Origin: Halosolutus amylolyticus
GTDB taxonomy: Archaea > Halobacteriota > Halobacteria > Halobacteriales > Natrialbaceae
Length of the DNA stretch: 64,000 bases
NCBI RefSeq assembly: GCF_023566055.1
Contig: NZ_JALIQP010000004.1
Coordinates: forward strand, 372,001 to 436,000
Direction of reading: 5' to 3'
In this document: piece after piece, positions 1-64,000 of the stretch
How positions within the stretch are numbered: the stretch's first letter is position 1
Layout: each line of letters starts with the position of its first letter
Position numbers and translations under genes: made by a program
The notes under the pieces: model-generated
Database searches by the model: none
What the model saw: only the letters and a program-made list of their open reading frames with translations
What the model was told of the DNA's origin: nothing

Positions 1-408
1 GGCCTCGTTGATCTCGAGGGCGTCGTCGAGGCACTTCAGCGTCAGCGAGTGCTCCTCCAGTCCGGGGATGCCGTAGTAGGCGGTCTTCGTCCCGAGTCCG
101 ACCAGCACGTAGTCGTACTCGACGTCTTCCTCGTCGGCGAGTTCGACGACGCGTTCGTCGGTGTCGAGGCCGGCCACCTCAGCCTGAATGAACTGGGTCG
201 ACGGATCGGCGATGTCTTCGACGGGGAACGTGATGTCCGATCGGACGTCGGGGTCGCGGATCACGCGATGGGACTCGTGGAGAACGAGGTGATAGTCGAC
301 GTCGGCGATCCACGTTAGCCGCGCGTTGCCCCCGAGCTCCGACTGGAGCGTTTTGATCGCACCGGCACCGGCGTATCCGGCCCCGAGCACGACGACGTTT
401 TCAGTCAT
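1..408 (-). CDS. NAD(P)/FAD-dependent NADH dehydrogenase (NDH-2 type), N-terminal part
   Basis: The first 136 codons of a type II NADH dehydrogenase-like flavoprotein; the gene runs off the left edge. The ATG at 408 is followed at once by a Rossmann FAD-binding start (VVVLGAGYAGAGAIKTL, residues 4-20). A YDYVLVGLGTKTAYYGIPGL stretch, typical of this family, lies near residue 105. Known members pass electrons from NADH to menaquinone at the inner face of the membrane without pumping protons. No partner gene is visible. The frame is open to base 1. Substrate (NADH, sulfide or other) cannot be decided because the C-terminal part is missing. Confidence 0.85.
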   Translation of the reverse strand, partial: MTENVVVLGAGYAGAGAIKTLQSELGGNARLTWIADVDYHLVLHESHRVIRDPDVRSDITFPVEDIADPSTQFIQAEVAGLDTDERVVELADEEDVEYDYVLVGLGTKTAYYGIPGLEEHSLTLKCLDDALEINEA

Positions 409-504
409 ACCCGACAGTCAGCAACACTCCGATACAAAGGTGTTGAAACAGGAACCAGCGTGTGTCGTGTTCTCACCTGTCGAATCAGGTCGTACTTGCT
501 CGTT

Positions 505-1425
505 CTAGAGGATCCGCTTGCCGAACGCGCTCGCGGTGAGTTCCGCCGCGAGCGTCGCCGTCTCGTTCGCCTCGTCGAGGATGGGGTTGACCTCGACGAC
601 GTCCATCGATCGGAGCACGCCGTCGCGCTCGTGGCGCCTCGAAACGGTCTCGAGCGCGGAGTGTGCCTCCCGATAGGTGACTCCCCCGCGGACGGGCGTC
701 CCGACGCCGGGGGCGGCCTTCGGATCGAGCCAGTCGAGGTCGAGGCTGACGTGGATGCCGTCGGTTCCGTCGGTCGCGACAGCGAGGGCGTCCTCGACGA
801 CGGACGTCATGCCCCGCTGGTCGATGTCGGCCATCGTGAACGCCGTCATCTCGCTCTCGCGGACCAGTTCGCGTTCGCGCTCGTCGATGCTCCGGAGGCC
901 GACGTAGGCGATCGATTCCTCGCGGATGCCCGGGGCCCGCGCCCAGTCCATCTCGCCGAAGACGCCACGGCCCAGCGCCGCGGCGAGTGGCATCCCGTGG
1001 ACGTTCCCGCTGGGTGACGTGCCGGGCGTGTTGAGGTCCGCGTGGGCGTCGAACCAGATCGCGCCGAGATCGCTATTGCGCGAGGAACCGTGCATCGATC
1101 CGATCGCGACGGCGTGGTCACCGCCCAGCACCAGCGGGAACGTCCCGTCGGCGATCGTGTCCGCGACCTCGTCGCCCAGTCGCCGACAGACGTCCGCTAT
1201 TTCCCGGAGGAACTTCGCGTTCCCCCGACTCGGCTGGTCGGCGTCGGGGTCGCGCTCCTCCGCCCGCGGCATCAGCAGGTCGCCGCCGTCGATCGGGTCG
1301 ACGCCTGCCTCCTCGAGTCCGTCTGCCAGCCCCGCATAGCGGATCGCGGACGGTCCCATGTCGACGCCACGTCGATTCGCGCCGTAGTCCATCGGCGCAC
1401 CGATGATTCGAACGGTCTCTCCCAT
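505..1425 (-). CDS. rocF: Arginase
   Basis: A 306-residue ureohydrolase that splits arginine into ornithine and urea. The N-terminus carries the arginase-type start IIGAPMDYGANRRGVDMGPS. The binuclear Mn ligands are present in GGDHAVAIGS, FDAHADLNTP and SLDLDWLDP, followed by the loop PGVGTPVRGG. The GVDMGPSA pattern favours arginase over agmatinase. It is divergent from the DtxR-type regulator gene, with a 92-bp shared intergenic region that holds that regulator's putative operator (1493-1506). Because the enzyme needs manganese, the metal regulator may also influence it; this is inference. Confidence 0.9.
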   Translation of the reverse strand: MGETVRIIGAPMDYGANRRGVDMGPSAIRYAGLADGLEEAGVDPIDGGDLLMPRAEERDPDADQPSRGNAKFLREIADVCRRLGDEVADTIADGTFPLVLGGDHAVAIGSMHGSSRNSDLGAIWFDAHADLNTPGTSPSGNVHGMPLAAALGRGVFGEMDWARAPGIREESIAYVGLRSIDERERELVRESEMTAFTMADIDQRGMTSVVEDALAVATDGTDGIHVSLDLDWLDPKAAPGVGTPVRGGVTYREAHSALETVSRRHERDGVLRSMDVVEVNPILDEANETATLAAELTASAFGKRIL

Positions 1426-1492
1426 ACTGGTCGTACGATGGAGGGGGGTTTGATCGTGGCGATTTCCGGCATCGACGGCGACAGATTTAGGG

Positions 1493-1506
1493 TTAGACCG
1501 CTCTAA
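1493..1506. promoter_or_regulatory. Palindromic operator TTAGA-n4-TCTAA upstream of DtxR-type regulator
   Basis: A perfect 5+5 inverted repeat, TTAGACCGCTCTAA, immediately downstream of a TATA-like ATTTAGG (about 1484-1490) and 12 bp before the regulator start. The same arms and spacing recur before the ZIP gene at 2278-2291, also directly after a TATA-like box. That placement fits repression by blocking transcription start. Autoregulation by the adjacent DtxR-type protein is inferred. Confidence 0.7.
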
Positions 1507-1517
1507 TTCCGGGTACG

Positions 1518-2195
1518 ATGATGCTGAGCGACGTGATGGAGGACTACCTGAAAGCCATCTACCAGCTCCAGCGGTCCACCGACGACCGGATCAAGACCTC
1601 GGCGATCGCCGAGGAGTTGGACGTCACGTCGCCGACCGTCACCAGTATGATCGACAAACTCGAGGATCGGGGACTCGTCGACCGCGAGAAGTATCGCGGG
1701 GTCACGCTCACGGCGGAGGGGGAGACGGTCGCACTCGAGGTCGTTCGCCACCACCGCCTGCTCGAGGCCTACCTGACCGAACACCTGGACTACGACTGGT
1801 CGGAGGTCCACGAGGAAGCCGATCGGCTCGAACATCACATCAGCGAGGACTTCGAGGCCCGCGTCGCCGACGCCCTCGACGAACCGGAGGTCGATCCACA
1901 CGGCTCGCCGATCCCGGGGGCCGACCTCGAACCGCCCGAGCGTCCCGCCGGCGACTCGATCACGGCGTTCTCCGAGGGCGACACCGTGATCGTCGAGGAA
2001 GTCGCCGATCGGGATCCCGAGATGCTCTCGTATCTCGCCGAGCACGGCGTCGAACCCGGCGTCGAACTCGAGATCGTCGAAATCGCCCCGTTCGGGATGG
2101 TGACGGCGCGATCTGAGGGTCACGACGACGTCTCCCTCCCCGAAACTGTCGCCCACCAGGTTCGGGTCGTCGCACCCGCACAGGCCGAACCGTAG
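1518..2195 (+). CDS. DtxR/MntR/SirR-family metal-dependent transcriptional repressor
   Basis: A 225-residue iron- or manganese-dependent regulator. An N-terminal winged helix (MEDYLKAIYQL; TSPTVTSMIDKLEDRGLV) is followed by the metal-binding dimerisation domain (EVVRHHRLLEAYL; EEADRLEHHIS with Glu/His ligands). A C-terminal FeoA/SH3-like domain begins near residue 150 (GDTVIVEEV...VTARSEGHDDVSLPE). Two adjacent ATGs (1518, 1521) follow a TATA-like box by about 30 bp, consistent with a nearly leaderless message. The shared palindrome before this gene and the downstream ZIP gene suggests it controls itself and metal uptake. Whether it senses Mn or Fe is not evident from the sequence. Confidence 0.92.
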   Translation: MMLSDVMEDYLKAIYQLQRSTDDRIKTSAIAEELDVTSPTVTSMIDKLEDRGLVDREKYRGVTLTAEGETVALEVVRHHRLLEAYLTEHLDYDWSEVHEEADRLEHHISEDFEARVADALDEPEVDPHGSPIPGADLEPPERPAGDSITAFSEGDTVIVEEVADRDPEMLSYLAEHGVEPGVELEIVEIAPFGMVTARSEGHDDVSLPETVAHQVRVVAPAQAEP

Positions 2196-2277
2196 CAACG
2201 CGATCGAGGGAAACCACGTCACTGACCCGCGCAGTGACGCGGCGCACCACCGGCTGATCCGTGGACAAGATACTTAG

Positions 2278-2291
2278 TTAGACGCATCTAA
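2278..2291. promoter_or_regulatory. Palindromic operator TTAGA-n4-TCTAA upstream of ZIP transporter
   Basis: TTAGACGCATCTAA has the same arms as the site at 1493-1506 with a different 4-bp spacer. It abuts a TATA-like ATACTTAG (about 2270-2277). Transcription would start near 2300, giving a leader of about 40 nt with a Shine-Dalgarno GGAGGTG at 2326-2332. The two matched sites define a two-member regulon of the DtxR-type protein (inference). Confidence 0.7.
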
Positions 2292-2342
2292 TCCAGGTGT
2301 AATGAGGCGTCGATTCCCACGACGTGGAGGTGTGCGTCCGCG

Positions 2343-3272
2343 ATGAGTCGCTCCTTCTCGTCGGCGATCCCCCGGCCGCTGCTCGCGATCGGACCGCTGG
2401 TCGTCCTCCTGACCGTATTCGGTCTGCTCGCGCTGACCACGCCGTTCGGGACGATCGATGCCCAGGGTGCGACGACCGGCGAGGTCCTCCTGACCGTGAC
2501 GATCATCGGCGCGATCGCGGGGATCATTCCGGTCGCAATCGGGATGCTGTGGTTTCCGTTCCTGCGCGACCTCGACCCGCGCTACCTGCACGCGTTCCTC
2601 GCGCTCGCGGCCGGCGTGCTCGCGTTCATCGCCATCGAGATGACTCGCGACGTCGTCGCGTACACCGCGGCGGTCGACCGGACGGCCCTCGCCGCCGCGC
2701 TCGCCGTCGGCGGCGTCGGTGCGACCTTCGCCGTCATGTACGCCGCGAGCGCGTGGCGACAGCGGACGATGGCGTCGACGGAGAAGAGCGGACTCGCGAT
2801 CGCGTACCTCGTCGCGCTCGCGCTCGGCCTCCACAGCGTCGGCGAAGGGCTCGGGATCGGTACCGCCTTCGTGCAGGGCGACTCGACGCTCGTCGCGGTC
2901 CTCGTCCTCGCGTTCGTGCTCCACAACGTGATGGAGGGGCCGACCGTCGTGGCCGCGGTCGCCCGCGACGCGGAGACGCCACCGGTCCGCCACTTCGCCG
3001 CGATGGGTGCCCTCGCCGGCGGCCCCGTGATCGTCGGGGGCTGGCTCGGTAGTCTCGCACAGTCAGCCCTGCTCGCGGTGCTGTCGTTCGCGATCGCGAT
3101 CGGGGCCATCCTGCAGGTGCTCATCGAGGTCGGGGACCTCATCCGATTCGACGCCGGGGCCGTCCTCACCCGGGCCAACGCCACGACCTTCGTCGCGGGG
3201 TTCGTACTCATGTTCCTCCTCGAAGACGTCGTCGGGGACCTCGTCGTCGAGGGCTGGCTCGCGCCGGTCTGA
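2343..3272 (+). CDS. ZIP-family divalent metal transporter
   Basis: A 309-residue polytopic membrane protein with about eight hydrophobic segments. The ZIP metal-site motifs are present: HSVGEGLGIG (about residues 164-173) and HNVMEGPTVV (about 196-205), which provide His/Glu ligands in TM4 and TM5. ZIP proteins bring Zn, Fe or Mn into the cytoplasm. The start at 2343 is supported by GGAGGTG ten bases upstream. A palindrome identical in form to that before the DtxR-type regulator lies in its promoter, so it is probably repressed when metal is sufficient. Confidence 0.9.
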   Translation: MSRSFSSAIPRPLLAIGPLVVLLTVFGLLALTTPFGTIDAQGATTGEVLLTVTIIGAIAGIIPVAIGMLWFPFLRDLDPRYLHAFLALAAGVLAFIAIEMTRDVVAYTAAVDRTALAAALAVGGVGATFAVMYAASAWRQRTMASTEKSGLAIAYLVALALGLHSVGEGLGIGTAFVQGDSTLVAVLVLAFVLHNVMEGPTVVAAVARDAETPPVRHFAAMGALAGGPVIVGGWLGSLAQSALLAVLSFAIAIGAILQVLIEVGDLIRFDAGAVLTRANATTFVAGFVLMFLLEDVVGDLVVEGWLAPV

Positions 3273-3293
3273 GACCGACGGCGAGCGGACGGT

Positions 3294-3412
3294 CGCTACA
3301 GTAGCCACTGGAAGTCAGTGCACACCCGATCGCACTGTCCGCGATTCTCGCTCGCTTCGCTCGCTCCGAACCGCGCTCTCGACGTGGAAGGGTTTCAGTG
3401 ACTACGATCCAT
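3294..3412. repeat. Degenerate palindromic intergenic repeat (copy F)
   Basis: The left part (GCTACAGTAGCCACTGGAAG, then a GTCAGTGCACACCCGATCGC-type stretch) matches the right arm, reverse complemented, of the palindrome at 50662-50736. A decayed opposite arm, TTTCAGTGACTACGATCC, lies near 3390-3407. The middle, which includes CTCGCTTCGCTCGCTCCG, does not match. It sits between the ZIP gene and the next regulator gene and encodes nothing. Confidence 0.6.
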
Positions 3413-3528
3413 CGTCTCCCGAGAGAGAAGAGAAACTCCTTACTACTCCCGATATCAACGACAAAATCGTAGTGAAACGCCCGTCCTCACCCGTCGGGTT
3501 TAAGGAAATCAATTACGAAGAATTCAGT

Positions 3529-4062
3529 ATGTCATCCATCGAACTCACCCCGAGCCAGAAGAAAATCCTCCGCGCATTAACGAACCTCCACAAGGAGTCC
3601 GAAGACGCGATCAAGGGGGAAGACATCGCCGAGCAGGTCGATCGCAACCCCGGCACCATCCGGAACCAGATGCAGAGTCTCAAGGCCTTGCAACTGGTCG
3701 AAGGGGTACCCGGACCGAAGGGTGGCTACAAACCCACTGCCGCGGCCTACGAGGCCCTCGAGATCCAGCAGATGGACGATCCGGCCTCGGTTCCGCTCGA
3801 GCACGAGGGTGAGCCGGTCGAGGACGTCATCGTCGAGGAGATCGACCTCTCGAGCGTCCACCACCCGGAACTCTGTCGCGCCGAGGTCCACATCCAGGGC
3901 GCACTCGACGGGATCTCGGAGGGTGATTCGGTGACGGTCGGTCCGACCCCGCTATCGAAACTCGTCGTCAAGGGCTCGCTCGACGGCAAAGACGACACCA
4001 ACAACATCCTCATCCTGCGCATCGACGACATGCTCGCGCCCGCAGAAGAGCCCGAGCACTGA
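3529..4062 (+). CDS. Winged-helix transcriptional regulator (haloarchaeal Rrf2/TrmB-like)
   Basis: A 177-residue protein with an N-terminal winged helix (TPSQKKILRALTNLHKES; NPGTIRNQMQSLKALQLVEG; GPKGGYKPT) and a C-terminal domain of about 100 residues containing IDLSSVHHPELCRAEVHIQG. Genes of this architecture are common in haloarchaea, usually labelled Rrf2-family or HTH-domain regulators; the ligand is unknown. The longer frame opens at 3472, but ATG 3529 is preferred because a TATA-like TTTAAGG lies about 27 bp upstream, giving a leaderless transcript. It stands alone, and its stop codon overlaps a palindromic repeat. Confidence 0.8.
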   Translation: MSSIELTPSQKKILRALTNLHKESEDAIKGEDIAEQVDRNPGTIRNQMQSLKALQLVEGVPGPKGGYKPTAAAYEALEIQQMDDPASVPLEHEGEPVEDVIVEEIDLSSVHHPELCRAEVHIQGALDGISEGDSVTVGPTPLSKLVVKGSLDGKDDTNNILILRIDDMLAPAEEPEH

Positions 4063-4147
4063 TACGGATTGCTGTAACGATGTACCGGCGCAACCGCGAT
4101 CCGGGCGGCGGTTGCGCCGGAAATGACTTACAGTAAATCGTATGAGT
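4061..4147. repeat. Palindromic intergenic repeat (copy A)
   Basis: Arms 4061-4097 and 4108-4144 pair as an imperfect inverted repeat around a 10-bp loop; the inner 13 bp of each arm pair perfectly. One arm carries CGATGTA where the other carries TGACTTA, so the palindrome has an asymmetric internal block. It begins on the stop codon of the upstream gene (TGATACGG) and lies between convergent genes. Its central 36 bp recur unchanged at 15645-15680. Confidence 0.85.
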
Positions 4148-4252
4148 CGTCGCGTACTTCCTCGATCGCCACGCGCTCGATAGCGCGCCGAACCCGACGG
4201 TGTGGCCGGGTTTTGCGTCTCGAAAAACTGATCGATCTGCCCGCTTCGATCC

Positions 4253-6739
4253 TCAGTTCTCTTCGGACTCGTCGTCCGTCGCGTCCGCCGCGGCCGCCGG
4301 GATCTCGTCGACGCTCGCGACCGCGTCGCCCTCCTCGACGTCCATCACGATCACGCCCATGGTGTTGCGCCCGACCGTCGAAATTTCGTCGACCCGCGTG
4401 CGAACGATCTGTCCCCGTTCGCTCATCATCACGAGTTGATCGTCGTCGGAGACGGCCTTGACGGCCGTGACGGGGCCGTTCCGATCGCCCGTCTTGATGT
4501 CGATCAGCCCCTTGCCGTACCGGGACTGCCTGCTGTACTCCGAGAGGCGGGTCCGCTTGCCGTACCCGTTCCGGGTTACGGTCAGCAAGGCCTTGTCGTC
4601 GTCCTCATCCGTCGCGACCAGGCCGGCGACGGCGTCGTCCCCCTCGAGTTTGATCCCGTTGACGCCGCGGGCGTTGCGGCCCATCGCGCGGACTTCGTCC
4701 TCGTCGAAGCGGATCGTCATCCCGTGTTCGGTCGCGATGACGAGATCCTTCGAGCCGTCGGTCACCTCGACGTCGACCAGTTCGTCGCCCGCTTCGAGGT
4801 CGGCCGCGATGATCCCGGTCGATCGGATGTTGTCGAACTCGTCGCCGGCGGTTCGCTTGACGTAGCCGTTCCGGGTGACCATTGTCACGTACTCGCCGTC
4901 GCCGAAGGCGTCGGTGTCGACGATCGCCGTGATGTCTTCGCCCGGATCGAGATCGAGGATGTTGACTGCCGATTTGCCGCGAGCGGTGCGGCCCATCTCC
5001 GGGATCTCGTAGGTCTTCAGCTGGTAGACCTGGCCGTGGTTGGTAAAGCACAGCAGGTAATCGTGGGTGTTGGCCCGGAACACCGTCGCGACGCGATCGT
5101 CCTCCTTGACGTCCGCGCCGATGATGCCTTTCCCGCCGCGACCCTGGGGGTCGAACTGCTCGATCGGCATCCGCTTGACGTAGTCGTCCTCGGTCATGAC
5201 GACGAACACCTCCTCCTCGGGGATCAGGTCCTCGTGGGTGACCGTTCCCTGGTCCTCGACGATCGAGGTGCGCCGATCGTCGGCGTACTCGTCTTTGATC
5301 TCCCGGAGTTCGTCCTTGATGACGCCGAGCAGTTCCGCTTCGCTCTCCAGGATGGTCGTCAGGCGTTCGATCTCGGCCTGGACCGCCTCGTACTCGTCCT
5401 CGATCTCGGCGGCCTCCATCGAGGTGAGGCTCCCGAGTTGCATCCGGACGATGTGGTCGGCCTGGTCCGTCGAGAAGTCGTAGACCTCCTGTAAGGCCTC
5501 CTTCGCGTCCGATCGCGTCTCGCTGTTGCGGATCAGGTCGACGACGTCCTCGGCGTTCTCGACGGCGGTCAGCCGGCCTTCGAGGATGTGTGCGCGGTCC
5601 TCGGCCTCCTCGAGGTCGTACTCGCTTCGCCGGCGGACGACCTCCCGCCGGTGGGCGACGTACTCTTCTAAGGTCTCTTTCAGCGAGAGGACCCGCGGCT
5701 GTCCGTCGACCAGCGCGAGGTTGATGACGCCGAACGTGCGCTCCAGGTGGTTCTCGAGCAGGCGGTTCTTGACGACCTCGGTGTTTGCCCCCCGCTTGAG
5801 TTCGACGACGATGCGGACGCCGTCGCGATCGGACTCGTCGCGCAGGTCGGAGATGCCATCGATCTCTCCCTCGTTGACGTCCTCGGCGATGCGCTCGACC
5901 AGCCGGGCCTTGTTGGCCTGGTAGGGGAGTTCGGTGATGACGATCCGCTCGCGGCCCGACTTCCACTCCTCGACCTCGAACTCGGCGCGCACGCGAACCC
6001 GCCCGCGGCCGGTCTTGTACGCCGAGTAGATTGCGTCGCGGCCGACGATGTTGGCGCCGGTCGGGAAGTCCGGCCCCTTGACGTGCTCCATCAGGTCCTC
6101 GACCGTCGCGTCGGGGTCGTCGATGAGTTCGATCGTCGCGTCGATGACCTCGCCCAGGTTGTGCGGCGGGATGTTCGTCGACATCCCGACGGCGATCCCC
6201 GACGAACCGTTCACCAGCAGGTTCGGGAACGCCGACGGGAGCACGTCGGGTTCCTGCAGGCGATCGTCGTAGTTCGCGGAGAAGTCGACGGTGTCCTTGT
6301 CGATGTCCTCCAGCAGTTCCTCGGCGATCGGAGCCATCCGGGCCTCGGTGTACCGCTGGGCGGCCGGCGGATCGCCGTCCATCGAACCGAAGTTCCCCTG
6401 GCCGTCCACGAGTGGGTAGCGCATCGAGAACGGCTGGGCCATCCGCACCAGCGCGTCGTAGATGGCGCTGTCCCCGTGTGGGTGGTAGTCACCCATCGTC
6501 TCCCCGACGATCGAGGAGGACTTCCGGTGCGACGAGCCCGAGGTGACGCCCATCTCGTGCATCGCGTACAGGATGCGCCGGTGGACCGGCTTCAGGCCGT
6601 CCTCGACGCGCGGGAGCGCACGACCCGCGATGACGCTCATCGCGTAGTCGATGTACGACTGTTCCATCTCGTCCTCGATGCGGACGTTCTCTACCGCTCG
6701 TGCCTCTACGTCGGTCGGATCGGGTACGTCTGAACTCAT
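4253..6739 (-). CDS. gyrA: DNA gyrase subunit A
   Basis: The 828-residue breakage-reunion subunit of gyrase, which forms an A2B2 complex with GyrB and adds negative supercoils using ATP. The catalytic tyrosine is in [10 protein letters not shown] (Tyr130). The quinolone region reads [10 protein letters not shown], with Ser and Asp at the positions equal to E. coli Ser83 and Asp87, that is, the wild-type state. The C-terminal beta-pinwheel carries the GyrA box QGRGGKG near residue 540 and repeats of [10 protein letters not shown] / [10 protein letters not shown] type. The tail is acidic. It follows gyrB by 21 bp and is surely co-transcribed. Confidence 0.98.
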
Positions 6740-6760
6740 GTAGTCACCTCACCACGTCGC

Positions 6761-8692
<1,932 letters not shown>

Positions 8693-9171
8693 GTAAAACC
8701 TGTCTGTGGGTAGCGCCCGGCCCCTTATAAAGCTTCACGTACGCGCGCGAGCGCGAGACTGCCGAGCGGCGTGAGCTACGGATACGACCGAACGCATCCG
8801 AGCACTGCCGGGGGATCGTGTGCAACGGCCACGTCGCCGAGAACCGTCCGCGAGCATCGCACCTGATCGGCGATCTACCAGTCGTCTGGGACTGGCGCGT
8901 ACTCGACCGTTCCGTTCGTATACCCTCCCAAACACAGCCGTCAGGGACTGAAACGCACGGAGACAGACAACGGGTTTGCTGCAACGGCTTGCACCTGCGA
9001 CGAATTGATAGGCTGCTTTCACACGACGGCTTTGAACTCACGCATTGGCGAGACCCAGAGACAGGCGAGGCGAACCAGCCGACGTATCGCTGTCCCTCGA
9101 TCGAACAGCGAGACGGGCGACACTCCGTTTGGACCGGGGACGACAGCGTTCGTCTCCGGGGTATACGACAC
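8693..9171. other. Intergenic region upstream of gyrB
   Basis: It holds the gyrB promoter (TATA-like box near 8729-8736) and otherwise shows no convincing gene. Open frames crossing it have third-base composition and rare codons (AGA, ATA, AGG) unlike neighbouring genes. A second TATA-like TATAC near 8918 could serve the rightward small ORF and transporter. Confidence 0.5.
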
Positions 9172-9363
9172 ATGTCAGGACAATTCGATCGAACCGACGA
9201 ACCGGAATCGCAGACGACCACTCCACCTCGTTCGTCTGGGGGCGACACGCCGGTCGACCCTGGAACAGTCGAACCCACGATCGACGCTCACGGACGTACC
9301 GACGAGCGGAGTCGCTGGCTCACCCGGGGCCGCTGGGTCACTCGTCGAGGTGAGCAGGCATGA
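9172..9363 (+). CDS. Small hydrophilic protein, possibly coupled to downstream transporter
   Basis: A 63-residue frame of unknown function, rich in Thr, Asp, Arg and Pro, without membrane segments. Its stop overlaps the next gene's ATG in an ATGA arrangement. The downstream Shine-Dalgarno (GAGGTGA at 9349-9355) lies inside it, both signs of translational coupling. Against it: moderate codon bias and no clear promoter at the right distance. It could be a real regulatory peptide or merely a chance open frame upstream of the transporter. Confidence 0.4.
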   Translation: MSGQFDRTDEPESQTTTPPRSSGGDTPVDPGTVEPTIDAHGRTDERSRWLTRGRWVTRRGEQA

Positions 9364-10616
9364 GTGAACGGTCCGCGACGTCTTCCGAGATCGTCCAGGC
9401 GGTTCCCGGCGGCGAAGCGATCCACGACGCACTCTACCGGTACGGGCTCGGCGTCCTGTTCGCCGCGAACGTCTTCGGTGCCGGTTCCGTGTACATCCTC
9501 GCCGATACGGGGGCGAACTTCGCGTTTTCCCTGCTGTGGGTGCTCCCGCTCGCCTTCCTGATCGACATCGCACTGCACGACATGAGCGCCCGCCTCGCCG
9601 TCGCAAACGAACCGCTCGCGGACTACATCGTCGATCGACTCCCGATCGGTGGAACCGGGGTCGTCGTCTCGATGTCGCTGATGTCCGCGCTGTGGGCCGT
9701 GTCGAACTACGCCGTCGCGGGCGCGGCACTGGCCTGGCTCGTCCCGGTGTTCGACGACGTGATCGTCGGGATCGTTCTCGCCGCCGGCGCGGGCATCGCC
9801 ATCGTCCAGCTCAAGGTCTACGACCGGGTCGAAGCGGCGATCGCGGCCGCAGTCTTCGCCGTCTTCGGCTCGTACGGCCTGCTCCTGGCCGGACTGGACG
9901 TGCCGTGGCAGTCGGTCGCCGCCGGGCTCCAGCCGATGCTCGAGAGCGAGATCGGCTACCTCACCGCGGTCATCGCCCTGCTCGGGACGACCGTCTACTG
10001 GCCGAACTTCTTCATCCAGTCGAGCATCAGGCCGACCAAGGAGTGGTCAGACATCTGGCGGTATCGGCAGGACAACGCCGTCGGGATCGCGACGACGCTG
10101 CTCATCGGGAGCTTCGTGATGATCGTCTCCGCGGTCACGCTCTCGGAAGGGGAGATGACGCTGACCGGACCGGGCGTCCCGCTCGCGGACATTCTCGGCC
10201 AGACCGCACTCGTCGTCTTCATGCTCGCCGTCTTCCTCGCGAGTATCACGTCGGCGACCGGGACGCTGTTCGGGGCCGGGTTCATGATGCCCCAGTCGCT
10301 CGGCCGCCACACGGTCTTCGGCGACACCGCGTTCCGGCGGACGGTCGTCGGCCTGATCGTCCTCTCGGCGCTGACGGCACTCCCGATGCTGGTCTACACC
10401 GGCTTCGGCCCCGTTCAGATGGCGATCATCATGCCCGCCGTCAACGGCGCGATCGGGCTCCCGATCACCGTCTTCGCGCTCATCGGGGCCGTCAACAGGC
10501 ACGACGACGTCGATTGGTACGAGAACCTCGGCTTCCTCGCCGCGGGAGTCGTCCTGCTGGTCGGCAGCCTCCTGACGGTCCAGTCGCTCTACGAGACGAT
10601 CGTGACCATCCTGTGA
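9360..10616 (+). CDS. Nramp-family-related membrane transporter with degenerate metal site
   Basis: A 418-residue protein with about eleven membrane segments. The TM1 region GAGSVYILADTGANFAFSLL and the TM6 region LLGTTVYWPNFFIQSS align with the Nramp unwound helices. The metal-binding DPGN of TM1 is replaced by FGAG, and the TM6 MPHN block reads YWPN. Canonical Nramp proteins import Mn or Fe with protons. The loss of both motifs means the substrate is uncertain (magnesium, other cation or another solute). GAGGTGA six bases before the ATG supports the start. A TauE-like permease gene follows 74 bp later and may be co-transcribed. Confidence 0.75.
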   Translation: MSERSATSSEIVQAVPGGEAIHDALYRYGLGVLFAANVFGAGSVYILADTGANFAFSLLWVLPLAFLIDIALHDMSARLAVANEPLADYIVDRLPIGGTGVVVSMSLMSALWAVSNYAVAGAALAWLVPVFDDVIVGIVLAAGAGIAIVQLKVYDRVEAAIAAAVFAVFGSYGLLLAGLDVPWQSVAAGLQPMLESEIGYLTAVIALLGTTVYWPNFFIQSSIRPTKEWSDIWRYRQDNAVGIATTLLIGSFVMIVSAVTLSEGEMTLTGPGVPLADILGQTALVVFMLAVFLASITSATGTLFGAGFMMPQSLGRHTVFGDTAFRRTVVGLIVLSALTALPMLVYTGFGPVQMAIIMPAVNGAIGLPITVFALIGAVNRHDDVDWYENLGFLAAGVVLLVGSLLTVQSLYETIVTIL

Positions 10617-10690
10617 CCACGATCAGCGACGATCCCGGAGCAGAAGTAACGGGTCGACGACGGACGAGTGGGTAACGCTCCCGTGATGTC

Positions 10691-11470
10691 ATGCTTCCAG
10701 TTCCGTTCGCCCCCTCCCTCGCGCTGTTGCTCGTCGCGATCGCGTTCTTCGCCGGCATCGGCATCACCACGATCGGTCCCGGCGGCATCTTCGTGACGAT
10801 CGCGCTCTACTCGCTCACGTCGCTTCCCTCGAGTCAGGTCGCCGGCACCGCACACGCGACGTTCGTCGTGACCGGTCTCGTCGGCAGCGCCGCGTACCTC
10901 CACTCCGGGGAGATGAACAGCGGCGAGAGCCGCGCGATCGCGATCGTGCTCAGTCTCTCGAGTATCGTCGGTGCGCTACTGGGCGCACACGTAAACGCCT
11001 CCGTCCCCCGATCGCTGTTCGGGGTCCTGCTCGGCGGCGTCTCGATGGCGGTGGGCGGGATCATCCTCTACCGGGAGCGGCGCGGGTTCAGCCCGCTGTT
11101 CGACGTCGATCCGCTGTCACGGTCCGGCCGTCTCGAACTCGGTGGCCTCGGCCTGGGGCTCGGACTCTGTAGCGGACTCCTCGGGATCGGCGGCCCGGTA
11201 CTCGCCGTGCCGGCGCTGGTGCTCGTCGGCGTTCCCATGTTGCTCGCCGTCGCCGTCGCACAGGTCCAGTCGATCTTCATCGCGACGTTCGCGGCCTCGG
11301 GCTACTACCTCCAGGGAAACGTCCTGCTTCCGCTCGCCGTCGTCATCGGATCCCCGTTGCTCCTCGGCGTCGTCGTCGGGTGGAAGGTCGCCCACGTGGT
11401 CGATCCCGATCGGCTGAAAGTCGCGCTTGGGGTCGTCCTCCTCGGCGTCGGCCCCTATCTGGCGCTCTGA
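10691..11470 (+). CDS. TauE/SafE-family membrane permease
   Basis: A 259-residue protein with about eight hydrophobic segments in two similar halves, as in the TauE/SafE (DUF81) family. The first half has GIGITTIGPGGIFVTIAL and the second GLCSGLLGIGGPVLAVPAL, the paired glycine-rich motifs of this fold. Members export sulfite, sulfoacetate or related anions. Nothing nearby tells the substrate. It follows the Nramp-related gene on the same strand. An IS-like remnant begins 35 bp after its stop. Confidence 0.85.
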   Translation: MLPVPFAPSLALLLVAIAFFAGIGITTIGPGGIFVTIALYSLTSLPSSQVAGTAHATFVVTGLVGSAAYLHSGEMNSGESRAIAIVLSLSSIVGALLGAHVNASVPRSLFGVLLGGVSMAVGGIILYRERRGFSPLFDVDPLSRSGRLELGGLGLGLGLCSGLLGIGGPVLAVPALVLVGVPMLLAVAVAQVQSIFIATFAASGYYLQGNVLLPLAVVIGSPLLLGVVVGWKVAHVVDPDRLKVALGVVLLGVGPYLAL

Positions 11471-11504
11471 TGGAACCGGGCGAGTCGACGATGGCGAAGC
11501 GATC

Positions 11505-12032
11505 GGCTCTGTTGAAACCATAAGAAGTTGCCAGGAACGTCGTGCGAGATACAGAGGATGCGTTCAGCACGACCGCTTCGTTTGTTCACCCGGAATCTCT
11601 TGGACCAACGGTTCGGTACGTGTGCGAACTGAACGACTGTTCGTAGTCAGTCCGTTTCCCCGTCTCGGAGAACGGCACTATCCAAATCTTTGACAACGTG
11701 GAGGTCTTCTGACCCGCACTCACAGCCTGTTCTCTTTCCAATGGGTTGAATCGTTCCGTCAGACCACTTTTCGGCGGCATAGACAGAACCGCAGGATGAA
11801 CAAGAGACAACCGTTCGTTCGCTGTCCCCTTCGGGCATTGTCTCTAGTTTCGACGTACAGGCAGTATAACTGTTGTGTGATGATTTGGGTGAACGTCATC
11901 AACCGTTCCGTTTATCCCCTGTACTGAGCGAACACCACCTTCGCAAGTCGGATCGAATCTCGTGCGACGTTCGCGCTCTCTACTCAGCACGACTGCTAAA
12001 ACCTGCCATGTTTTGAGGGTTTCAAGAAGGCC
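11505..12032. mobile_element. IS-like remnant with inverted ends carrying a zinc-ribbon gene
   Basis: The left end GGCTCTGTTGAAACC and the inverted right end GGCCTTCTTGAAACC match. Each is followed inward by a TGCCAGG/GGCAGG stretch and then by a fold-back GTCGTGC...GCACGA with an interrupted centre. The outer sequence resembles ends of IS6-type haloarchaeal elements. The 8 bp flanking each end agree at 6 positions (AAGCGATC / TCGCGATC), a possible target duplication. No transposase is present. The interior is visibly less GC-rich than the chromosome and holds one small gene on the minus strand. Confidence 0.55.
11647..11838 (-). CDS. Small zinc-ribbon protein
   Basis: A 63-residue protein with two paired-cysteine knuckles, SCSSCGSVYAAE near residue 13 and GCECGSEDL near residue 40, typical of the many small CPxCG-related zinc proteins of haloarchaea. 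The function is unknown; relatives are often regulatory or RNA/DNA-associated. A TATA-like TTATAC lies about 28 bp upstream of the ATG, giving a leaderless transcript. It lies entirely inside the inverted ends of the IS-like element 11505-12032, and its base composition is lower in GC than its neighbours, both suggesting it arrived with that element. Confidence 0.7.
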   Translation of the reverse strand: MPEGDSERTVVSCSSCGSVYAAEKWSDGTIQPIGKRTGCECGSEDLHVVKDLDSAVLRDGETD

Positions 12033-12103
12033 TCGCGATCGGTTTCGCCACCGATCGATGACGCAGGTACCAGACTGAAGGAACTACGGGTGGACGGGGA
12101 GAT

Positions 12104-12532
12104 ATGAGCGCGCGGATCCTCGTTCCGTTCGACGACTCCGACCCCGCTCGCGAGGCGCTTTCGTACGCGTTCGAACTGTTCCCCGACGGTGAGTTCGTCG
12201 CCGTCACCGTCGTCGACACCTCCGCACTGCCGTTCATCCCGAACGCGGCCGACGACCCGGAATCCAGCGACGAGTTCCAGGAACTGGTCGGCGAGGCCGC
12301 CACACAACTCGAGGCCGCGGAGCGACTCGCCGCCGATCACGGCGTCGACCTCGAGACCCGATCGCGCGTCGGATCGCCGGCCAAGGAGATCGTCGACTGT
12401 GCGGAAGAGGGCGCCTTCGATCACGTCGTGATGGGGAGTCGCGGTCGATCGGGCGTCAGCCGGATCTTGCTGGGAAGCGTCGCGGAAGTCGTCGTCAGAC
12501 ACTCGTCGGTTCCGGTCACCGTGGTCCGGTGA
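12104..12532 (+). CDS. Universal stress protein (UspA family)
   Basis: A 142-residue single Usp domain. It begins with the beta1 strand RILVPFDDSDPAREALSYA and ends with the nucleotide-binding loop GSRGRSGVSRILLGSVAEVV followed by the terminal strand VPVTVV. The G-x2-G-x9-G-S pattern predicts ATP binding. Such proteins are numerous in haloarchaea and act in stress responses, often near transporters. It is followed by an SPW-repeat membrane protein gene on the same strand. Confidence 0.93.
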   Translation: MSARILVPFDDSDPAREALSYAFELFPDGEFVAVTVVDTSALPFIPNAADDPESSDEFQELVGEAATQLEAAERLAADHGVDLETRSRVGSPAKEIVDCAEEGAFDHVVMGSRGRSGVSRILLGSVAEVVVRHSSVPVTVVR

Positions 12533-12618
12533 GTCGCGGACGGGCTTGCTTCCCCAGCCTGCAACCGCGGGCACCGGACTCTTCGCGTCGAATACCCCAG
12601 GTTCGATCGGCCCGGACC

Positions 12619-13149
12619 ATGCAGGACGACTACAGCGACACGACGGAACACGATCCGAACGCGAAACACGATCGGCGTCGCGAAGACGGACAGGCGGTGA
12701 CCCACCGCGATCGGATCGAGTACGAGCCGAATCCCGATCGTCGGGGCCGGCGACTCTCGGCGTTCGTCGCCCTGCTCGGCCTCTGGGTCGTCGGGACGGC
12801 CGTCGCGTTCGACCTCTCGGCGGCGGCGGTCTGGAACGACGCCCTCGTCGGCGCGGCCCTGATCGCCACCGGCGCGTACAACTACTATCGGCGATCGAGG
12901 CGGGAACTGGGAAGTGCCGGCGTCGCCTGGTTCGCCGCGATACTGGGGCTCTGGGTCCTCGTCTCGCCGTTCGTCGTCGGACCTGCCCCGGATCCAGCGG
13001 GTACCGGGTCGGCGATCGGCGGCTGGAACCACGTCCTCGTCGGCCTCCTCGCGTTCGGGGCCGGGAGCTACAGCGCGATGGTCGTCCGCGCCCGGCGCAA
13101 GGCAGCCGACGCGCGGCCGACGGCGACGTACGATCGGCGCGGGCAGTGA
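12619..13149 (+). CDS. SPW-repeat membrane protein
   Basis: A 176-residue protein with a hydrophilic, charged N-terminus of about 45 residues and four hydrophobic segments arranged as two similar pairs. GLWVVGTAVAFDLSAAAVWND and GLWVLVSPFVVGPAP, each followed by WND/WNH and a VG[AL]L stretch, are the SPW-type repeat. The role is unknown; it is an integral membrane protein. ATG 12619 is preferred to the in-frame upstream start at 12529, which would overlap the usp stop and add a basic segment unlike the family. Confidence 0.75.
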   Translation: MQDDYSDTTEHDPNAKHDRRREDGQAVTHRDRIEYEPNPDRRGRRLSAFVALLGLWVVGTAVAFDLSAAAVWNDALVGAALIATGAYNYYRRSRRELGSAGVAWFAAILGLWVLVSPFVVGPAPDPAGTGSAIGGWNHVLVGLLAFGAGSYSAMVVRARRKAADARPTATYDRRGQ

Positions 13150-13268
13150 CGAGATCGAACCAGGTGACTCCCGTCGGCGTCCCTCGCCGTCGTCCGTCCC
13201 CGCCGCCACTATCGGCGATCCCGTCCGTCGGATATTGCCGGCACAACGCACTTCCTTCGGGTTCCGAT

Positions 13269-14549
13269 ATGAGGAGTCGAATGCTACCGTACGTAGCGCT
13301 CGCACTCGGTCTGGTCGTCACGGCGATCGCGCTGGAGCGGGTGTCCCACGCCGCGCTCGAACGCATCCCCGCGGTCGCGACCGAGGAGTTCCCCGAGATC
13401 AATCGGGACCTCCTCGGGAAGTTCAGCAGTTTCGACCCGGAACTGGGGTGGTGTCCCCAGCCGAACCGGGAGAAACAGAAAGACACCGGGGACCACCTCC
13501 CGGGCGAAGAGGTCCGGACCGTCGTCACCTACTCCACCGACGAGTACGCCAGCCGGGTCTGTCCCGCCAGGGATCGGGACGAATCCGACGGGCCCAGCGT
13601 CTCGACCTACGGCGACTCCTACTGCTTCTGCCGGGAGGTCGACAACGACGAGACGTTCCAGAATTACATGGCCCAGGAACTCGACACGCACGTCGCCAAC
13701 TACGGCGGCGGCAACTACGGCCTGGACCAGGCGCTGATGCGACTCGAGCGCAAGTACCCCGAAGACCCGACCGACTACGTGTTCGTGGTCGTCACGGCCT
13801 CCTCGATCGCCCGGATCCTCTCGGTCTGGAAACACTACCAGGAGTTCGGCAACATCCTCGCCGTCAAACCCCGGTACGTGATGGAAGACGGCGACCTCCG
13901 GCGGATCGAGAGTCCGGTCGACGAGAAGGAGGACCTGCTCGACCTCGAGTCGAAGGCCGACTTCCTGCGGGAGTACGACTTCCACTACGACCACTGGTTC
14001 AAACCGCACTACGCGTCGTTCCCCTACACACCGGACTTCTTCGAGAAGCCGGAACACCTCCGGTACGCCCTCGCCACCGGCGGGAAGGAACTCGAACGCC
14101 GACTCGAAACCTCGATTCCCGGCATCGACTTCGACGAGGCCCAGACCCGGTCGGCCCTGCGGATGGAACGGCCCCGGGTCCGGTACCACGAGCGCCTGTT
14201 CGACACCCACGAGCACCTCTTCGACGCGCTCGTCGGGGAGTTCGTCGACTACGCGGACGAGCAGGACTTCACGCCCGTGTTCGTGATGGTCCAGCAACTC
14301 CGGTACGCGACCTACGAGGCCGAGCACGGCCCGATCTACGGCGACTTGCTCGACCGACTCGACGATCGGTACGACCGCCTCGAGACGATCGACATGGCCA
14401 GACACCTCTCTCCCGAGGACGGCGACGTGGAGTCGCTGTACGTCCAGCGCGGCGAGGGCGGCCACTACAGCCCGGAGACGAACGAAGCGATCGCGGACGT
14501 GCTCGCGGACGTCGTCGAAGAGCGGGCGGAGATCGTCGAGGAACCGTGA
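13269..14549 (+). CDS. Membrane-anchored SGNH-hydrolase-like protein
   Basis: A 426-residue protein with one N-terminal hydrophobic segment (MLPYVALALGLVVTAIAL) as signal anchor and a large extracellular domain. STYGDSYCFC (Ser117) fits the SGNH block I nucleophile, YGGGNYGLDQA fits block II/III, and GGHYSPETN near the C-terminus gives the catalytic His. Comparable proteins add or remove acetyl groups on surface polysaccharides, or belong to the AlgX/DltD-like group. The substrate is not visible. The neighbours are an SPW protein and an ion channel. The exact start may be 13269 or 13281. Confidence 0.65.
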   Translation: MRSRMLPYVALALGLVVTAIALERVSHAALERIPAVATEEFPEINRDLLGKFSSFDPELGWCPQPNREKQKDTGDHLPGEEVRTVVTYSTDEYASRVCPARDRDESDGPSVSTYGDSYCFCREVDNDETFQNYMAQELDTHVANYGGGNYGLDQALMRLERKYPEDPTDYVFVVVTASSIARILSVWKHYQEFGNILAVKPRYVMEDGDLRRIESPVDEKEDLLDLESKADFLREYDFHYDHWFKPHYASFPYTPDFFEKPEHLRYALATGGKELERRLETSIPGIDFDEAQTRSALRMERPRVRYHERLFDTHEHLFDALVGEFVDYADEQDFTPVFVMVQQLRYATYEAEHGPIYGDLLDRLDDRYDRLETIDMARHLSPEDGDVESLYVQRGEGGHYSPETNEAIADVLADVVEERAEIVEEP

Positions 14550-14623
14550 GCCCGTCGACACGGAAAAACCCGCGTCAGTCCCCGGGGAACGGTTGACGGA
14601 CGTCCGGACTGTACGGAACCGAA

Positions 14624-15622
14624 ATGCGCCCGCTGTATCTCGTCGTCGGGATCGCCCTGCTCGTCCTCGTCATCGTGGACATTCTCTGGACGACCCTCTG
14701 GGTCGACGGCGGCTCCGGGCCCGTCTCCGGTCGACTCACGACCGGCGTCTGGCAGGGACTCCGGGCCGTGAGCGCTGATCACGATCGAGCCCTCAGTCTC
14801 GCCGGCCCGCTCATCCTCACGCTTACGCTCGCGACCTGGGTCGCGCTCATCTGGGTCGGGTGGACGTTCGTCTTCGCCAGCTACCCCACTGCCCTCGTCA
14901 GCACGCGCACCGGGGCCGCCGCCGACTGGTCGGGCCGGTTCTACTACGTCGCCTACACGATGTTCACGAACGGCAACGGCGACTACGCACCGATCGGCGA
15001 CGTCTGGGAGATTGCCAGCGCGTTCACGACGGCCACCGGGATGGCCTTCGTCACCCTCGGCGTCTCCTACGTCCTCACCGTCCTCGGGGCCGTCTCCGAC
15101 AAGCGATCGTTCGCCAGTTCGGTCACGGGAGTGGGCGATCGGAGCGAAGCGTTCGTCCGGACGGCCTGGACCGGGGCGGAACATCGCGGGACCGCCCTCT
15201 CGCTCGAGTCGCTGGCGTCCGAACTGGGGACGCTCGCCGAGCAGCACAAATCCTATCCGATCCTCCACTACTATCACAGCGAGCAGAGCGATCGCGCCTC
15301 GTCCGTGGCCGTGCCGATCCTCGACGAGGCGCTCACGCTCTACCGCCACGGCGTTCCGGACGGTCACGGGCCGGATCCGATGCTCGTCGAGGCCGCCCGA
15401 TCGAGCGTGCAGGACTACCTCGAGACGCTCGACACCGCGTTCATCGAACCGGCCGAGGAGGTGCCCCCGCCGCCGGACCTCGATCGACTCCGCGAGGAGG
15501 GAATCCCGACCGTCGACGACGAGGCGTTCGCCGACGCCCTCGCGGACCTGAGCGAGCGCCGTCGACGACTGCTTGGCGTGGCCAAGGGTGACGCCTGGGA
15601 GTGGCCGCCGGTCGAGGAGTAA
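14624..15622 (+). CDS. Two-TM ion-channel-like protein with GNGD pore motif
   Basis: A 332-residue membrane protein. A first hydrophobic segment (residues 3-23) is followed by another at about 60-88, a pore loop FYYVAYTMFTNGNGDYAP (107-123), and a further segment at about 130-152. The pore resembles the potassium-channel filter TxGYGD, but the tyrosine is asparagine (TNGNGD). The C-terminal half is soluble and helical (about 155-332), without a recognisable RCK domain. It is probably a cation channel of the Ion_trans_2 type; selectivity is uncertain. Its stop lies two bases before a palindromic repeat. Confidence 0.7.
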   Translation: MRPLYLVVGIALLVLVIVDILWTTLWVDGGSGPVSGRLTTGVWQGLRAVSADHDRALSLAGPLILTLTLATWVALIWVGWTFVFASYPTALVSTRTGAAADWSGRFYYVAYTMFTNGNGDYAPIGDVWEIASAFTTATGMAFVTLGVSYVLTVLGAVSDKRSFASSVTGVGDRSEAFVRTAWTGAEHRGTALSLESLASELGTLAEQHKSYPILHYYHSEQSDRASSVAVPILDEALTLYRHGVPDGHGPDPMLVEAARSSVQDYLETLDTAFIEPAEEVPPPPDLDRLREEGIPTVDDEAFADALADLSERRRRLLGVAKGDAWEWPPVEE

Positions 15623-15624
15623 GT

Positions 15625-15706
15625 CGGTTTACTGTACGTCATTTCCGGCGCAACCGCGATCCGGGCGGCGGTTGCGCCGGTACATCGGTACAGCAATCCG
15701 TATAAG
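15625..15706. repeat. Palindromic intergenic repeat (copy B)
   Basis: The same element as 4061-4147, with outer arms in reversed order: here the GTCATTT arm comes first and the TACATCGGTACAG arm second. The central 36 bp (15645-15680) are identical to 4085-4120 and in the same orientation, so the core is flipped relative to its flanks. It lies between the channel gene and top6B. Confidence 0.85.
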
Positions 15707-15777
15707 TCGGTTGCACGGATTCACTTTCAGTCCGGTAGCACACACCTTTTAGCCCCGCCGTTAGTACAGGGAGAGTG

Positions 15778-18255
15778 ATGACGTCGTTCCAGTCGACACT
15801 CGGTGACGAGCCGGGGATCGCCGAGGAGCTGGCCGAGAACCAGCAGGCGATCTCGATCGCCGAGTTCTTCGAGAAGAACAAGCACATGCTCGGCTTCGAC
15901 AGCGGTGCGCGGGGCCTCGTCACGGCCGTCAAGGAGGCCGTCGACAACGCCCTAGACGCCGCCGAAGAAGCCGGAATTCTCCCGGACATCTACGTCGAGA
16001 TCCAGGAAGACGGCGACTACTACCGCCTGATTGTCGAGGACAACGGACCGGGAATCACGAAAGAATCGCTCCCGAAGGTCTTCGGGAAACTGCTCTACGG
16101 ATCGCGCTTTCACGCCCGCGAGCAATCGCGCGGGCAGCAGGGTATCGGCATCTCCGCCGCCGTTCTCTACGCCCAGTTGACCAGCGGGAAGCCGGCGAAG
16201 ATCACCAGCCGAACCCAGGGTGCGAGCGAGGCGGAGTACTTCGAACTGATCGTCGACACGGACAACAACGAACCCGAGATCAGCGTCGAGGAGACCACCT
16301 CGTGGGACCGGCCCCACGGGACGCGCATCGAACTCGAGATGGAGGGGAACATGCGGGCCCGCCAGCAACTCCACGACTACATCAAGCACACGGCGGTCGT
16401 CAACCCTCACGCGCGTCTCGAACTCCGCGAACCCAGCGCACACTTCAAATTCGAACGAGCGACCGACCAGCTCCCCGAGGAGACCGAGGAGATCCGTCCC
16501 CATCCCCACGGCGTCGAACTCGGCACCGTGATGAAGATGCTGTCGGCGACGGACTCCCAGACGGTTTCGGGCTTTTTGCAGGAGGAGTTCACCCGCGTCG
16601 GCAAGAAGACCGCCGAGTCGATCATCGACGCGTTCCGCGATCGCCACTACGGTCGCGAGATGCGCTGGCGGCCGCCGGCGACCCACGAAGATATCGACCT
16701 CCGGGACGCGGTCACTGCGGCGACCGCCAACAAAGGGGCCGAGGCCACTGCCGCGTTCGCCGACGCGATCGCCGACGCCGTCGACGAGCGCGATCGGATC
16801 GCCCACCACGAACTGCTCGCCGTCGTCGACGCGGCGGCCGAAGACGTCGAGGCCGAACACGGGACGACGTTCGGCGACACCGTCCGCGAGAACGCCGTCG
16901 ACGTCGTCTGGCGCACGCTCGTCGAGGCACCCGACCCGGACTCGGACCGCGAGGCTGACGGCGACGACGGAACAGCCCCCGACGAATCGCGCCTCGTCGC
17001 CGACTGCTACGACCTCGCCGACGAGGCGACGAGCACCCGCAAGGACGACGAGATCGTCCACGCCTTCGCCGAACGGCTCGCCGGCCGATTCGAGGACGAA
17101 CGGGCGGAGAACGTCCGCCACCGGTTCACGCGCACGCAACTGCGCGAGTACGTCGATCGGGCCGCGGACCTCACCGAGGAGTACGACGACGTCGCCTTCG
17201 GCGAGACGGCCCGAGAGAACGTCACCGAGGCGATCTGGGACGTGATGGCGACCGTTCCGGACGACCCGCCACTGGTCCGGGAACTCGACGGCGATCGCGA
17301 CGCCACGAGCGACCTCGTCGACGGGATGCGCGCGACCGACATCATGGCCCCGCCGACGCGGTGTCTCGCGCCGATCACGGACGACCTCATCCAGGCGGGT
17401 CTCGAGAAGGAGTTCGACGCCGACTTCTACTCGGCCGCGACCCGCGATGCGGAGGTTCACGGCGGCGATCCGTTCATCGTCGAGGCCGGCATCGCCTACG
17501 GCGGCGAGATCGACGCAGAGGGGAGCGCTGAGGTCATGCGCTTTGCGAACCGCGTTCCGCTGGTCTACCAGCGCGGCGCGTGTGCGACCACCGACGTGGT
17601 CAAGTCGATCGGCTGGCGCAACTACGGACTCGACCAGCCCGGTGGCTCGGGGCTTCCGAACGGCCCCGCGGTGATCATGGTTCACGTCGCCTCGACGAAC
17701 GTTCCCTTCACCAGCGAGTCCAAGGACGCCGTCGCGAACGTCCCCGAGATCGAAGACGAGATCGAGCTCGCCATCCGCGAGGCGGCCCGCGACCTCAAGA
17801 GCTACCTGAACAAGCGCCGCTCGATGCAGAAACGCCGGAAGAAACAGAACGTCCTCGGGAAGATCCTGCCGGAGATGGCCGAGAAGGTCGCCGAGGTCAC
17901 CGAGCGGCCGGAACCCGACATCGACGACGCGATCGCCCGCATCATGAACAACGTGCTCGTCGAGCGCCACATCGAGGAGAACGGCGACGGACGGGCCGTC
18001 TCGGTCGTCGTCGAGAACCACTCGGGAACCACCGAATCGCTCGAGGTGACCGACATCGTCTCGGCGGAACCGCGGAACCTCTCCGACGGCGCGACCGTCG
18101 TCGAGATGGACGGCGAGTGGTTCGTCAAGTGGGAACCGGACGTCTCGAGCGACGACGAGGCCGCACTCGAGTACGAGGTCCCCGACGACGCATCGTTCGA
18201 CCTCGACGTGAAAGGCGTCGAGAGCGAGAAACTCACCGTAACTGATTCCCAATGA
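15778..18255 (+). CDS. top6B: DNA topoisomerase VI subunit B
   Basis: The 825-residue ATPase subunit of the type IIB topoisomerase, which decatenates and relaxes DNA together with Top6A. The GHKL site shows [15 protein letters not shown] (near residue 53), EDNGPGI and [14 protein letters not shown]. An H2TH region and transducer domain follow ([20 protein letters not shown]; the lysine-rich [12 protein letters not shown] near 690). An acidic insertion of about 100 residues around 380-480 is usual for haloarchaea. ATG 15778 is chosen over the adjacent GTG because a TATA-like TTTTAG lies about 27 bp upstream. It overlaps top6A by 4 bp. Confidence 0.97.
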
Positions 18256-19340
18256 GCGCAGACAACGAGGACGCACGAGAGCAGCTGATCGATCTCGCGG
18301 CACAGTTCTACGACCAGTTCGAACTGGGCGAGATCCCGCACATGTCCGTCCCGACGCGGACGAAGGCCAACATCGAGTACGACGAGGACAAGGAGGTCTG
18401 GGTGTACGGCGATCGCGAGTCGACCCGATCGGCCAACTCCGTTCGCGGCGCGCGAAAGCTCCTCAAGGCCGTCTACACGATCGAGTTCCTCGCGAACCAA
18501 CTCGAGGAGGATCGCTCGTCGACCCTGCGTGAGCTGTACTACCTCTCGGAGAGCTGGGACAACGACGAGGCCCAGTTCGGCGACCAGGACGAGTCCAACC
18601 AGCTGATCGAGGACCTGGAGATCGTCTCGGGGGTCACCCGCGAGGACTTCCACATGCGCCCCGAGGAGTCGGGCGCGACGATCATGGGTCCGCTCCACCT
18701 CCGCGAACAGACCCGCCGCGGGGAACGCGAGATCCACTGCCAGGAAGACGTCGGCGAGGGCGGCTACCAGATCCCGAACAACCCCGATACGATCGAGTTC
18801 CTCGACTGCGATTCGGACTTCATCCTGGCGGTCGAGACCGGTGGCATGCGCGATCGGCTCGTCGAGAACGGCTTCGACGACGAGTACAACGCGCTGATCG
18901 TCCACCTCAAGGGCCAGCCCGCACGGGCGACACGGCGGATCACGAAGCGCCTGCACGACGAACTCGACCTCCCGGTCACGGTCTTTACCGACGGTGACCC
19001 GTGGTCGTACCGGATCTACGGCTCCGTCGCCTACGGCTCGATCAAGTCCGCGCACCTCTCGGAGTACCTCGCGACGCCGGACGCGAAGTTCATCGGCATC
19101 CAGCCGGCCGACATCGTCGAGTACGACCTCCCGACCGATCCGCTCAGCGACTCCGACATCAACGCCCTCGAGAGCGAACTCGAGGACCCGCGCTTCCAGA
19201 CCGACTACTGGGAGGAACAGATCGAACTCCAACTCGACATCGAGAAGAAGTCCGAACAGCAGTCGCTCGCGGCTCGCGGGCTGGACTTCGTGACGGATAC
19301 GTATCTCCCTGAACGACTCAGTGAGATGGGCGTCCTCTAG
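18252..19340 (+). CDS. top6A: DNA topoisomerase VI subunit A (Spo11-like)
   Basis: The 362-residue DNA-cleaving subunit. The 5Y-CAP domain contains [12 protein letters not shown], whose Tyr96/97 pair holds the catalytic tyrosine. The Toprim domain shows [10 protein letters not shown] with the conserved glutamate and [13 protein letters not shown] with the acidic metal ligands. It is the second gene of the top6BA operon, joined by an ATGA overlap. The last 29 coding bases reappear 67 bp downstream (see repeat 19306-19407), a relic of a local duplication or of a former alternative gene end. Confidence 0.97.
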
Positions 19341-19407
19341 ACGCCCGTCGAACCGTGGTTCAGGGAGATGGTTCCCCGAACGACTCAGTGAGATGGGCGT
19401 CCTCTAA
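19306..19407. repeat. Direct repeat of the top6A 3' end
   Basis: The 29 bases at 19311-19339, which encode the last codons of top6A, are repeated exactly at 19378-19406, ending TAA instead of TAG. Five bases before each copy differ at one position. The offset is 67 bp. The second copy lies outside the gene in non-coding DNA. Confidence 0.9.
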
Positions 19408-19465
19408 GGCGGCGACGGTTCGGATCGCCGGACAGGACGGATCGTCAGGTTCGATCGCGTTCGCG

Positions 19466-20443
19466 TTACGCTTCGAATTCGGGTTCGGGCTCTGACTCCG
19501 TCGATCCGTCCGGGTCTCGATCGGATGTCGATCGAGCCTGCGTCGCTTCCCTCCTGTTGGCGACTCCGTCCGTCGTTGCTGAACCCGCCACGTGCTCCGC
19601 GTTGGCACAGCGCCGGCAGTAGTAGTTGGTTCCGTCCGACATCGAGAGCGGGAGACCGAACAGGCAGACGTCCTCGCGGTAGGTTCGCTCGACGCCCCGA
19701 TCGACTGGGTCGGCACACGCCGCACACGGCCGATCCGGGGCGACGACGGCCCGTTCGTCGACCGATCGGATCCGGCCGGTCGCAGTCACCGGGTGGCGTC
19801 GGTCGAGCCGCCGCCGAACGGAGGGCAATGCGGCGAGCCCACCGATCGCGAAGAGCGACGCGAAGGCAAAGAGCACGAGGCTCACCGTCGCCGCGGATAC
19901 GAGCAGTCCGACGCCAGCGAGCACGGCGGTGACGAGCCAGCAGACGGCCGCGGTCAGGCGTGCCAGCACTCGCCAGCGGGTGTCCCCGGTGCCCGTGCTC
20001 GAGTCCGTAGTCGCGGCGGCGTCCGTCGTCACCCCGTTCGCACGAAGCACCAGCCGATCGGGGTCACCGAAGTACCGGTACGCGCCGTACAGCGCGTTCC
20101 CGAATCCGCCCGTCCACCAGACGGTCAGGAGTGCGACGATCAGGTGGTCGGTCACGCTCCCGAACGATCGGCGGACCATGACGACACGCTCACCGAAATC
20201 GTGTTCGAGTTCCCAGCCCCGCCGGGCCGCGCGAGCGATCCGCCGCTTGAGGACGGCCCGATCGGTCCCCGGGCGGTCCGCCGAGGTCGTGGACGACTGC
20301 CGATCGGTCCCCGCCGAACCGGCCCTCGTCGGGGCCCCGCAACTGGTGCAGTAGTTTGCGGATGGCGCGAGGGAATCGCCGCAGTTCGAACAGTACGGCC
20401 CGCCGGAACCGGGGTCCGGACTACGCGGACGATCGCCGCTCAT
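19466..20443 (-). CDS. Zinc-ribbon membrane protein
   Basis: A 325-residue protein. An N-terminal double-CxxC zinc ribbon (YCSNCGDSLAPSANYCTSCG, about residues 18-37) is followed by a Ser/Thr/Asp linker. Next comes a region containing SFGSVTDHLIVALLTVWWTGGFG with one membrane segment, then two more hydrophobic segments around residues 165-215. A second set of cysteines (PCAACADPVDRG; YYCRRCANAEH) lies near the C-terminus. The function is unknown; related haloarchaeal zinc-ribbon membrane proteins are uncharacterised. The ATG at 20443 is preferred over the earlier in-frame start because the ribbon normally lies at the N-terminus. Confidence 0.7.
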   Translation of the reverse strand: MSGDRPRSPDPGSGGPYCSNCGDSLAPSANYCTSCGAPTRAGSAGTDRQSSTTSADRPGTDRAVLKRRIARAARRGWELEHDFGERVVMVRRSFGSVTDHLIVALLTVWWTGGFGNALYGAYRYFGDPDRLVLRANGVTTDAAATTDSSTGTGDTRWRVLARLTAAVCWLVTAVLAGVGLLVSAATVSLVLFAFASLFAIGGLAALPSVRRRLDRRHPVTATGRIRSVDERAVVAPDRPCAACADPVDRGVERTYREDVCLFGLPLSMSDGTNYYCRRCANAEHVAGSATTDGVANRREATQARSTSDRDPDGSTESEPEPEFEA

Positions 20444-20544
20444 ACCCGTGCGCACGCCGACCGCGACACTAACTCTTTGGAGCGTTCGGAAATCGAATGA
20501 AACGGGAGTCGGCGGAAACGGTCGGGGTCCCGATAATCGGCGGC

Positions 20545-21915
20545 TCAGCCGATGAGTCCGAGTCGGAGCGCGGCACCCATCGCACCGAACAGCAGGACGA
20601 ACGCGAGACTGACGACGTAGTACGCGTGCCATGTGCGTGACGGACGGAACGGTTCCGGCAGGTGTTTCTCGACGATGTACCAGTTCGCCGGGTAGAAGAA
20701 AATCTCCGTCACGGCGAGGACGGCGGCGACGTACAGCAACAGCGTCACCGGGACGTTGCCGAGTGCGAGCACCGTCGTACTGCTGACGCCGACGACGCCG
20801 ACGATCACGAGTTGCCGAACGCGTTCGCTGTCGATGCTGTCGTCCTCGAGCGCCATCGGCAGGACGTCACCGGTCGCACGGGCGGCCCCGTCGAGCAACG
20901 TGATGACCGTCGAGTACAGGGCGGCGAACGCCCCGATCAGCATCGCGTAGTACGACCACGGGCCGAACGAGTCGCTCAGAATGGATCCGATCGCGAACGC
21001 GAGGTTGGCGTCTTCCGGCGGATTCGGGTAGAGGACGTTCGTCGCGAGCACCACCATCGCGACGATCAGGACGAAGCTGAACGCGTAGCCGACGTTGAAG
21101 TCACGCCGACCGGTCCGAATCCACGCCCGGATGTAGTCGTGGTAGGCCGGATCCGCCGGATCGAGCCCCTTCCGACGGAGTTCGCCCGCACCCTCTCCCT
21201 TGGCCATGCTCCAGCTGCCGATCAGGATACTCGTACTGAACCCGGTCGGGGCGAACCCGGCGGCGGCCGCGAACAGCGCGACGAACGCCGGACCGGTGAG
21301 GTCGGGAACGGCGAACGCCGTCTCCACGATCCGATCCGGCGACGGCGGGCCGACGAGCGCGCCGAGCAGGATCAGGGCGCCGACGGCGATCGTGAACCCG
21401 ATCAGGATCTTCTCCAGCAGGCTGTAGCGGGAGACCAGCACGAGCGCGCCGGCGCCGCCGACGAAGACGACGTAGGCCCACTGCGCGGTGAACCAGCCGG
21501 GGGTGAGGGCCGCGACGAACGCCGCCGAACTCATGCCGACGCTGGCCGTGATGAACGTGTACATGACGGTGAAGACGGCGATCGTCACCCAGAGCGCCCA
21601 GTTCTTCGGCCCGGGGAGGTCGCGGTAGCCCTCGATCGGGTTCGCCCCCATCCCGTAGTTGTAGCGGACGCCGAGTTCCCAGGCGCCGTACTTCGCGACG
21701 TAGATGAGCGCGAACATCCAGATCGCGACCAGCCCGAAGGTGCCGCCCATCGACGGCGCGATAACGATGTGGCTCCCCCCGATGCCGATCAGCGCCCAGA
21801 GCATCGAGGGACCGAAGTGATTCTTGAAGAAACCGGCCCAGTCCGAAGACGGATACGTGAGGTCCGCCTCGGCGGTTCCCCTCGCCGCGTCCGGCTCACT
21901 GGCCACGTTCACCAC
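20545..21915 (-). CDS. Nramp-family-related membrane transporter (second copy)
   Basis: About 456 residues with eleven or so membrane segments. TM1 reads FGPSMLWALIGIGGSHIVIA and TM6 reads AAGFAPTGFSTSILIGSWSM. This belongs to the Nramp superfamily branch that lacks the DPGN and MPHN metal motifs, so Mn/Fe transport should not be assumed. The start is uncertain. The longest frame opens with TTG at 21990, no ATG is in frame, and two adjacent GTGs (21915, 21912) fit the family better. An out-of-frame ATG at 22000 lies at the leaderless distance from a TATA-like TATAAG. Confidence 0.72.
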   Translation of the reverse strand: MVNVASEPDAARGTAEADLTYPSSDWAGFFKNHFGPSMLWALIGIGGSHIVIAPSMGGTFGLVAIWMFALIYVAKYGAWELGVRYNYGMGANPIEGYRDLPGPKNWALWVTIAVFTVMYTFITASVGMSSAAFVAALTPGWFTAQWAYVVFVGGAGALVLVSRYSLLEKILIGFTIAVGALILLGALVGPPSPDRIVETAFAVPDLTGPAFVALFAAAAGFAPTGFSTSILIGSWSMAKGEGAGELRRKGLDPADPAYHDYIRAWIRTGRRDFNVGYAFSFVLIVAMVVLATNVLYPNPPEDANLAFAIGSILSDSFGPWSYYAMLIGAFAALYSTVITLLDGAARATGDVLPMALEDDSIDSERVRQLVIVGVVGVSSTTVLALGNVPVTLLLYVAAVLAVTEIFFYPANWYIVEKHLPEPFRPSRTWHAYYVVSLAFVLLFGAMGAALRLGLIG

Positions 21916-22072
21916 CCGGTTCGCGATCCACCCACCAGCGGACACCGGTGCCCGGTATCGGCCCCCCGTTCGAAAGTGTACGATCGTCAATATCCAACAT
22001 GGATTCTATCGAAGAATTGGCGACCCGTAACTTATACTCACGGATCCGTCACCAGATGTACAGCGTCGATCG

Positions 22073-22774
22073 TCAGTGGTCGTCCAGAACCACCGGAACG
22101 CTCCGGTTCGCGACGTCGACGACGAATGCGTCCGCGTCCGTCTCGAGTGCGTCGAAGGTGTCGTAGTGGATCGGGAGCACGAGTCCCGGATCCATTCGCT
22201 CGGCCAGCGCCGCGGCTTCGCGGCGGTCCATCGTGAACGACCCGCCGATCGGCGGCAGGAAGAGGTCGACGTCGAGGTCCCCGTGGAACGGGAGAACGTC
22301 GGAGTCGCCGGGCCAGAACACGCGGACGCCGTCGACGGTAACGGCGAACCCGCAGCCCTCGCCGTCTGGATGGAACGGCTCGCCGCTCTCGTCGACGTGT
22401 GGGCCGGCAGGATCGTTGTAGGCGGGCGTCGTGAACAGGTCCAGCGGTCCGAGGACGAACGACTCGTCCGCGCGAACGCGCTCGACCTCGTAGGGAAGGT
22501 CCTCGGGTTGGTCGTTGACCCGATCGATCTCGCCCGCGTCGATCGACTCGTGGACGACGACGATCGCGTCCTCGTGGGCGACCCGGCGGATCCCCTCCGG
22601 GTCGTAGTGGTGATCGTGGGATACGAGCACGAGATCGCCGTCGCGGGCGTCGTAGTCGTCGAGGACGCCGTAGCGACCTGGATCGAGGTAGATGACGGCC
22701 CCCGTCTCGCTTTCGAGGCGGACGGTCGCGTACCCCAGCCAGTCGACGGTCACGGCACCGAAACGAACGGTCAT
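22073..22774 (-). CDS. MBL-fold metal-dependent hydrolase
   Basis: A 233-residue metallo-beta-lactamase-fold protein of the UlaG/UPF0173-like group. The metal motif is SHDHHYDPEG (near residue 52), with further ligands in FWPGDSDVLPFHGD and LPIHYDTF. It starts MTVRFGAVTVDWLGYATVRL, typical of the group. Such enzymes hydrolyse phosphoesters or lactones; the substrate is not known here. It is transcribed in the same direction as the FAH-family gene upstream (start 23637), separated by 125 bp. Confidence 0.88.
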   Translation of the reverse strand: MTVRFGAVTVDWLGYATVRLESETGAVIYLDPGRYGVLDDYDARDGDLVLVSHDHHYDPEGIRRVAHEDAIVVVHESIDAGEIDRVNDQPEDLPYEVERVRADESFVLGPLDLFTTPAYNDPAGPHVDESGEPFHPDGEGCGFAVTVDGVRVFWPGDSDVLPFHGDLDVDLFLPPIGGSFTMDRREAAALAERMDPGLVLPIHYDTFDALETDADAFVVDVANRSVPVVLDDH

Positions 22775-22899
22775 ACCGCTCTTTCGTTCGACGTGGGGGA
22801 AAATCGTTCGACTCGATTCGGGCCGAATAGTGGGGAACGTCCCGACCCGGAGTCGGCCGACGGATCGTCTCGCTCGATCGCGTCCGACCGAATTGCCGG

Positions 22900-23637
22900 T
22901 CAGGGACGGCGGATCGAGTGCGAGAGCGTCCCGACGCCCTCGACCTCGATCTCGATCTCGTCGCCGTCCTCGAGCGGGCCGACGCCCTCCGGCGTTCCAG
23001 TCGCGATCACGTCGCCCGGTTCGAGGGTCATGTAGGTCGTGATCTCGGCGATCAACTCCGGAATCGAGAAGATGAGTTGCTCGCGGGAGCCGTCCTGTTT
23101 CAGTTCGCCGTTGACGCGCGACTGGACGGCCGCGTCGTCGGGGACCTCGTCGGGCGTCGCGAGCAGGGGCCCGATCGGAGCCGCACCGTCGAAGGCCTTG
23201 CCGCGGATCCAGTTCTGTTCCTGGCGCTGGTCGTCGCGGTTCGAGACGTCGTTCACGCACGTAAAGCCCGCCACGACGTCCATCGCGTCGGACACGGGGA
23301 CGTGGCGACACTGCTCGCCGATGACGACGCCGAGTTCCGCCTCGTAGTCGATCCGATCCTTCCCGGCGGGCGCGGTCACGGTGTCGCCGTGGCTCGCGAC
23401 CGCGTTCGGCGGTTTGAGGAACAACAGGGGCCGATCGGGCACGTCCGAATCCATCTCGTCGGCGTGGTCGGCGTAGTTGCGCCCGATGCAGACGATCTTC
23501 GACGGCTCACACGGCGGGAGGACGTCGATCGCGTCGTCCTCGAGCGCGTAGCTTTCGTTGCCGAAGTGGACGTGACCGCTCTCGTACTCGCCGCGGCGGA
23601 CGGCACCAGCCGGGTCGCGAAATCGGACGTATTTCAT
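22900..23637 (-). CDS. Fumarylacetoacetate hydrolase family protein
   Basis: A 245-residue enzyme of the FAH superfamily, which includes fumarylpyruvate hydrolases, oxaloacetate decarboxylases and hydratases of aromatic catabolism. The signature is present: CIGRNYADHADEM, PLLFLKPPNAV, DYEAELGVVIGE with the acidic metal ligands, VAGFTCVNDVSNRD and LEPGDVIATGTPEGVG. Length is that of the short single-domain form. No catabolic operon surrounds it, so oxaloacetate decarboxylase or fumarylpyruvate hydrolase are equally possible. Confidence 0.9.
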   Translation of the reverse strand: MKYVRFRDPAGAVRRGEYESGHVHFGNESYALEDDAIDVLPPCEPSKIVCIGRNYADHADEMDSDVPDRPLLFLKPPNAVASHGDTVTAPAGKDRIDYEAELGVVIGEQCRHVPVSDAMDVVAGFTCVNDVSNRDDQRQEQNWIRGKAFDGAAPIGPLLATPDEVPDDAAVQSRVNGELKQDGSREQLIFSIPELIAEITTYMTLEPGDVIATGTPEGVGPLEDGDEIEIEVEGVGTLSHSIRRP

Positions 23638-23824
23638 GCGGGATCCGTCGCGTTCCGGGATGAAAAGGGTTGAGATGTCGGCGGCGATCGCCTGCCCGAG
23701 GCCGCGGGATGAACGTGGCAGGGCCGAATCCGATCTGTCGGCGATCGAAGTACGTGAGGCCGTGCCACTACGCGATCGGAACGGAACGCTTTTTACTAGT
23801 CCCCAGCAAGCAGTGAATGCGTTG

Positions 23825-23899
23825 GCTCCGTTGGTGTAGTCCGGCCAATCATTTCGGCCTTTCGAGCCGATGACCTGGGTTCAAATCCCAGACGGAGCA
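23825..23899 (+). tRNA. tRNA-Glu (UUC)
   Basis: A 75-nt cloverleaf. Acceptor GCTCCGT pairs with ACGGAGC, discriminator A. The anticodon stem TCGGC/GCCGA encloses loop CTTTCGA with anticodon TTC. The T-arm is CTGGG-TTCAAAT-CCCAG. CCA is not encoded. A TATA-like TTTTTACT lies about 30 bp upstream. It is followed by units that copy its 3' arm. Confidence 0.95.
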
Positions 23900-24005
23900 C
23901 TTCTTCGCGAACTACTTCGTGAGCGAAGAATGCGACCCTGGATTTGAAGTAGAGAAACGCGAGCGATAGCGACCGTTGCCCCAGAGTTCGAACCCAAGAC
24001 GGCGC
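23900..24005 (+). repeat. tRNA-Glu tail unit (two hairpins ending in a tRNA 3'-arm copy)
   Basis: Directly after the tRNA: a hairpin with arms TTCTTCGC/GCGAAGAA (about 23902-23930), then TGGATTTGAAG, an inverted copy of the T-arm. A GAGCGATAGCGACCG spacer follows, and then a diverged direct copy of the tRNA 3' arm at 23986-24005 (GTTCGAACCCAAGACGGCGC against GTTCAAATCCCAGACGGAGC in the tRNA). The copy is followed by a T-run. The design equals that of the units after tRNA-Ser. Confidence 0.7.
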
Positions 24006-24082
24006 GTTTTTCGACGGGTAAACTCGCGAGTCGCAACTGTGGGGCAGGGTCCGATGCCGCAATACGCGAGCGATAACTCGTC

Positions 24083-24406
24083 TCACTCGAGTTTTCGGAA
24101 GCAGTTGTGACAGAACGACGCGACCGAATCGTTTTCCGTGGCGCATACACCACACTGGCCGTCACGAGTCGTCGATGACCGCGACTCGGACGGGGGCGCA
24201 AAGAGGTTTTTCCGCGGGTCGGTGTACGCGTCGACGACGTCGCTCCACGTGACCGCCGGATCAGTATCAGTGTACCCTGCGCGGGTTCTCGTGCGTGAAA
24301 GCAGCGAACTGCCTTGCATGCGGAGAAGCCCGTGCCAGAGTCCGAAGAAAAAGAGCGACGGGAGAAGGCAGAGCGAAAGGACTGCCCCAACGAGGACGAG
24401 GCTCAT
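24083..24406 (-). CDS. Small membrane protein with C-terminal zinc ribbon
   Basis: A 107-residue protein. An N-terminal hydrophobic segment (VLVGAVLSLCLLPSLFFFGL) serves as anchor, a linker of about 50 polar residues follows, and the C-terminal ribbon is CGVCATENDSVASFCHNCFR. Such anchor-plus-ribbon proteins occur in haloarchaea without a known role. The ATG at 24406 has a TATA-like TTATGG about 27 bp upstream. It lies between two tRNA-Glu-derived repeats (23900-24005 and 24518-24627), as if it were carried by a small element inserted at the tRNA. Its codons are less GC-rich than those of the flanking genes. Confidence 0.65.
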   Translation of the reverse strand: MSLVLVGAVLSLCLLPSLFFFGLWHGLLRMQGSSLLSRTRTRAGYTDTDPAVTWSDVVDAYTDPRKNLFAPPSESRSSTTRDGQCGVCATENDSVASFCHNCFRKLE

Positions 24407-24517
24407 ACAGGTCGGTTCGTCTCACTTACCATAATCGCACTCGTGAAATCGTTCGCGAGTAATATACGTTCCCCAGCGATCACCGCTGGTCGGTCTCCAG
24501 TTCGAATCCGATACGAC

Positions 24518-24627
24518 CGGCCGTTCGAGCCGATGACCTGGAATTTGAAGTAGAGAAGTCCCAGCCCTGGGCGCGACCGAATCGAACGACCGGGGACGTC
24601 TTTGCGTAGTTCAACTCCGGACGGAGC
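24518..24627 (+). repeat. Split copy of the tRNA-Glu 3' half
   Basis: 24518-24541 matches tRNA-Glu 23855-23878 (anticodon loop to T-stem) with one mismatch. 24609-24627 matches the T-loop to acceptor end (23879-23898) with a few changes. Between them lie 67 bp that start AATTTGAAGTAGAGAAG and end GTCTTTGCGTA, a fold-back carrying an inverted T-arm. No 5' half is present, so this is not a functional tRNA. It lies about 85 bp before the permease gene. Confidence 0.75.
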
Positions 24628-24711
24628 GTTTTGCTACGGTCGACGCCCCGAAGCTGTCTCCGGGGGAGAACTTTTGTCGATCGAACACGTGCGGGAAGAT
24701 GGCACAGACCA

Positions 24712-26031
24712 ATGTCCGAGCAGACGGGAGAGGTAACGCTCGTGCAGGCGGTGGCCATCGAGGTGGGCCTGATCGTCGGCGGGGCGCTGTTCAGTCTCAC
24801 GGGCGTCGCGGTCGGTATCGCGGGTCCGGGCGTCGTGGTCGCTTTCGTGCTGGCGTTTTCGATCGCGATTCTCGGGCTGGTGCCGACGGCGATGCTGGGG
24901 GCGGCGTTCCCGACGACCGGCGGCAACTACCGCTACCCGGCGCGGTTCGTCTCGCGACCGATCGCGTTTCTCGCGGCCTGGGGCCTCGGCGTCAGCATGT
25001 TCGGCGGGGGCCTGCCGCTGTACGCGCTGACCGCAGGCCAGTACGTCGACGCGATCGTCCCGGTCGCGCCAACCCTCGTCGGCGTCCTCCTGCTGTCGGG
25101 CTTTTTCGTCGTGAATCTCGTCGGGATTCGGCCGGCCGCGACGGTCCAGTTGGTCATGTTCGTCGGCCTGATCGCGGCCCTGGGCTCGTTCGTCGTGCTG
25201 GGCGTCCCCGCCGTCGAGACCGCGAACCTGACGCCGGCCTTTCCCAGCGGAGCGATCGGCGTCGCGACGGCCGCGGGGGTCCTCTACTTCGTCTGTCTCG
25301 GTGCGAACTTCGTCGTGGACATCGGCGGCTCGGTCCGGGACGCGACGGTGACGATCCCCCGCTCGTTCGCGATCACCGTCCCGCTCGTACTCGCCGTGTA
25401 CGTCGGGATCGGCCTCGTCGCGGTCGGTGTCGCCGGAACGGACGCCCTCGCGGGTGAAACGCTCGCGGTCCCCGCCGGGATGTTCCTTCCCGGGCCGCTC
25501 CAGTCCGTGTTCGTCGTCGGGGGCGCGCTGTTCGCGATCGCGACGAGCATCAACGCCGTCTACATCATCACCCCACGGTACCTCGCGGTGCTGGCCGAGG
25601 ACGGCCTCGTGCCGTCCGGACTGGCCCGAACGAACAGTCGGTTCGACACGCCACACTGGGGGCTGGTCGTCGTCTACGCGCTCTCGACGGCGGCGTTGCT
25701 CTCGCCGCTCCCGATCGCGGGACTGGGTTCGTTGCTCGGCTTCGGCGGCGCGTTTCTCGTCGTGCCGGTGATGGCCGCGGCGATCGTCGTCGGGCGGACG
25801 CGGGCTGAGACGGCCGAATCGGCGATCGGACTCCCGGCGCAGTCCGTCACGGCGATGGCCGCGCTGGCGATCCCCTGTAATCTCGCGTTGCTCGGATTGC
25901 TCGCCGTCCAGTCGCCGTCGGTGTTCGCCCTCTGGGCGGGCCTGCTGGCGGCGGGCGGTCTCTACTACGTGTTCCGGACCCGGATCCGGACGCGTGCAGC
26001 GGACAGCGTTCACGAAACTCCGAACTCATGA
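24712..26031 (+). CDS. APC-family amino acid permease
   Basis: A 439-residue membrane transporter with about twelve hydrophobic segments. TM1 carries the unwound glycine motif IVGGALFSLTGVAVGIAGPG, and FPTTGGNYRYPARFV follows TM2, as in amino acid/polyamine permeases. The gene ends in an ATGA overlap with a 3-hydroxyacyl-CoA dehydrogenase gene, so it may import an acid used by that enzyme; the substrate is unknown. The start ATG 24712 is the first that fits the family; earlier in-frame codons derive from the tRNA-like repeat region. Confidence 0.87.
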   Translation: MSEQTGEVTLVQAVAIEVGLIVGGALFSLTGVAVGIAGPGVVVAFVLAFSIAILGLVPTAMLGAAFPTTGGNYRYPARFVSRPIAFLAAWGLGVSMFGGGLPLYALTAGQYVDAIVPVAPTLVGVLLLSGFFVVNLVGIRPAATVQLVMFVGLIAALGSFVVLGVPAVETANLTPAFPSGAIGVATAAGVLYFVCLGANFVVDIGGSVRDATVTIPRSFAITVPLVLAVYVGIGLVAVGVAGTDALAGETLAVPAGMFLPGPLQSVFVVGGALFAIATSINAVYIITPRYLAVLAEDGLVPSGLARTNSRFDTPHWGLVVVYALSTAALLSPLPIAGLGSLLGFGGAFLVVPVMAAAIVVGRTRAETAESAIGLPAQSVTAMAALAIPCNLALLGLLAVQSPSVFALWAGLLAAGGLYYVFRTRIRTRAADSVHETPNS

Positions 26032-27128
26032 TTCCAGACACGACTGGCGTCGTCGGTGCCGGACTGATGGGCCGCGACATCGCGGGCCTCCTGGCCAACG
26101 GTGGCTTTCCGGTTACCCTCGTCGACGTCGACGACACCGCGCTCGAATCGGCACGCGACTACCATCGAACCGACCTCCCGGAGGCACTCGAATCGGCCGG
26201 GTTCGACCCCGACGATCCCGCGAGTCGCATCGAATACGAGACGGACCTCGCGGCGCTGGTCGACCACGACTTCGTCGTCGAGGCCGTCCCGGAACGGCTC
26301 GCCCTCAAGCGCGACCTCGTCGCCGACCTCGAGTCTGTCCTCGACCCCGGGGCCGTCGTCGCGACGAACACGTCGTCGCTCACGCCGGGCGACATCGCGA
26401 CCGGCCTCGAACGCCCGGAACGGGTCGTCCTCTTTCACTTCGCCAATCCGGCCATCGATCGCGACCTCGTGGAGATTTCGGGCGACGAGGCCAGCGATCG
26501 CGCCCTCGAAACTGCGACGGCGGTCGCCGAGGCGATCGATCGCACGCCCGTCCGACTCGAGGCCGAGTACCGGGCGAACTGCCTCTCGCGACTCTCGGCG
26601 AGCATCAAGTGCGCCGGGACCTGGGAACTGCTCGCGGCCTCACCCGCGGAAGTCGATCGCGGCGCGCGGGTGATCGGGTTCGACCGGGGGCCGATCGAGT
26701 TCGTCGACCTCATCGGGATCGACGTCCACCTCGCGACGGTCGACAACCTCGCGGCCGCCTATGGCGATCGGTACGCGCCACCGCCCGAAATCCGCGATCG
26801 GATGGACGCGCTCGTCGACGCGGGCGATCTGGGAAAGAAGACCGGCCAGGGGTTCTTCGAGTGGGACGGCGAGGAACCCCGGATACCCGAGGTCGAGGAC
26901 GCCCACGACGTGACGCCCGTGGTCGGCGCGCTGGTCAACGAGGCCTACCGACTCGTCGGGGACGGGGTCACCGATCGGGAGACGGTAAACGACGTCCTCA
27001 AACGCGGTTCCGGCGGCGATATCGGTCCATTCGACGTCGAATCGATGCTCGGTACGGGATTCCTCCGGGAGGCGTTGCGAGAGCGGTACGGGGAAACGGG
27101 AGCCGACGTCTACGATCCGGTCTTCTGA
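26028..27128 (+). CDS. 3-hydroxyacyl-CoA dehydrogenase family protein
   Basis: A 366-residue NAD-dependent enzyme of beta-oxidation type. The N-terminal Rossmann site GVVGAGLMGRDIAGLLANGG (7-26) is followed by DFVVEAVPERLALKRDL and ATNTSSL. The catalytic histidine lies in VVLFHFANPA. Substrate-domain motifs GKKTGQGFFEW and ALVNEAYRLV are present in the C-terminal part. The enzyme oxidises 3-hydroxyacyl-CoA to 3-ketoacyl-CoA in the cytoplasm. The 4-bp overlap with the upstream permease implies one transcript. Some single-domain members act on hydroxybutyryl-CoA or on lambda-crystallin-type substrates, so the chain length is open. Confidence 0.9.
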   Translation: MIPDTTGVVGAGLMGRDIAGLLANGGFPVTLVDVDDTALESARDYHRTDLPEALESAGFDPDDPASRIEYETDLAALVDHDFVVEAVPERLALKRDLVADLESVLDPGAVVATNTSSLTPGDIATGLERPERVVLFHFANPAIDRDLVEISGDEASDRALETATAVAEAIDRTPVRLEAEYRANCLSRLSASIKCAGTWELLAASPAEVDRGARVIGFDRGPIEFVDLIGIDVHLATVDNLAAAYGDRYAPPPEIRDRMDALVDAGDLGKKTGQGFFEWDGEEPRIPEVEDAHDVTPVVGALVNEAYRLVGDGVTDRETVNDVLKRGSGGDIGPFDVESMLGTGFLREALRERYGETGADVYDPVF

Positions 27129-27158
27129 ACCGCTCGCATCCCGAGCGGGTCGATCCGG

Positions 27159-28805
27159 TCAGACCAGCAACGGCGGTGCGGCGTACGGATCGACGCGCAC
27201 GTCAAGCAGGGTCGGCACGTCGCGCTCGAGGCTCTCTTCGATCGCCGAACCGACCCGCTCGGGATCGTCGATCGTCTCGCCCGCACAGCCGAAGCCGCGG
27301 GCGACCTGCGCGTAGTCGACGCCGTCGTGGAAGTCGGTGGACATGTCGAAGCTGTGCGTTCCGAGCTGGCTCATCTTGGAGGAGCCGAGCGACTCGTTGT
27401 TGGTGACGACGACGGTGATCGGGAGGTCCTCGCGGACGGCTGTCTCGAGGTCCGAGATGTGGTAGCCGATTCCGCCGTCGCCGGAGAGCGCGACGATCGG
27501 CCGATCGGGCAACGCGGTCTTGACGCCAAGCGCCTGGGGGAGACAGACGTTGATCCCGTCGCTGCCCCTGGCCTGGAGGTAGGAGAGGCCGGCCCGCTCG
27601 GTTTCGTAGAACGCGCCCGAAAAGAACCCGGGGAAACTCGTCGCGCTCACGAGCACGGCCTCGGCCGGGAGTCGCTCGTTCAGTTCGGAAACGACGCGCT
27701 GTGGCTTTACCGGCGTCTCGTCGCTCGTCAGGTCCGCCTCGAACCCGGCGCGCCAGTCAGCCCGGTCCTCGACGAGTCTCTCGATTCGTACCGCCCGATC
27801 GGCGTCGCCGGACGCGGTCTCGGCCAGCGCGTCGAGGGTGGCTTTGAGATCCGCCTGGACGGCGACCGTCGGTTCGTAGTTGCGGCCGAGCCAGGCGGGA
27901 TCGAGGTCGACGTGGACCAGCGGCACGTCCTCGGGGACCAGCGACCAGCCGACGCTGGTGAGTTCGCCGAACCGGGTCCCGAAACCGAGCACGAGATCAG
28001 CGTCCTCGAGGGCGTCGTTTGCCACCTGGCAGAACCCCCAGCGTCCGACGACGCCCAGCGCGTGGGGGTCCGTCTCCGCGATCGCTCCTTTGCCGTTCAT
28101 CGAGGTCACGACGGGGACGTCCGCCGCCGTCGCGAAGCGCGTCAGTTCGTCGGTCGCGTCCGCGCGGACGACGCCCTCACCGGCGACGATCACGGGGCTG
28201 TCGGAGGCCGCCAGCAGATCGCCGATCGCGTCGAGGCCGTCCGGATCGGGTGCCGGTCGGGTCCGCGGATAGGTTCCGGAGACGTCGTCGCGGGGTTCTC
28301 GATCGGTCTCGCCCGCCATGACGTCCTCCGGGAGATTGACGTGTACCGGACCGGGAACCCCGGTCGTGGCGATCCGGAGCGCGTTCTCGACGGCCTCGAC
28401 GGCGCGGCCGGGCGTTTCGGCGTCGAACGTCGCCTCGGCGAACGGGTCGAGGATCGCCTCGTTGTCCCCGTCCTGAATGACGCCGTTCCCGCGGGTCTCC
28501 CGATCGTTCCCGCCGGTGAGGGCAACGACCGGCGACGACGCGCCGGCGGCCTCGCAGAGTCCGACGCCGATGTACGCGGCACCGGGTCCGCTGACCCCGT
28601 CGACGACGCCCGCGGTTCGGGATGCCCTCGCGTAGCCGTCCGCCATCAGGGCCGCGCTCGCCTCGCTCCGGGCGAGGACGTGCCTGACCGTCGACCCGTC
28701 GACGCTCGCGTAGTAGGGATCCATCTGTTCGCAGGGGAACCCGAAGACCGTCTCGATCCCCGCCCGTTCGAAGAGTGCGGCGATCGCGTCCGTCGATCGG
28801 GCCAT
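27159..28805 (-). CDS. Thiamine-diphosphate-binding enzyme (acetolactate synthase-like)
   Basis: A 548-residue protein with the three-domain ThDP fold. The N-terminal Pyr domain has the active glutamate region VLARSEASAALMADGYAR, the central domain holds a nucleotide/FAD-like fold (VIVAGEGVVRADA; LVLGFGTRFGE), and the C-terminal PP domain has the ThDP motif ALSGDGGIGYHISDLETAVR...TNNESLG. It resembles acetolactate synthase large subunits and related carboligases or decarboxylases; no regulatory subunit gene is near, so a role in branched amino acid synthesis is unproven. The second of two adjacent ATGs is chosen because GGAGGTG (28811-28817) is well spaced to it. Confidence 0.85.
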   Translation of the reverse strand: MARSTDAIAALFERAGIETVFGFPCEQMDPYYASVDGSTVRHVLARSEASAALMADGYARASRTAGVVDGVSGPGAAYIGVGLCEAAGASSPVVALTGGNDRETRGNGVIQDGDNEAILDPFAEATFDAETPGRAVEAVENALRIATTGVPGPVHVNLPEDVMAGETDREPRDDVSGTYPRTRPAPDPDGLDAIGDLLAASDSPVIVAGEGVVRADATDELTRFATAADVPVVTSMNGKGAIAETDPHALGVVGRWGFCQVANDALEDADLVLGFGTRFGELTSVGWSLVPEDVPLVHVDLDPAWLGRNYEPTVAVQADLKATLDALAETASGDADRAVRIERLVEDRADWRAGFEADLTSDETPVKPQRVVSELNERLPAEAVLVSATSFPGFFSGAFYETERAGLSYLQARGSDGINVCLPQALGVKTALPDRPIVALSGDGGIGYHISDLETAVREDLPITVVVTNNESLGSSKMSQLGTHSFDMSTDFHDGVDYAQVARGFGCAGETIDDPERVGSAIEESLERDVPTLLDVRVDPYAAPPLLV

Positions 28806-29061
28806 CATCGACACCTCCTGTACAGTGGTTCCTGGTGACACATAGCACCCGATACTCAAGGGGAGAACTAAAAACGTACCCCTGGACTGTCGCCCGTCGC
28901 CGACTATCCACATCGATGTCATCCTCGGACGGAATGCATCGGCCGAGGGCGGAATCTCGGAGACGCGAGCGGGGCGTCGTCGCCGGCAGTATCCCGTAGG
29001 ACGTCCCTACACCCGAACCCGAAACCGCGCCCGTTATTCGGCCTCGGCCCTGAATGCTGGT

Positions 29062-29238
29062 GTGACTTCAGCCGAATCGAACGGAACCGACGGCGGCGAG
29101 CAGCTGCGGAGTCGTGGGTACCACATCACGGTCGACGACGGCCGGGACTCGTTTTTCGCGCTCAGCATCGAACGGGCAGACAGCGACACGGCGTGGCTCA
29201 TGTCGGACACCGTGCTGGCGCTCGACGAAATGCGATAG
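29062..29238 (+). CDS. Small hypothetical protein, leaderless GTG start
   Basis: A 58-residue soluble protein of unknown function. Its core reads RGYHITVDDGRDSFFALSIE and ends SDTVLALDEMR, suggesting a small beta-rich fold. Codon use is strongly GC3-biased like real genes here. GTG 29062 lies about 26 bp after a TATA-like TTATTC, so the message is probably leaderless. It stands alone between the ThDP enzyme gene (divergent) and ppc. Confidence 0.7.
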   Translation: MTSAESNGTDGGEQLRSRGYHITVDDGRDSFFALSIERADSDTAWLMSDTVLALDEMR

Positions 29239-29653
29239 CTCGAACGCCGATCGCGACCGCCGTGATCTCGGTCCCAGTCCATCGATCACCCGACGCGACG
29301 AGTGGCGCGCGCGAGCACCGTCGGCTCCGTTCGTCGACCCGATCGTCCCGATTTCTCCCCGTTCCGAACCACGTTAGCTAATCACAATAATATCGAAAGT
29401 GAACGGCGCTCCGGCGCGTCGATCGGCTCGGGCAAAATAGACAGCCATATTAAAATTTATATTAGTAGTAAATGTTCGTGACTCCGGTAGCGAACGCCGT
29501 GAATTTCGGCCTGCACCTCGCCCCGGGTCGATCGATCGCACGCGATGGTTTCCGTTCGCTGTCATGCCGCCAGTAACTATCACGGAAGACGATGATCGAC
29601 GGTGTAACCGTGTGACACGGGGATTTTTAGCGTCGGACACGTACGGGGCGAAT
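29239..29653. other. AT-rich intergenic region upstream of ppc
   Basis: No credible gene. Two AT-rich tracts (about 29374-29402 and 29445-29475, including ATATTAAAATTTATATTAG) stand out from the GC-rich surroundings. The ppc promoter is the ATTTTTAG box near 29623-29630. The upstream tracts could be regulatory or a decayed insertion; nothing more can be read. Confidence 0.5.
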
Positions 29654-32344
29654 ATGACACTGCATAACAGGGACGTTCGGCAGGACGTCCGCGAACTCGG
29701 GGCGTTGCTCGGGGAAGTCCTCGAGGATCAGACCTCGCGACGGTCCTTCGAAACCGTCGAATCGTGCCGGCGTGCAGCGATCGACTACCGTGCCGACGAA
29801 CTGGAGTCGCGGGAGCCGCTCATCACGGAACTCGAGGGGCTGTCCCCCCACGAACAGCGGATCGTCGCGCGGGCGTTCACGACGTACTTCGAACTGATCA
29901 ACCTCGCCGAGGAACGCGAGCGGGTCCGATCGCTTCGAACCGAGTCCCACGAGGGGACCCTCGCGGACAGCCTCGAGACGGCGGCCGAGGAACTCGGGGA
30001 GACCGATACCGAGACGGTCGAACAGGTGCTGGACGACGTCCTGATCGAGCCCACTTTCACGGCGCATCCGACGGAGGCCCGTCGCAAGACGGTCAAGTCG
30101 AAGCTCCGGACGGTCTCGACGTACCTCGAGACCCTCGACGAGCGGCTGTTGACGAACAAAGAGTCGGAGCAGGTGTGGCGGGACATCGACGCCGAGGTGA
30201 CGAGCCTGTGGCAGACGCCGCAGGTCCGGCGACGCCAGCCGGAACCCGAGGACGAGGCCCGAAACGTCCAGTGGTACCTCGAGAACACGCTGTTCGACGT
30301 CGTCGGCGAGGTCTACGACGAACTCGCCGACGCGATCGACGAGGAGGTCGAGGGCAACCTCGAGATTCCGAAACTGTTCGAGTTCCGCTCGTGGGCGGGG
30401 AGCGATCGCGACGGGAACCCCTACGTGACGCCCGAGGTGACGGCGAACACGCTCGAACGCCAGCGCGAGGTCGTCCTCGAGAAGTACCGGGAACAGCTCA
30501 AGCGCCTCTCGGGCGTATTGAGCCAGGACGGGAGTCGTATCGACGCTGGTTCGGAGTTCCAGGCCTCGCTCGAGGAGGACCTCGAACGACTGCCCGGGAG
30601 CGCCAGGACCGCCGAGGAGCGCTACCCCGGCGAACCCTACCGGCAGAAGCTCAAACTGATGCGCGAGCGCCTGCAGCGCGTCGGCGACGTGCGTCCCGGC
30701 GGCTACGACGACGTCGACGAACTGCTCGAGGACCTCGAGTACATCGCCGACAGCCTCCGGAACAACGGGGCGGAGGTCGTCGTCGACGCCCACGTTGATC
30801 CGATCCGCCGGCAGGTCGCCACCTTCGGCTTCTCGCTTGCCAGTCTCGACCTGCGCGAACACCAGCAGAAACACACCGACGCGATCGCAGAGGCCCTCGA
30901 GTCGGAGGGGATCGACTACCACGCGTTCTCCGAGGACGAACGCGTCGAGTGGCTGACCGAGGCGGTTCTCCAGGACGAACCCGTCATCGACCTTTCCGAC
31001 ACCGAGGATCTCTCCGACGCGTCGACCCGCGTCCTGACGCTGTTCGATAGTCTCGCCGAGTGGCAAAGCGAGTACGGCGTTCACGCGATCGACACCTACT
31101 GTATCTCGATGAACGACGAACCGAGCCACGTTCTCGAGGTGCTGTTCCTCGCCGACCAGGCGGACGTCGTCTCCCTGCCGGAACACTGCGGGATCGACAT
31201 CGTTCCCCTCCTCGAAACGGAGTACGCGCTCTCCGGGGCGCGGCGCATCATGGGCACCCTCTTCGAGAACGAAGCCTACAGTCAGGCCCTCGAGGCTCGC
31301 GGTCGGACCCAGGAGATCATGCTGGGATACTCCGACTCGAACAAGGAGAACGGCTTCCTCGCGGCCAACTGGTCGCTGTACAAGAACCAGCGCCGACTGG
31401 CCGAGATCTGCGACGACCACGACGTGACCATGCGGCTGTTCCACGGCCGCGGCGGCTCGATCTCCCGGGGTGGCGGTCCGATGAACGAGGCCCTGCTCGC
31501 GCTTCCCAACTCGTCAGTCACCGGGCAGGTCAAGTTCACCGAACAGGGCGAGGCGATCGCCGAGAAGTACGCCAATCCCCGGATCGCCGAGCGAAACATC
31601 GAGCAGATGGTCAACGCGCAACTCCGATCGCGGCTGTACGCGATGGACCAGCCCGAAGAGGAGATCCTCGAGGAGTGGATCGACGCGATGGAGACGATGG
31701 CCGACGCCGCCCGCCAGGAGTACCGCGACCTCCTCGAGAGCGAGGGCTTCGTCCAGTACTTCGAGCAGGCGACCCCGATCACCGTCATCGAGGACCTCGA
31801 CCTGGGGTCGCGACCGGCGTCGCGAAGCGGCGAACGCACCGTCGAGGACCTGCGGGCGATCCCGTGGGTGTTCTCCTGGACTCAGTCGCGGTGCATCCTC
31901 CCCGGCTGGTACGCCATCGCGACGGGCGTCGACGCCTATCTCGACGATGGTGGGTCGATGGAGACCCTCCAGGAGATGTACGACGAGTGGGCGTTCTTCC
32001 AGACCACGCTCGACAACGCCGCGCTCTCGCTCTCCCGGACTGAACTCGAGATCGCCGACCAGTACGCCGACCTGGCCGACGACGACCTCCGCGATCGGTT
32101 CTTCCCCCGACTGACCGACGAGTGCGAACGCGGTGCCGAGTTGATCAAGGAGATCGGCCAGCGCGAGGAACTCCACACGCGCGACTGGCTCGGGGAGAAC
32201 CTCGAACGGCGCAACCCCTACGTCGATCCGCTGAACCTCCTCCAGACCTACCTCCTCGATCGGACTCACCGGACCGACATCGAGGAGCGGACGCTCCGGC
32301 TGACGGTGAAAGGGATCGCTGCCGGGATGAAGAACACCGGCTAA
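29654..32344 (+). CDS. ppc: Phosphoenolpyruvate carboxylase
   Basis: An 896-residue bacterial-type PEPC that fixes bicarbonate onto phosphoenolpyruvate to give oxaloacetate and refill the TCA cycle. Diagnostic motifs are FTAHPTEARRKTV, GYSDSNKENGFLAANWSLY, FHGRGGSISRGGGP with the mobile catalytic loop, and QGEAIAEKYANP. It ends AAGMKNTG; the final NTG matches the conserved C-terminus. ATG 29654 is chosen because ATTTTTAG lies about 27 bp upstream, predicting a leaderless message; the frame is open earlier without family similarity. It is monocistronic. Confidence 0.97.
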   Translation: MTLHNRDVRQDVRELGALLGEVLEDQTSRRSFETVESCRRAAIDYRADELESREPLITELEGLSPHEQRIVARAFTTYFELINLAEERERVRSLRTESHEGTLADSLETAAEELGETDTETVEQVLDDVLIEPTFTAHPTEARRKTVKSKLRTVSTYLETLDERLLTNKESEQVWRDIDAEVTSLWQTPQVRRRQPEPEDEARNVQWYLENTLFDVVGEVYDELADAIDEEVEGNLEIPKLFEFRSWAGSDRDGNPYVTPEVTANTLERQREVVLEKYREQLKRLSGVLSQDGSRIDAGSEFQASLEEDLERLPGSARTAEERYPGEPYRQKLKLMRERLQRVGDVRPGGYDDVDELLEDLEYIADSLRNNGAEVVVDAHVDPIRRQVATFGFSLASLDLREHQQKHTDAIAEALESEGIDYHAFSEDERVEWLTEAVLQDEPVIDLSDTEDLSDASTRVLTLFDSLAEWQSEYGVHAIDTYCISMNDEPSHVLEVLFLADQADVVSLPEHCGIDIVPLLETEYALSGARRIMGTLFENEAYSQALEARGRTQEIMLGYSDSNKENGFLAANWSLYKNQRRLAEICDDHDVTMRLFHGRGGSISRGGGPMNEALLALPNSSVTGQVKFTEQGEAIAEKYANPRIAERNIEQMVNAQLRSRLYAMDQPEEEILEEWIDAMETMADAARQEYRDLLESEGFVQYFEQATPITVIEDLDLGSRPASRSGERTVEDLRAIPWVFSWTQSRCILPGWYAIATGVDAYLDDGGSMETLQEMYDEWAFFQTTLDNAALSLSRTELEIADQYADLADDDLRDRFFPRLTDECERGAELIKEIGQREELHTRDWLGENLERRNPYVDPLNLLQTYLLDRTHRTDIEERTLRLTVKGIAAGMKNTG

Positions 32345-32452
32345 GGTCGTCGCCATAGCCCTTCGATCGGGTGCGGGCGGCGAACGTGACTCCCTGGCAT
32401 CCCTGCCAAAAATCGAAACGGGTAAAAACATCACCCGGATAGATAGGAGTGA

Positions 32453-32537
32453 GCCGAGATAGCCTAGCCCGGCCAAGGCGGCAGATTCGAAATCTGCTGT
32501 CCTCACGGACTCGGGAGTTCAAATCTCCCTCTCGGCG
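32453..32537 (+). tRNA. tRNA-Ser (CGA)
   Basis: An 85-nt class II tRNA. Acceptor GCCGAGA pairs with TCTCGGC, discriminator G. Anticodon stem GCAGA/TCTGC encloses loop TTCGAAA with anticodon CGA. A long variable arm (TGTCCTCACGGACT region) and T-arm GGGAG-TTCAAAT-CTCCC follow. CCA is not encoded. A TATA-like TAAAAACA lies about 27 bp upstream. A tandem array follows immediately. Confidence 0.95.
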
Positions 32538-32831
32538 CTTCTACGGCGACCAACAATGGCGAGCGCCGCATAGCGGCGCGAGTCACTCGGTCGCCGCGAA
32601 CGGTGACGGAGATTTGAACGAGAGAAGACGTAGCGCGACCGCAGGGAGCGACCGTCTTCGCGTTGTTCAAATCTCCCTCTCGGCGCTTTTCCAGCAACAA
32701 TTCGATGAGCGCCGCACAGCGGCGCGAATCATTTCGTTGCTGGAAAACGACGTCGGGGATTTGAATGAGACCGAGGTTCTGCGAACGCAGTGAGCAGGTT
32801 CTCGGGCGTAGTTCAACTCTCCCTCTCGGCG
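32538..32831 (+). repeat. Tandem tRNA-Ser tail array (two full units)
   Basis: Two units of 148 bp (32538-32685) and 146 bp (32686-32831). Each holds hairpin 1, with a core GAGCGCCGC-AYA-GCGGCGCGA (32561-32581; 32707-32727) and longer outer arms such as TTTTCCAGCAAC/GTTGCTGGAAAA. Each then has an inverted T-arm (GGAGATTTGAAC or GGGGATTTGAAT), a spacer, and a direct copy of the tRNA 3' arm (32665-32685 identical over 21 nt to 32517-32537; 32811-32831 with one change). Confidence 0.85.
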
Positions 32832-33173
32832 CTTCTTCGAGAACTCGTCGGGGAGCACCGTATCGCGGTGCTTCCCACCGAGCCTCGCAATACGATCGCC
32901 ACGGATATCGCGAGCGGCACGGGTATCCCGATCGGAGACGGTGGATCGATCGGCGGTGATCGGTCGGCGACCGTCTCGCTGGACCTGGTCACGATCCGAT
33001 CGAGGATCGCCGCGATCGGGATTCTTCGGGGTCCTGTCGGCGAAATCGACCTTCCGAATCCCCGTCAACTGCAAGGTGATTTTTTATTCGCCCGGGGCTG
33101 GTCATCTGTCCTGTCAGTAGCTACCAATGGTCGCATTCTACGACGGCATAACGGTCTGGAGAGAGGGGTATCG
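32832..33173. other. Third partial tail unit and Fe-S gene promoter region
   Basis: 32832-32890 repeats hairpin 1 once more, with stem GAGCACCG/CGGTGC replacing GAGCGCCG/CGGCGC by paired changes; its second hairpin and tRNA arm are missing. The rest has no credible gene. A TATA-like TTTTTTATT near 33079-33087 probably drives the downstream Fe-S protein with a leader of about 60 nt. Confidence 0.6.
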
Positions 33174-34973
33174 ATGAGTTCGAACGAGGACGGGGACTCG
33201 GGGGACGAACCGTTCCATCCGCTCGGAGAAGAATGGCAGGACGAACTCGAGGCGACCCTCGAGGACACCGAGTACGACACGGATCTCGGCCTCGAGATGG
33301 CCGAAGACGCCATGAAGGTGACGAAGGGGGAACTGTCGGAGGAAGCGTTCCACGATCGGTACCACGAGGACGTGCTGGCCGAGTTCGGCGAGGACGAGCG
33401 CCCGATCGAATCCGGGGAGGGAGGCCGGTTCGACGAGGCGCTGTCGCGAGTCGGGGTCGGCGAGGAGTCGCGTCGCGACGTGATGAAGAAGATGGGGGCC
33501 GGCGCCGGTGCGGTCGGACTGGGTGCCTGGGGGACCGCGGAATCGGGCGGCGAACCGTCACTCGCGGCCACACAGGAGGACGAGGAGGGTGGCGAAGCGG
33601 GCGGTCACGGCGAGGGAACCCAGTGGGGGATGACCCTCGACCTGGAGCGGTGTGACGGCTGTCTCGCCTGCGTCACCGCCTGTGCGGAGGAGCACAACTG
33701 GGACCAGGGCGCGAACTGGATGTACATCCTCGATTTCGAGGACAGCACGCCCGGGGGTCGAAATCGTCTCATTCGGCCCTGCCAGCACTGTACCGACGCG
33801 CCGTGTGAGAAGGTGTGCCCGACGACGGCCAGACACACCCGAGATTCGGACGGACTCGTGCTGACCGACTACGACGTCTGCATCGGCTGTCGGTACTGTC
33901 AGGTCGCGTGTCCCTACGGCGTCAACTACTTCCAGTGGGACGAACCGGACGTACCGGCAAGCGAAATCGACGAGGAACACATGATCGACGAACGCGGCCG
34001 GTGGGTCAGCAGCCGCAGTCCGCGAGGCACCATGCAGAAGTGTACGTTCTGTGCCACCCGCCAGGACGGCACCAAAGGCGAGGAGATGGTCGGAACGACG
34101 GCCTGTGAAGACGCCTGTCCGCCCCAGGCGATCAACTTCGGCGACATGAACGATCCCGAGAGCGTCCCACAGCAGTACCTCGAGAACGTCGGCCGATCGC
34201 GGGCGGCGGAGATGGTCCAGGGACAGAGCCCCAACAGGGACGAGATCGAAGAAGCCTACGCGTTCGTGGAGGGGGACGTCGACCTGCTCGAGATGTCGTT
34301 CGTCCCCGGGGAGTGGGACCAGGAGCAGATCGAGGCCGTCCAGTACGTCGACGGTGAGGTCGAGGCGAGCGAGTTGCAGTACGTGATCGACGCCGAGGAG
34401 GAAGACGACCCCGAAGCCGCGGCGGACGAGGCCTCCAGGGAGATCGTTCGGGGCATCGTCGAGGACCCCGTTACGGAAGCCGTCGGCGAGGACGGAGCGG
34501 ACGACGAGGTCGAGGCGGTAGTCGACGCCCTGGTCGGAGAGGGGAGTGAAAGCGACGCCGACTCGGACGCGCTCTCGGCCGCCGAAGACCAGCTGGATGC
34601 GGTACTCGACGACTCGGAGGCGGCGATCGAGGACGCCGTCGATCGGTACGAGAGCCGGGAGATCACGCCGGCGGAAGTCGAAGAGGCCCTCGCCATCCTC
34701 GAGGACGGCGAAGCGAACCCGGTATCGGACGCCGGAATCACCGACGAGGAGCAGGCCGAGCAGGTCATCGAGGCCTACACCGACGGTCGGAATTCGTCGT
34801 TTCGACTCCTCGAGGACATCGGGACCCACCCGAACATCGTCTACATCGGCAACGAACCGGGACCGGAGGCCGAGCAGGTCGAGGGGCCGGTCGCCTACGA
34901 CGACGTCGGCCAGACCGACGACCGCAAGGAGGTCCTCGACGATGGGACGGTCGATTTCGGGTCGCTCACGTGA
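33174..34973 (+). CDS. Orphan 4Fe-4S electron-transfer protein (molybdoenzyme beta-subunit type) with acidic insert
   Basis: A 599-residue protein. An N-terminal acidic helical domain (1-98) precedes a twin-arginine-like motif ESRRDVMKKMGAG (98-110). Four ferredoxin-type cysteine groups follow: CDGCLACVTAC (160-170), CQHCTDAPCEKVC (203-215), CIGCRYCQVAC (236-246) and CTFC...CEDAC (290-315), as in DmsB/PsrB-like subunits. Residues about 345-545 are a strongly acidic, Ala/Glu/Asp-rich helical insert. The family ending RLLEDIGTHPNIVYIG resumes afterwards. A catalytic molybdopterin subunit and membrane subunit normally accompany such proteins; neither is adjacent. GAGAGGGG supports ATG 33174. Confidence 0.85.
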   Translation: MSSNEDGDSGDEPFHPLGEEWQDELEATLEDTEYDTDLGLEMAEDAMKVTKGELSEEAFHDRYHEDVLAEFGEDERPIESGEGGRFDEALSRVGVGEESRRDVMKKMGAGAGAVGLGAWGTAESGGEPSLAATQEDEEGGEAGGHGEGTQWGMTLDLERCDGCLACVTACAEEHNWDQGANWMYILDFEDSTPGGRNRLIRPCQHCTDAPCEKVCPTTARHTRDSDGLVLTDYDVCIGCRYCQVACPYGVNYFQWDEPDVPASEIDEEHMIDERGRWVSSRSPRGTMQKCTFCATRQDGTKGEEMVGTTACEDACPPQAINFGDMNDPESVPQQYLENVGRSRAAEMVQGQSPNRDEIEEAYAFVEGDVDLLEMSFVPGEWDQEQIEAVQYVDGEVEASELQYVIDAEEEDDPEAAADEASREIVRGIVEDPVTEAVGEDGADDEVEAVVDALVGEGSESDADSDALSAAEDQLDAVLDDSEAAIEDAVDRYESREITPAEVEEALAILEDGEANPVSDAGITDEEQAEQVIEAYTDGRNSSFRLLEDIGTHPNIVYIGNEPGPEAEQVEGPVAYDDVGQTDDRKEVLDDGTVDFGSLT

Positions 34974-35081
34974 CTCGCGTGATCGGACATGCGCCGGGCC
35001 AGTACACTTCACCCGGCGAGCGACGGGGCGATGCTCGTGGCAACTCGAGAGCTTCTTATCCCGTGACCCGAAGGGATACCC

Positions 35082-35279
35082 ATGGACCGTCGCCAGCGAA
35101 CGATCGTCGGCATCCTCTGGATCAGCGTCGCGGGAGTGATGGCACTCACGCTCGAACCGGGGATTCCGTCGACGGCAAGCGCGATCGCGCGACTGTTCGT
35201 CGTCCTCCTCGCGCTCTTTCTCGCCGTCGTCTACCTGTTCGATCCCTGGGGCGTCCTCAGTCGCCAGCCGTTTCACTGA
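35082..35279 (+). CDS. Small two-TM membrane protein
   Basis: A 65-residue protein of unknown function. After a charged start (MDRRQR) it has two hydrophobic segments, IVGILWISVAGVMAL and ARLFVVLLALFLAVVYLF, joined by a short proline-containing loop; it ends WGVLSRQPFH. A TATA-like TTATCC about 27 bp upstream of ATG 35082 predicts a leaderless message. It lies 108 bp after the Fe-S gene on the same strand, but its own promoter suggests independent expression. Confidence 0.7.
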   Translation: MDRRQRTIVGILWISVAGVMALTLEPGIPSTASAIARLFVVLLALFLAVVYLFDPWGVLSRQPFH

Positions 35280-35341
35280 CGGGGTCGCGGGGGAAGCCCG
35301 GAACGGACCCGAGCAGTCGTGATTCCCGCGGCTGGCGACGA

Positions 35342-36211
35342 TTACGCCGTCGCCGGCGTCACCCCGTGCTCGGCCAGCAGTTTCGTCGCCATCGCGGTCT
35401 GCCAGGCGAGCCGATCCGAGAGCGTCGTCCCCTCCCGTGTGACTTCGACGAGGTAGCCCGGCACGTCGAGGTCGTGACCGACCTTGTGCGTGAGGAGGGG
35501 TCGGTCCTCCTTGCCCTGAACGGTGCCGATCGCGAACTCGTATTCCGGGCCGTAGGTAGACGGCGAGACGAATTCGTCGTTCACCCATTTAGTAGCGCTA
35601 ACCGCGGTGTCGCGACCGGCTGCAGTCGGGAAGACGACCTGTCCGACGCCGCTGTTTACGCCCGACGCGTAGATGCCGTGTGAGGAGTGGAGATCCAGCA
35701 TCACGTCCGGCTCGTGACGCCGAATCTCGCGCCAGATCGCCGCTGCCGCGTCGAGCGTCGGCGCTTCGCCGGGTGGAAACTGTCGGTTCATATTGCCGTC
35801 GCTCGTCTGGTAGCGACCCTGGACGATCGCGGGCGGGTTCGCGAACGGAATCACGACCAGTCTGCCGGTCTCGAGCGTGAGCCCGGTGAGTTGCATCGCG
35901 GTGAGCCAGCCTGCCGGTTCGATACCGTGTTGCCCCGCGACGACGACTGCCGTCGGGTCTGTGCCGGTCGACGATCGGCCCTCGACGACGTACACCCCAC
36001 TCTCGTAGCGGGTGTCCGCCATGAGTGTACGACGCGGGCCCAACTGTGAGAGGACGTCGCGAAGCGAGTCGTCGGGGCGACTCGTCGAACTGGTCTCACG
36101 GGTCAGCGGTGATTCGGAAGGGGCGTTCGGGATTCCGACAGTCGTGGCGCTGGCGAGCACTGACAGCGTGCCGGCAGACTTCACGAACGATCGTCTCGTT
36201 TTTCGTGACAT
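35342..36211 (-). CDS. Tat-exported succinylglutamate desuccinylase/aspartoacylase-like zinc hydrolase
   Basis: A 289-residue protein with a twin-arginine signal (TRRSFVKSAGTLSVLASATT, residues 5-24) and an M14-type zinc peptidase fold. GQHGIEPAGW gives the first His/Glu zinc ligands and LDLHSSHG the third. NMNRQFPPG provides the substrate-binding arginine. VEVTREG near the C-terminus probably supplies the catalytic glutamate. It would act outside the cell on an N-acyl amino acid, amide or small peptide; the substrate is unknown. It has no lipobox, so it may be free or held by its uncleaved signal. Confidence 0.83.
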   Translation of the reverse strand: MSRKTRRSFVKSAGTLSVLASATTVGIPNAPSESPLTRETSSTSRPDDSLRDVLSQLGPRRTLMADTRYESGVYVVEGRSSTGTDPTAVVVAGQHGIEPAGWLTAMQLTGLTLETGRLVVIPFANPPAIVQGRYQTSDGNMNRQFPPGEAPTLDAAAAIWREIRRHEPDVMLDLHSSHGIYASGVNSGVGQVVFPTAAGRDTAVSATKWVNDEFVSPSTYGPEYEFAIGTVQGKEDRPLLTHKVGHDLDVPGYLVEVTREGTTLSDRLAWQTAMATKLLAEHGVTPATA

Positions 36212-36371
36212 TCGTTGCGAAGAGAACGTAATTGGTACGAAAAGTATCCGGGGTGAAATCGACCGTTTCGGGCGATCGAACCGACGTAGGCCGTCACTTA
36301 CTCGTTCGTTCGAATCCGATCGGGGTCCGTCGGTGCACGGATGGGGTCGCGTCGCCCGCGCCCTGAGGAAG

Positions 36372-38063
36372 TCAGAGGGTGAACCCGAAGTTGAAGTCGC
36401 CCTTCCAGTTCGATCGCTCCCCGCGGAAGACGGTGTCTCCCTGGTGGCGGTTGCCGACCCAGAGTACGTCGGCGAGCGCGGTACCGGGGTCGCTCATCAC
36501 GAGGCCGTCGAAGACGGCGTTCTCGATGTTGTGTGCCCGCCCGCTCTCGCCGAACCGGAGACTCGCATCGTCGGCGTCGATGTCGCTGTTGTGCAGGACG
36601 AGTCGGTCGACGTCGGTGCCCCGTCGACTGACGAAGAAGCCGTGGCGATCCTGGTCCGTCTGGGAGTCGAGGTCGTACTCGCAGTCCGTGAAGACGACGT
36701 TCGACGAGCGGACGTACACCGCGTAGTCGGAGACGCTCGGACTGGTTCGATCGGTGATCGTACAGCCTTCGAACACCGTGCGCGCGTCGTCGTTGTCGGC
36801 GACGCGGATCGCGCGCCCGTTGCCTCCCTCGTCAGTGATGTGGACGCCCGACAGCCGCGCCGGGCCGTCCTGGGTCAGGCGGATGATCTCGGTGTTCTTC
36901 TCGACCGTGTTCCGGATGGTGACCCCGTCGACGACCTGACCGCCGCCGTTCTCGAGCCAGAGACCGGACCACGGGTACCCCGGCTGTTCGGTCATCGTGA
37001 TGCGGCAGTTCTGGACGTAGTCGTTGGCGCCGATGCGGATCGCCGCGCCGGCGCAGTCGCGTGCGTGACAGCCCCGAATGATGTTGCGTCCGGCGTTGTT
37101 CGACACGTAGAACCCGTTGTCGACGTAGCCCGTCACCTGGCACCCCTCCCAGAAGTTCGTCCCGCGATTGTAGATCTCCGAACTGAATGGGATCGCGTGC
37201 CCGACGTGGGTGTCGCGGTCGTAGTGGGTGTCGCCGTTGTTCAGGTGACAGCCGCGGATGATGTTCGTCGTCGTGAACTGCCGCCCGTCGACCATGATCG
37301 TGTGGCGATCACCGCCGAAGTCGGGGTTGCGCCTGTCCCGTCGGCCGCGCATCGAGACGTTCTCGATCAATCCGAACGTGTAGGTGTACCAGCGGCCGAT
37401 CCCCGCGTCGTACTCGCCGCGGATGTCGACCTGGAGGTCTTTCATCACCGTCCGCTGGGCGTGCGGGAGCGAGTCGTCGATCCGTCCGACGGTCATCAGT
37501 CGATCGACGTCCTGGTCGGTGACCCTGAGGGTCGCGAACGGGTCGCCGACGATGCCGAGATACTCGTGGGCGTCGAAGTGAACGTTGTCGGTCTCGACGT
37601 GCCACTCCCCGGGTGGGATCACGTAGCGGTGGTTCCGCTCCGTCGGACTGAACGACTGGTAGTGGTCGACGATCGCACCCCAGACGTCGTCTCCCTGTGG
37701 TTCGACGCCGAGGTCGTCCCGCACGTTGACGATCGCCGGTGAGGACGAGTCGTCCTGTGGTTGAATCCGCACGCGCCGGGTCTCGCCGCCACCGTCGTCG
37801 GGACTGACCGGCGAGAGCGACCCGGCGAAGTCGAGGTGTGTGACTCCCTCGCTCACGGCCGCACCCGAATCGGTGACGGTGAGTCCCTGTCGGCTGGCGT
37901 CCTCGCCTGGGGCCGCGCCAGCGACGTCGGCCCCGTCCGAACCCGTCGCCTGCGAGGCCGTGATTCCGCTGCCGACGCCGAGTGTGCCGGCCAGTCGGAC
38001 GTACGAGCGTCGCGTTAGTCCTCGATTCGCCGCCTCCGATCGATCGTGCTGTCGATCACCGTT
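36372..38063 (-). CDS. Tat-exported right-handed beta-helix protein
   Basis: A 563-residue secreted protein. A twin-arginine signal LTRRSYVRLAGTLGVGSG (near residues 17-34) is followed by a Ser/Asp/Gly-rich linker and a parallel beta-helix. Repeated short strands occur from about residue 250 onward (NIIRGCHLNNGDTHY, NIIRGCHARDCAGAAIRIG, YVQNCRITMTE, TVFEGCTITD, VVFTDCEYDL). Several bacterial polysaccharide lyases and haloarchaeal surface proteins share this fold; no catalytic residues can be assigned. Start ATG 38063 is preferred to 38096 because the AT-rich GATAACAAAT lies at a workable distance upstream and the signal length is then normal. Confidence 0.78.
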   Translation of the reverse strand, partial: NGDRQHDRSEAANRGLTRRSYVRLAGTLGVGSGITASQATGSDGADVAGAAPGEDASRQGLTVTDSGAAVSEGVTHLDFAGSLSPVSPDDGGGETRRVRIQPQDDSSSPAIVNVRDDLGVEPQGDDVWGAIVDHYQSFSPTERNHRYVIPPGEWHVETDNVHFDAHEYLGIVGDPFATLRVTDQDVDRLMTVGRIDDSLPHAQRTVMKDLQVDIRGEYDAGIGRWYTYTFGLIENVSMRGRRDRRNPDFGGDRHTIMVDGRQFTTTNIIRGCHLNNGDTHYDRDTHVGHAIPFSSEIYNRGTNFWEGCQVTGYVDNGFYVSNNAGRNIIRGCHARDCAGAAIRIGANDYVQNCRITMTEQPGYPWSGLWLENGGGQVVDGVTIRNTVEKNTEIIRLTQDGPARLSGVHITDEGGNGRAIRVADNDDARTVFEGCTITDRTSPSVSDYAVYVRSSNVVFTDCEYDLDSQTDQDRHGFFVSRRGTDVDRLVLHNSDIDADDASLRFGESGRAHNIENAVFDGLVMSDPGTALADVLWVGNRHQGDTVFRGERSNWKGDFNFGFTL

Positions 38064-38079
38064 CATCGCGAGAATACTG

Positions 38080-38095
38080 TCATCACAAGTGATCA
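38080..38095. promoter_or_regulatory. Imperfect palindrome at the beta-helix gene promoter
   Basis: TCATCACAAGTGATCA has half-sites TCATCAC/GTGATCA that differ at one position. It lies between the AT-rich box and the chosen start, where a repressor would block transcription. No other copy was seen in the window, so regulation is only a suggestion. Confidence 0.35.
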
Positions 38096-38300
38096 TTTGT
38101 TATCGGACGACTACTCGGCGGCAGTGACCGACTGCGAATCCGTTGCAGATCTGTAACTGACCAGAGCACCGTTTCGAGTTCGCAAGTGGCCGGAAAACGG
38201 GAGCGACAGCGATCGATGCGGCGGACCGCGATCGGTCGGCGACTCGGGGTCGAGCGTCGGACTCGAACTGCGGCCGGCGATTCGCGGTCGATCGGCGCGT

Positions 38301-39833
38301 TCAGTCGTCGGCCGGCGCGAGGGGCTGTGCGTCCGTCGCCAGCAATCGGTCGAGCGCGTCGACCATCGCCTCGACGCTCGCGCGGGTGATGTCGGCCTCG
38401 CTCCGGGCGACGGTGACCGAGCGATCGTTTCGCGCCATCGTCACTTCGACGGTGACGACGGCGTCCGTGCCGCCGGTGACCGCGTCGACGTGGTAGGACT
38501 CCAGTTCCGCGTCGGCCGCGGAGCCGAGCGCCTCGCGGACGGCGGAGACGGCGGCGTCGACGGGGCCGGAGCCGGTGCCGCTGGCGACGCGCTCCTCGCC
38601 GTCGACGTCGAGGCGGATGCTCGCCGTGGGGACGGCCCCGCCGCTCGTCGCCGTGAGGTCCAGCAGTTCGACGACGCGCTCGCGATCGTCGCCGGTGACG
38701 TCCTCGGCGATCGCCAGCAGGTCGGCGTCCGTGACCCGGCGGCCCCGATCGCCGAGTTCGGTGACGCGGTTCGCGATCGCGGCGACCTCGTCGCCGCTGG
38801 CGTCGACGCCGTGTTCCTCGAGCGTCGCCGCGACGCCGGCACGGCCCGTGTGTTTCCCGAGCGCGAGTCGGCGTTCGCGGCCGACGGTCTCGGGCGCGTA
38901 GGGCTCGTACATCTTGTCGTCCTTGAGCGTGCCGTCGGTGTGGATCCCGCTCTCGTGGGTGAAGGCGTTCTCCCCGATGACGGCCTTGTTCGGCGGGAGC
39001 TGGACGCCGGTCGCCCGCGAGACGATCTGTGCGAGGTCGTACAGTTCCTCGAGTTCGAGCGTCTCGACGTCGTAGACGTGGGCGAGCGCGATCGCGACCT
39101 CCTCTAGGGCGACGTTGCCGGCGCGTTCGCCGAGGCCGTTGACGGTGCAGTGAACGAGGTCGGCACCGGCCGAGACGGCCGAGAGCGCGTTCGCGACGCC
39201 CAGTCCGAGGTCGTCGTGGGTGTGGGCGCTGACCGGGCCGAGGTCCGCGAGCCGGGAGACCGCTTCGGCGGTCCGCTCGGGGCCCGTGTGGCCCACCGTG
39301 TCGGCGAAACAGGTTCGATCGGCCCCGGCGTCGAGGGCGGTCCCCATGAGGTCCTCGAGGTAATCGAGGTCGGCCCGGGAGCCGTCCTCGCCGATGACCT
39401 CGACCCAGAGGTCGTGGTCGCCAGCGTACTCCACGAGTTCGGCAGTTTTCGCGAGATTGTCCTTCCGGGAAGTGCCGACCTTGTCCTCGACGTGGCGGTC
39501 GCTCGAGGGGACGACGAGGTGGATCCCGTCGACGTCACAGTCGAGCGCGAGGTCGACGTCGGTCCGCATCCCGCGGCAGAAACTGGTCACGCGCGCGTCG
39601 AGATCGAGATCGGTGACCCGGGAGATCGCCTGCCGTTCGCCCGCGCCGGTGCAGGCGCTTCCGGCCTCGATGACGGCGACGCCGGCGCGCTCTAGCGCAC
39701 GGGCGATTTCGACTTTTTCGTCGGGTGAAAGCGAGACACCCGGCGCTTGTTCGCCGTCGCGAAGCGTCGTATCGAGAAGGCGGACGGTACGATCGGATGG
39801 AATCGTCTGCTCGGTGGAGTGATGTACAGGCAA
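38301..39833 (-). CDS. cimA: (R)-citramalate synthase / 2-isopropylmalate synthase family
   Basis: A 510-residue enzyme of the Claisen-type acyltransferase family. The TIM-barrel motifs are LLDTTLRDGEQAPGVSLSP, AHTHDDLGLGVANAL (metal His pair) and VNGLGERAGNVALEEV. GKHTGRAGV follows, then a C-terminal regulatory LeuA dimer domain from about residue 385. Haloarchaea use citramalate synthase (acetyl-CoA plus pyruvate) for isoleucine and isopropylmalate synthase for leucine; the sequence alone does not settle which. It is a lone gene here. The start is unusual: no ATG or GTG is in frame before the family start, and TTG 39833 is the first candidate. Confidence 0.88.
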   Translation of the reverse strand: MPVHHSTEQTIPSDRTVRLLDTTLRDGEQAPGVSLSPDEKVEIARALERAGVAVIEAGSACTGAGERQAISRVTDLDLDARVTSFCRGMRTDVDLALDCDVDGIHLVVPSSDRHVEDKVGTSRKDNLAKTAELVEYAGDHDLWVEVIGEDGSRADLDYLEDLMGTALDAGADRTCFADTVGHTGPERTAEAVSRLADLGPVSAHTHDDLGLGVANALSAVSAGADLVHCTVNGLGERAGNVALEEVAIALAHVYDVETLELEELYDLAQIVSRATGVQLPPNKAVIGENAFTHESGIHTDGTLKDDKMYEPYAPETVGRERRLALGKHTGRAGVAATLEEHGVDASGDEVAAIANRVTELGDRGRRVTDADLLAIAEDVTGDDRERVVELLDLTATSGGAVPTASIRLDVDGEERVASGTGSGPVDAAVSAVREALGSAADAELESYHVDAVTGGTDAVVTVEVTMARNDRSVTVARSEADITRASVEAMVDALDRLLATDAQPLAPADD

Positions 39834-40063
39834 GAGTGATGAACTGCGACTACGTTCGTCGCGGAATTTCGCGCCCAGCCGGGTTGCCCCGACTTCCTCT
39901 ATCCTCGTCCGGCGTTGAGAACGAATCTCGTGCCATTCTATCTCGTCCTATCGAAGTGGCCCGTCTTAAGTTCGCCGGTCACGGTACCATCTGCCCACCC
40001 GTCGCCGCGATCGGCGGGCGACCCGAACACCCTTTCCAGTGCCCGTGGTAGCGGGGAGCGAGT

Positions 40064-40621
40064 ATGGACTCCACGCTCGAGCCGCTGGCGCGATCGCTTC
40101 GCGACGCGCCGGTCGTCGATCGGGACGGTTATCACTACTTCGTCCACGGCGTCACCGACGGAATTCCGCCGGTCGAACCGGACGTCCTGCGAGCGATCGC
40201 GACCGGCATCCGTGACCGGATCGACCTCGCGGAGGTCGACAAGCTGGTCGCGCCCGAGGCGATGGGGATCCACCACGCCACCGCGCTCTCGCTCGCGACG
40301 GACCTCCCCTTCGTCGTCGTCCGCAAGCGGGCCTACGGCTTCCCCGAGGAGATCGTCGTCCGCGGGGAAACCGGCTACAGCGAGAGCGACCTCTACCTGA
40401 ACGGGGTCGACGCGGGCGACCGCGTGGTGCTCGTCGACGACGTCCTCTCCTCCGGCGGGACGATCGAGGCCGTCTGTGACGCGCTGGAGGAGTGCGGGGC
40501 GGACCTGCAGGACATCGTCGTCGTCCTCCGGCGGGTCGACGGCGATCACGACCTCGATCGGCCGGTGACGAGCCTGCTCGACGTCCGCGTCGAGGACGGC
40601 GAACTGGTGATCGTCGACTGA
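40064..40621 (+). CDS. Hypoxanthine/adenine-type purine phosphoribosyltransferase (HGPRTase-like)
   Basis: A 185-residue type I PRTase. The PRPP-binding motif is RVVLVDDVLSSGGTIEAV (near 124-141), and the substrate hood and flexible loop lie in FVVVRKRAYGFPEEIVV. APEAMGIHHATALSLATDLP matches the haloarchaeal HGPRTase-like family. It probably salvages purine bases to nucleotides, though some members of this group are reported as regulators or with unclear specificity. Its stop codon (TGAGACGG) abuts a palindromic repeat, and the next gene is convergent. Confidence 0.85.
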   Translation: MDSTLEPLARSLRDAPVVDRDGYHYFVHGVTDGIPPVEPDVLRAIATGIRDRIDLAEVDKLVAPEAMGIHHATALSLATDLPFVVVRKRAYGFPEEIVVRGETGYSESDLYLNGVDAGDRVVLVDDVLSSGGTIEAVCDALEECGADLQDIVVVLRRVDGDHDLDRPVTSLLDVRVEDGELVIVD

Positions 40622-40707
40622 GACGGTCTGCCGTCCCGATGTACCGGTGCGACCGCAAAGCGGTCACGGTTGCTTCGGAACTGACGTACAGTAGTTCGTA
40701 CGAATCG
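40622..40707. repeat. Palindromic intergenic repeat (copy C)
   Basis: It matches copy A in layout: CGATGTACCGGTGCGACCGC on the left, AAA at the loop, and GCGGTCACGGTTGCTTCGG with ACTGACGTACAGTAGTTCGTACGA on the right. It starts at the upstream stop codon and fills the space between convergent genes. Divergence from A is greatest in the outer left arm. Confidence 0.75.
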
Positions 40708-40710
40708 GGG

Positions 40711-41073
40711 TCAGGACTCCGGCCTCTCGAGGCGGAGGCGATCGCCGGTCTCGACGTTCGCGGCCGCACCGGCGGGTAGCTCGACGATCCGATCGGCCGC
40801 CTCGCGAGCGAAGCCCCGCCACGGTCGCAGCCGCTCGACGCGCCGGACCTCGTCGTCGACGATCCAGACCGCGTCGATCGGGAACGGGACGAACAACATG
40901 TGGACGTCGCGAGTCCTGGCCGTGCCGAACTCGAAGACCAGCGCGTACTCGTCCGGGAGCGATCGGCGGAACATGAGGCCGCGGGTCTGGCTCCAGAGCG
41001 AGTCCGCGACGTCGATGGTCGTCGCGAGGACGGCCTCCTCGTCGTCCCCGACCGGATCGTGAACCAGGCGCAC
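40711..41073 (-). CDS. DUF192 family protein
   Basis: A 120-residue domain of the DUF192 family: VRLVHDPVGDDEEAV, then SLWSQTRGLMFRRSLPDEY and MLFVPFPIDAVWIVDDE, ending RIVELPAGAAANVETGDRL. Family members are small beta-barrel proteins of unknown function, often exported; this one shows no signal peptide. The frame is open far upstream, but the extension is arginine-rich shadow sequence. GTG 41073 fits the domain border and lies about 27 bp after a TATA-like TTTTTC. Confidence 0.82.
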   Translation of the reverse strand: MRLVHDPVGDDEEAVLATTIDVADSLWSQTRGLMFRRSLPDEYALVFEFGTARTRDVHMLFVPFPIDAVWIVDDEVRRVERLRPWRGFAREAADRIVELPAGAAANVETGDRLRLERPES

Positions 41074-41258
41074 GCCATCGAGTCGGAACGGGGACGAGAA
41101 AAAGCTCCCGACCGGTCGCCGGCGCGACCGCGGGCACGCTCGACGACGAGGGGACGGGCACCGGCGGTGGTACCAACGGCGACGGTGGCCCACACTCCGG
41201 ACGGCTCCGGGGTCACGCACCGGGCGATTCAATTGTCCGCGAGTCCTACGTGGCGGCG

Positions 41259-41801
41259 ATGGAGAAAACGCCGAAGGGAACCTCCGTCGGCGTCGACGAT
41301 CCCTACGAGTTCGCCGGCGTCTGTGATTACCTGACGGGCGAGGGCAAATGCAGGTACGCCTTCGACCACTACGAGCACGACCCCGAGTTCGCCCGGGAAC
41401 GCGCACAGGCGGACTACGCCTGTCCCGTCGTCGACCCCGAAACGGACGAGACGTGGGCCGACTGCCCGCACTTCCGGTCCCGGAACCGCGATCGCGAGTG
41501 CGTTCGCTGCGGTCTCGAGGCGAAGCGGATGGCGCACTCGGACGAGCGGCCGCTCCTCGAGGAACACCACCTCTCCTATGCTCGCGACGGCGACACCCTC
41601 TCCCACGAGATCACGATCTACCTCTGCCGGTGGTGTCACTCGAAGGTCCACAACTCCTGGGCCCGCATCACCGACGACGCCGCACCGGACCCGGACGCGA
41701 TCGCGACGCTCGAACACCGTCGGAGCCGGGAACTCGACGAGGCGGGGTTCGAGTCGGCCGCGGAGCGGTACGACGACGGGAGCCAGAACGGACGCCGATG
41801 A
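41259..41801 (+). CDS. HNH-endonuclease-like zinc-binding protein
   Basis: A 180-residue soluble protein. It has several cysteine pairs: CDYLTGEGKC near residue 22, CPVVD...CPHF, CVRCGLE (about 88-94), and CRWCHSKVHNSW near residue 127. The stretch EEHHLSYARDG followed by CRWCHSKVHN has the spacing of a beta-beta-alpha-Me (HNH) finger whose zinc is held by the paired cysteines. A nuclease role is plausible but unproven, and no partner methylase or specificity gene lies nearby. ATG 41259 is preferred to GTG 41250. Confidence 0.72.
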   Translation: MEKTPKGTSVGVDDPYEFAGVCDYLTGEGKCRYAFDHYEHDPEFARERAQADYACPVVDPETDETWADCPHFRSRNRDRECVRCGLEAKRMAHSDERPLLEEHHLSYARDGDTLSHEITIYLCRWCHSKVHNSWARITDDAAPDPDAIATLEHRRSRELDEAGFESAAERYDDGSQNGRR

Positions 41802-42006
41802 CGGCGGCGAGTGACGCGCTCGCGCTCCGGACTCGCCGGCGGTTCGGAGAGAGCGGTTTTCGGGGCCCGGCGTCCGGGCGAGAGTGGTGAGAAAACGTCG
41901 ATCGTCACAGTTGCCACGGCCGCTCACTGTCGGGACGATTGATTCGATCGATCGGGGCCCGGGATCGATCGGCACCCGACCCAGCGAAACTGCGGCTATA
42001 GCCCGA

Positions 42007-44496
42007 TCAGCCGCCGAACGTGAACGTCTCGTCGGTTCCCGTTTTGTCCGGTTCGTCGTCGTCTGTCTCGGTCCTCGTCGCGTTCGACGGATCGGTGGCG
42101 CTGTCGTCACCTGTAGCCGCGTCAGAGGTGTCGGTGGCGTCGGCGGCACCGACGGTCGCGTCCGCGGTCGAGACGCTCTCGCTCTCGATCGCGGCCGCGT
42201 CGGAACTGGCGTCGGCGTCCGTCTCGAACCGATCGAGCGCTTCGGAGAGGGCCACCGCCTGCTGTGACAGGTCGTCCGCCGACGCGGTCACCTCCGTCAG
42301 TGCGGAGGTCTGCTCCTCGGCGGAGGCGGCGACGTTCTGGGCTTCTGCCGTCGTCTCCTCGGCGATCGTTCCGACCTCGTCGACCATCGCGACGACCTCC
42401 TGTGTCGAGGCCGCCTGCTCCTCGGTCGTCGCCGAGATCGACTGGACCCCGTCGTTGGTCTCCTGGGCGTACTCCGCGATCTCTTCGAGCGCGCTGCCGG
42501 CGTTGGTCACGAGGTCGTTCACGTGCTGGATCTCCTCGCTCGTCCGATCGACCTCGTCCGCCGAGCGCTCGGTCTGCACCTGGATCTCCTCGAGTCTGCG
42601 ATCGATCTCCTCGGCGGTCACTTTCACGTCCTGGGAGAGTTCCTTGACCTCCGACGCGACGGCGCTGAATCCGCCGTCGTCGTCGCCCGCCGCGGACCGG
42701 GACGCCTCGATGTTGGCGTTCAGCGCGAGCATGTTCGTCTGCTCGGCGATCTCGGCGATCCGATCGATCAGGTCGTCGACCTGGTCGACCTCCTCGCGGA
42801 GTTGGTCGAACTCCGAGACGACGGATTCGCGTTCCTCCTCGAGGGTCTCACACGCCTCGATCGCGTCCTCGACCGCCTCGTGGCCATCGCGACTGGTTCG
42901 CGCCGTCCGTTCGGCGACGTCGGCCACTTCGTTCGAGGCGGCGGCGATCTCCTCGGTCGTCGTCGAGAGGTTGTTCATCTCGGCGTCGACGGAGCGCAGT
43001 GACTCGTACTGCTCGTCCGCGCCGTCGGAGATCTCCTGGATCGACTCGGTGACCTGCTGGCTCGCGACCTTGACCTCCTCGCTCGAGGCGGTGACCTGTT
43101 CGCTGGCCGTCGCGACGTCGGTCGCGAATCGGTTCAACTGGTCGATTGTCGTCTCGATCTCGACGAGCATCTCGTTGAAGTCCGTGGCGATCGCCTGCAT
43201 GGTCTCGTTGTCCGAGACGTCCGGGTCCATCCGAACGGTGAGGTCGCCGTCCGCCGCCCCCTCCATCACGTCACCGTACTCGGCCGCGGCCGCCTGGAGT
43301 TCGTCGTTTATCTGCTGGACGCGCTCGCGTTCGCGCTCCGCGTCGGCTCTCGCGTCCTCGGCCTCGGTGATCTGCCGTTTCAGTTCGTCGCGCATCGACG
43401 CGAACCCGTCGTAGAGGCGACCGATGTTGTCGATCCGGTTCGTCTCGAACTCCACGTCGAGGTCGCCCTGTTCCATCTCCTCGACCTTCCCCGTGAGACG
43501 ATCGACCGACGTTGCCGTGTTTCGCCCGATGACGGCGCCGACGAGACCGATCAGGACGACGCCGGCGATCGTGGCGATCGTCCCGAACTGGTTGACGGTA
43601 TTGACGAACCCGTACGCTTCTTCGTCCGACGTGTGGACCAGCACGGCCCAGCCCGTATCGGTCTGTTGATACGCGGCGACGTATCCGCCGGGAGCGAAGT
43701 CGTACGGCTCGTCCTGTAGCGTCTCGCTCGGCGGTTCGTCGACGGTTATCGCCCCAGACTCGTCGCCGCCGAACGCCTGCTCCAAGATACCGGCGTCGTC
43801 CTGGTACGACTGCTGGAAGGAGCCGAGGTCCGACCCCAGGTACTCGTCGTCGGCGACGATCTCACCGTTCTCGTCGACGACGATCGTCGACGTCGCGTTC
43901 GAGTTGGAACTGGCGATGTCGGACGTTCGTTCTTCCAGGTTGACCGTGACGACGAGTGCGCGGTCGTCGACGTCCTCGATCCCCCTGTAGTACGAAACCA
44001 CGGCGGTATCGCCGCCGATCGCGTACGGCTCCGTTCGTTCGACGTCGCTCGTGGACACGTCCTCGAGACCGGCGGTGTCCGGGAAGTCGAGATCGTCGAG
44101 GGTGTCGCCCGAGATCGCGGTCGTGGCGACCAGTTCGCCGGAGGTCGTGTCGACGTAGTGGATGTCGACGTAATCGGCCGGGAGTTCGAACTTGAGTTGC
44201 CTGAGGTACGACTGGATTTCGTCCTCGGTCCCGTCCACCATCACCGGCGCTTTCGTGTTCGAGGAAACGAGCCGTTCGTTCCGCTGGTGCCAGTTATCGA
44301 TCGTCGTCGCTTCCTGAACGGCGACGGTTTCGTACTCATCGAGCGCGTTCTGCTCGACGTCCTCGGTAATCTGTGCGGTGGCGACGAGCCCGATCGCACC
44401 GACGGAAAGAGCCAGTAGTAACAGTACAATTCCGAATTTGAGTGCATAACTCCGCCGAATGACCGACGGAACGAGTCGACGCAAGCTCCCCTTCAT
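42007..44496 (-). CDS. Methyl-accepting chemotaxis protein (haloarchaeal transducer)
   Basis: An 829-residue receptor. TM1 lies at residues 16-40 (FGIVLLLLALSVGAIGLVAT). An extracellular dCache-type sensor of about 250 residues follows (YVDIHYVDTTSGELVATT; AYQQTDTGWAVLVHTSDEEA). TM2 is ATIAGVVLIGLVGAVIG near 305. Two HAMP-like segments lead to the coiled-coil signalling domain with hairpin tip AEIAEQTNMLALNANIEASR. The C-terminal tail is acidic, about 70 residues long, and ends TFTFGG. No che gene is adjacent. AGGTGA four bases before ATG 44496 supports the start. The ligand is unknown. Confidence 0.95.
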   Translation of the reverse strand: MKGSLRRLVPSVIRRSYALKFGIVLLLLALSVGAIGLVATAQITEDVEQNALDEYETVAVQEATTIDNWHQRNERLVSSNTKAPVMVDGTEDEIQSYLRQLKFELPADYVDIHYVDTTSGELVATTAISGDTLDDLDFPDTAGLEDVSTSDVERTEPYAIGGDTAVVSYYRGIEDVDDRALVVTVNLEERTSDIASSNSNATSTIVVDENGEIVADDEYLGSDLGSFQQSYQDDAGILEQAFGGDESGAITVDEPPSETLQDEPYDFAPGGYVAAYQQTDTGWAVLVHTSDEEAYGFVNTVNQFGTIATIAGVVLIGLVGAVIGRNTATSVDRLTGKVEEMEQGDLDVEFETNRIDNIGRLYDGFASMRDELKRQITEAEDARADAERERERVQQINDELQAAAAEYGDVMEGAADGDLTVRMDPDVSDNETMQAIATDFNEMLVEIETTIDQLNRFATDVATASEQVTASSEEVKVASQQVTESIQEISDGADEQYESLRSVDAEMNNLSTTTEEIAAASNEVADVAERTARTSRDGHEAVEDAIEACETLEEERESVVSEFDQLREEVDQVDDLIDRIAEIAEQTNMLALNANIEASRSAAGDDDGGFSAVASEVKELSQDVKVTAEEIDRRLEEIQVQTERSADEVDRTSEEIQHVNDLVTNAGSALEEIAEYAQETNDGVQSISATTEEQAASTQEVVAMVDEVGTIAEETTAEAQNVAASAEEQTSALTEVTASADDLSQQAVALSEALDRFETDADASSDAAAIESESVSTADATVGAADATDTSDAATGDDSATDPSNATRTETDDDEPDKTGTDETFTFGG

Positions 44497-44695
44497 ACGA
44501 TCACCTCTCGAACGTATAGACAATAAATGATATGTTTCGTGTATGAATATTCTATCGGGTGATATTTTTGGGAATTATCGACCCCTTGCCGCAATATTTT
44601 GTAAAGGATTGGAGAATCTGGCGCGTCCCAGGTGTCCGACGTCGGTCGAACGACGGGACGGCGACGCAGTGTCGCGGCGTACCGTGACGTCGGGT

Positions 44696-44893
44696 TCAGT
44701 CGAGAATGTCGCCGACCCGCCGCGGTTCTCCCTGCAGGTTCGGCTGTTCGGCGACGATCTTCAGGACCTCGTGGTCGGTCACGTCGTGGTACGGTTTCTC
44801 GATCGCCTCCTCGATCAGGTCACGATCGAGGCGAAATTCGGTTCCTTCGTAGACGACGTCGACGCCGTCGTCGTCGAACGCGAGCGTAGTCAT
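44696..44893 (-). CDS. DUF5800-type small haloarchaeal protein
   Basis: A 65-residue soluble acidic protein, MTTLAFDDDGVDVVYEGTEF at the start, then an amphipathic helix (RDLIEEAIEKPYHDVTDHEV) and the ending EPRRVGDILD. It fits the conserved haloarchaeal DUF5800 group as I recall it; the function is unknown. The gene is isolated. The region between it and the MCP promoter (about 44524-44640) is AT-rich and apparently empty. Confidence 0.75.
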   Translation of the reverse strand: MTTLAFDDDGVDVVYEGTEFRLDRDLIEEAIEKPYHDVTDHEVLKIVAEQPNLQGEPRRVGDILD

Positions 44894-45086
44894 GGCGGGT
44901 CGTAGGAGGTGGTGGGTGAAAAACGGGACGACTGCGGTCGACGATCCGGATCGACCCGCTACGCGGCCGGGGATCGTCCGACGGTCCGACCGTTCCCCTG
45001 CTCGTCGACCCCCGTCGTCCCGATCGTCAGACGGACGGCAGACGACGCGCGAGGTTTAATAGTGGGTGTCTTCATTGGATGGAAGT

Positions 45087-45938
45087 GTGGCCATCAGCAG
45101 GGATCCGCTCGACGAACTCGTCGTTCCGGACGGGACCGAAGCGAAGGAAGTCGCCCTCGAGACCGACGGTGACGTCCTCGTCGGTGGCCGATCGACCGTC
45201 GAGTTCGGCGTGCGCGGCCGTAACGTCCTCGCCGGCGAGGGCGTCCAGTTCGGCGGCGACATCGAGGCCGAGGGCGACTGCCGCCTCGACATGTGGTGCG
45301 AGGTCGCCGACAACGTGCTGGTGGGTCAGGACGCCTACATCGGCGAGCGCGTCCACGTCGGCGGCGAGATGAAAGTCGCCGGCGACCTGGACATCGGCGA
45401 CGACGTCGAGATCGAGGAGGGGTTCGAGGCCAACGGCTGGATCGTCATCCGGAACCCGATGCCGACGATCGTCTTCCTGTTCGTCTACCTCAAGCACCTC
45501 CTGCTGATCGGCGAGGAGGACGCGGCCCAGCAACTCATCTCCGAACTCACCGACGAGGACGACCCCGACGCCGAGCCCCTCGTGATCCCCCGGAACGCGT
45601 CGGTCGGCGACGACGCCTGGCGCGTCTCGACCCCGGCGACGATCGGGGATGACTGCCGCCTCCACGGCAACGTCCGCGCGGAGACGATCGACGTGGGTGC
45701 AGATTGCAACATCTTCGGCAGTCTCCGGGGGCGTGGCGACGTGACCGTCGGCGAGGGGACCCGCGTCCACGGCGACGTGACGACCCGCGACGGCGACGTG
45801 ACGATCGCGGCAGACGCCCGCGTCCTCGGGGACGTCTCGTGTGCGGACCTCGAACTGGGCCCCGGCGCAGAGGTGGACGGGACGATCCGCGCCGACGGCG
45901 AGATCACGATGGGAACGACCGAACGAGACGTCGAGTAA
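45087..45938 (+). CDS. Polymer-forming (bactofilin-like) beta-helix protein
   Basis: A 283-residue soluble protein with repeated short beta-strand turns typical of bactofilin or left-handed hexapeptide helices. Examples are VLVGGRSTVEFGVRGRNVLA, VLVGQDAYIGERVHVGGEMK and, after a helical linker (TIVFLFVYLKHLLLIGEEDA, 131-150), a second helix RLHGNVRAETIDVGADCNIF and EGTRVHGDVTTRDGDVTIAA. A cytoskeletal or surface-scaffold role is inferred. GTG 45087 begins the conserved VAISRDPLDELVVPDGTE and lies about 30 bp after a TATA-like TTTAATA; the longer frame from GTG 45066 would start too near that box. Confidence 0.75.
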   Translation: MAISRDPLDELVVPDGTEAKEVALETDGDVLVGGRSTVEFGVRGRNVLAGEGVQFGGDIEAEGDCRLDMWCEVADNVLVGQDAYIGERVHVGGEMKVAGDLDIGDDVEIEEGFEANGWIVIRNPMPTIVFLFVYLKHLLLIGEEDAAQQLISELTDEDDPDAEPLVIPRNASVGDDAWRVSTPATIGDDCRLHGNVRAETIDVGADCNIFGSLRGRGDVTVGEGTRVHGDVTTRDGDVTIAADARVLGDVSCADLELGPGAEVDGTIRADGEITMGTTERDVE

Positions 45939-46161
45939 GCCGCACTCTCCGACTCTCCCGCCGATCGTCGACCACCGATTTAAATGCCGAGCGTTGCGCT
46001 CGATCGACTCGTTTTCGTCGCGAGTTCGTCGGTGCCGTCCGGCGAACTGTTCGATGCCAGTTTTCTGCGAGTGATTCCCACCCACATTCTTATTAGTGTC
46101 AACTCCGATAGGACGGAACGGGCATGATACGCGAGACCATACCGAAGAGACGGAGGTATAC

Positions 46162-47031
46162 ATGCGATCGATCGTACTGACAAAGGGCGTCCCCGACTTC
46201 TCGGAGGGGGCCGTCTCGTTCGACGAGGACGGCCACCTGGAGCGGGGCAAGACGCCGACGGTGATGAACCCGAACGACGAGTTCGCCTACCAGGCCGCCC
46301 TGCAGACCAGGGTTCGCCACGGCGGCCACGTCAGCGGGATGAGCATGGGACCGCCAGGCTACGCGGAGGTCCTCCAGGAGGGAATGGAGTCGGTCTACGC
46401 GAACGACAGTTACCTGCTCTCCGATCGGGAACTCGCCGCCTCGGACACCTGGGCGACGGCGATCACCCTGAGCGCCGGCCTCGAGACGTACCAGGAGGAG
46501 GTCGGCGATATCGACCTCGTCTTCGCCGGGTTCAAGTCCGCGGACGGGGAGACCGGCCAGACCGGCCCCCAGACGAGCTGGGCGATGGACTGGCCGATCG
46601 TCACCCACGTCCTCGCGCTGGACGTCGACCCCGACGAGCGGCTCGTCCGGGCGAAGCGCCTCGTCGAGGGTGACGTCGACGAGATAGAGACGGTCGAGGC
46701 GCCGATGCCGTGCATGATCGTCACCGATCCCGAGTTCGAGCCGTCCTACCACAAGGCGTCCCACCGGCTGACCCACAAGCAACTCCGGGCTGAGACGCAG
46801 GACCGCGCGGCCGACCACGACGAGCACCTGACGACGTGGAGCCAGGAGGACCTGAACCTCGATCCCGACTACATCGGGCTCGACGGCTCGCCGACGATCG
46901 TCTCCTCGGTCGATCCGATCCCGAAAGCGCCCTCGGAGCGCGAGGCCACGATGATCGATCCCGACGACGAGCGTGGGATGGAACAGGTGCTCGAGGAGAT
47001 GCAACCGTACGCCGCGGAGGCGGGTGACTGA
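46162..47031 (+). CDS. fixA: Electron transfer flavoprotein beta subunit
   Basis: A 289-residue ETF-beta. VLTKGVPDFSEG at the start, NPNDEFAYQAAL and SMGPPGYAEVLQEGM are typical, and GLDGSPTIVSSVDPIP matches the FixA C-terminus. With FixB it forms the flavin heterodimer that passes electrons from acyl-CoA dehydrogenases or, in bifurcating types, from NADH, to FixCX and quinone. GGAGGT five bases before ATG 46162 sets the start. A TATA-like CTTATTAG near 46089-46096 precedes the operon. fixB follows after 2 bp. Confidence 0.94.
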   Translation: MRSIVLTKGVPDFSEGAVSFDEDGHLERGKTPTVMNPNDEFAYQAALQTRVRHGGHVSGMSMGPPGYAEVLQEGMESVYANDSYLLSDRELAASDTWATAITLSAGLETYQEEVGDIDLVFAGFKSADGETGQTGPQTSWAMDWPIVTHVLALDVDPDERLVRAKRLVEGDVDEIETVEAPMPCMIVTDPEFEPSYHKASHRLTHKQLRAETQDRAADHDEHLTTWSQEDLNLDPDYIGLDGSPTIVSSVDPIPKAPSEREATMIDPDDERGMEQVLEEMQPYAAEAGD

Positions 47032-47033
47032 CA

Positions 47034-48626
47034 ATGACGGCGATCGATCCCGACGACTACACGGTCGAGGAACTGACCGATGAACTCGAGACGATCGACG
47101 ACGAGGAAACGCTCCAGTCGGTGCTGGAGGCCGAGCAGGCCGGTCAGGACCGGACGACGGCTCGCGAGGCCGTCCGGGAGCGACTCGAGGCGATCGACGC
47201 CGACGGCGACACCGACGGCGTCGAAGACGGAACGGAGACGGAAGGCGAGTACGAGGAGACGAAAGAGGACGTCGGCGAGGACGCGGAGGGCGAGGAGATC
47301 GACGACGCCGAGGAGACGGACGCGGACGAGACCGACGAAGAGGCAGACGCGGACGAAGCCGACGGAGAGGAAGAAGACGACGGCCTCTCCCACCCCACGC
47401 GGGACAAGAGACACGTCCGCGCGCTCGAGGACGGCCACTACGAGGACATGTGGGTGTTCTGCGAGACCCAGGGCGGCGAGTTGCTCGACGTCTCGACGGA
47501 GATGCTCGGCAAGGCCCGCGAACTGATGGACGGGTTCGCCGAGGAGTACGGCGACGAGGAACGCGTCGTCGCGTTCCTGATGGGCGATGACTGCGAGGGA
47601 CTGGCCGAGGAGTGTATCGCCTACGGGGCCGACGTCGCCGTCTACCACGACGACGATCGGCTCGAACGATTCCTGCACAAACCTTATACCGAGATTTCGG
47701 CCCACATGGCCCGCGGTCAGGGCTCGATCGAGAGCACCGACTGGCGCGACTACGACGAACCGCGGTACGTCCTGTTCCCGGCGACGAACAACGGCCGGGA
47801 TCTCTCGGCGAAGGTGCAGGCCGAACTCGACTCCGGGCTGGCGTCGGACTGTTCGGACCTCTTCATCGAGGAGAACGAGGTCTCGAACCCCGTAAAGACG
47901 GGCGAGCCCGGCGTCAAGAAGACCTTCGAGAAGGTCCTGCACATGAAGCGGCCGGACTTCTCCGGCTTCGAGTACTCGACGATCCTCTGTCTGGACAATC
48001 CAGGGCGGGACTTCCACCCGCAGGGAGCGTCCGTCATTCCGGGCAGCTTCGAGCCGATGGAGCCGGACTACGAGCGCGAGGGGCTGGTCGTCGAACACGA
48101 GATGGACCTCCCCGACGAGTGGTTCGCGGTCGAGATCACGGAGTACGATCGACTCGAAGCGGGCATCGACCTCACCGGCCACGAGGTGGTCGTCTGTCTC
48201 GGTCGCGGCATCGCCGACGATCCCACCCGAGGGATGGAACTCGGACTCGACCTCGTCGACGCCTTCGAGGACGCCGAACTCGGCATCACCCGCGGAATCG
48301 TGACCTCCTCCTACGAGTTCGAGGGCCACGTCGAGGAGTACTCGAAGGAGGAACGCCAGATCGGCGAGACCGGACAGGTCGTCGCGCCCGACCTCTACGT
48401 CGCGGCCGGCGTCTCCGGCGCGGTCCAGCACAAGGTCGGCATGGACGAGTCCGACACGATCGTCTCGATCAACACCGATCCCGACGCGCGCATCAGGGAC
48501 TTCAGCGACTACTTCGTCGAGGGCGACCTCTTCGAGGTGCTTCCCGAACTCACCGCGGCCGTCGAATCGGGCGCTATCGAACTCGAGGCAGTCGCGGACG
48601 GGGGCGGAGGTGACCACGATGACTGA
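47034..48626 (+). CDS. fixB: Electron transfer flavoprotein alpha subunit with acidic N-terminal extension
   Basis: A 530-residue ETF-alpha. The conserved part starts near residue 130 (HYEDMWVFCETQGGELLDVS). It ends with the FAD-binding domain IGETGQVVAPDLYVAAGVSG and INTDPDARIRDFSDYFVEGD. Residues 1-115 add a helical segment (EELTDELETIDDEETLQSVL) and then an almost purely Glu/Asp/Thr/Ala stretch. The extension adds over 100 residues to the usual 320-400. It pairs with FixA. The gene overlaps fixC by 8 bp. Confidence 0.94.
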   Translation: MTAIDPDDYTVEELTDELETIDDEETLQSVLEAEQAGQDRTTAREAVRERLEAIDADGDTDGVEDGTETEGEYEETKEDVGEDAEGEEIDDAEETDADETDEEADADEADGEEEDDGLSHPTRDKRHVRALEDGHYEDMWVFCETQGGELLDVSTEMLGKARELMDGFAEEYGDEERVVAFLMGDDCEGLAEECIAYGADVAVYHDDDRLERFLHKPYTEISAHMARGQGSIESTDWRDYDEPRYVLFPATNNGRDLSAKVQAELDSGLASDCSDLFIEENEVSNPVKTGEPGVKKTFEKVLHMKRPDFSGFEYSTILCLDNPGRDFHPQGASVIPGSFEPMEPDYEREGLVVEHEMDLPDEWFAVEITEYDRLEAGIDLTGHEVVVCLGRGIADDPTRGMELGLDLVDAFEDAELGITRGIVTSSYEFEGHVEEYSKEERQIGETGQVVAPDLYVAAGVSGAVQHKVGMDESDTIVSINTDPDARIRDFSDYFVEGDLFEVLPELTAAVESGAIELEAVADGGGGDHDD

Positions 48627-50292
48627 CGAGCACGAACACTACGAGGCGATCGTCGTCGGCTGTGGGCCCGGCGGGGCCGCGGCCGCAGCACGGCTTGCCG
48701 ATCACGGGGTCGAGACGCTCGTCCTCGAACGCGGGACCGGTGCGGGATCGAAGAACGTCTCCGGCGGGTTGATCTACGCCGAGGGGTCGGCACCCTACAC
48801 GATCGACGACCTCTTCGACGGCTTTCGCGAGGCCGCCGCTGAACGGCCCATCACGGACTACCGGATCCACAACGTCGCCGGAAACAAGGTCAAGACGTTC
48901 GATCTGACGGATCTCCACGAGCACGACACCGACTGGTGCGACGCCGTCCTCCGCCGCAGGATGGACTCGTGGCTCGAACGACGCGTCCACGAGAAGACCA
49001 GCGAGACGGGCGGCGGCGTGCTGACGAACGTTCGCGTGAACGGCCTCCTTCGCGAAAACGACGAGATCGTGGGCGTCACCTGCGACGAACTCGACCCGAT
49101 CGAGGCCGACCTGATCGTCGCGGCCGACGGGGTCAACTCCGAACTCGCCCGCGATGCCGGCCTGATGGACTGGGAAGAACCCGACGAGTGGTTCCAGGGC
49201 GTCAAGGCCGTCGTCGATATGGACCCGGACGTGGTCGACGATCGGTTCTCGATCGACGAGGACGAGGGCGTCGCCCACCTCTTCTCCGGCGACCTCTTCG
49301 AGGACGTTCGCGGCGGCGGCTTCCTGTATACGAACGAGGACTCGCTGTCGATCGGGACCGTCTTCCACCTCGACAGCCTCGTCGAGCAGCAGGCCGAACC
49401 CCACCAGCTACTGGACGCCCTGCTGACCCACCCGGTGCTCGCCCAGTGGCTCGGCGACGAGTACCACGAGCGCGAGTACGCCGCCAAACTCGTGCCGGAC
49501 TCGAAGAAGGTCGCTCACCCCGAACCGTACCAGGATCGACTCGTCCTGGTTGGCGACGCCGCCGGACAGATGCAGGCCCAGGGGCCGATCATCAAGGGGA
49601 TGAACCACGCCGTCACCGCCGGCGCGCTGGCGGCCGACGCGTTCGCGACGACTCGCGGCAGCGCCGATCCGACCGCGGCCGGCCGGCGCTACGCCCAGTT
49701 GCTCGAGGATTCGGGGACAATGGCCAAGCTTCGACCCCGTCGGTACGACCTCGCTCGCACCGTCGGCGAGCGCGACGCCGTCACGAACGTCGTGGAGACG
49801 GTGCTCGACTCGCCGATCGGTGCCGTCGCGATCGGCAACCCGATCTCGAAGCGACTCCTCGAGCGGGCCTACAACTCGCCGTTCATGGTGTCGATGCTGC
49901 CGGACACCCGGACCGGGTACGTCACCGTGCCGGCGATCATCGGCGAGGAACACGGGAAGACGATCCACTGGGACAGCGAGGTCGAGCCACCGTCGCTCGA
50001 GGAACGCATCGGTGACCTCACCTACGACACGGACGTCGGCAACCCCCACATCGAACTCACCGACGAATCGTTCGAGGCCAGCGGGGCCGCGGTCTACGCC
50101 TGTCCGGTCAGCGCCGAAGACTACGGCGGCGGCTGCTACCGCTCGGAGGAGGTGAAACGGAACGGAACCGAAGAGACCGTCGTCAGCCTCGACACCCAGC
50201 CCTGCGTCGAGTGTGGGACGTGTGCGATCGTCGCCGACACCGAGTGGGAACACCCCCGCGGCGGCAAGGGCGTCGAGTATCGCGAGGGGTAG
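48619..50292 (+). CDS. fixC: FixC-FixX fusion: ETF:quinone oxidoreductase-like flavoprotein with ferredoxin tail
   Basis: A 557-residue protein. FAD site AIVVGCGPGGAAAAARLADH (10-29), then TGAGSKNVSGGLIYAEG and VLVGDAAGQMQAQGPIIKGM are as in FixC/ETF-QO. The last 90 residues form a FixX-type ferredoxin with CPVSAEDYGGGCY, then CVECGTCAIV and WEHPRGGKGVEYREG. It should take electrons from FixAB and reduce menaquinone at the membrane. The Shine-Dalgarno GGAGGTGA (48606-48613) lies five bases before ATG 48619, so the earlier in-frame GTG at 48610 is rejected. Confidence 0.93.
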   Translation: MTDEHEHYEAIVVGCGPGGAAAAARLADHGVETLVLERGTGAGSKNVSGGLIYAEGSAPYTIDDLFDGFREAAAERPITDYRIHNVAGNKVKTFDLTDLHEHDTDWCDAVLRRRMDSWLERRVHEKTSETGGGVLTNVRVNGLLRENDEIVGVTCDELDPIEADLIVAADGVNSELARDAGLMDWEEPDEWFQGVKAVVDMDPDVVDDRFSIDEDEGVAHLFSGDLFEDVRGGGFLYTNEDSLSIGTVFHLDSLVEQQAEPHQLLDALLTHPVLAQWLGDEYHEREYAAKLVPDSKKVAHPEPYQDRLVLVGDAAGQMQAQGPIIKGMNHAVTAGALAADAFATTRGSADPTAAGRRYAQLLEDSGTMAKLRPRRYDLARTVGERDAVTNVVETVLDSPIGAVAIGNPISKRLLERAYNSPFMVSMLPDTRTGYVTVPAIIGEEHGKTIHWDSEVEPPSLEERIGDLTYDTDVGNPHIELTDESFEASGAAVYACPVSAEDYGGGCYRSEEVKRNGTEETVVSLDTQPCVECGTCAIVADTEWEHPRGGKGVEYREG

Positions 50293-50294
50293 TC

Positions 50295-50672
50295 GTGAGT
50301 CGCTACGGACCGCGAATCGCCGCGCTCGCCCGCCAGGCCGAGCGCGATCGGGCGGCCGTCGATCCGTACACCGCGACGACCGACGAGGCGATCGAGTACC
50401 TCCGGGACGGGGCGGGCCAGGCCATCTGGCTCTACGTCGAGGCCCGGACCGGCGGTCGGATGGTTCCGTTCTCCGAGGCGGAGTTCGCCGCGCTCGAGGG
50501 AGCAATGAACCGGTGGCTCGAGTGTTACACGCGGTGTCACGGCGTCGCCCTCGAGGCGGAGTTTACCGTGCGCGAGGCGGCCGAACTCCTGCTGGAGACG
50601 CGAAACGTCGTCGACACGGCCCAGTTGTTGACCTGCGTCCCCGAACGCGGGAACGGATATCGTAGCCACTGA
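50295..50672 (+). CDS. Uncharacterised soluble protein of the fix operon
   Basis: A 125-residue protein of unknown function, mostly helical, starting VSRYGPRIAALARQAERDRA and containing GQAIWLYVEARTGGRMVPFS and EAAELLLETRNVVDTAQLL. It begins 2 bp after the fixCX stop and must be co-transcribed, which suggests a role with the ETF system. GTG 50295 is the start nearest the junction. Its last codons (Arg-Ser-His-stop) lie inside the arm of a palindromic repeat. Confidence 0.7.
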   Translation: MSRYGPRIAALARQAERDRAAVDPYTATTDEAIEYLRDGAGQAIWLYVEARTGGRMVPFSEAEFAALEGAMNRWLECYTRCHGVALEAEFTVREAAELLLETRNVVDTAQLLTCVPERGNGYRSH

Positions 50673-50736
50673 AACGATGTACACACTGATCGCAAAACCG
50701 TCCCGCGATCGGTGTGCAGTGACTTTCAGTGGCTAC
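50662..50736. repeat. Palindromic intergenic repeat (copy E)
   Basis: Arms 50662-50693 and 50705-50736 (32 nt each) pair at 25 positions around an 11-bp centre. The unpaired block is CGATG on the left against GTCAC on the right, at the same relative place as in copies A-C. The left arm GTAGCCACTGAAA includes the stop codon of the upstream gene (50670-50672). Confidence 0.85.
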
Positions 50737-50914
50737 TACAGGACGCGGGCAGTTCTCACGAGGGCTGTACGTTCGGGTCCGACAGAATCGATCCTGCACG
50801 CGTCGACACTCGCCGTCCGCGATCGGCCTTTCAGCGGTCCTGATCATACGCCCTTTTGACTAACAAGCAAGTGACGGGTTACTGATTATCGGTATCGATC
50901 CCTCACAGGGGAGT

Positions 50915-51559
50915 ATGGAACGTGACGACCAGTTTTCCCGACGACGGATGCTCCAGTTCACAGGTGCCGCGGCAGTAACGACGCTCGTCGCAGGATGTGC
51001 AGACGGTGGCGGTGGCCCCGGTGAAGGAGAAGACGGCGAGGAAGAAGAAGACGGCGCTGGCGAAGGAGATAACGAAACCGGGGACGGTAACGAAACCGAG
51101 GACGGTGAAGAAGACGGCGAGGCGATCAGCCCCGACGACGAGATCGAACTCGGTGCCGAGGTACAGGCCTGGATGGGCCAGGCCCCGGACCAGATCGCCG
51201 ACCAGGAGAACCCGACGCTCGTCCTCCAGGAGGGCGAATCCTACGACATCACATGGGAGAACCTCGACGGCCAGATGCACAACATCGAGATCGTCGACGA
51301 TAGCGACGAAGTCGTCGACGACTACTCGACCGACGAAATGGGGGAGGAAGGCGAGACCCAGACCCTCGAAGTCGACGAGATCACCAGCGAGATGGCCGAA
51401 TACGTCTGCCGGCCGCACGAAGGCACGATGCGCGGCACGATCGAGGTCGAAAGCGGCGACGGCGGTATGGAGGAGGACGGCAACGAGACCGACGGCAACG
51501 AAACCGAAAACGGCAACGAGTCCGAAGACAACGAATCAGAAGACAACGAGTCCGAATAA
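50915..51559 (+). CDS. Halocyanin-like copper lipoprotein
   Basis: A 214-residue Tat-exported lipoprotein. The signal SRRRMLQFTGAAAVTTLVAGC ends at the lipobox Cys28. A Glu/Asp/Gly-rich linker (29-70) leads to a plastocyanin-type domain. Blue-copper ligands are His in NLDGQMHNIEIVDD and Cys, His and Met in YVCRPHEGTMRG, where both spacings fit a type I site. The tail is Asn/Glu/Ser repeats (NESEDNESEDNESE). It should carry electrons on the outer face of the membrane, between quinol-oxidising complexes and a terminal oxidase; partners are not adjacent. Confidence 0.92.
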   Translation: MERDDQFSRRRMLQFTGAAAVTTLVAGCADGGGGPGEGEDGEEEEDGAGEGDNETGDGNETEDGEEDGEAISPDDEIELGAEVQAWMGQAPDQIADQENPTLVLQEGESYDITWENLDGQMHNIEIVDDSDEVVDDYSTDEMGEEGETQTLEVDEITSEMAEYVCRPHEGTMRGTIEVESGDGGMEEDGNETDGNETENGNESEDNESEDNESE

Positions 51560-51634
51560 CACCGAGCGTCGACGGATCACTCGCGGCACGCAGTAACGGA
51601 GACGGTCACACTCGCGGCGTGCCGTCACGACGTC

Positions 51635-53722
51635 CTACTGCAGGTACCGTTCGAGCTCCTCGCGTTGTGCCGGGAGGTCTTCGGTAGCGTCGTGACGACC
51701 TACCTCGAACTGTTCGTCGAGTCGTGCGTATACCGTCCGGGTTCGATCGAGAAGTCGTTCGAGGTCCCGACTGTCGGGACTCCCAGTTTTTTCGTCGCGG
51801 AGCTCTCGATCCGCGGCCAGCAGCAGGTCGGTACCGGCCGTGAGCGCATCGATCTGGTCGTCGGCGAGTTCGTCGACGGCGTCGATACCAGCTTCGAGTT
51901 CCTGCTCTACGACGTCCAGTAGCTGCGCGTGAGCCGCGTACAGATCAGATACAGCCGATGCCAGGGAAGCCGATCGCCCTCGCCCGTGAGCACCGCTGGT
52001 CTCCGTCCCCGTTTCCGTCTGCTCCGCGACCGCACGGCGTGATGCGCGGGTCCCCGCTCGTACGGCATCGAGTCCGAGTCGCTGGAGTGCCACGCTCCCT
52101 TCGAGTGCGCTCAGCGTTGCCCCAGAGAGCGCTCGCTGGATCGCAATACCCTGTGCGAACAGGGACGTCGATCCCACCATGGCAGTTCGCTGTGCGGCGA
52201 GCAGTGTCTCCGCCGAGAACGACGCACTCCGTCGGCTACGATCGTCGGTATCGTTATCGGCGCGATCGCCACCGCCGACTGCGGCGTCGGGAACCCGCGC
52301 TTTCGAGCCGACGGCTCCCGACGGCCAGTCCACCGCTTCCTCGCGATCGAGCGCCGTGTGGCCCGCGATCCCGATTTCCGGTCTCACACTGCCGACGCTC
52401 ACATCCGGCGCGTCGGTCTCCGAACCGATCTCGGCGTCGACGCGGGGCTGTTCGACCGTCTCGGATTCGACTCGGCCTTCGGCGTCGGTCGTCTCTCCGG
52501 CGAGCGTGTCGGGGCCGATCTCGGCCTCCCGTTCGCGGGTGGATTCGACGGCCGCCTCGACGTCGACGCCGGTCCCCATGGCGTCGGCCAGGTCCATCTC
52601 TTCCGTCGACGCTCCGTCGGTCGAGTTCCGTTCGTCGCTCGTCGCGGCGGCTTCGAGGTCGAGTCCGGCGTTCAGTTCGGCTGCCGGATCCCGCGGTGAC
52701 TCCTCGTCCATGCCCCGTTCGTCCGTCGCGACCGATTCGGGATCGGACCCCGTATCGAGGTCCTCGACTGCGGTCGTCTCCCGACGCTCCTCATCGGGTC
52801 CCTCGTCGTCGACAGCCCCCTCCAGATCGGTTCCGCGATCCAGCCGATCGGCGAGCGCTGACGTGCCGTCGGCAGTTCGATCCTCGCCGTCGTCTCCCTT
52901 GTCGGCAGGGTCTTCCGTGGCGCTCCACTCAGCATCGGTGTCCGACGCGTCTCGATCGCCGGTCGGCCCCTTCGTGGCGCTCCACTCGGCGTCCGTGTTC
53001 GACGCGTCTCGATCGGCCGGCGGCGATCCGGGGTCCGGACGTGTCGGTTCGTCGATCACATCCACGTCGTCTGCCCCGTCCGCTTCCGCAGTCGAGTCTG
53101 GGGGCTCGTCGATCGACGTTCCCGGTTCGCTCTCGTCGACAGCGTTCGCCGACTCGATTTCGTCGAGGTCCGCGGGCGGTTCGATTTTCGTCCCACGATC
53201 GAGTTCGTCCTGGAGTTCCGCGTCGGTTTCCATCGACGGTTCGACGCTCCCGTCGTCCGTCCCATCTGGCTCACGTTCGAGACCGTCTCCGTGGGGATCG
53301 CCATCGATGCTGGCCGTCGGATCGTCCCGTTCGTCGGCCGCGGTGGGGTCGGGCGTTGCACCGTCCCCGTGATCGTCGATCGGCGGATCGGACCCCACGT
53401 CGTCAGTTTCGCCGCCCCGATCGGGGCCGGCGCCTGAGCCGCGTCGGTCGTTCTCGGGAACGGACGCGTCGTCCCGGTCCAGCGACTCGATCTCGAGACG
53501 GATCGTCTCGTCCGTTATTTCCTCGACTGCCTCGTCCCGGACCGCGAACGTGTCGTCGTGGGCCCGGCCCCAGCCGAGCGTCGCCCTGATCGAATCCATT
53601 ACGCCCGAGCGTGGCTCGACGTGCGCGACGTCGTCGTCGATCGCCGTGACGACCCCGATCGTCTCGCCGTTCGCGTTCTCGACTCGTTTCTCGACGTCGC
53701 CGTCGGTGAACGTCGCAGACAT
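51635..53722 (-). CDS. Large acidic protein with PRC-barrel-like N-terminus and helical C-terminus
   Basis: A 695-residue protein. Residues 1-70 resemble a PRC-barrel (DVEKRVENANGETIGVVTAI; DDTFAVRDEAVEEI). Residues about 80-500 are low-complexity Asp/Glu/Ser/Thr/Pro sequence with internal repeats, including two tandem copies of DRDAS-[DN]-TDAEWSAT. Residues about 510-695 form helices: SAETLLAAQRTAMVGSTSLF then QRLGLDAVRAGTRASRRAV, of a phasin- or apolipoprotein-like amphipathic type. The function is unknown; binding to a surface (membrane or storage granule) is inferred. ATG 53722 is preferred to the upstream start, which adds a basic stretch. Confidence 0.7.
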   Translation of the reverse strand: MSATFTDGDVEKRVENANGETIGVVTAIDDDVAHVEPRSGVMDSIRATLGWGRAHDDTFAVRDEAVEEITDETIRLEIESLDRDDASVPENDRRGSGAGPDRGGETDDVGSDPPIDDHGDGATPDPTAADERDDPTASIDGDPHGDGLEREPDGTDDGSVEPSMETDAELQDELDRGTKIEPPADLDEIESANAVDESEPGTSIDEPPDSTAEADGADDVDVIDEPTRPDPGSPPADRDASNTDAEWSATKGPTGDRDASDTDAEWSATEDPADKGDDGEDRTADGTSALADRLDRGTDLEGAVDDEGPDEERRETTAVEDLDTGSDPESVATDERGMDEESPRDPAAELNAGLDLEAAATSDERNSTDGASTEEMDLADAMGTGVDVEAAVESTREREAEIGPDTLAGETTDAEGRVESETVEQPRVDAEIGSETDAPDVSVGSVRPEIGIAGHTALDREEAVDWPSGAVGSKARVPDAAVGGGDRADNDTDDRSRRSASFSAETLLAAQRTAMVGSTSLFAQGIAIQRALSGATLSALEGSVALQRLGLDAVRAGTRASRRAVAEQTETGTETSGAHGRGRSASLASAVSDLYAAHAQLLDVVEQELEAGIDAVDELADDQIDALTAGTDLLLAADRELRDEKTGSPDSRDLERLLDRTRTVYARLDEQFEVGRHDATEDLPAQREELERYLQ

Positions 53723-54010
53723 GGTCGCCCTAGCGCGACGTCCTCCCAAACCGGCGTTGCCTGCACCCGCGGGCCGGGGCGGCCACCCAGCGACTGGTCA
53801 GTCGAATCCTACGCAACGAGGGGCGTCAGCGTGCCGGCAGGGCGGAGGCCGTCTCGCGATCGCCCTCCGTCAGCGCTGGAGCGTAAACGAGACGTGAACC
53901 GTCGTCCTGTACTGTTCGATCTCGGCTTCTGGGTGAGAAGCAGGACGTGGCCGGTGAGCGACCGGGGCCGACTCGCAGAGATCGTCGAACGGCGCGGCGA
54001 TCGTAACGGG

Positions 54011-54682
54011 TCAGTAGATGAGTTCGTCGTCGTTCTCGACCATGTAGAGCGTCCGTGCGGCAATGTTGACGGCATGGTCGCCGACGCGTTCAAGATCGCG
54101 GATCGTCAGCAAGAGCCGCGAGACGTCCTGCAGGAGGCGTTCGACCTCGTTCGGCGACTCGAGTTCCCGCTCGATGAGGTCCCGGACGACGATCTCGCTG
54201 GCGCGTTCGGCGAAGTGATCGAGGTCGTCGTCGCGTTCGGCGATCTCTCGACAGGCGTCGGTGTCCTCGGCGTCGTAGGCGTCCATCGCGTCTTCGATCA
54301 TCTCGAGGGTCAGGTCACCCATCTCCTGGACGTCGACGTCGGGGAAGAGGTTGCGCTGGGAGTCGAGCGTGTACTCGCCGAGATTGGTGGCGAGGTCGCC
54401 GATCCGCTCCAGGTCGGTGATGATCTTGAACGAGGCGGCGATGAACCGGAGGTCGCTCGCGACGGGCTGCTGGAGCGCCAGCAGGTCGATGCAGTCCTGC
54501 TCGAGGTCGAGGTACATCTGGTTGACCTCGTTGTCACCCGTGATCACCTCGTGAGCGAGGTCCTCGTCTTTCTGCTCTAGCGCGTCCAGTCCCATGCGAA
54601 GTCGTTCCATCACGACCTCGCTCATGTAGAGGACGTCCTCGCGCAGTTCCGCGAGTTTTTCCTGGTACGATTTTCTGGCCAT
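54011..54682 (-). CDS. phoU: Phosphate signalling protein PhoU
   Basis: A 223-residue protein of two PhoU repeats, each a three-helix bundle with the metal-binding E/DxxxD motifs: DLRFIAASFKIITDLERIGD (about 78-97) and LLLTIRDLERVGDHAVNIAA (about 190-209). PhoU dampens Pst phosphate uptake. In many archaea the gene follows pstB directly; here an arsR-ridA-acr3 cassette on the other strand (54888-57198) lies between them, so phoU must have its own promoter. The 288 bp after its stop contain no evident gene. Confidence 0.95.
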   Translation of the reverse strand: MARKSYQEKLAELREDVLYMSEVVMERLRMGLDALEQKDEDLAHEVITGDNEVNQMYLDLEQDCIDLLALQQPVASDLRFIAASFKIITDLERIGDLATNLGEYTLDSQRNLFPDVDVQEMGDLTLEMIEDAMDAYDAEDTDACREIAERDDDLDHFAERASEIVVRDLIERELESPNEVERLLQDVSRLLLTIRDLERVGDHAVNIAARTLYMVENDDELIY

Positions 54683-54887
54683 ACGTCTGCCCTATTGTCC
54701 GGCCTTCATGTAGTTTGCGCTCATCACACCGTTTCGCAACGAACGAACCAGAAAAATCGACGATCGGGTGCCGAACCGTGTCATAGCTTACCGGTCGCAC
54801 GAAACGCCTCGAATTCGATACTGCCGACGCCGTGACGCCCGGATGGCAGGGGAACGTTTACTTGAACAGCGGCGAAAACGTACTGTA

Positions 54888-55283
54888 ATGAGCGACTCCG
54901 AATCCACTGGTCGTCTCCGCCGGTATCTGGAGGACGAGATGGGGATCTGTCGAGACGAGAACCTGAACGCGCGGATGGAAGAACTCGAACAACTCGAGGC
55001 CGAAGCCGGGGAATCGGTGCTCGAACGCGACGTCGCGGTTCTCTCGGCGGTCGCGAACGAGACGCGATACAAGATCGTTCGTCTCCTCGTCGCCGCCGAC
55101 GGCGAACTCTGCGTCTGCGAGATTTCGCCGCTGGTCGACGTGAGCCAGAGCGGGATCAGTCACGCGCTCTCCCAGTTGTTCGAGGCCGGACTCGTCACCC
55201 GTCGAAAGGACGGCAAGTGGCGCAAGTACAGGGCTACCCAGCGAGCGATCGCACTCGTCACCGCGATCGACGGCTCTCGGTGA
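54888..55283 (+). CDS. arsR: ArsR-family metalloregulator
   Basis: A 131-residue winged-helix repressor. The N-terminal extension has a Cys (GICRDENL) and a Glu-rich helix. The core has VLSAVANETRYKIVRLLVAA, the As(III)-type metal motif ELCVCEI in helix alpha3, and recognition helix SQSGISHALSQLFEAGL. Arsenite or antimonite binding releases DNA. The ATG at 54888 lies about 27 bp after a TATA-like TTTACTT, predicting a leaderless message. The following ridA-like and acr3 genes are its likely targets. No arsenate reductase gene is present. Confidence 0.9.
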   Translation: MSDSESTGRLRRYLEDEMGICRDENLNARMEELEQLEAEAGESVLERDVAVLSAVANETRYKIVRLLVAADGELCVCEISPLVDVSQSGISHALSQLFEAGLVTRRKDGKWRKYRATQRAIALVTAIDGSR

Positions 55284-55442
55284 GTTACCGATAGTTCTCA
55301 TTCCCCTCAATCGTTCTGGTCAGTGTAGACGAAACGAGCCGGTAGTCACAAACCGATAACTGCCATATATCGACGTGACCACCCCAATTCCATCCGATTC
55401 CGATCCTCCGTTCAAATGCGCGGAAAGACGGATAGATATTTG

Positions 55443-55464
55443 TATGAGGAGTCTCTCATATGAG
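55443..55464. promoter_or_regulatory. Candidate ArsR operator with three TATGAG half-sites
   Basis: TATGAG (55443-55448), then CTCATA (55455-55460) overlapping a perfect CTCATATGAG palindrome (55455-55464), directly after the TATA-like TAGATATTT and ending just before the ridA-like ATG. A repressor here would cover the start of transcription. Binding by the neighbouring ArsR is inferred from position and symmetry. Confidence 0.5.
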
Positions 55465-55466
55465 AT

Positions 55467-55922
55467 ATGGATCAACCGAATCCCGGCCAGTCGACGGAGG
55501 CTGACGACGCAGCCACCGCCGATCGAACGGCCGTCGACCAGCCGAGTTCGACCGTCCGCCGACAGCGGTCCGGATCGAAACACACCGGTGCCTTCGGTCA
55601 GCGAACGGGTCACTCGGACCTGCTGTTCTTCGAGGGCGTTCTCCCGTCCGACGGCTCGGAGATCCGTAGCGACGAACCGATCCACGCCCAGACCGAGCGC
55701 TGTCTCGATCGACTCGAGGAGCGACTCTCGAGCGTCGGACTCGACCTCGAGGATATCCTGCGCGTCAGGCTCACGCTGACCGATCTCGACGAACGGGACG
55801 TCGTCGATCGGGTGTACGCGAGCCGGTTCGACGGTTCGTACCCGCCACGGACCACGACGGGCGTCTGTGAACTGCCGGGCGGCGCCGACGTCCAGCTGGA
55901 AGTCGTCGCAGCCGACGAATGA
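55467..55922 (+). CDS. RidA/YjgF-family protein
   Basis: A 151-residue protein with an unstructured N-terminal extension of about 38 residues (Thr/Ala/Asp-rich) before a RidA domain. Domain features are LLFFEGVLPSDG, the helix HAQTERCLDRLEERLSSVGL, VRLTLTDLDERDVVDRVYAS and the active-site arginine in PPRTTTGVCELPGGADVQLE. RidA enzymes hydrolyse reactive enamine/imine intermediates. Its place between arsR and acr3, behind a likely ArsR operator, suggests arsenic-linked expression, which I cannot explain biochemically. Confidence 0.82.
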   Translation: MDQPNPGQSTEADDAATADRTAVDQPSSTVRRQRSGSKHTGAFGQRTGHSDLLFFEGVLPSDGSEIRSDEPIHAQTERCLDRLEERLSSVGLDLEDILRVRLTLTDLDERDVVDRVYASRFDGSYPPRTTTGVCELPGGADVQLEVVAADE

Positions 55923-56028
55923 TCGATTCACACAGTTAATCGACGTATGAGAGAGACGAGGAGTGGCCACCCGTATCGAACCGTGCTCGATCGAACCCCG
56001 TCCGCAGAGCCGTCGGGGTGGTCGATCG

Positions 56029-57198
56029 ATGAGTGACCTGGACCACGACCACGGCCCCGACTGCGGGTGTCCGGACTGTGGCGATCCGCGATCGATGGAC
56101 GTCCTCGACAGGTACCTGACCGTCTGGATCTTCGCCGCGATGGCGATCGGCGTGGGGGTCGGCTCCCTCGCGCCGTCGATCGTCGACCCGATCCAGGAGT
56201 ATCACCTCGTGGAGATCGGTCTCGTCGCGATGATGTATCCGCCGCTGGCGAAGGTCGACTACGGCCGGCTGCCACGGGTGTTCAGCAAGTGGCGCGTCCT
56301 CGGGCTGAGTCTCCTCCAGAACTGGCTCATCGGCCCGACGCTGATGTTCGCGCTGGCGGTGGTCTTCTTCAGCGGGATCGTCCCGTGGTTCCCCGCCCGG
56401 CCCGAGTACTTCCTCGGCTTGATCTTCATCGGAATGGCCCGGTGTATCGCGATGGTCCTCGTCTGGAACGATCTGGCCGACGGTTCCAGCGAGTACGCCG
56501 CCGGACTGGTCGCGTTCAACAGCGTCTTCCAGATCGTCACCTACGGCGTGTACGTCTGGCTCTTCGCACTCGTCCTCCCGCCACTGCTGGGGCTCGACGC
56601 GATGGTCGTCGGCATCGACGCGTTCGACATCACCGTCGGACAGGTGTTCCGGGCGATCGCGGTCTTCCTCGGCATCCCCTTCGCCGGCGGCGTCCTCACC
56701 CGGTTCGTCGGGGTTCGCTCCCGAGGAGAGGAGTGGTACGAGGAGTCGTTCGTTCCGACGATCAGCCCGCTCACGCTGGTCGCGCTGTTGTTCACCGTCG
56801 TCGTGATGTTCGCCACGCAGGGGGACGCTATCGTCGCCCAGCCGTCCGACGTGCTGTGGATCGCCGTCCCGCTGACGATCTACTTCGTCGTGATGTTCCT
56901 CGTGAGCTTCGCGATGGGACGCGGGATCGGTGCCGACTACTCGACGACGACGGCGATCGGATTCACCGCCGCCTCGAACAACTTCGAACTGGCGATCGCC
57001 GTCGCCGTCGCCGTCTTCGGCGTCGGCTCGGGCGTCGCGTTCGCGACCGTCGTCGGCCCGCTGATCGAGGTCCCGGTGTTGCTCGCCCTGGTCAACGTGG
57101 CCATATTCCTCCAGGATCGGTTCGACTGGGCCGGCTACGAGACCGGGCGACTCGATGATCGGACGGTGCTCGACGACTCGACCGTCGACGACGACTGA
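56029..57198 (+). CDS. acr3: ACR3-family arsenite efflux permease
   Basis: A 389-residue membrane protein with ten hydrophobic segments. GMARCIAMVLVWNDLADGSS holds the conserved, essential cysteine, and AASNNFELAIAVAVAVFG holds the conserved glutamate region of TM9. Acr3 expels As(OH)3 using the proton gradient. The N-terminus before TM1 is His/Cys-rich (HDHGPDCGCPDCGD, about residues 6-19), which may bind metalloid. ATG 56029 fits the family; an in-frame start at 55963 adds nothing recognisable. The stop codon begins a palindromic repeat. Confidence 0.92.
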   Translation: MSDLDHDHGPDCGCPDCGDPRSMDVLDRYLTVWIFAAMAIGVGVGSLAPSIVDPIQEYHLVEIGLVAMMYPPLAKVDYGRLPRVFSKWRVLGLSLLQNWLIGPTLMFALAVVFFSGIVPWFPARPEYFLGLIFIGMARCIAMVLVWNDLADGSSEYAAGLVAFNSVFQIVTYGVYVWLFALVLPPLLGLDAMVVGIDAFDITVGQVFRAIAVFLGIPFAGGVLTRFVGVRSRGEEWYEESFVPTISPLTLVALLFTVVVMFATQGDAIVAQPSDVLWIAVPLTIYFVVMFLVSFAMGRGIGADYSTTTAIGFTAASNNFELAIAVAVAVFGVGSGVAFATVVGPLIEVPVLLALVNVAIFLQDRFDWAGYETGRLDDRTVLDDSTVDDD

Positions 57199-57281
57199 TA
57201 CGGTCTGTTCTGATTCTTCACCGGTAATCGCCGCCCCGGTCGGGCGATCACCGGTAAAACGTTACAACGATCCGTATGAAT
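57197..57281. repeat. Palindromic intergenic repeat (copy D)
   Basis: It starts within the acr3 stop codon (TGATACGG) as copy A does. The left arm is GATACGGTCTGTTCTGATTC followed by TTCACCGGTAATCGCC, and the right arm is the complement of a CATACGGATCGTTGTAACG type sequence. The centre differs from A, but ends, length and the ACCGG block agree. It lies between the convergent acr3 and pstB. Confidence 0.75.
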
Positions 57282-57410
57282 CGCGATCCGAACGGGATAC
57301 TCGGGGCCGATTCGCCCTCGAATCGCGCCGGCGATCGTACTCCGGCGCGTGCCCGCCCGAGAGAAGAACGTACGTCGGCGGGATAGCCCTTGGGCCGACG
57401 GAGAAGCGAG

Positions 57411-58286
57411 TTACCCGAACTTGCCGGTGATGTAGTCCTCGACCCGATCGCTCTCGGGGTTCTCGAAAATCTTGTTGGTGTCGTCGAACTCGACGAGTTC
57501 GCCGCCGGTGAGGAAGACGGCCGTCTTGTCGGAGATGCGTGCCGCCTGTTGCATGTTGTGGGTGACGATGACGACCGTGTACTCCTGGGCCAGGTCCTCG
57601 ATGAGGTCCTCGATCTTCGAGGTCGCGACGGGGTCGAGCGCCGAGGCCGGTTCGTCCATCAGGATGACCTCCGGATCCGGCGCGATCGCACGAGCGATAC
57701 AGAGCCGCTGTTGCTGACCGCCGGAGAGGTCGAGCCCGCTCGAGTCCAGCTGGTCCTCGACCTCGTCGAGCAGCGCCGCCCGTTCGAGGGCGGTGTGGAC
57801 CTTCTCGTCGACGTCGTCGTCTTTCCCCTGGACCTTCAGTCCGTAGGCGACGTTGTCGTAGATCGACTTCGGGAACGGGTTCGGCGACTGGAAGACCATC
57901 CCGATCTTGCGCCGGAGCGCGACGGGGTCGACGTCGTCGTCGTAGACGTTCTTCCCGCGGAAGTAGAGGTCGCCGTCGACGCGTGCGATGTCGATGAGAT
58001 CGTTCATCCGGTTGATCGACCGCAGGAACGTCGACTTCCCACAGCCCGACGGCCCGATGAGCGCCGTCACCTGCTTTTCGGGAATCTCCATGTCGATTCC
58101 CTGCAGGGCCTGGTCGTCGCCGTAGTAGACGTCGAGGTCACGTGCCTCGATGAGCGTCCGATCGGCGGCCGTTTCGCTCTCGGAATCGTCCGCTCGATCG
58201 ACGAGGCCGTCCGCTCCCGGCGTCGGTCTGGTTTGCTGGTCGTCGGTCTGTTCCGCCTCTGAGGAGGTCATCGTGTCTTGTGTCAT
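57411..58286 (-). CDS. pstB: Phosphate ABC transporter ATP-binding protein
   Basis: A 291-residue ATPase of the Pst importer. An N-terminal acidic extension of about 45 residues precedes the ABC domain. Walker A is GPSGCGKST, the Q-loop lies in [20 protein letters not shown] (typical of PstB), the signature is LSGGQQQR, Walker B is [13 protein letters not shown], and the switch His follows in [11 protein letters not shown]. It powers phosphate uptake through PstC and PstA at the inner membrane face. The start 58286 lies 2 bp after pstA; it ends the pstSCAB operon. Confidence 0.97.
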
Positions 58287-58288
58287 TG

Positions 58289-59194
58289 TCAGGTCCTCCG
58301 CTGATATCTGTTCCGGATGAGGATCGCGATCGAGTTGATCGACAGCAAGATTACCAGCAGCGTCACCACGCCGGCCGCGACGACGCCGTACTGGAACTCC
58401 ATCTCCGGTCGATCCGCCCACGTGAAGATCTGCATCGGCATCGCGCTGACCTTGCTGAACAGGCTGTTGGGGACGCCGAACACTGCCGTCGGCGCACCGA
58501 TCATGATCAGTGGGGCCGTTTCCCCGATCGCCCGGCCGAGCGCGAGGATCGTCCCGGTCAGGATGCCCGGCATCGCCCGCGGTAAGATGACGTTCCGGAT
58601 CGTCTGCCACTTCGTCGCACCCATCCCGTAGCTCGCCTGGCGCTGGGAGTCGGGGACCGACCGGATCGCCTCCTGGGCCGAGATGATGACGATCGGCAGG
58701 ATGAGCAGGGAGACGGTGAAGCCGGCGACCAGCAGCGTCCCGAACCCGAGGTTCAGCAGGCCCACGAACAGGCCGAGTCCGAGGAGTCCGTAGACGACCG
58801 ACGGGACGCCGGCGAGGTTGGCGATGTTCAACTGGATGAACCGCGTGAGGTAGCCGTCGCTGGCGTACTCCTCCAGGTAGATCGCCGCGCCGACGCCGAG
58901 CGGGAAGGTGATGAGCGCAATCAGGAGCATGAGCGCGATCGAGCCGACGATCGCCGGATAGAAGCCGGCGTCGTACGGGTTGCTGAAGCTGGGCATCCCG
59001 GTCAGGAAGTCCCACGTCAGCCAGCCGACGGCGTCGACCGCGACGTTGGCCAGCAACGCCGCGAGAGCGACGATACCGAGCAGGGCCGCCGCGAGCGTGA
59101 GCCAGCGGAACGCAACGTCTTTCGACCGACTTACCCGTCCGAACGCCGGTTCGGATCCCTCGGTCATATCGCTCGTATCGGTTTCGGTACTCAT
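58289..59194 (-). CDS. pstA: Phosphate ABC transporter permease PstA
   Basis: A 301-residue inner-membrane subunit with six hydrophobic segments. The EAA loop that contacts PstB is near [20 protein letters not shown], and [20 protein letters not shown] is the family's TM2 region. ATG 59194 shares one base with the pstC stop (TAATG), so translation is coupled. The longer in-frame start at 59230 lies inside pstC and is rejected. Confidence 0.95.
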
Positions 59195-60111
59195 TAGCGA
59201 TACACCTCCCGGTAGCGCGAGGAGACCCACTCACTGAACAGGTTCATGGCGAAGGTGATGACGAACAGCGTCAGGCCGACCGCAAAGAGGCTCTTGTACT
59301 CCGTCGACTGCCCGACGACGTCGCTGGCCCCGATCTGGACCATCGCGGCGGTCATCGTCTGGACCGACTCGAGGAACATCCCGCCGGGGTCAGTGAGATC
59401 GGCCATCCGCGGGGTCTGTCCCGCGGCGATCGCGACGATCATCGTCTCGCCGATCGCCCGCGAGAGCGCGAGGATGTACGACGAGAGGATGCCCGACAGC
59501 GCCGCCGGCACCACGACCGAGGTCGAGACGGTGAACTTCGTCGCGCCCAGCCCGTAACTGGCCTGGCGAAGGGAGTCGGGGACGGCGCTCATGGCATCCT
59601 CGCTGATCGAGGACACCATCGGGATGATCATGATCCCAACCATGATCGACGCCGAGAAGGCGTTGAACGTACCGATAGGGACGATCCTGTCGAGGGCAGG
59701 AGTCACGTACACCAGCGCGAAGTAGCCGTAGACGACGGTCGGGACGCCCGCGAGCACCTCGAGTGCGGGCTTGAGGTAGGCCCGCCGACGCTCGGAGGCG
59801 TACTCCGAGAGGTAGATCGCCGTCAGGAGGCCGATCGGGAGCGCGATCGCCGCCGACCCGATCGTGATGATCAGCGTCCCGGAGATCAGCGGCCAGACGC
59901 CGTAGACCTCGTTCGACGGGACCCATTCGGTTCCAGTGAAGAACTCCACCGGGGAGACGGCGGCGAAGAAGTCGACGGCGTCGTACAGCAACGTCGCGAG
60001 GATCGCGACCGTCGTGAGGATCGAGAGGAAGGCACAGAGCGCGAACAGCGCCTTGAACGCGACGCCGCGGGCCGACCGTGCCTGATTGTGCGTGAAATCG
60101 GGTGTGCTCAT
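59194..60111 (-). CDS. pstC: Phosphate ABC transporter permease PstC
   Basis: A 305-residue permease subunit with six or seven hydrophobic segments. It contains [34 protein letters not shown], the EAA loop [20 protein letters not shown] and [15 protein letters not shown]. It forms the membrane channel with PstA. ATG 60111 overlaps the pstS stop by 4 bp (ATGA). Confidence 0.95.
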
Positions 60112-61085
60112 TCGTCGACCACCTCGTCGATCGCCGCCCGGAGTTTCTCCAGGTTCTCGTCACGTACGTCCTCGGTGACCGGCACGTAGCCGACCTCGTT
60201 GACGGTGTCGGTCGCCGACCGCTCGAGGTAGAACTCGACGAAGTCCCGGACCTCGGGTCGTTCGAGCGCCTGTTTCGCGACGTAGATGAACAGCGGCCGC
60301 GACAGCGGCGTGTACTCGCCGTTTTTCGCGGTCTCGAGCGACGGTTCGACGCAGCCGTCGCCGTCGTCGATCGAGACCGCCTTGATCTGGTCGGGGTTCT
60401 CGTCGTAGTAGGCGAACCCGAAGTAGCCGATCGCGTACGGGTTGCCCTGGACGCCCTGTACGATCGTCCGGTCGCGCTCGGTGGCGTGGTAATTGGTCCG
60501 GTGGGTGTCGTCCTCGCCGATAACGGCCTCGACGAAGTAGTCGAACGTCCCGGAGGTCGTGTCGGCCCCGAAGAATTCGAACTCCTCGTCGGGCCAGTCG
60601 TCCCGAACGTCGCTCCAGCGCTCGGCACCCCCGTCGGTCCAGATCTGTCGGAGTTCGTCGACGGTGAGGCAGTCGATGTCTTCGGCCTCGGGACTGACGA
60701 CGACCGTCAGCGCGTCGGTCGCCACCTGGAACTCGATCGCCTCGATCCCGTTCTCGCCGCACTGGTCGACCTCGACGTCGGCGATTTCTCGACTGGCGTT
60801 GTTGATGTCCGTCATCCCCGGACAGAAGAAGTTCGAGAAGCCGCCCCCGGTCCCCGTCTGACTGATCGAGACGGTCACGTCCTCCCGTTCCGACGAGAAC
60901 TCGGACGCGACCACCTCGGTGATGGGGAACACGGTCGAACTCCCGGCGATGTTCACTTCCCTGGCACGTCCCCCCATCGCCCGCATACAGCCGGACAGCC
61001 CGGTTATGGCAGCCGCGCCTGCCCCGGTCAAAAAGTGCCGCCGTCCGAGATCGAACGACGGTGGTCCAGTGGTGTCTTTCGACAT
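60108..61085 (-). CDS. pstS: Phosphate-binding lipoprotein PstS
   Basis: A 325-residue extracellular phosphate-binding protein. The Tat signal LGRRHFLTGAGAAAITGLSG leads to lipobox Cys33. Phosphate-contact motifs are INIAGSS-type (VNIAGSSTVFPI), SISQTGTGGGF and GADTTSGTFDYF. It delivers phosphate to PstCA and probably binds arsenate less tightly. ATG 61085 is preceded by a TATA-like TTATCC about 26 bp upstream, so the message is almost leaderless; GTG 61088 is the alternative. Confidence 0.95.
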   Translation of the reverse strand: MSKDTTGPPSFDLGRRHFLTGAGAAAITGLSGCMRAMGGRAREVNIAGSSTVFPITEVVASEFSSEREDVTVSISQTGTGGGFSNFFCPGMTDINNASREIADVEVDQCGENGIEAIEFQVATDALTVVVSPEAEDIDCLTVDELRQIWTDGGAERWSDVRDDWPDEEFEFFGADTTSGTFDYFVEAVIGEDDTHRTNYHATERDRTIVQGVQGNPYAIGYFGFAYYDENPDQIKAVSIDDGDGCVEPSLETAKNGEYTPLSRPLFIYVAKQALERPEVRDFVEFYLERSATDTVNEVGYVPVTEDVRDENLEKLRAAIDEVVDE

Positions 61086-61489
61086 CACCTTTGGATCGCC
61101 AGCAGCCGGATAAGTACCCTACTATGATGGCTATATAGAGATATGTATTCGATAGACGGGCGGTAACACGCCCCACGAGATCGGAAACCGGCTCGATCGC
61201 GGAAGCGATCCTGGCCGCCACAGCAACCATTAGCGGTGTCTGGGAGCCAACCACTTCCACCGCCGATGCTCTGCGGTCGAACGTCGGGAACCAGGCTCCG
61301 CCACCATCGAGTACCGCTCCCGATCTTCCGAAATAGCTATATAGGAATCGGGGAACGTCCGTTGTCTGCGCGGGAGCGTCGATCCTGATTCCGTCATCGG
61401 GGCAATATCCCATCCAGGGCGTCGCTGTGGTCGTCGAACCGTCTATAGATGCGACCATATTTATACGCACACTCCCGAACGGTCCTCCT
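61086..61489. promoter_or_regulatory. Divergent pstS / AbrB-phoU control region
   Basis: 404 bp without a credible gene. The pstS promoter (TTATCC box near 61107-61112) and the rightward promoter (ATTTATAC near 61457-61464) are at the two ends. The 9-mer GCTATATAG occurs at 61130-61138 and 61336-61344, each followed by a purine-rich trinucleotide. These may be regulator sites or extra TATA boxes; the AbrB-PhoU protein is a candidate binder. Confidence 0.5.
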
Positions 61490-62485
61490 ATGGAGACGCG
61501 CAAGGTCCAGGTGACGGGTGGATCGACCTACACCGTCTCACTGCCGAAAACCTGGGCGACCGAAAACGGCGTCAGTGCCGGGACGACCGTCGAGTTCTAC
61601 CCGGAGGACGACGCACTGCTGTTGACGCCCAAGAGCGAGACCGATCGCCAGGAGGGAACGCTCGACATCACCGACCTCGAGGGCGAGCGACTCACCCGGG
61701 CCGTCATGACGATGTACGTCAGCGGCTTCGACATCATCCGGCTCGAGGCAGGCCGGATTACGACCGATCAACGAAGCGCCATTCGCACCGCCACGCACGG
61801 ACTGGTCGGCGTCGAAGTACTGGAAGAGACCACCGACAGCGTCGTCATCCAGGACCTGCTCGACTCCTCGGAGCTGTCGATCGTCAACGCCGTCTCCCGG
61901 ATGCGCCTGATCGCCCAGTCGATGCTCGAGGACGCGGTCACCGCCCTCATCGAGAACGACGACGACATCGCCCACGACGTCATCGAGCGCGACGACGACG
62001 TCGATCGGCTCTGGCTGGTCGTCTCCCGGATCTTCCGGGCGACGCTTCGGTCCCCGCGTGCGGCCGAAGAACTCGGCGTCCCCCGCGAGGACTGCTTCGA
62101 CTACCACTCCAGCGCCCGCCAGCTCGAACGGGTCGCGGACCACGCCGCCAAGATCAGCAACCTCGCGCTGAAACTCGACGAGATTCCACCCGAGGTGGCC
62201 GACGCGCTCGTCGCCCTGCACGAGGACGCCTTCGACATCCTCGAGAAGTCGATGGACGCGCTGGTCGCCGACGAAACCGAGGAGGCGAACCGACTCGGAC
62301 ACGCCGCTCGCGAGGCGGTGATCGAGATCGACCAGCACACCCGACGAATCGACGACATGCTCCGGGACCTGGACCCCGTCCAGGCCCAGTCGCTCGGACT
62401 GATCGTCGACTCGCTCTCCCGGAGCGCCGACTACGGTGGCAACATCGCGGAAACCGCGCTCCAGAAGGCGGCGCCCCGTCCCTGA
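61490..62485 (+). CDS. AbrB-PhoU fusion phosphate regulator
   Basis: A 331-residue protein. Residues 1-45 form a SpoVT/AbrB DNA-binding hairpin (ETRKVQVTGGSTYTVSLPKT; GTTVEFYPEDDALLLTP). Residues about 100-331 form PhoU helical repeats (IVNAVSRMRLIAQSMLEDAV; YHSSARQLERVADHAAKISN; VDSLSRSADYGGNIAETALQ). Such haloarchaeal proteins are likely transcriptional regulators of phosphate uptake. It is divergent from pstSCAB. ATG 61490 lies about 27 bp after ATTTATAC, so the message is leaderless; the earlier in-frame start is rejected. Confidence 0.93.
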   Translation: METRKVQVTGGSTYTVSLPKTWATENGVSAGTTVEFYPEDDALLLTPKSETDRQEGTLDITDLEGERLTRAVMTMYVSGFDIIRLEAGRITTDQRSAIRTATHGLVGVEVLEETTDSVVIQDLLDSSELSIVNAVSRMRLIAQSMLEDAVTALIENDDDIAHDVIERDDDVDRLWLVVSRIFRATLRSPRAAEELGVPREDCFDYHSSARQLERVADHAAKISNLALKLDEIPPEVADALVALHEDAFDILEKSMDALVADETEEANRLGHAAREAVIEIDQHTRRIDDMLRDLDPVQAQSLGLIVDSLSRSADYGGNIAETALQKAAPRP

Positions 62486-62543
62486 CCGGCTGCGCGTCCC
62501 GTCCGATCGCTCGACTCGGGTCGTCCGGCCCGGGGCCTCCGGC

Positions 62544-62870
62544 TCAGATCCAGTTCTCCGAGAGACGGTCGTACAGCGGGCCGTTTTCGAGCCCCAATTC
62601 CCGGTGGAGGCGGTACTGGACGAGCGCGGGGAGGGCGCCGACGACGGCGACGAGACCGAAGATCGTCCCCTGGACTCGCGTTCCGGTGACGGCCGCAAGA
62701 AGGCCCCCGAGTGCCAGCGCGATGACGAGGCCGATCGCTCCGAGATACAGGCGCGAGAGCCACGGCGCACGCGCCTTCTGTTCCGGCGTGTAGAGCGCGT
62801 ATTCGACGAGACAGAGCGCTCCTGCGAGGAGGAGAACGACCGATAGCAGTCCGACGAACGCCGGCAACAT
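62544..62870 (-). CDS. Small membrane protein, three to four TM segments
   Basis: A 108-residue protein of unknown function. LPAFVGLLSVVLLLAGALCL, YLGAIGLVIALALGGLLAAV and IFGLVAVVGALPALVQY are membrane segments; the C-terminus is hydrophilic (RELGLENGPLYDRLSENWI). A TATA-like TTTTTG lies about 28 bp before ATG 62870, predicting a leaderless message. It is convergent with the AbrB-PhoU gene, 58 bp apart. Confidence 0.7.
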   Translation of the reverse strand: MLPAFVGLLSVVLLLAGALCLVEYALYTPEQKARAPWLSRLYLGAIGLVIALALGGLLAAVTGTRVQGTIFGLVAVVGALPALVQYRLHRELGLENGPLYDRLSENWI

Positions 62871-62988
62871 ACCCAGTACTCGTTTGCAGGATGACAAAAA
62901 TCTGTCGTGGCTCCCGTCCGGAAACCGGATCGAGCCGCGACGCTGTGTGACAGACGGTACCCGACCGAAATCGAAACGGGTCGACAGA

Positions 62989-63360
62989 CTAGTCGAGCAG
63001 AACGGCGTTGACCTGGCCGGTCTGGCCGGGACGGGACGTCACGCGGGCGGTGCCCTCCGAGGTTTCGATGACGGCACCCTTCGTGATGATGTTCCGGCGA
63101 ACGTAGTTCGGGTTCGCCTCGTTCTCGACGACGTCCTCGATGTCGGCGCTGACGGTCTCCTCGCCCTTGTTGACGCTCGCGACGTCCGTCGCCAGCGCGC
63201 GGGTCTTGGTGTCGTTCCCGCGGACGTCGACGGTCCGGAAGCGGGGTTCGCCGACCTGCGTCTCGGTCGGGAGCCGTCCGAGTTCGTTCTTGCGGCGCTT
63301 GCGAACGTTCTTCAGTCGGCCGCCGGTGCGCTTGCGCGTAGATCGTCCCTGGTCTTGCAT
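62989..63360 (-). CDS. rps8e: 30S ribosomal protein S8e
   Basis: A 123-residue archaeal/eukaryal ribosomal protein. The basic N-terminus RSTRKRTGGRLKNVRKRRKN and GRLPTETQVGEPRFRTVDVR are diagnostic; it continues NPNYVRRNIITKGAVIETSE and ends GQTGQVNAVLLD. It binds 16S rRNA in the small subunit. It is a single gene here, next to a DUF2150 gene on the same strand, an order I recall from other haloarchaea. Confidence 0.97.
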   Translation of the reverse strand: MQDQGRSTRKRTGGRLKNVRKRRKNELGRLPTETQVGEPRFRTVDVRGNDTKTRALATDVASVNKGEETVSADIEDVVENEANPNYVRRNIITKGAVIETSEGTARVTSRPGQTGQVNAVLLD

Positions 63361-63461
63361 ACCCGATACCAGTCGCGGCGGCTATTTGAATGCAACGAGT
63401 CGATCCGCGAGAACGCACCGATCGGGCGCGATCGAACGACCCGACGCCGTTCGGAGCCGCG

Positions 63462-64000
63462 TTACTCGTCCTCTTCGACGACTTCGGGGTCGCTCATCGC
63501 GCTCTGGAGACTGTCCAGCCCGTTGATCCACTCCGTGACGAGGCCGTACTCGAGGTCCTCCGCGACGCCCATGTCGAGTTCCTCGCCGTCGATGATGAGG
63601 GTCCCCGCCTGTGCGGCGTAGCCGAGCGCGGCGTCTAGATCCTCCTCGGCTTCGGCGTCCGCCGCGGCCCCGAGGTAGTCGCCGACGCTCCCGTCGTCGG
63701 CGGGGCCGGTGGCGACGTACTCTTCGGCGGCGAAGAAGACGCAGACGAGACTCGTCTGGACGCCGTCGACGAGGATCAACTTCTCCTCGTCCTCGATATC
63801 GACCTCGCCGAGGACGATCTCGCGGACGTCGTTGATCTCCTCCAGGGCCTCCTCCTCACCGAGTTCGCCGTCGTCGTAGGCGGCGACGATCTTCGCGATC
63901 GCGATCGCCGTGTCGTCCTGCAGATTGAGCAGCAGTCGGGCCGACGATTCGTCTTCCGGATCGATCTCTTCGTCTTTGATGCGATCGATCCAGTTCTGCC
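63462..64000 (-). CDS. DUF2150 family protein, C-terminal part
   Basis: The last 179 codons of an acidic soluble protein; the start lies beyond the right edge. Visible parts are QNWIDRIKDEEIDPEDE, SARLLLNLQDDTAIAIAKIV, VQTSLVCVFFAAEEYV, a short Asp/Ala/Glu-rich linker and DMGVAEDLEYGLVTEWINGL near the end. It matches the haloarchaeal DUF2150 group as I recall it. The function is unknown. The frame is open to base 64000. Confidence 0.8.
   Translation of the reverse strand, partial: QNWIDRIKDEEIDPEDESSARLLLNLQDDTAIAIAKIVAAYDDGELGEEEALEEINDVREIVLGEVDIEDEEKLILVDGVQTSLVCVFFAAEEYVATGPADDGSVGDYLGAAADAEAEEDLDAALGYAAQAGTLIIDGEELDMGVAEDLEYGLVTEWINGLDSLQSAMSDPEVVEEDE

Follow-up and report, generated by a model that had tools for sequence, protein, structure and literature searches.

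Hairpin arrays behind haloarchaeal tRNA genes carry arms that follow the adjoining tRNA and an exchangeable hairpin module

The stretch of DNA analysed here (the window, 64,000 nucleotides) covers positions 372001-436000 of contig 4 in a haloarchaeal genome of 4.59 Mb. Among 18 named relatives of the adjoining phosphoenolpyruvate carboxylase, 17 lie at 84-88% and the last at 77%; most come from genera which we take to be Natrialbaceae, and by this sequence likeness the genome is predicted to lie near that family. Only two tRNA genes occur within the window, tRNA-Glu(UUC) and tRNA-Ser(CGA). Both are followed by a tail composed of hairpins and partial copies of the tRNA 3′ end. A unit starts at the 3′ arm of the tRNA (P, plus orientation) and comprises hairpin 1, with a variable stem and a GA-rich loop, an inverted arm (minus), hairpin 2 and the next direct arm (D, plus). 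Units often stand in tandem, from none to at least four per tRNA, and a final direct 3′ arm closes the array. In the following, G000 is the source genome, G703 and G704 are congeners, and L numbers designate single loci. The two tails are composed as follows.

23825-23899, plus strand: tRNA-Glu(UUC), the host; its 3′ arm (P) is 23879-23899
23901-23930, plus strand: hairpin 1 of the Glu unit, TTCTTCGC/GCGAAGAA; orthologous hairpin in G703
23937-23949, plus strand: inverted Glu T arm, CCTGGATTTGAAG; 10/13 against the exact inverted arm, one base short
23950-23985, plus strand: Glu hairpin 2 module
23986-24006, plus strand: direct copy of the Glu 3′ arm (D), 16/21
24007-24040, plus strand: decayed hairpin 1 of a following unit; the same stretch lies 3′ of D in G703 and G704
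24518-24628, plus strand: partial tRNA-Glu copy (24518-24541), inverted loop, hairpin-2 module and direct arm (24609-24628)
32453-32537, plus strand: tRNA-Ser(CGA), the host; its 3′ arm is 32517-32537
32538-32606, plus strand: hairpin 1 of Ser unit 1
32607-32619, plus strand: inverted arm of Ser unit 1, 12/13
32620-32664, plus strand: hairpin 2 of Ser unit 1
32665-32685, plus strand: first direct Ser arm copy, 21/21
32686-32753, plus strand: hairpin 1 of Ser unit 2, orthologous in G704
32754-32766, plus strand: inverted arm of Ser unit 2, 10/13
32767-32810, plus strand: hairpin 2 of Ser unit 2, CCGAGGTTC type; another type in G704
32811-32831, plus strand: second direct Ser arm copy, 20/21

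The original prediction placed a hairpin, an inverted T arm, a spacer and a direct copy of the 3′ arm after tRNA-Glu, and all these parts are present, the spacer being hairpin 2. It also gave the Glu tail the layout and spacing of the Ser units. The order of the parts is indeed shared, but the arm-to-arm distance is 107 in the Glu tail and 148 and 146 in the Ser tail. At least 16/21 identities to the Glu arm were reached in 1/2000 shuffles and in 4/1911 random stretches of the window; in its tRNA-specific stem part the direct copy scores 9/12, against 8 for the best other host arm, and taken alone it is evidence of modest weight. The orthologous tail of G704 has a perfect direct copy (21/21) and that of G703 has hairpin 1 in common, so the Glu tail can be regarded as a decayed true member of the family. 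Its fold is more stable than those of all 200 shuffles (z -3.3), and that of the Ser tail reaches z -4.9.

G704 lacks about 0.6 kb (24007-24636) that separates the direct Glu arm from the conserved flank. This stretch has a small minus-strand ORF (24083-24406) with a weak DUF7577 match, and it ends in a tRNA-Glu 3′ half whose T loop is interrupted by a hairpin-2 module. It may be an intermediate of tail formation. Elsewhere in the window, a leuA-Halobacteria RNA motif (RF03001, 70 bits) lies on the minus strand at 39861-39913.

Host matching was examined genome-wide. Downstream of all 46 tRNA genes of the source genome, we searched within 400 nt for a copy of the gene's own 21-nt 3′ arm with at least 16/21 identities. 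Such a copy was found behind 24 genes, or 23 after exclusion of the tandem tRNA-Asp, which is a full tRNA gene. In the mononucleotide shuffle control (60 shuffles per tRNA) the maxima were 13-15, except for Tyr, where 17 equals the tRNA's own score. In the tRNA-specific stem part, no other arm scores as well as that of the adjoining host in 20 of the 23 tails, and three (Arg-CCG, Thr-TGT, Tyr) are ties. Several tails contain more than one unit, and in a parse of 24 tails two (Cys and the tandem Asp) proved to be false units. The other half of the 46 genes has no own-arm copy, for instance Ser-GCT, Gln-CTG, Pro-GGG and the intron-bearing Met-CAT, which means that the tail is not a trait of every tRNA gene.

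Host matching was also followed at a single base. The search pattern used for the order and the phylum required both arms but left the base opposite tRNA position 57 free on each side. In a set of 76 units, which lean to intact ones since both arms were demanded and which retain at least two doubtful parses (Leu-GAG of G000, Gly-GCC of G704), an A in the host is accompanied by T in the inverted arm in 46/54 cases and a G by C in 22/22. Read as host, inverted arm and direct arm, the combinations are A,T,A (42), G,C,G (22), A,C,A (5), A,T,G (4), A,C,G (2) and A,G,G (1). The departures (inverted C or direct G) all fall on A57 hosts, 12/54 against 0/22 on G57 hosts. They look like the outcome of a G-to-A change in the tRNA genes with which the copies had yet to catch up.

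A further sample was drawn without reference to the arms, by a hairpin-2 core of 26 fixed bases which occurs in 44/293 genomes of the order. Thirty loci were fetched and contain 32 copies. All but one of these (31) follow a sense tRNA, 30 of them at no more than 400 nt, and the hosts represent nine amino-acid classes. With L307 left out of the host-fit test (its fetched stretch has no tRNA), each arm was compared with 21 distinct host arms, and for 28/31 direct arms the own host gave the best fit (two ties). For the inverted arm the score is 9.19 with its own host and 7.48 after shuffling of hosts. None of 1000 label shuffles reaches either result. Host matching of the arms is thus strongly supported, and the claim that the tRNA-derived part follows the local tRNA stands. 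A fixed Ser-type unit dragging its tRNA end along was rejected, as the arms follow each host, and no Ser-type arm was seen behind a non-Ser tRNA. The tail itself is not general among tRNA genes, about half of which lack it, an outcome which had been named beforehand as counting against host matching.

The architecture was studied in sets of up to 143 units. Again these counts lean to intact units, and units with the CCGAGGTTC type of hairpin 2 are over-represented in the 143-unit, arm-extent and hairpin-similarity sets because they were fetched by the hairpin-2 core search. At the deciles sampled, the units measure 81-223 nt, and they contain no gene. The direct arm is 21/21 in 84/143 units, and decay is further advanced in the inverted arms. 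Of the cases in which P differs from D, 13 have an inverted arm that agrees with P, eight one that agrees with D and five one that agrees with neither. The inverted arm matches its host well over the T loop and T stem; over the acceptor part the match is weak but significant (3.56 for the own host against 3.28 for host shuffles, z 4.6, n=140). Plus-strand tRNA sequence upstream of the T stem is absent from the units (z 0.7). The arms therefore alternate in orientation (plus, minus, plus) with a hairpin at each turn. By the same measure, a truncated tandem tRNA copy was rejected as the source of the inverted arm in ordinary tails; at 24518-24628 of the window such a copy may be the origin.

The units also carry short motifs. 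GTAG or GTGG stands at the 3′ junction, between hairpin 2 and the direct arm, in 82/143 units, and GTAG at the 5′ junction in 23/143. Mini-hairpins of the form GANC-loop-GNGA, with two facing GA steps, number 185 in the tRNA sense and 13 antisense in the 143 units. In the Leu-GAG tails (L052, L316) a longer conserved stretch, GATGCxGGTGA...GACATCACCCACGC, takes the place of hairpin 1. It is common to two distant genera, was co-duplicated with the arm in L316, and is perhaps a small RNA.

Tails are widespread in the order. The strict pattern of inverted arm, hairpin and direct arm occurs in 372/392 Halobacteriales genomes and 89/95 genera, with no match in the backward control. The phylum search gave 78/81 inside the order and 43/311 outside, with a backward control of 12; outside Halobacteriales the signature is near background, and a rare tail may occur there. 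The outside matches have an AT-rich look among those listed. All 11 exact inverted/direct matches in the source genome are tRNA tails in sense, one of them displaced by 2.6 kb. The hairpin modules matched only at tRNA tails in 778 kb of G000, and within these 778 kb a general genome-wide palindrome is rejected. Searches of viral contigs, phages and plasmids returned only tail-like or tRNA-linked matches, including a putative one on a Natronorubrum plasmid, or none, and within that scope revealed no virus or plasmid carrier of hairpin 2. Word searches of open PubMed Central papers brought up no account of these tails; subscription papers lie beyond that scope, and novelty is not proven.

Comparison of orthologous tRNAs in three congeners (44/45 tRNAs kept in each) shows how the arrays change. 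At Val-TAC, hairpin 1 is kept in two congeners and the hairpin-2 types differ; the same is seen in unit 2 of Ser-CGA. In Ser-TGA hairpin 1 is the same, but G000 has G at host base 57 and C in the inverted arm where G704 has A and T; D keeps G. In Arg-CCT, D of G704 equals P of G000, and P and the inverted arm of G704 carry A and T, which fits either displacement of an old arm or a coordinated change. Together with the base-57 tracking, the changes in Ser-TGA and Arg-CCT are compatible with a joint change of the inverted arms, and Arg-CCT also with arm displacement.

Unit number varies as well. At the carboxylase/tRNA-Ser locus (10/18 loci are uninformative, with no sense tRNA-Ser in the stretch), Natrinema pallidum, N. 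gari and Halopiger have no unit, Natrialba swarupiae and N. thermotolerans have one, N. zhouii, Natronococcus pandeyae and a MAG have two, and Natronococcus sp. A-GB7 has at least three. Units are also gained and lost between congeners. A sense tRNA was called in 18 of the 20 stretches used for comparisons within arrays, L314 and L317 having arm copies only. L309 contains three identical 111-bp units, which demonstrates tandem duplication, and L313 and L315 combine near-identical hairpin 1 and arm with different hairpin 2 inside one array, which demonstrates module exchange. In the Arg-GCG tails (L044, L180, L206), an extra unit of about 100 bp stands next to the tRNA in G703 and G704 and is absent in G000. 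Its arms come from the acceptor part only and its mini-hairpin is antisense; it is perhaps an inverted unit.

Across genomes the two hairpins behave differently. Hairpin 2 falls into at least six types; those six distinguished in the 143 units (14 untyped) each occur behind 9 to 17 anticodons. Similarity of hairpin 1 is 0.534 for the same anticodon against 0.422, while that of hairpin 2 hardly follows the anticodon (0.526 against 0.510). Hairpin 2 is therefore an exchangeable module common to many tRNAs, and hairpin 1 and the arms remain with their tRNA and are duplicated together. The original prediction, in which the unit takes on the sequence of its host, is thus true of the arms and does not apply to hairpin 2.

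Do the tails act as RNA or as DNA? Tails transcribed with the pre-tRNA might be selected as terminators, processing signals or small RNAs, with arms that follow the host in order to pair with it. Their sense placement behind tRNAs, the stable folds of the Ser and Glu tails, the conserved one-sided orientation of the mini-hairpins and the order-wide occurrence would all suit such a role. Selection for pairing of the transcribed strand should, however, produce a tRNA-like excess of G.T among isolated mismatches. Tail stems have no such excess (G.T 20 and A.C 22 in hairpin 1, 16 and 39 in hairpin 2, 36 and 61 in total), whereas the acceptor and T stems of the tRNAs of the three congeners have 63 G.T and 7 A.C. 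Sense folds are nonetheless more stable than antisense folds in 50/71 and 48/76 units. About half of the tRNAs do without a tail, and one locus has none, one, two or at least three units in related genera. A scan of nine sources against Rfam gave only tRNA and leuA-Halobacteria at gathering scores, tRNA being the sole family matched in the scanned tail loci, and no known RNA family accounts for the tails in these sources. Taken together, we consider functional RNA tails quite unlikely. Our reading is instead that the tails are palindromic cassette arrays at the DNA level, made out of the neighbouring tRNA end, kept homogenised with it and carrying an exchangeable hairpin.

Mobile elements that target tRNA genes also leave an intact tRNA 3′ arm with a second copy downstream, as described in the available parts of PMC8371274 and PMC4383910. 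The tails could be minimal att elements, gene-less and moved by a tyrosine recombinase supplied in trans, in which the replacement arm P would be attL, the displaced old arm D attR, as in tRNA islands, and the hairpins recombinase sites. At the congener loci listed, upstream synteny often stops right at the 3′ end of the tRNA, as expected where elements integrate. At Arg-CCT, the identity of the G704 D with the G000 P looks like displacement of the old arm by a new one, and the extra proximal Arg-GCG unit has clean ends in both G703 and G704. Archaeal integrases favour tRNA 3′ ends and a XerA binds stem-loops, according to the sections available of PMC8371274. A regenerated tRNA with a displaced 3′ fragment is shared with tRNA-integrating islands, but the integrase gene such islands carry is absent from the tails, the only integrase found belonging to a separate element. 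The tails add an inverted arm and two hairpins to the island plan and form tandem units of about 110-150 bp that lack cargo.

This separate element, behind tRNA-Pro-TGG (L226 17270-19960, contig 1), shows what integration looks like in the same genome. It is inserted at the acceptor end of tRNA-Pro. Besides a truncated tyrosine integrase (PF02899, E 1.3e-6) it encodes two archaeal pilin-like proteins and a DUF7563 protein. Its acceptor repeat is 13 bp long, without an inverted arm, and the old tail was displaced by 2.6 kb as a passenger. The haloarchaeal SNJ2 integrase likewise uses a 13-14-bp att site at a tRNA end (PMC8371274, in part). Such a clear case speaks against att elements as the source of the tails. 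So do the absence of genes from the units, the dozens of different arms which one specificity would have to serve, and the replacement of hairpin 2 alone between fixed arms, a poor fit to att exchange. We judge the att reading unlikely. The arm of tRNA-Ala-GGC (L244 52-1738, contig 3) is repeated, T stem included, 1.67 kb downstream. No hairpin unit accompanies this repeat, which is probably the end of another small integrated element. Small zinc-finger frames resembling DUF7563 lie shortly behind several tail-less tRNA genes (L226, L046, L209, L182 and others); the Pfam match concerns L226, the other flanks being judged by eye.

Short palindromes moved as single-stranded DNA offer another comparison. 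REP- or PATE-like hairpins could be mobilised by a Y1 transposase (IS200/IS605 or RAYT) with the T loop as target. The GTAG or GTGG at the 3′ junction resembles the GTAG tag of REPs, which like the hairpins are short palindromes of many types, as far as PMC3733652 was available; the word 'Halo' is absent from that paper. One-sided orientation suits strand-specific insertion, and SMR-A repeats of Haloquadratum insert in palindromes (PMC3119063, in part). PF01797, though, is found in only 17/40 genomes of the order (a loose count for incomplete genomes) and is missing from 99%-complete single-contig genomes with tails (16 matches in G023, seven in G024), which makes a Y1 transposase unlikely to be required. 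IS605-type insertion creates no target duplication (Table 4 of PMC3119063), whereas D duplicates 21 nt. The restriction of the modules to tRNAs in 778 kb is also unfavourable. REPs are scattered between genes (PMC3733652), and the tail modules stand within tRNA-arm frames. Mobilisation by Y1 is in our view quite unlikely as well.

The SMR-A class of Haloquadratum walsbyi is nevertheless the closest haloarchaeal precedent. In the accessible text of PMC3119063 it is gene-less, about 110 bp long, bounded by terminal inverted repeats and associated with palindromes. It sits in PATEs and IS605-type elements with no target duplication; its movement is termed enigmatic, and different repeats at one place are called 'SwitchRepeats'. 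The tails have inverted terminal repeats too, with hairpin 2 lying between an inverted arm and a direct one, but these arms are copied from the host tRNA. Two defining features of the class fail here: instead of lying in near-terminal PATE/IS605 palindromes, 31/32 copies of the hairpin-2 core chosen without arms lie behind a tRNA, at its 3′ end, and a 21-nt arm copy closes each unit.

In Escherichia coli, rtT repeats stand in tandem behind tyrT and each contains the 3′ end of the tRNA; they form an Rfam family. We know of no host-tracked inverted arm in rtT, and no paper on these repeats was found in the open PubMed Central literature. They share tandem repetition with a tRNA 3′ end, yet occur behind one tRNA, while tails occur order-wide behind many, and the rtT family gave no match to tails in the Rfam scan of the nine sources.

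The reading we prefer, and hold tentatively, is that the Glu tail represents a single unit in a palindromic cassette array anchored at a tRNA, with arm copying, homogenisation and hairpin-2 exchange taking place at the DNA level. It builds on what the comparisons establish, namely host tracking, the plus-minus-plus order, tandem duplication, hairpin-2 exchange and turnover between congeners. An arm would arise when the tRNA 3′ end is duplicated locally and copied by fold-back, with template switching at the hairpins. Its likeness to the host would then be kept up by template-switch correction and by recombination between the inverted and direct copies, which lie close together. Haloarchaea are polyploid, and this may assist homogenisation. 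Most tRNAs have the T-loop sequence GATTYGAA...TTCRAATC in common, and this would serve as a portable inverted-repeat frame through which hairpin 2 could spread between tRNA genes by recombination or insertion. The array would act as DNA and would need no RNA product or coding function. As described in the available parts of PMC8604942 and PMC8794818, template switching at quasipalindromes homogenises the arms of close inverted repeats and makes hairpins in one step, which fits arm tracking. It is a mutational process and not a repeat family, and those parts describe no tRNA-anchored arrays.

Several observations stand against this cassette-array reading. The 185:13 bias of the mini-hairpins is unpredicted by a strand-symmetric DNA process, and inversion of the spacer, which template switching should yield as a by-product, is almost never seen (Arg-GCG is the one candidate). 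The agreement of the inverted arm with P or D indicates no clear direction of correction. Exchange of hairpin 2 needs transfer between loci which share only about 8-13 bp, and no carrier was found in the viral, phage and plasmid searches. Perfect direct arms beside decayed inverted arms are unexplained by one homogenising process alone, and the loci examined contain no birth event at base resolution.

Half of the tRNA genes in the source genome, and tRNA genes in nearly every Halobacteriales genome sampled, are followed by repeats whose ends are written from the tRNA. Conceivably, though we advance this with greater reserve than the cassette-array reading, the tails represent an order-wide, previously unnamed class of elements: gene-less hairpin cassettes found only at tRNA 3′ ends, with flanks rebuilt from the occupied tRNA, stacked in arrays and trading the central hairpin. 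Such tRNA-templated self-retargeting might be driven by an enzyme or by replication alone. For annotators, the tails call for caution in that partial tRNA copies may be misread as provirus ends. They are also relevant to the question of why breakpoints in haloarchaeal genomes fall at tRNA 3′ ends. If the proposed process is right, the tails would constitute a natural record of template switching or recombination at essential genes across an order, in which the making, correction and exchange of inverted repeats could be followed in many natural replicates.

Follow-up and report, generated by a model that had tools for sequence, protein, structure and literature searches.

tRNA 3' flanks are usually regarded as short featureless trailers or as landing sites for mobile elements. 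In the window analysed here, the whole stretch of 64,000 nucleotides from Halosolutus amylolyticus, the tRNA-Ser(CGA) gene is followed by a tandem array that carries copies of its own 3' arm. This raises the question of whether the array is a local duplication, the trace of a mobile element, or a structured feature that belongs to tRNA genes more generally.

Architecture of the array behind tRNA-Ser(CGA)

The array consists of two units, each arranged in the order first hairpin (H1), inverted arm, core hairpin and direct copy of the 21-nt tRNA arm, and it ends with a third H1. The copies of the arm (32517-32537) are spaced by 148 (exact copy) and 146 (one change), and the coordinates and periods given for them in the initial annotation were all reproduced. 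The parts, in order, are:

32453-32538, + strand: tRNA-Ser(CGA), source of the copied 3' arm at 32517-32537 (ARAGORN; RF00005)
32544-32596, + strand: unit 1, H1 (first hairpin) carrying YGAR motifs in tandem, directly 3' of the T-rich trailer (z -6.3)
32605-32619, + strand: unit 1, inverted arm GACGGAGATTTGAAC, complementary to T-stem and T-loop of tRNA-Ser (pairing, covariation)
32620-32664, + strand: unit 1, core hairpin of type A (GAGAGAAGACG...CGTCTTCGCGTT) with a GA/GCG internal loop (70 bits)
32665-32686, + strand: unit 1, perfect direct repeat of the tRNA-Ser 3' arm (32665-32685) plus the next C, then TTTT (sequence match)
32687-32747, + strand: unit 2, H1 hairpin (z -7.5)
about 32754-32766, + strand: unit 2, inverted arm CGGGGATTTGAAT, degenerate (sequence match)
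32767-32810, + strand: unit 2, core hairpin of type B (GAGACCGAGGTTCTGCG...CGCAGTGAGCAGGTTCTCGGGCGTA), which occurs at 25 tRNA species (72.7 bits)
32811-32832, + strand: unit 2, direct repeat of the tRNA-Ser 3' arm differing at one position (32811-32831), plus the next C (sequence match)
about 32838-32886, + strand: terminal H1-type hairpin, 3' of the last copy

The inverted arm of unit 1 is complementary to the tRNA arm at 14 of 15 positions. An inverted T-arm before each copy and a separate GC-rich hairpin in each unit had been described at the outset. The GC-rich hairpins are the H1 hairpins at 32544-32596 and 32687-32747; the inverted T-arm is present and forms the inner portion of a more extensive inverted copy, which weakly reaches the acceptor strand. 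Between Ser units, identity was 95% for the arm versus 71-73% for core and H1. When Rfam families were searched over 32300-33100, the tRNA alone reached the gathering score.

The other tRNA gene of the window, tRNA-Glu(TTC), is also followed by units:

23825-23900, + strand: tRNA-Glu(TTC), the window's second tRNA gene, with units downstream (tRNA search, arm census)
23937-24006, + strand: tRNA-Glu unit 1, inverted arm, core and degenerate direct copy at 23986-24006 with 5 mismatches (40.5 bits)
24518-24628, + strand: tRNA-Glu unit 2, 0.6 kb downstream, direct copy at 24609-24628 (28.2 bits, weak)

In unit 2 of tRNA-Glu, 24 nt of the tRNA-Glu 3' half are joined at the T-stem to an inverted T-loop, a core and a direct copy; this fusion unit is perhaps a birth or recombination intermediate. 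Among the units of the window it is the only one to keep such a stretch of the tRNA 3' half. The idea that a unit is a longer 3' half of a tRNA was rejected, as no general homology to the own tRNA was found 5' of the inverted arm (permutation p 0.26-0.42). Behind tRNA-Leu(GAG) of the same genome (L052), a copy at +202 comprises a longer 3' part of tRNA-Leu, with an unrelated hairpin inserted exactly between the T-stem and G53.

Occurrence in the host genome and across haloarchaea

For a census of the host genome, the best match of each tRNA's own 21-nt arm was determined within 300 bp downstream and 200 bp upstream of 46 tRNA genes, and at most 5 mismatches in 21 were counted as positive. Downstream matches were exact for 11 genes, had 0-1 mismatch for 15, and had up to 5 mismatches for 24. 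No copy was found in the 200 bp upstream of the 46 genes, where the best match had 8 mismatches, and control arms of other tRNAs seldom matched the downstream flanks; these two controls rule out chance repeats. The 24 genes include Asp-GTC, where the match is merely the second tandem tRNA gene, and Leu-GAG with its different kind of duplication. With tRNA-Pro(CGG), missed by the census and added later, the tRNA genes whose own arm recurs in the 300 bp behind them number 25 of 47. Two copies are present at Ser-CGA, Met and Gly-GCC (the second Gly copy being degenerate), and two degraded ones at Lys-CTT. Searching the genome at the DNA level with the array itself retrieved five further tRNA genes (Leu-TAA, Val-GAC, Gly-TCC, Arg-CCT and Val-TAC).

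A typical unit runs from a T-rich trailer through H1, a spacer, the inverted arm, the core stem and the direct arm copy to another T-rich trailer, with a median period of 130 bp and free of genes. The arm copy begins at G53, next to the T-loop, lacks CCA, and is usually followed by a T-rich run like the tRNA itself. Paired YGAR motifs were found in H1 of 201 of the 226 units. The core hairpins fall into several types, here named A to E, which recur from one tRNA to another; of these, type B (GAGGTTCTGCG...CGCAGGTTCTCGG), found at 21-25 tRNA species, has nearly invariant flanks and a variable tip.

A covariance model built from 17 core hairpins of the host genome was then used to determine the distribution of the units. 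It matched all 125 Natrialbaceae genomes (2-31 matches each) and 376 of 392 genomes of the order Halobacteriales (338 of the 345 good ones), with zero matches in about 166 genomes from elsewhere in the phylum. Within the host genome, every strong match lies at a tRNA 3' end. Two strong hits seemingly without a tRNA, which would have suggested a dispersed element, were explained by proline tRNAs: one adjoins tRNA-Pro(CGG), and the other belongs to tRNA-Pro(TGG), from which an integrative element has pushed it 2.6 kb away. Among 85,000 named species, the type-B core pattern occurred in 69 places, haloarchaeal in all but one contig; the exception, a Curtobacterium contig with no tRNA near the match, is likely due to chance. 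At 61 of these places the pattern lies behind a tRNA, with an arm that differs from the tRNA's own by no more than 6 mismatches. Two matches are located on haloarchaeal megaplasmids. A viral origin was considered and rejected, as the 28 viral contigs with a pattern match to the right-end motif contained no unit by the model; phages gave no match of the model either. Directly upstream of one strong unit (L115 in genome G328) we noticed an intron-containing tRNA gene, at about 1336-1440, that ARAGORN had missed.

The units are confined to tRNA 3' flanks and spread across haloarchaea. Their occurrence in the own genome, in the family and throughout the order refutes a one-off duplication, and similar arrays, which the initial annotation had proposed to look for at other tRNAs and in other strains, are present at both levels.

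The initial annotation had also set the array apart from simple integration scars, and a genuine scar in the same genome indeed looks different. An integrative element that encodes a truncated integrase (Phage_int_SAM_1) and bears a 16-bp repeat of the tRNA end has inserted between tRNA-Pro(TGG) and a pre-existing unit. In this element (L216, C1:899500-904600 of the own genome), the N-terminal domain of the tyrosine integrase ends at the 16-bp copy of the tRNA 3' end, an arrangement to be expected if the integrase gene is split upon integration. Two ORFs within the element appear pilin-like, as judged from their sequence.

Folding of the units and turnover of the arrays

Each unit contains an inverted complement of its arm, and hence folds as a T-arm helix, extending weakly into the acceptor part, that is closed by a conserved core hairpin. 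In the 17 core hairpins of the host genome, inverted and direct arms paired in 86.7% of cells and showed 38 two-sided changes versus 14.8 in shuffles, a significance inflated by the relatedness of sequences that are not independent. The covariation score of the two arms was 0.333, versus 0.056-0.151 for slid versions, and fell off sharply as soon as the partner arm was slid by one column. At T-loop position 57, loci of tRNAs with A57 had U in the inverted arm in 130 of 149 cases and those with G57 had C in 35 of 38; covariation of the inverted arm with the T-loop of its locus was strong over 240 distinct units (Fisher p = 6e-24). Over T-stem plus acceptor, the inverted arms of the own genome matched the resident tRNA more closely than other tRNAs (p = 5e-5). 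For the acceptor part alone, the fit to the own tRNA gave p = 2.5e-4 in the own genome and 0.013 in other genomes, with modest to weak energetic support for acceptor pairing (p = 0.006 and 0.067). Pairing of the inverted arm is strongest beside the core and weakens outwards. In the core stem, two-sided changes were found at 4 of 4 pair positions. The array had been called tRNA-templated in the initial annotation: the data bear this out for the pattern, arm and inverted arm tracking the tRNA of each locus, and do not extend to the mechanism.

Strand asymmetry of the fold was evaluated for 209 units. As RNA, the tRNA-sense strand was more stable than its complement in 88% of them, by a mean of 5.1 kcal/mol, and the G-U share was 8.3% in sense versus 4.0% in the complement; tRNA genes, taken as control, gave 79% and 2.6 kcal/mol. 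The more stable folding of the tRNA-sense strand favours an RNA reading and points to a transcribed RNA. A single-stranded DNA intermediate could be an alternative source of a similar bias. In H1 by itself, G-U pairs are more frequent on the complementary strand, and the strand bias of H1 thus rests on GA mismatches. The T-loop helix alone displayed no strand bias in 240 distinct units, wobble pairs being about as frequent as A-C mismatches.

At one and the same tRNA, unit number and module content vary between species. tRNA-Ser(CGA) is 94-100% identical in nearly all Natrialbaceae genomes, and the 71 predictions of this gene in the family (70 loci, one being a likely spurious second prediction in L172) had no countable copy in 25 cases, one in 26, two in 15, three in 4 and four in 1. 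The array grows and shrinks at its tRNA, as the initial annotation had suspected for growth. Given that 25 of 71 lack a countable copy, the unit is dispensable at any one tRNA; some of these loci hold degraded units, and degenerate and truncated units are common. The same H1 and core modules are put together in different ways, with ABA arrays and mosaic joins among related genomes (L175, L189, L196, L199/L201, L186/L190). In tandem unit pairs, it was the proximal arm that resembled the tRNA more in 22 arrays and the distal one in 2, the other 28 being ties. Such better preservation of proximal arms would be expected if the tRNA arm recombines with its copies, or if new units insert on the side nearest the tRNA.

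Relation to known systems and possible explanations

In E. coli, RtT (RF00391; RttR b4425) is made of repeats behind tRNA genes that end in the tRNA's own 3' arm. The inverted arm closes an outer helix around shared core hairpins, and the haloarchaeal units have the same organization. To our knowledge, the tyrT/RtT repeats are little understood and their role is still unclear. Relatives of RtT are present in Pasteurellaceae (PMC4986893), rtT-like elements have been considered as possible attenuators (PMC2965389), and, according to Bosl and Kersten (1991) as cited in PMC4986893, an RNA is released from the tRNA transcript and linked to the stringent response. Our comparison covered nine annotated E. 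coli stretches. The tyrT repeats of strain K-12 gave four RF00391 matches (133-138 bits), and in the RF00391 consensus the outer helix is formed by pairing of the inverted arm with the tRNA arm. Similar units with the arm of their tRNA lie downstream of the tRNA-Arg genes (argV/Y/Z/Q region), and an RF00391 match (47.3 bits) downstream of lysV ends in the Lys arm. RtT-like units with tRNA-specific arms thus occur in K-12 (L293, L298, L290) beyond tyrT/tyrV.

RF00391 itself found no match on the haloarchaeal units, neither in the window at 32300-33100 with E up to 10 nor, at gathering score, in three further loci (L189, L196 and L262). Sharing the architecture without matching the model, the haloarchaeal units are best described as RtT-like. 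They differ from RtT in the sequence of their cores, in an arm that starts at G53 without CCA, in the separate H1 hairpin within the unit, and in the fraction of tRNA genes affected, about half of all in the host. Tips with YGAR...YGAR (tandem G-A mismatch) recur in H1, in core hairpins and in the E. coli RtT core, and may constitute a binding motif. A functional precedent for an RNA from a tRNA 3' spacer is the annotated small regulatory RNA 3'ETS-leuZ of E. coli (b4759); no copied tRNA arm was found at leuZ. In the open-access literature, to which the search extended (subscription papers being outside its scope), no earlier description of the haloarchaeal units was found, and they are apparently undescribed.

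Taken together, what was first seen as a single array is a widespread and probably RNA-level feature of tRNA genes. That the units are structured RNA-level elements of RtT-like architecture is in our view fairly likely. For the full account, in which they are structured RNA cassettes at the tRNA 3' side, an archaeal counterpart of RtT kept matched to the tRNA by recombination, we consider the chances to be even. Under this account the units would be transcribed as an extension of the tRNA. As each unit reproduces the tRNA 3' end, 3' processing by tRNase Z, termination at the T-run, or both might follow each copy and yield the tRNA together with small hairpin RNAs. The inverted arm would lock the copied arm and keep it from competing with the true 3' arm for the 5' acceptor strand, and released hairpins might engage T-arm-binding factors or other RNAs as decoys or sponges. 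Array size would change as the tRNA arm recombines with its copies, by which the nearest copy would be kept identical to the tRNA. Decoy RNAs, already suggested in the initial annotation, would be compatible with the predicted strand-specific fold. The T-run right behind the tRNA may end transcription before the units. The processing and decoy step is the doubtful part of the account.

Two groups of DNA elements resemble the units in part. Scars of tyrosine integrases duplicate the tRNA 3' end 3' of an intact tRNA (archaeal review PMC8371274), and a direct repeat of the tRNA 3' end flanks the haloarchaeal element as well. However, the units are gene-free tandem repeats of about 130 bp with inverted arm and conserved cores at half of all tRNAs, and their body is not independent of the target: the inverted arm tracks the local tRNA. 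The core itself is common to different tRNAs. Haloarchaeal MITEs, PATEs and small mobile repeats (catalogue PMC3119063) are likewise short, palindromic, multi-copy and gene-free, but they are classed by fixed ends and by relation to transposons or terminal repeats, while the units are tRNA-adapted and lie at tRNA 3' ends. A mobile DNA hairpin that deposits a displaced tRNA 3' end at every insertion, so that repeated insertion builds arrays, is nonetheless a possibility of some weight, though an unlikely one. It would account for copies that start exactly at G53 by the T-loop, a region in which tyrosine integrases are known to have attachment sites (PMC8371274), for the tRNA-proximal position of the newest-looking arms (22 vs 2) and for the recurrence of core modules at many tRNAs and in many families, and its single-stranded DNA intermediate could explain the strand-biased fold. 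Yet strand exchange into another tRNA would bring along the wrong 3' arm, and arms and inverted arms track the resident tRNA. The model had no match in the 28 viral contigs with the right-end motif and none in phages, no free copy was found, all strong matches in the own genome lie at tRNA 3' ends, and for units near-universal in the order no common mobiliser was identified. The satellite mobile element suggested in the initial annotation is likewise conceivable, although neither a mobiliser nor a viral or free copy turned up.

It is less likely still that the arrays are functionless products of tandem duplication, with a small number of ancient seeds, each a tRNA 3' end with a hairpin, being copied, lost and shuffled by recombination or template switching at the arms, and with the match to each tRNA reflecting concerted evolution only. 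Zero to four copies at one tRNA, ABA arrays and mosaic units in related genomes, common degenerate and truncated units and a best-homogenised proximal copy are all as expected from such a process, which leaves unexplained the persistence throughout the order, the nearly invariant core type B, the compensatory changes at 4/4 pairs of the core stem and the bias of the fold towards the sense strand. Finally, spare tRNA 3' ends might divert integrative elements from the tRNA gene or serve as a template for its restoration. Integrative elements do use these tRNA ends, as at tRNA-Pro(TGG), but the element there used the tRNA and not the copy, and neither the inverted arm nor the conserved core hairpin would be needed, which makes this purpose very improbable.

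For haloarchaea, these data mean that an entire archaeal order maintains hairpin cassettes, each specific to its tRNA, behind many of its tRNA genes, with an architecture like that at E. coli tyrT, and the arrays provide a natural record of recombination by which copies stay matched to their tRNA. Coming back to the reading as RNA cassettes, it is conceivable, if somewhat short of likely, that haloarchaea and gammaproteobacteria share a class of hairpin RNAs mimicking the tRNA tail, which would bear the 3' arm of the tRNA co-transcribed with them, would have a role in maturation, surveillance or regulation of their own tRNA and would be held in register by recombination. If this is true, E. 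coli RtT would be one bacterial case of a general system operating tRNA by tRNA. Genetically tractable haloarchaea are one setting in which the role of such tRNA-tail mimics can be probed.
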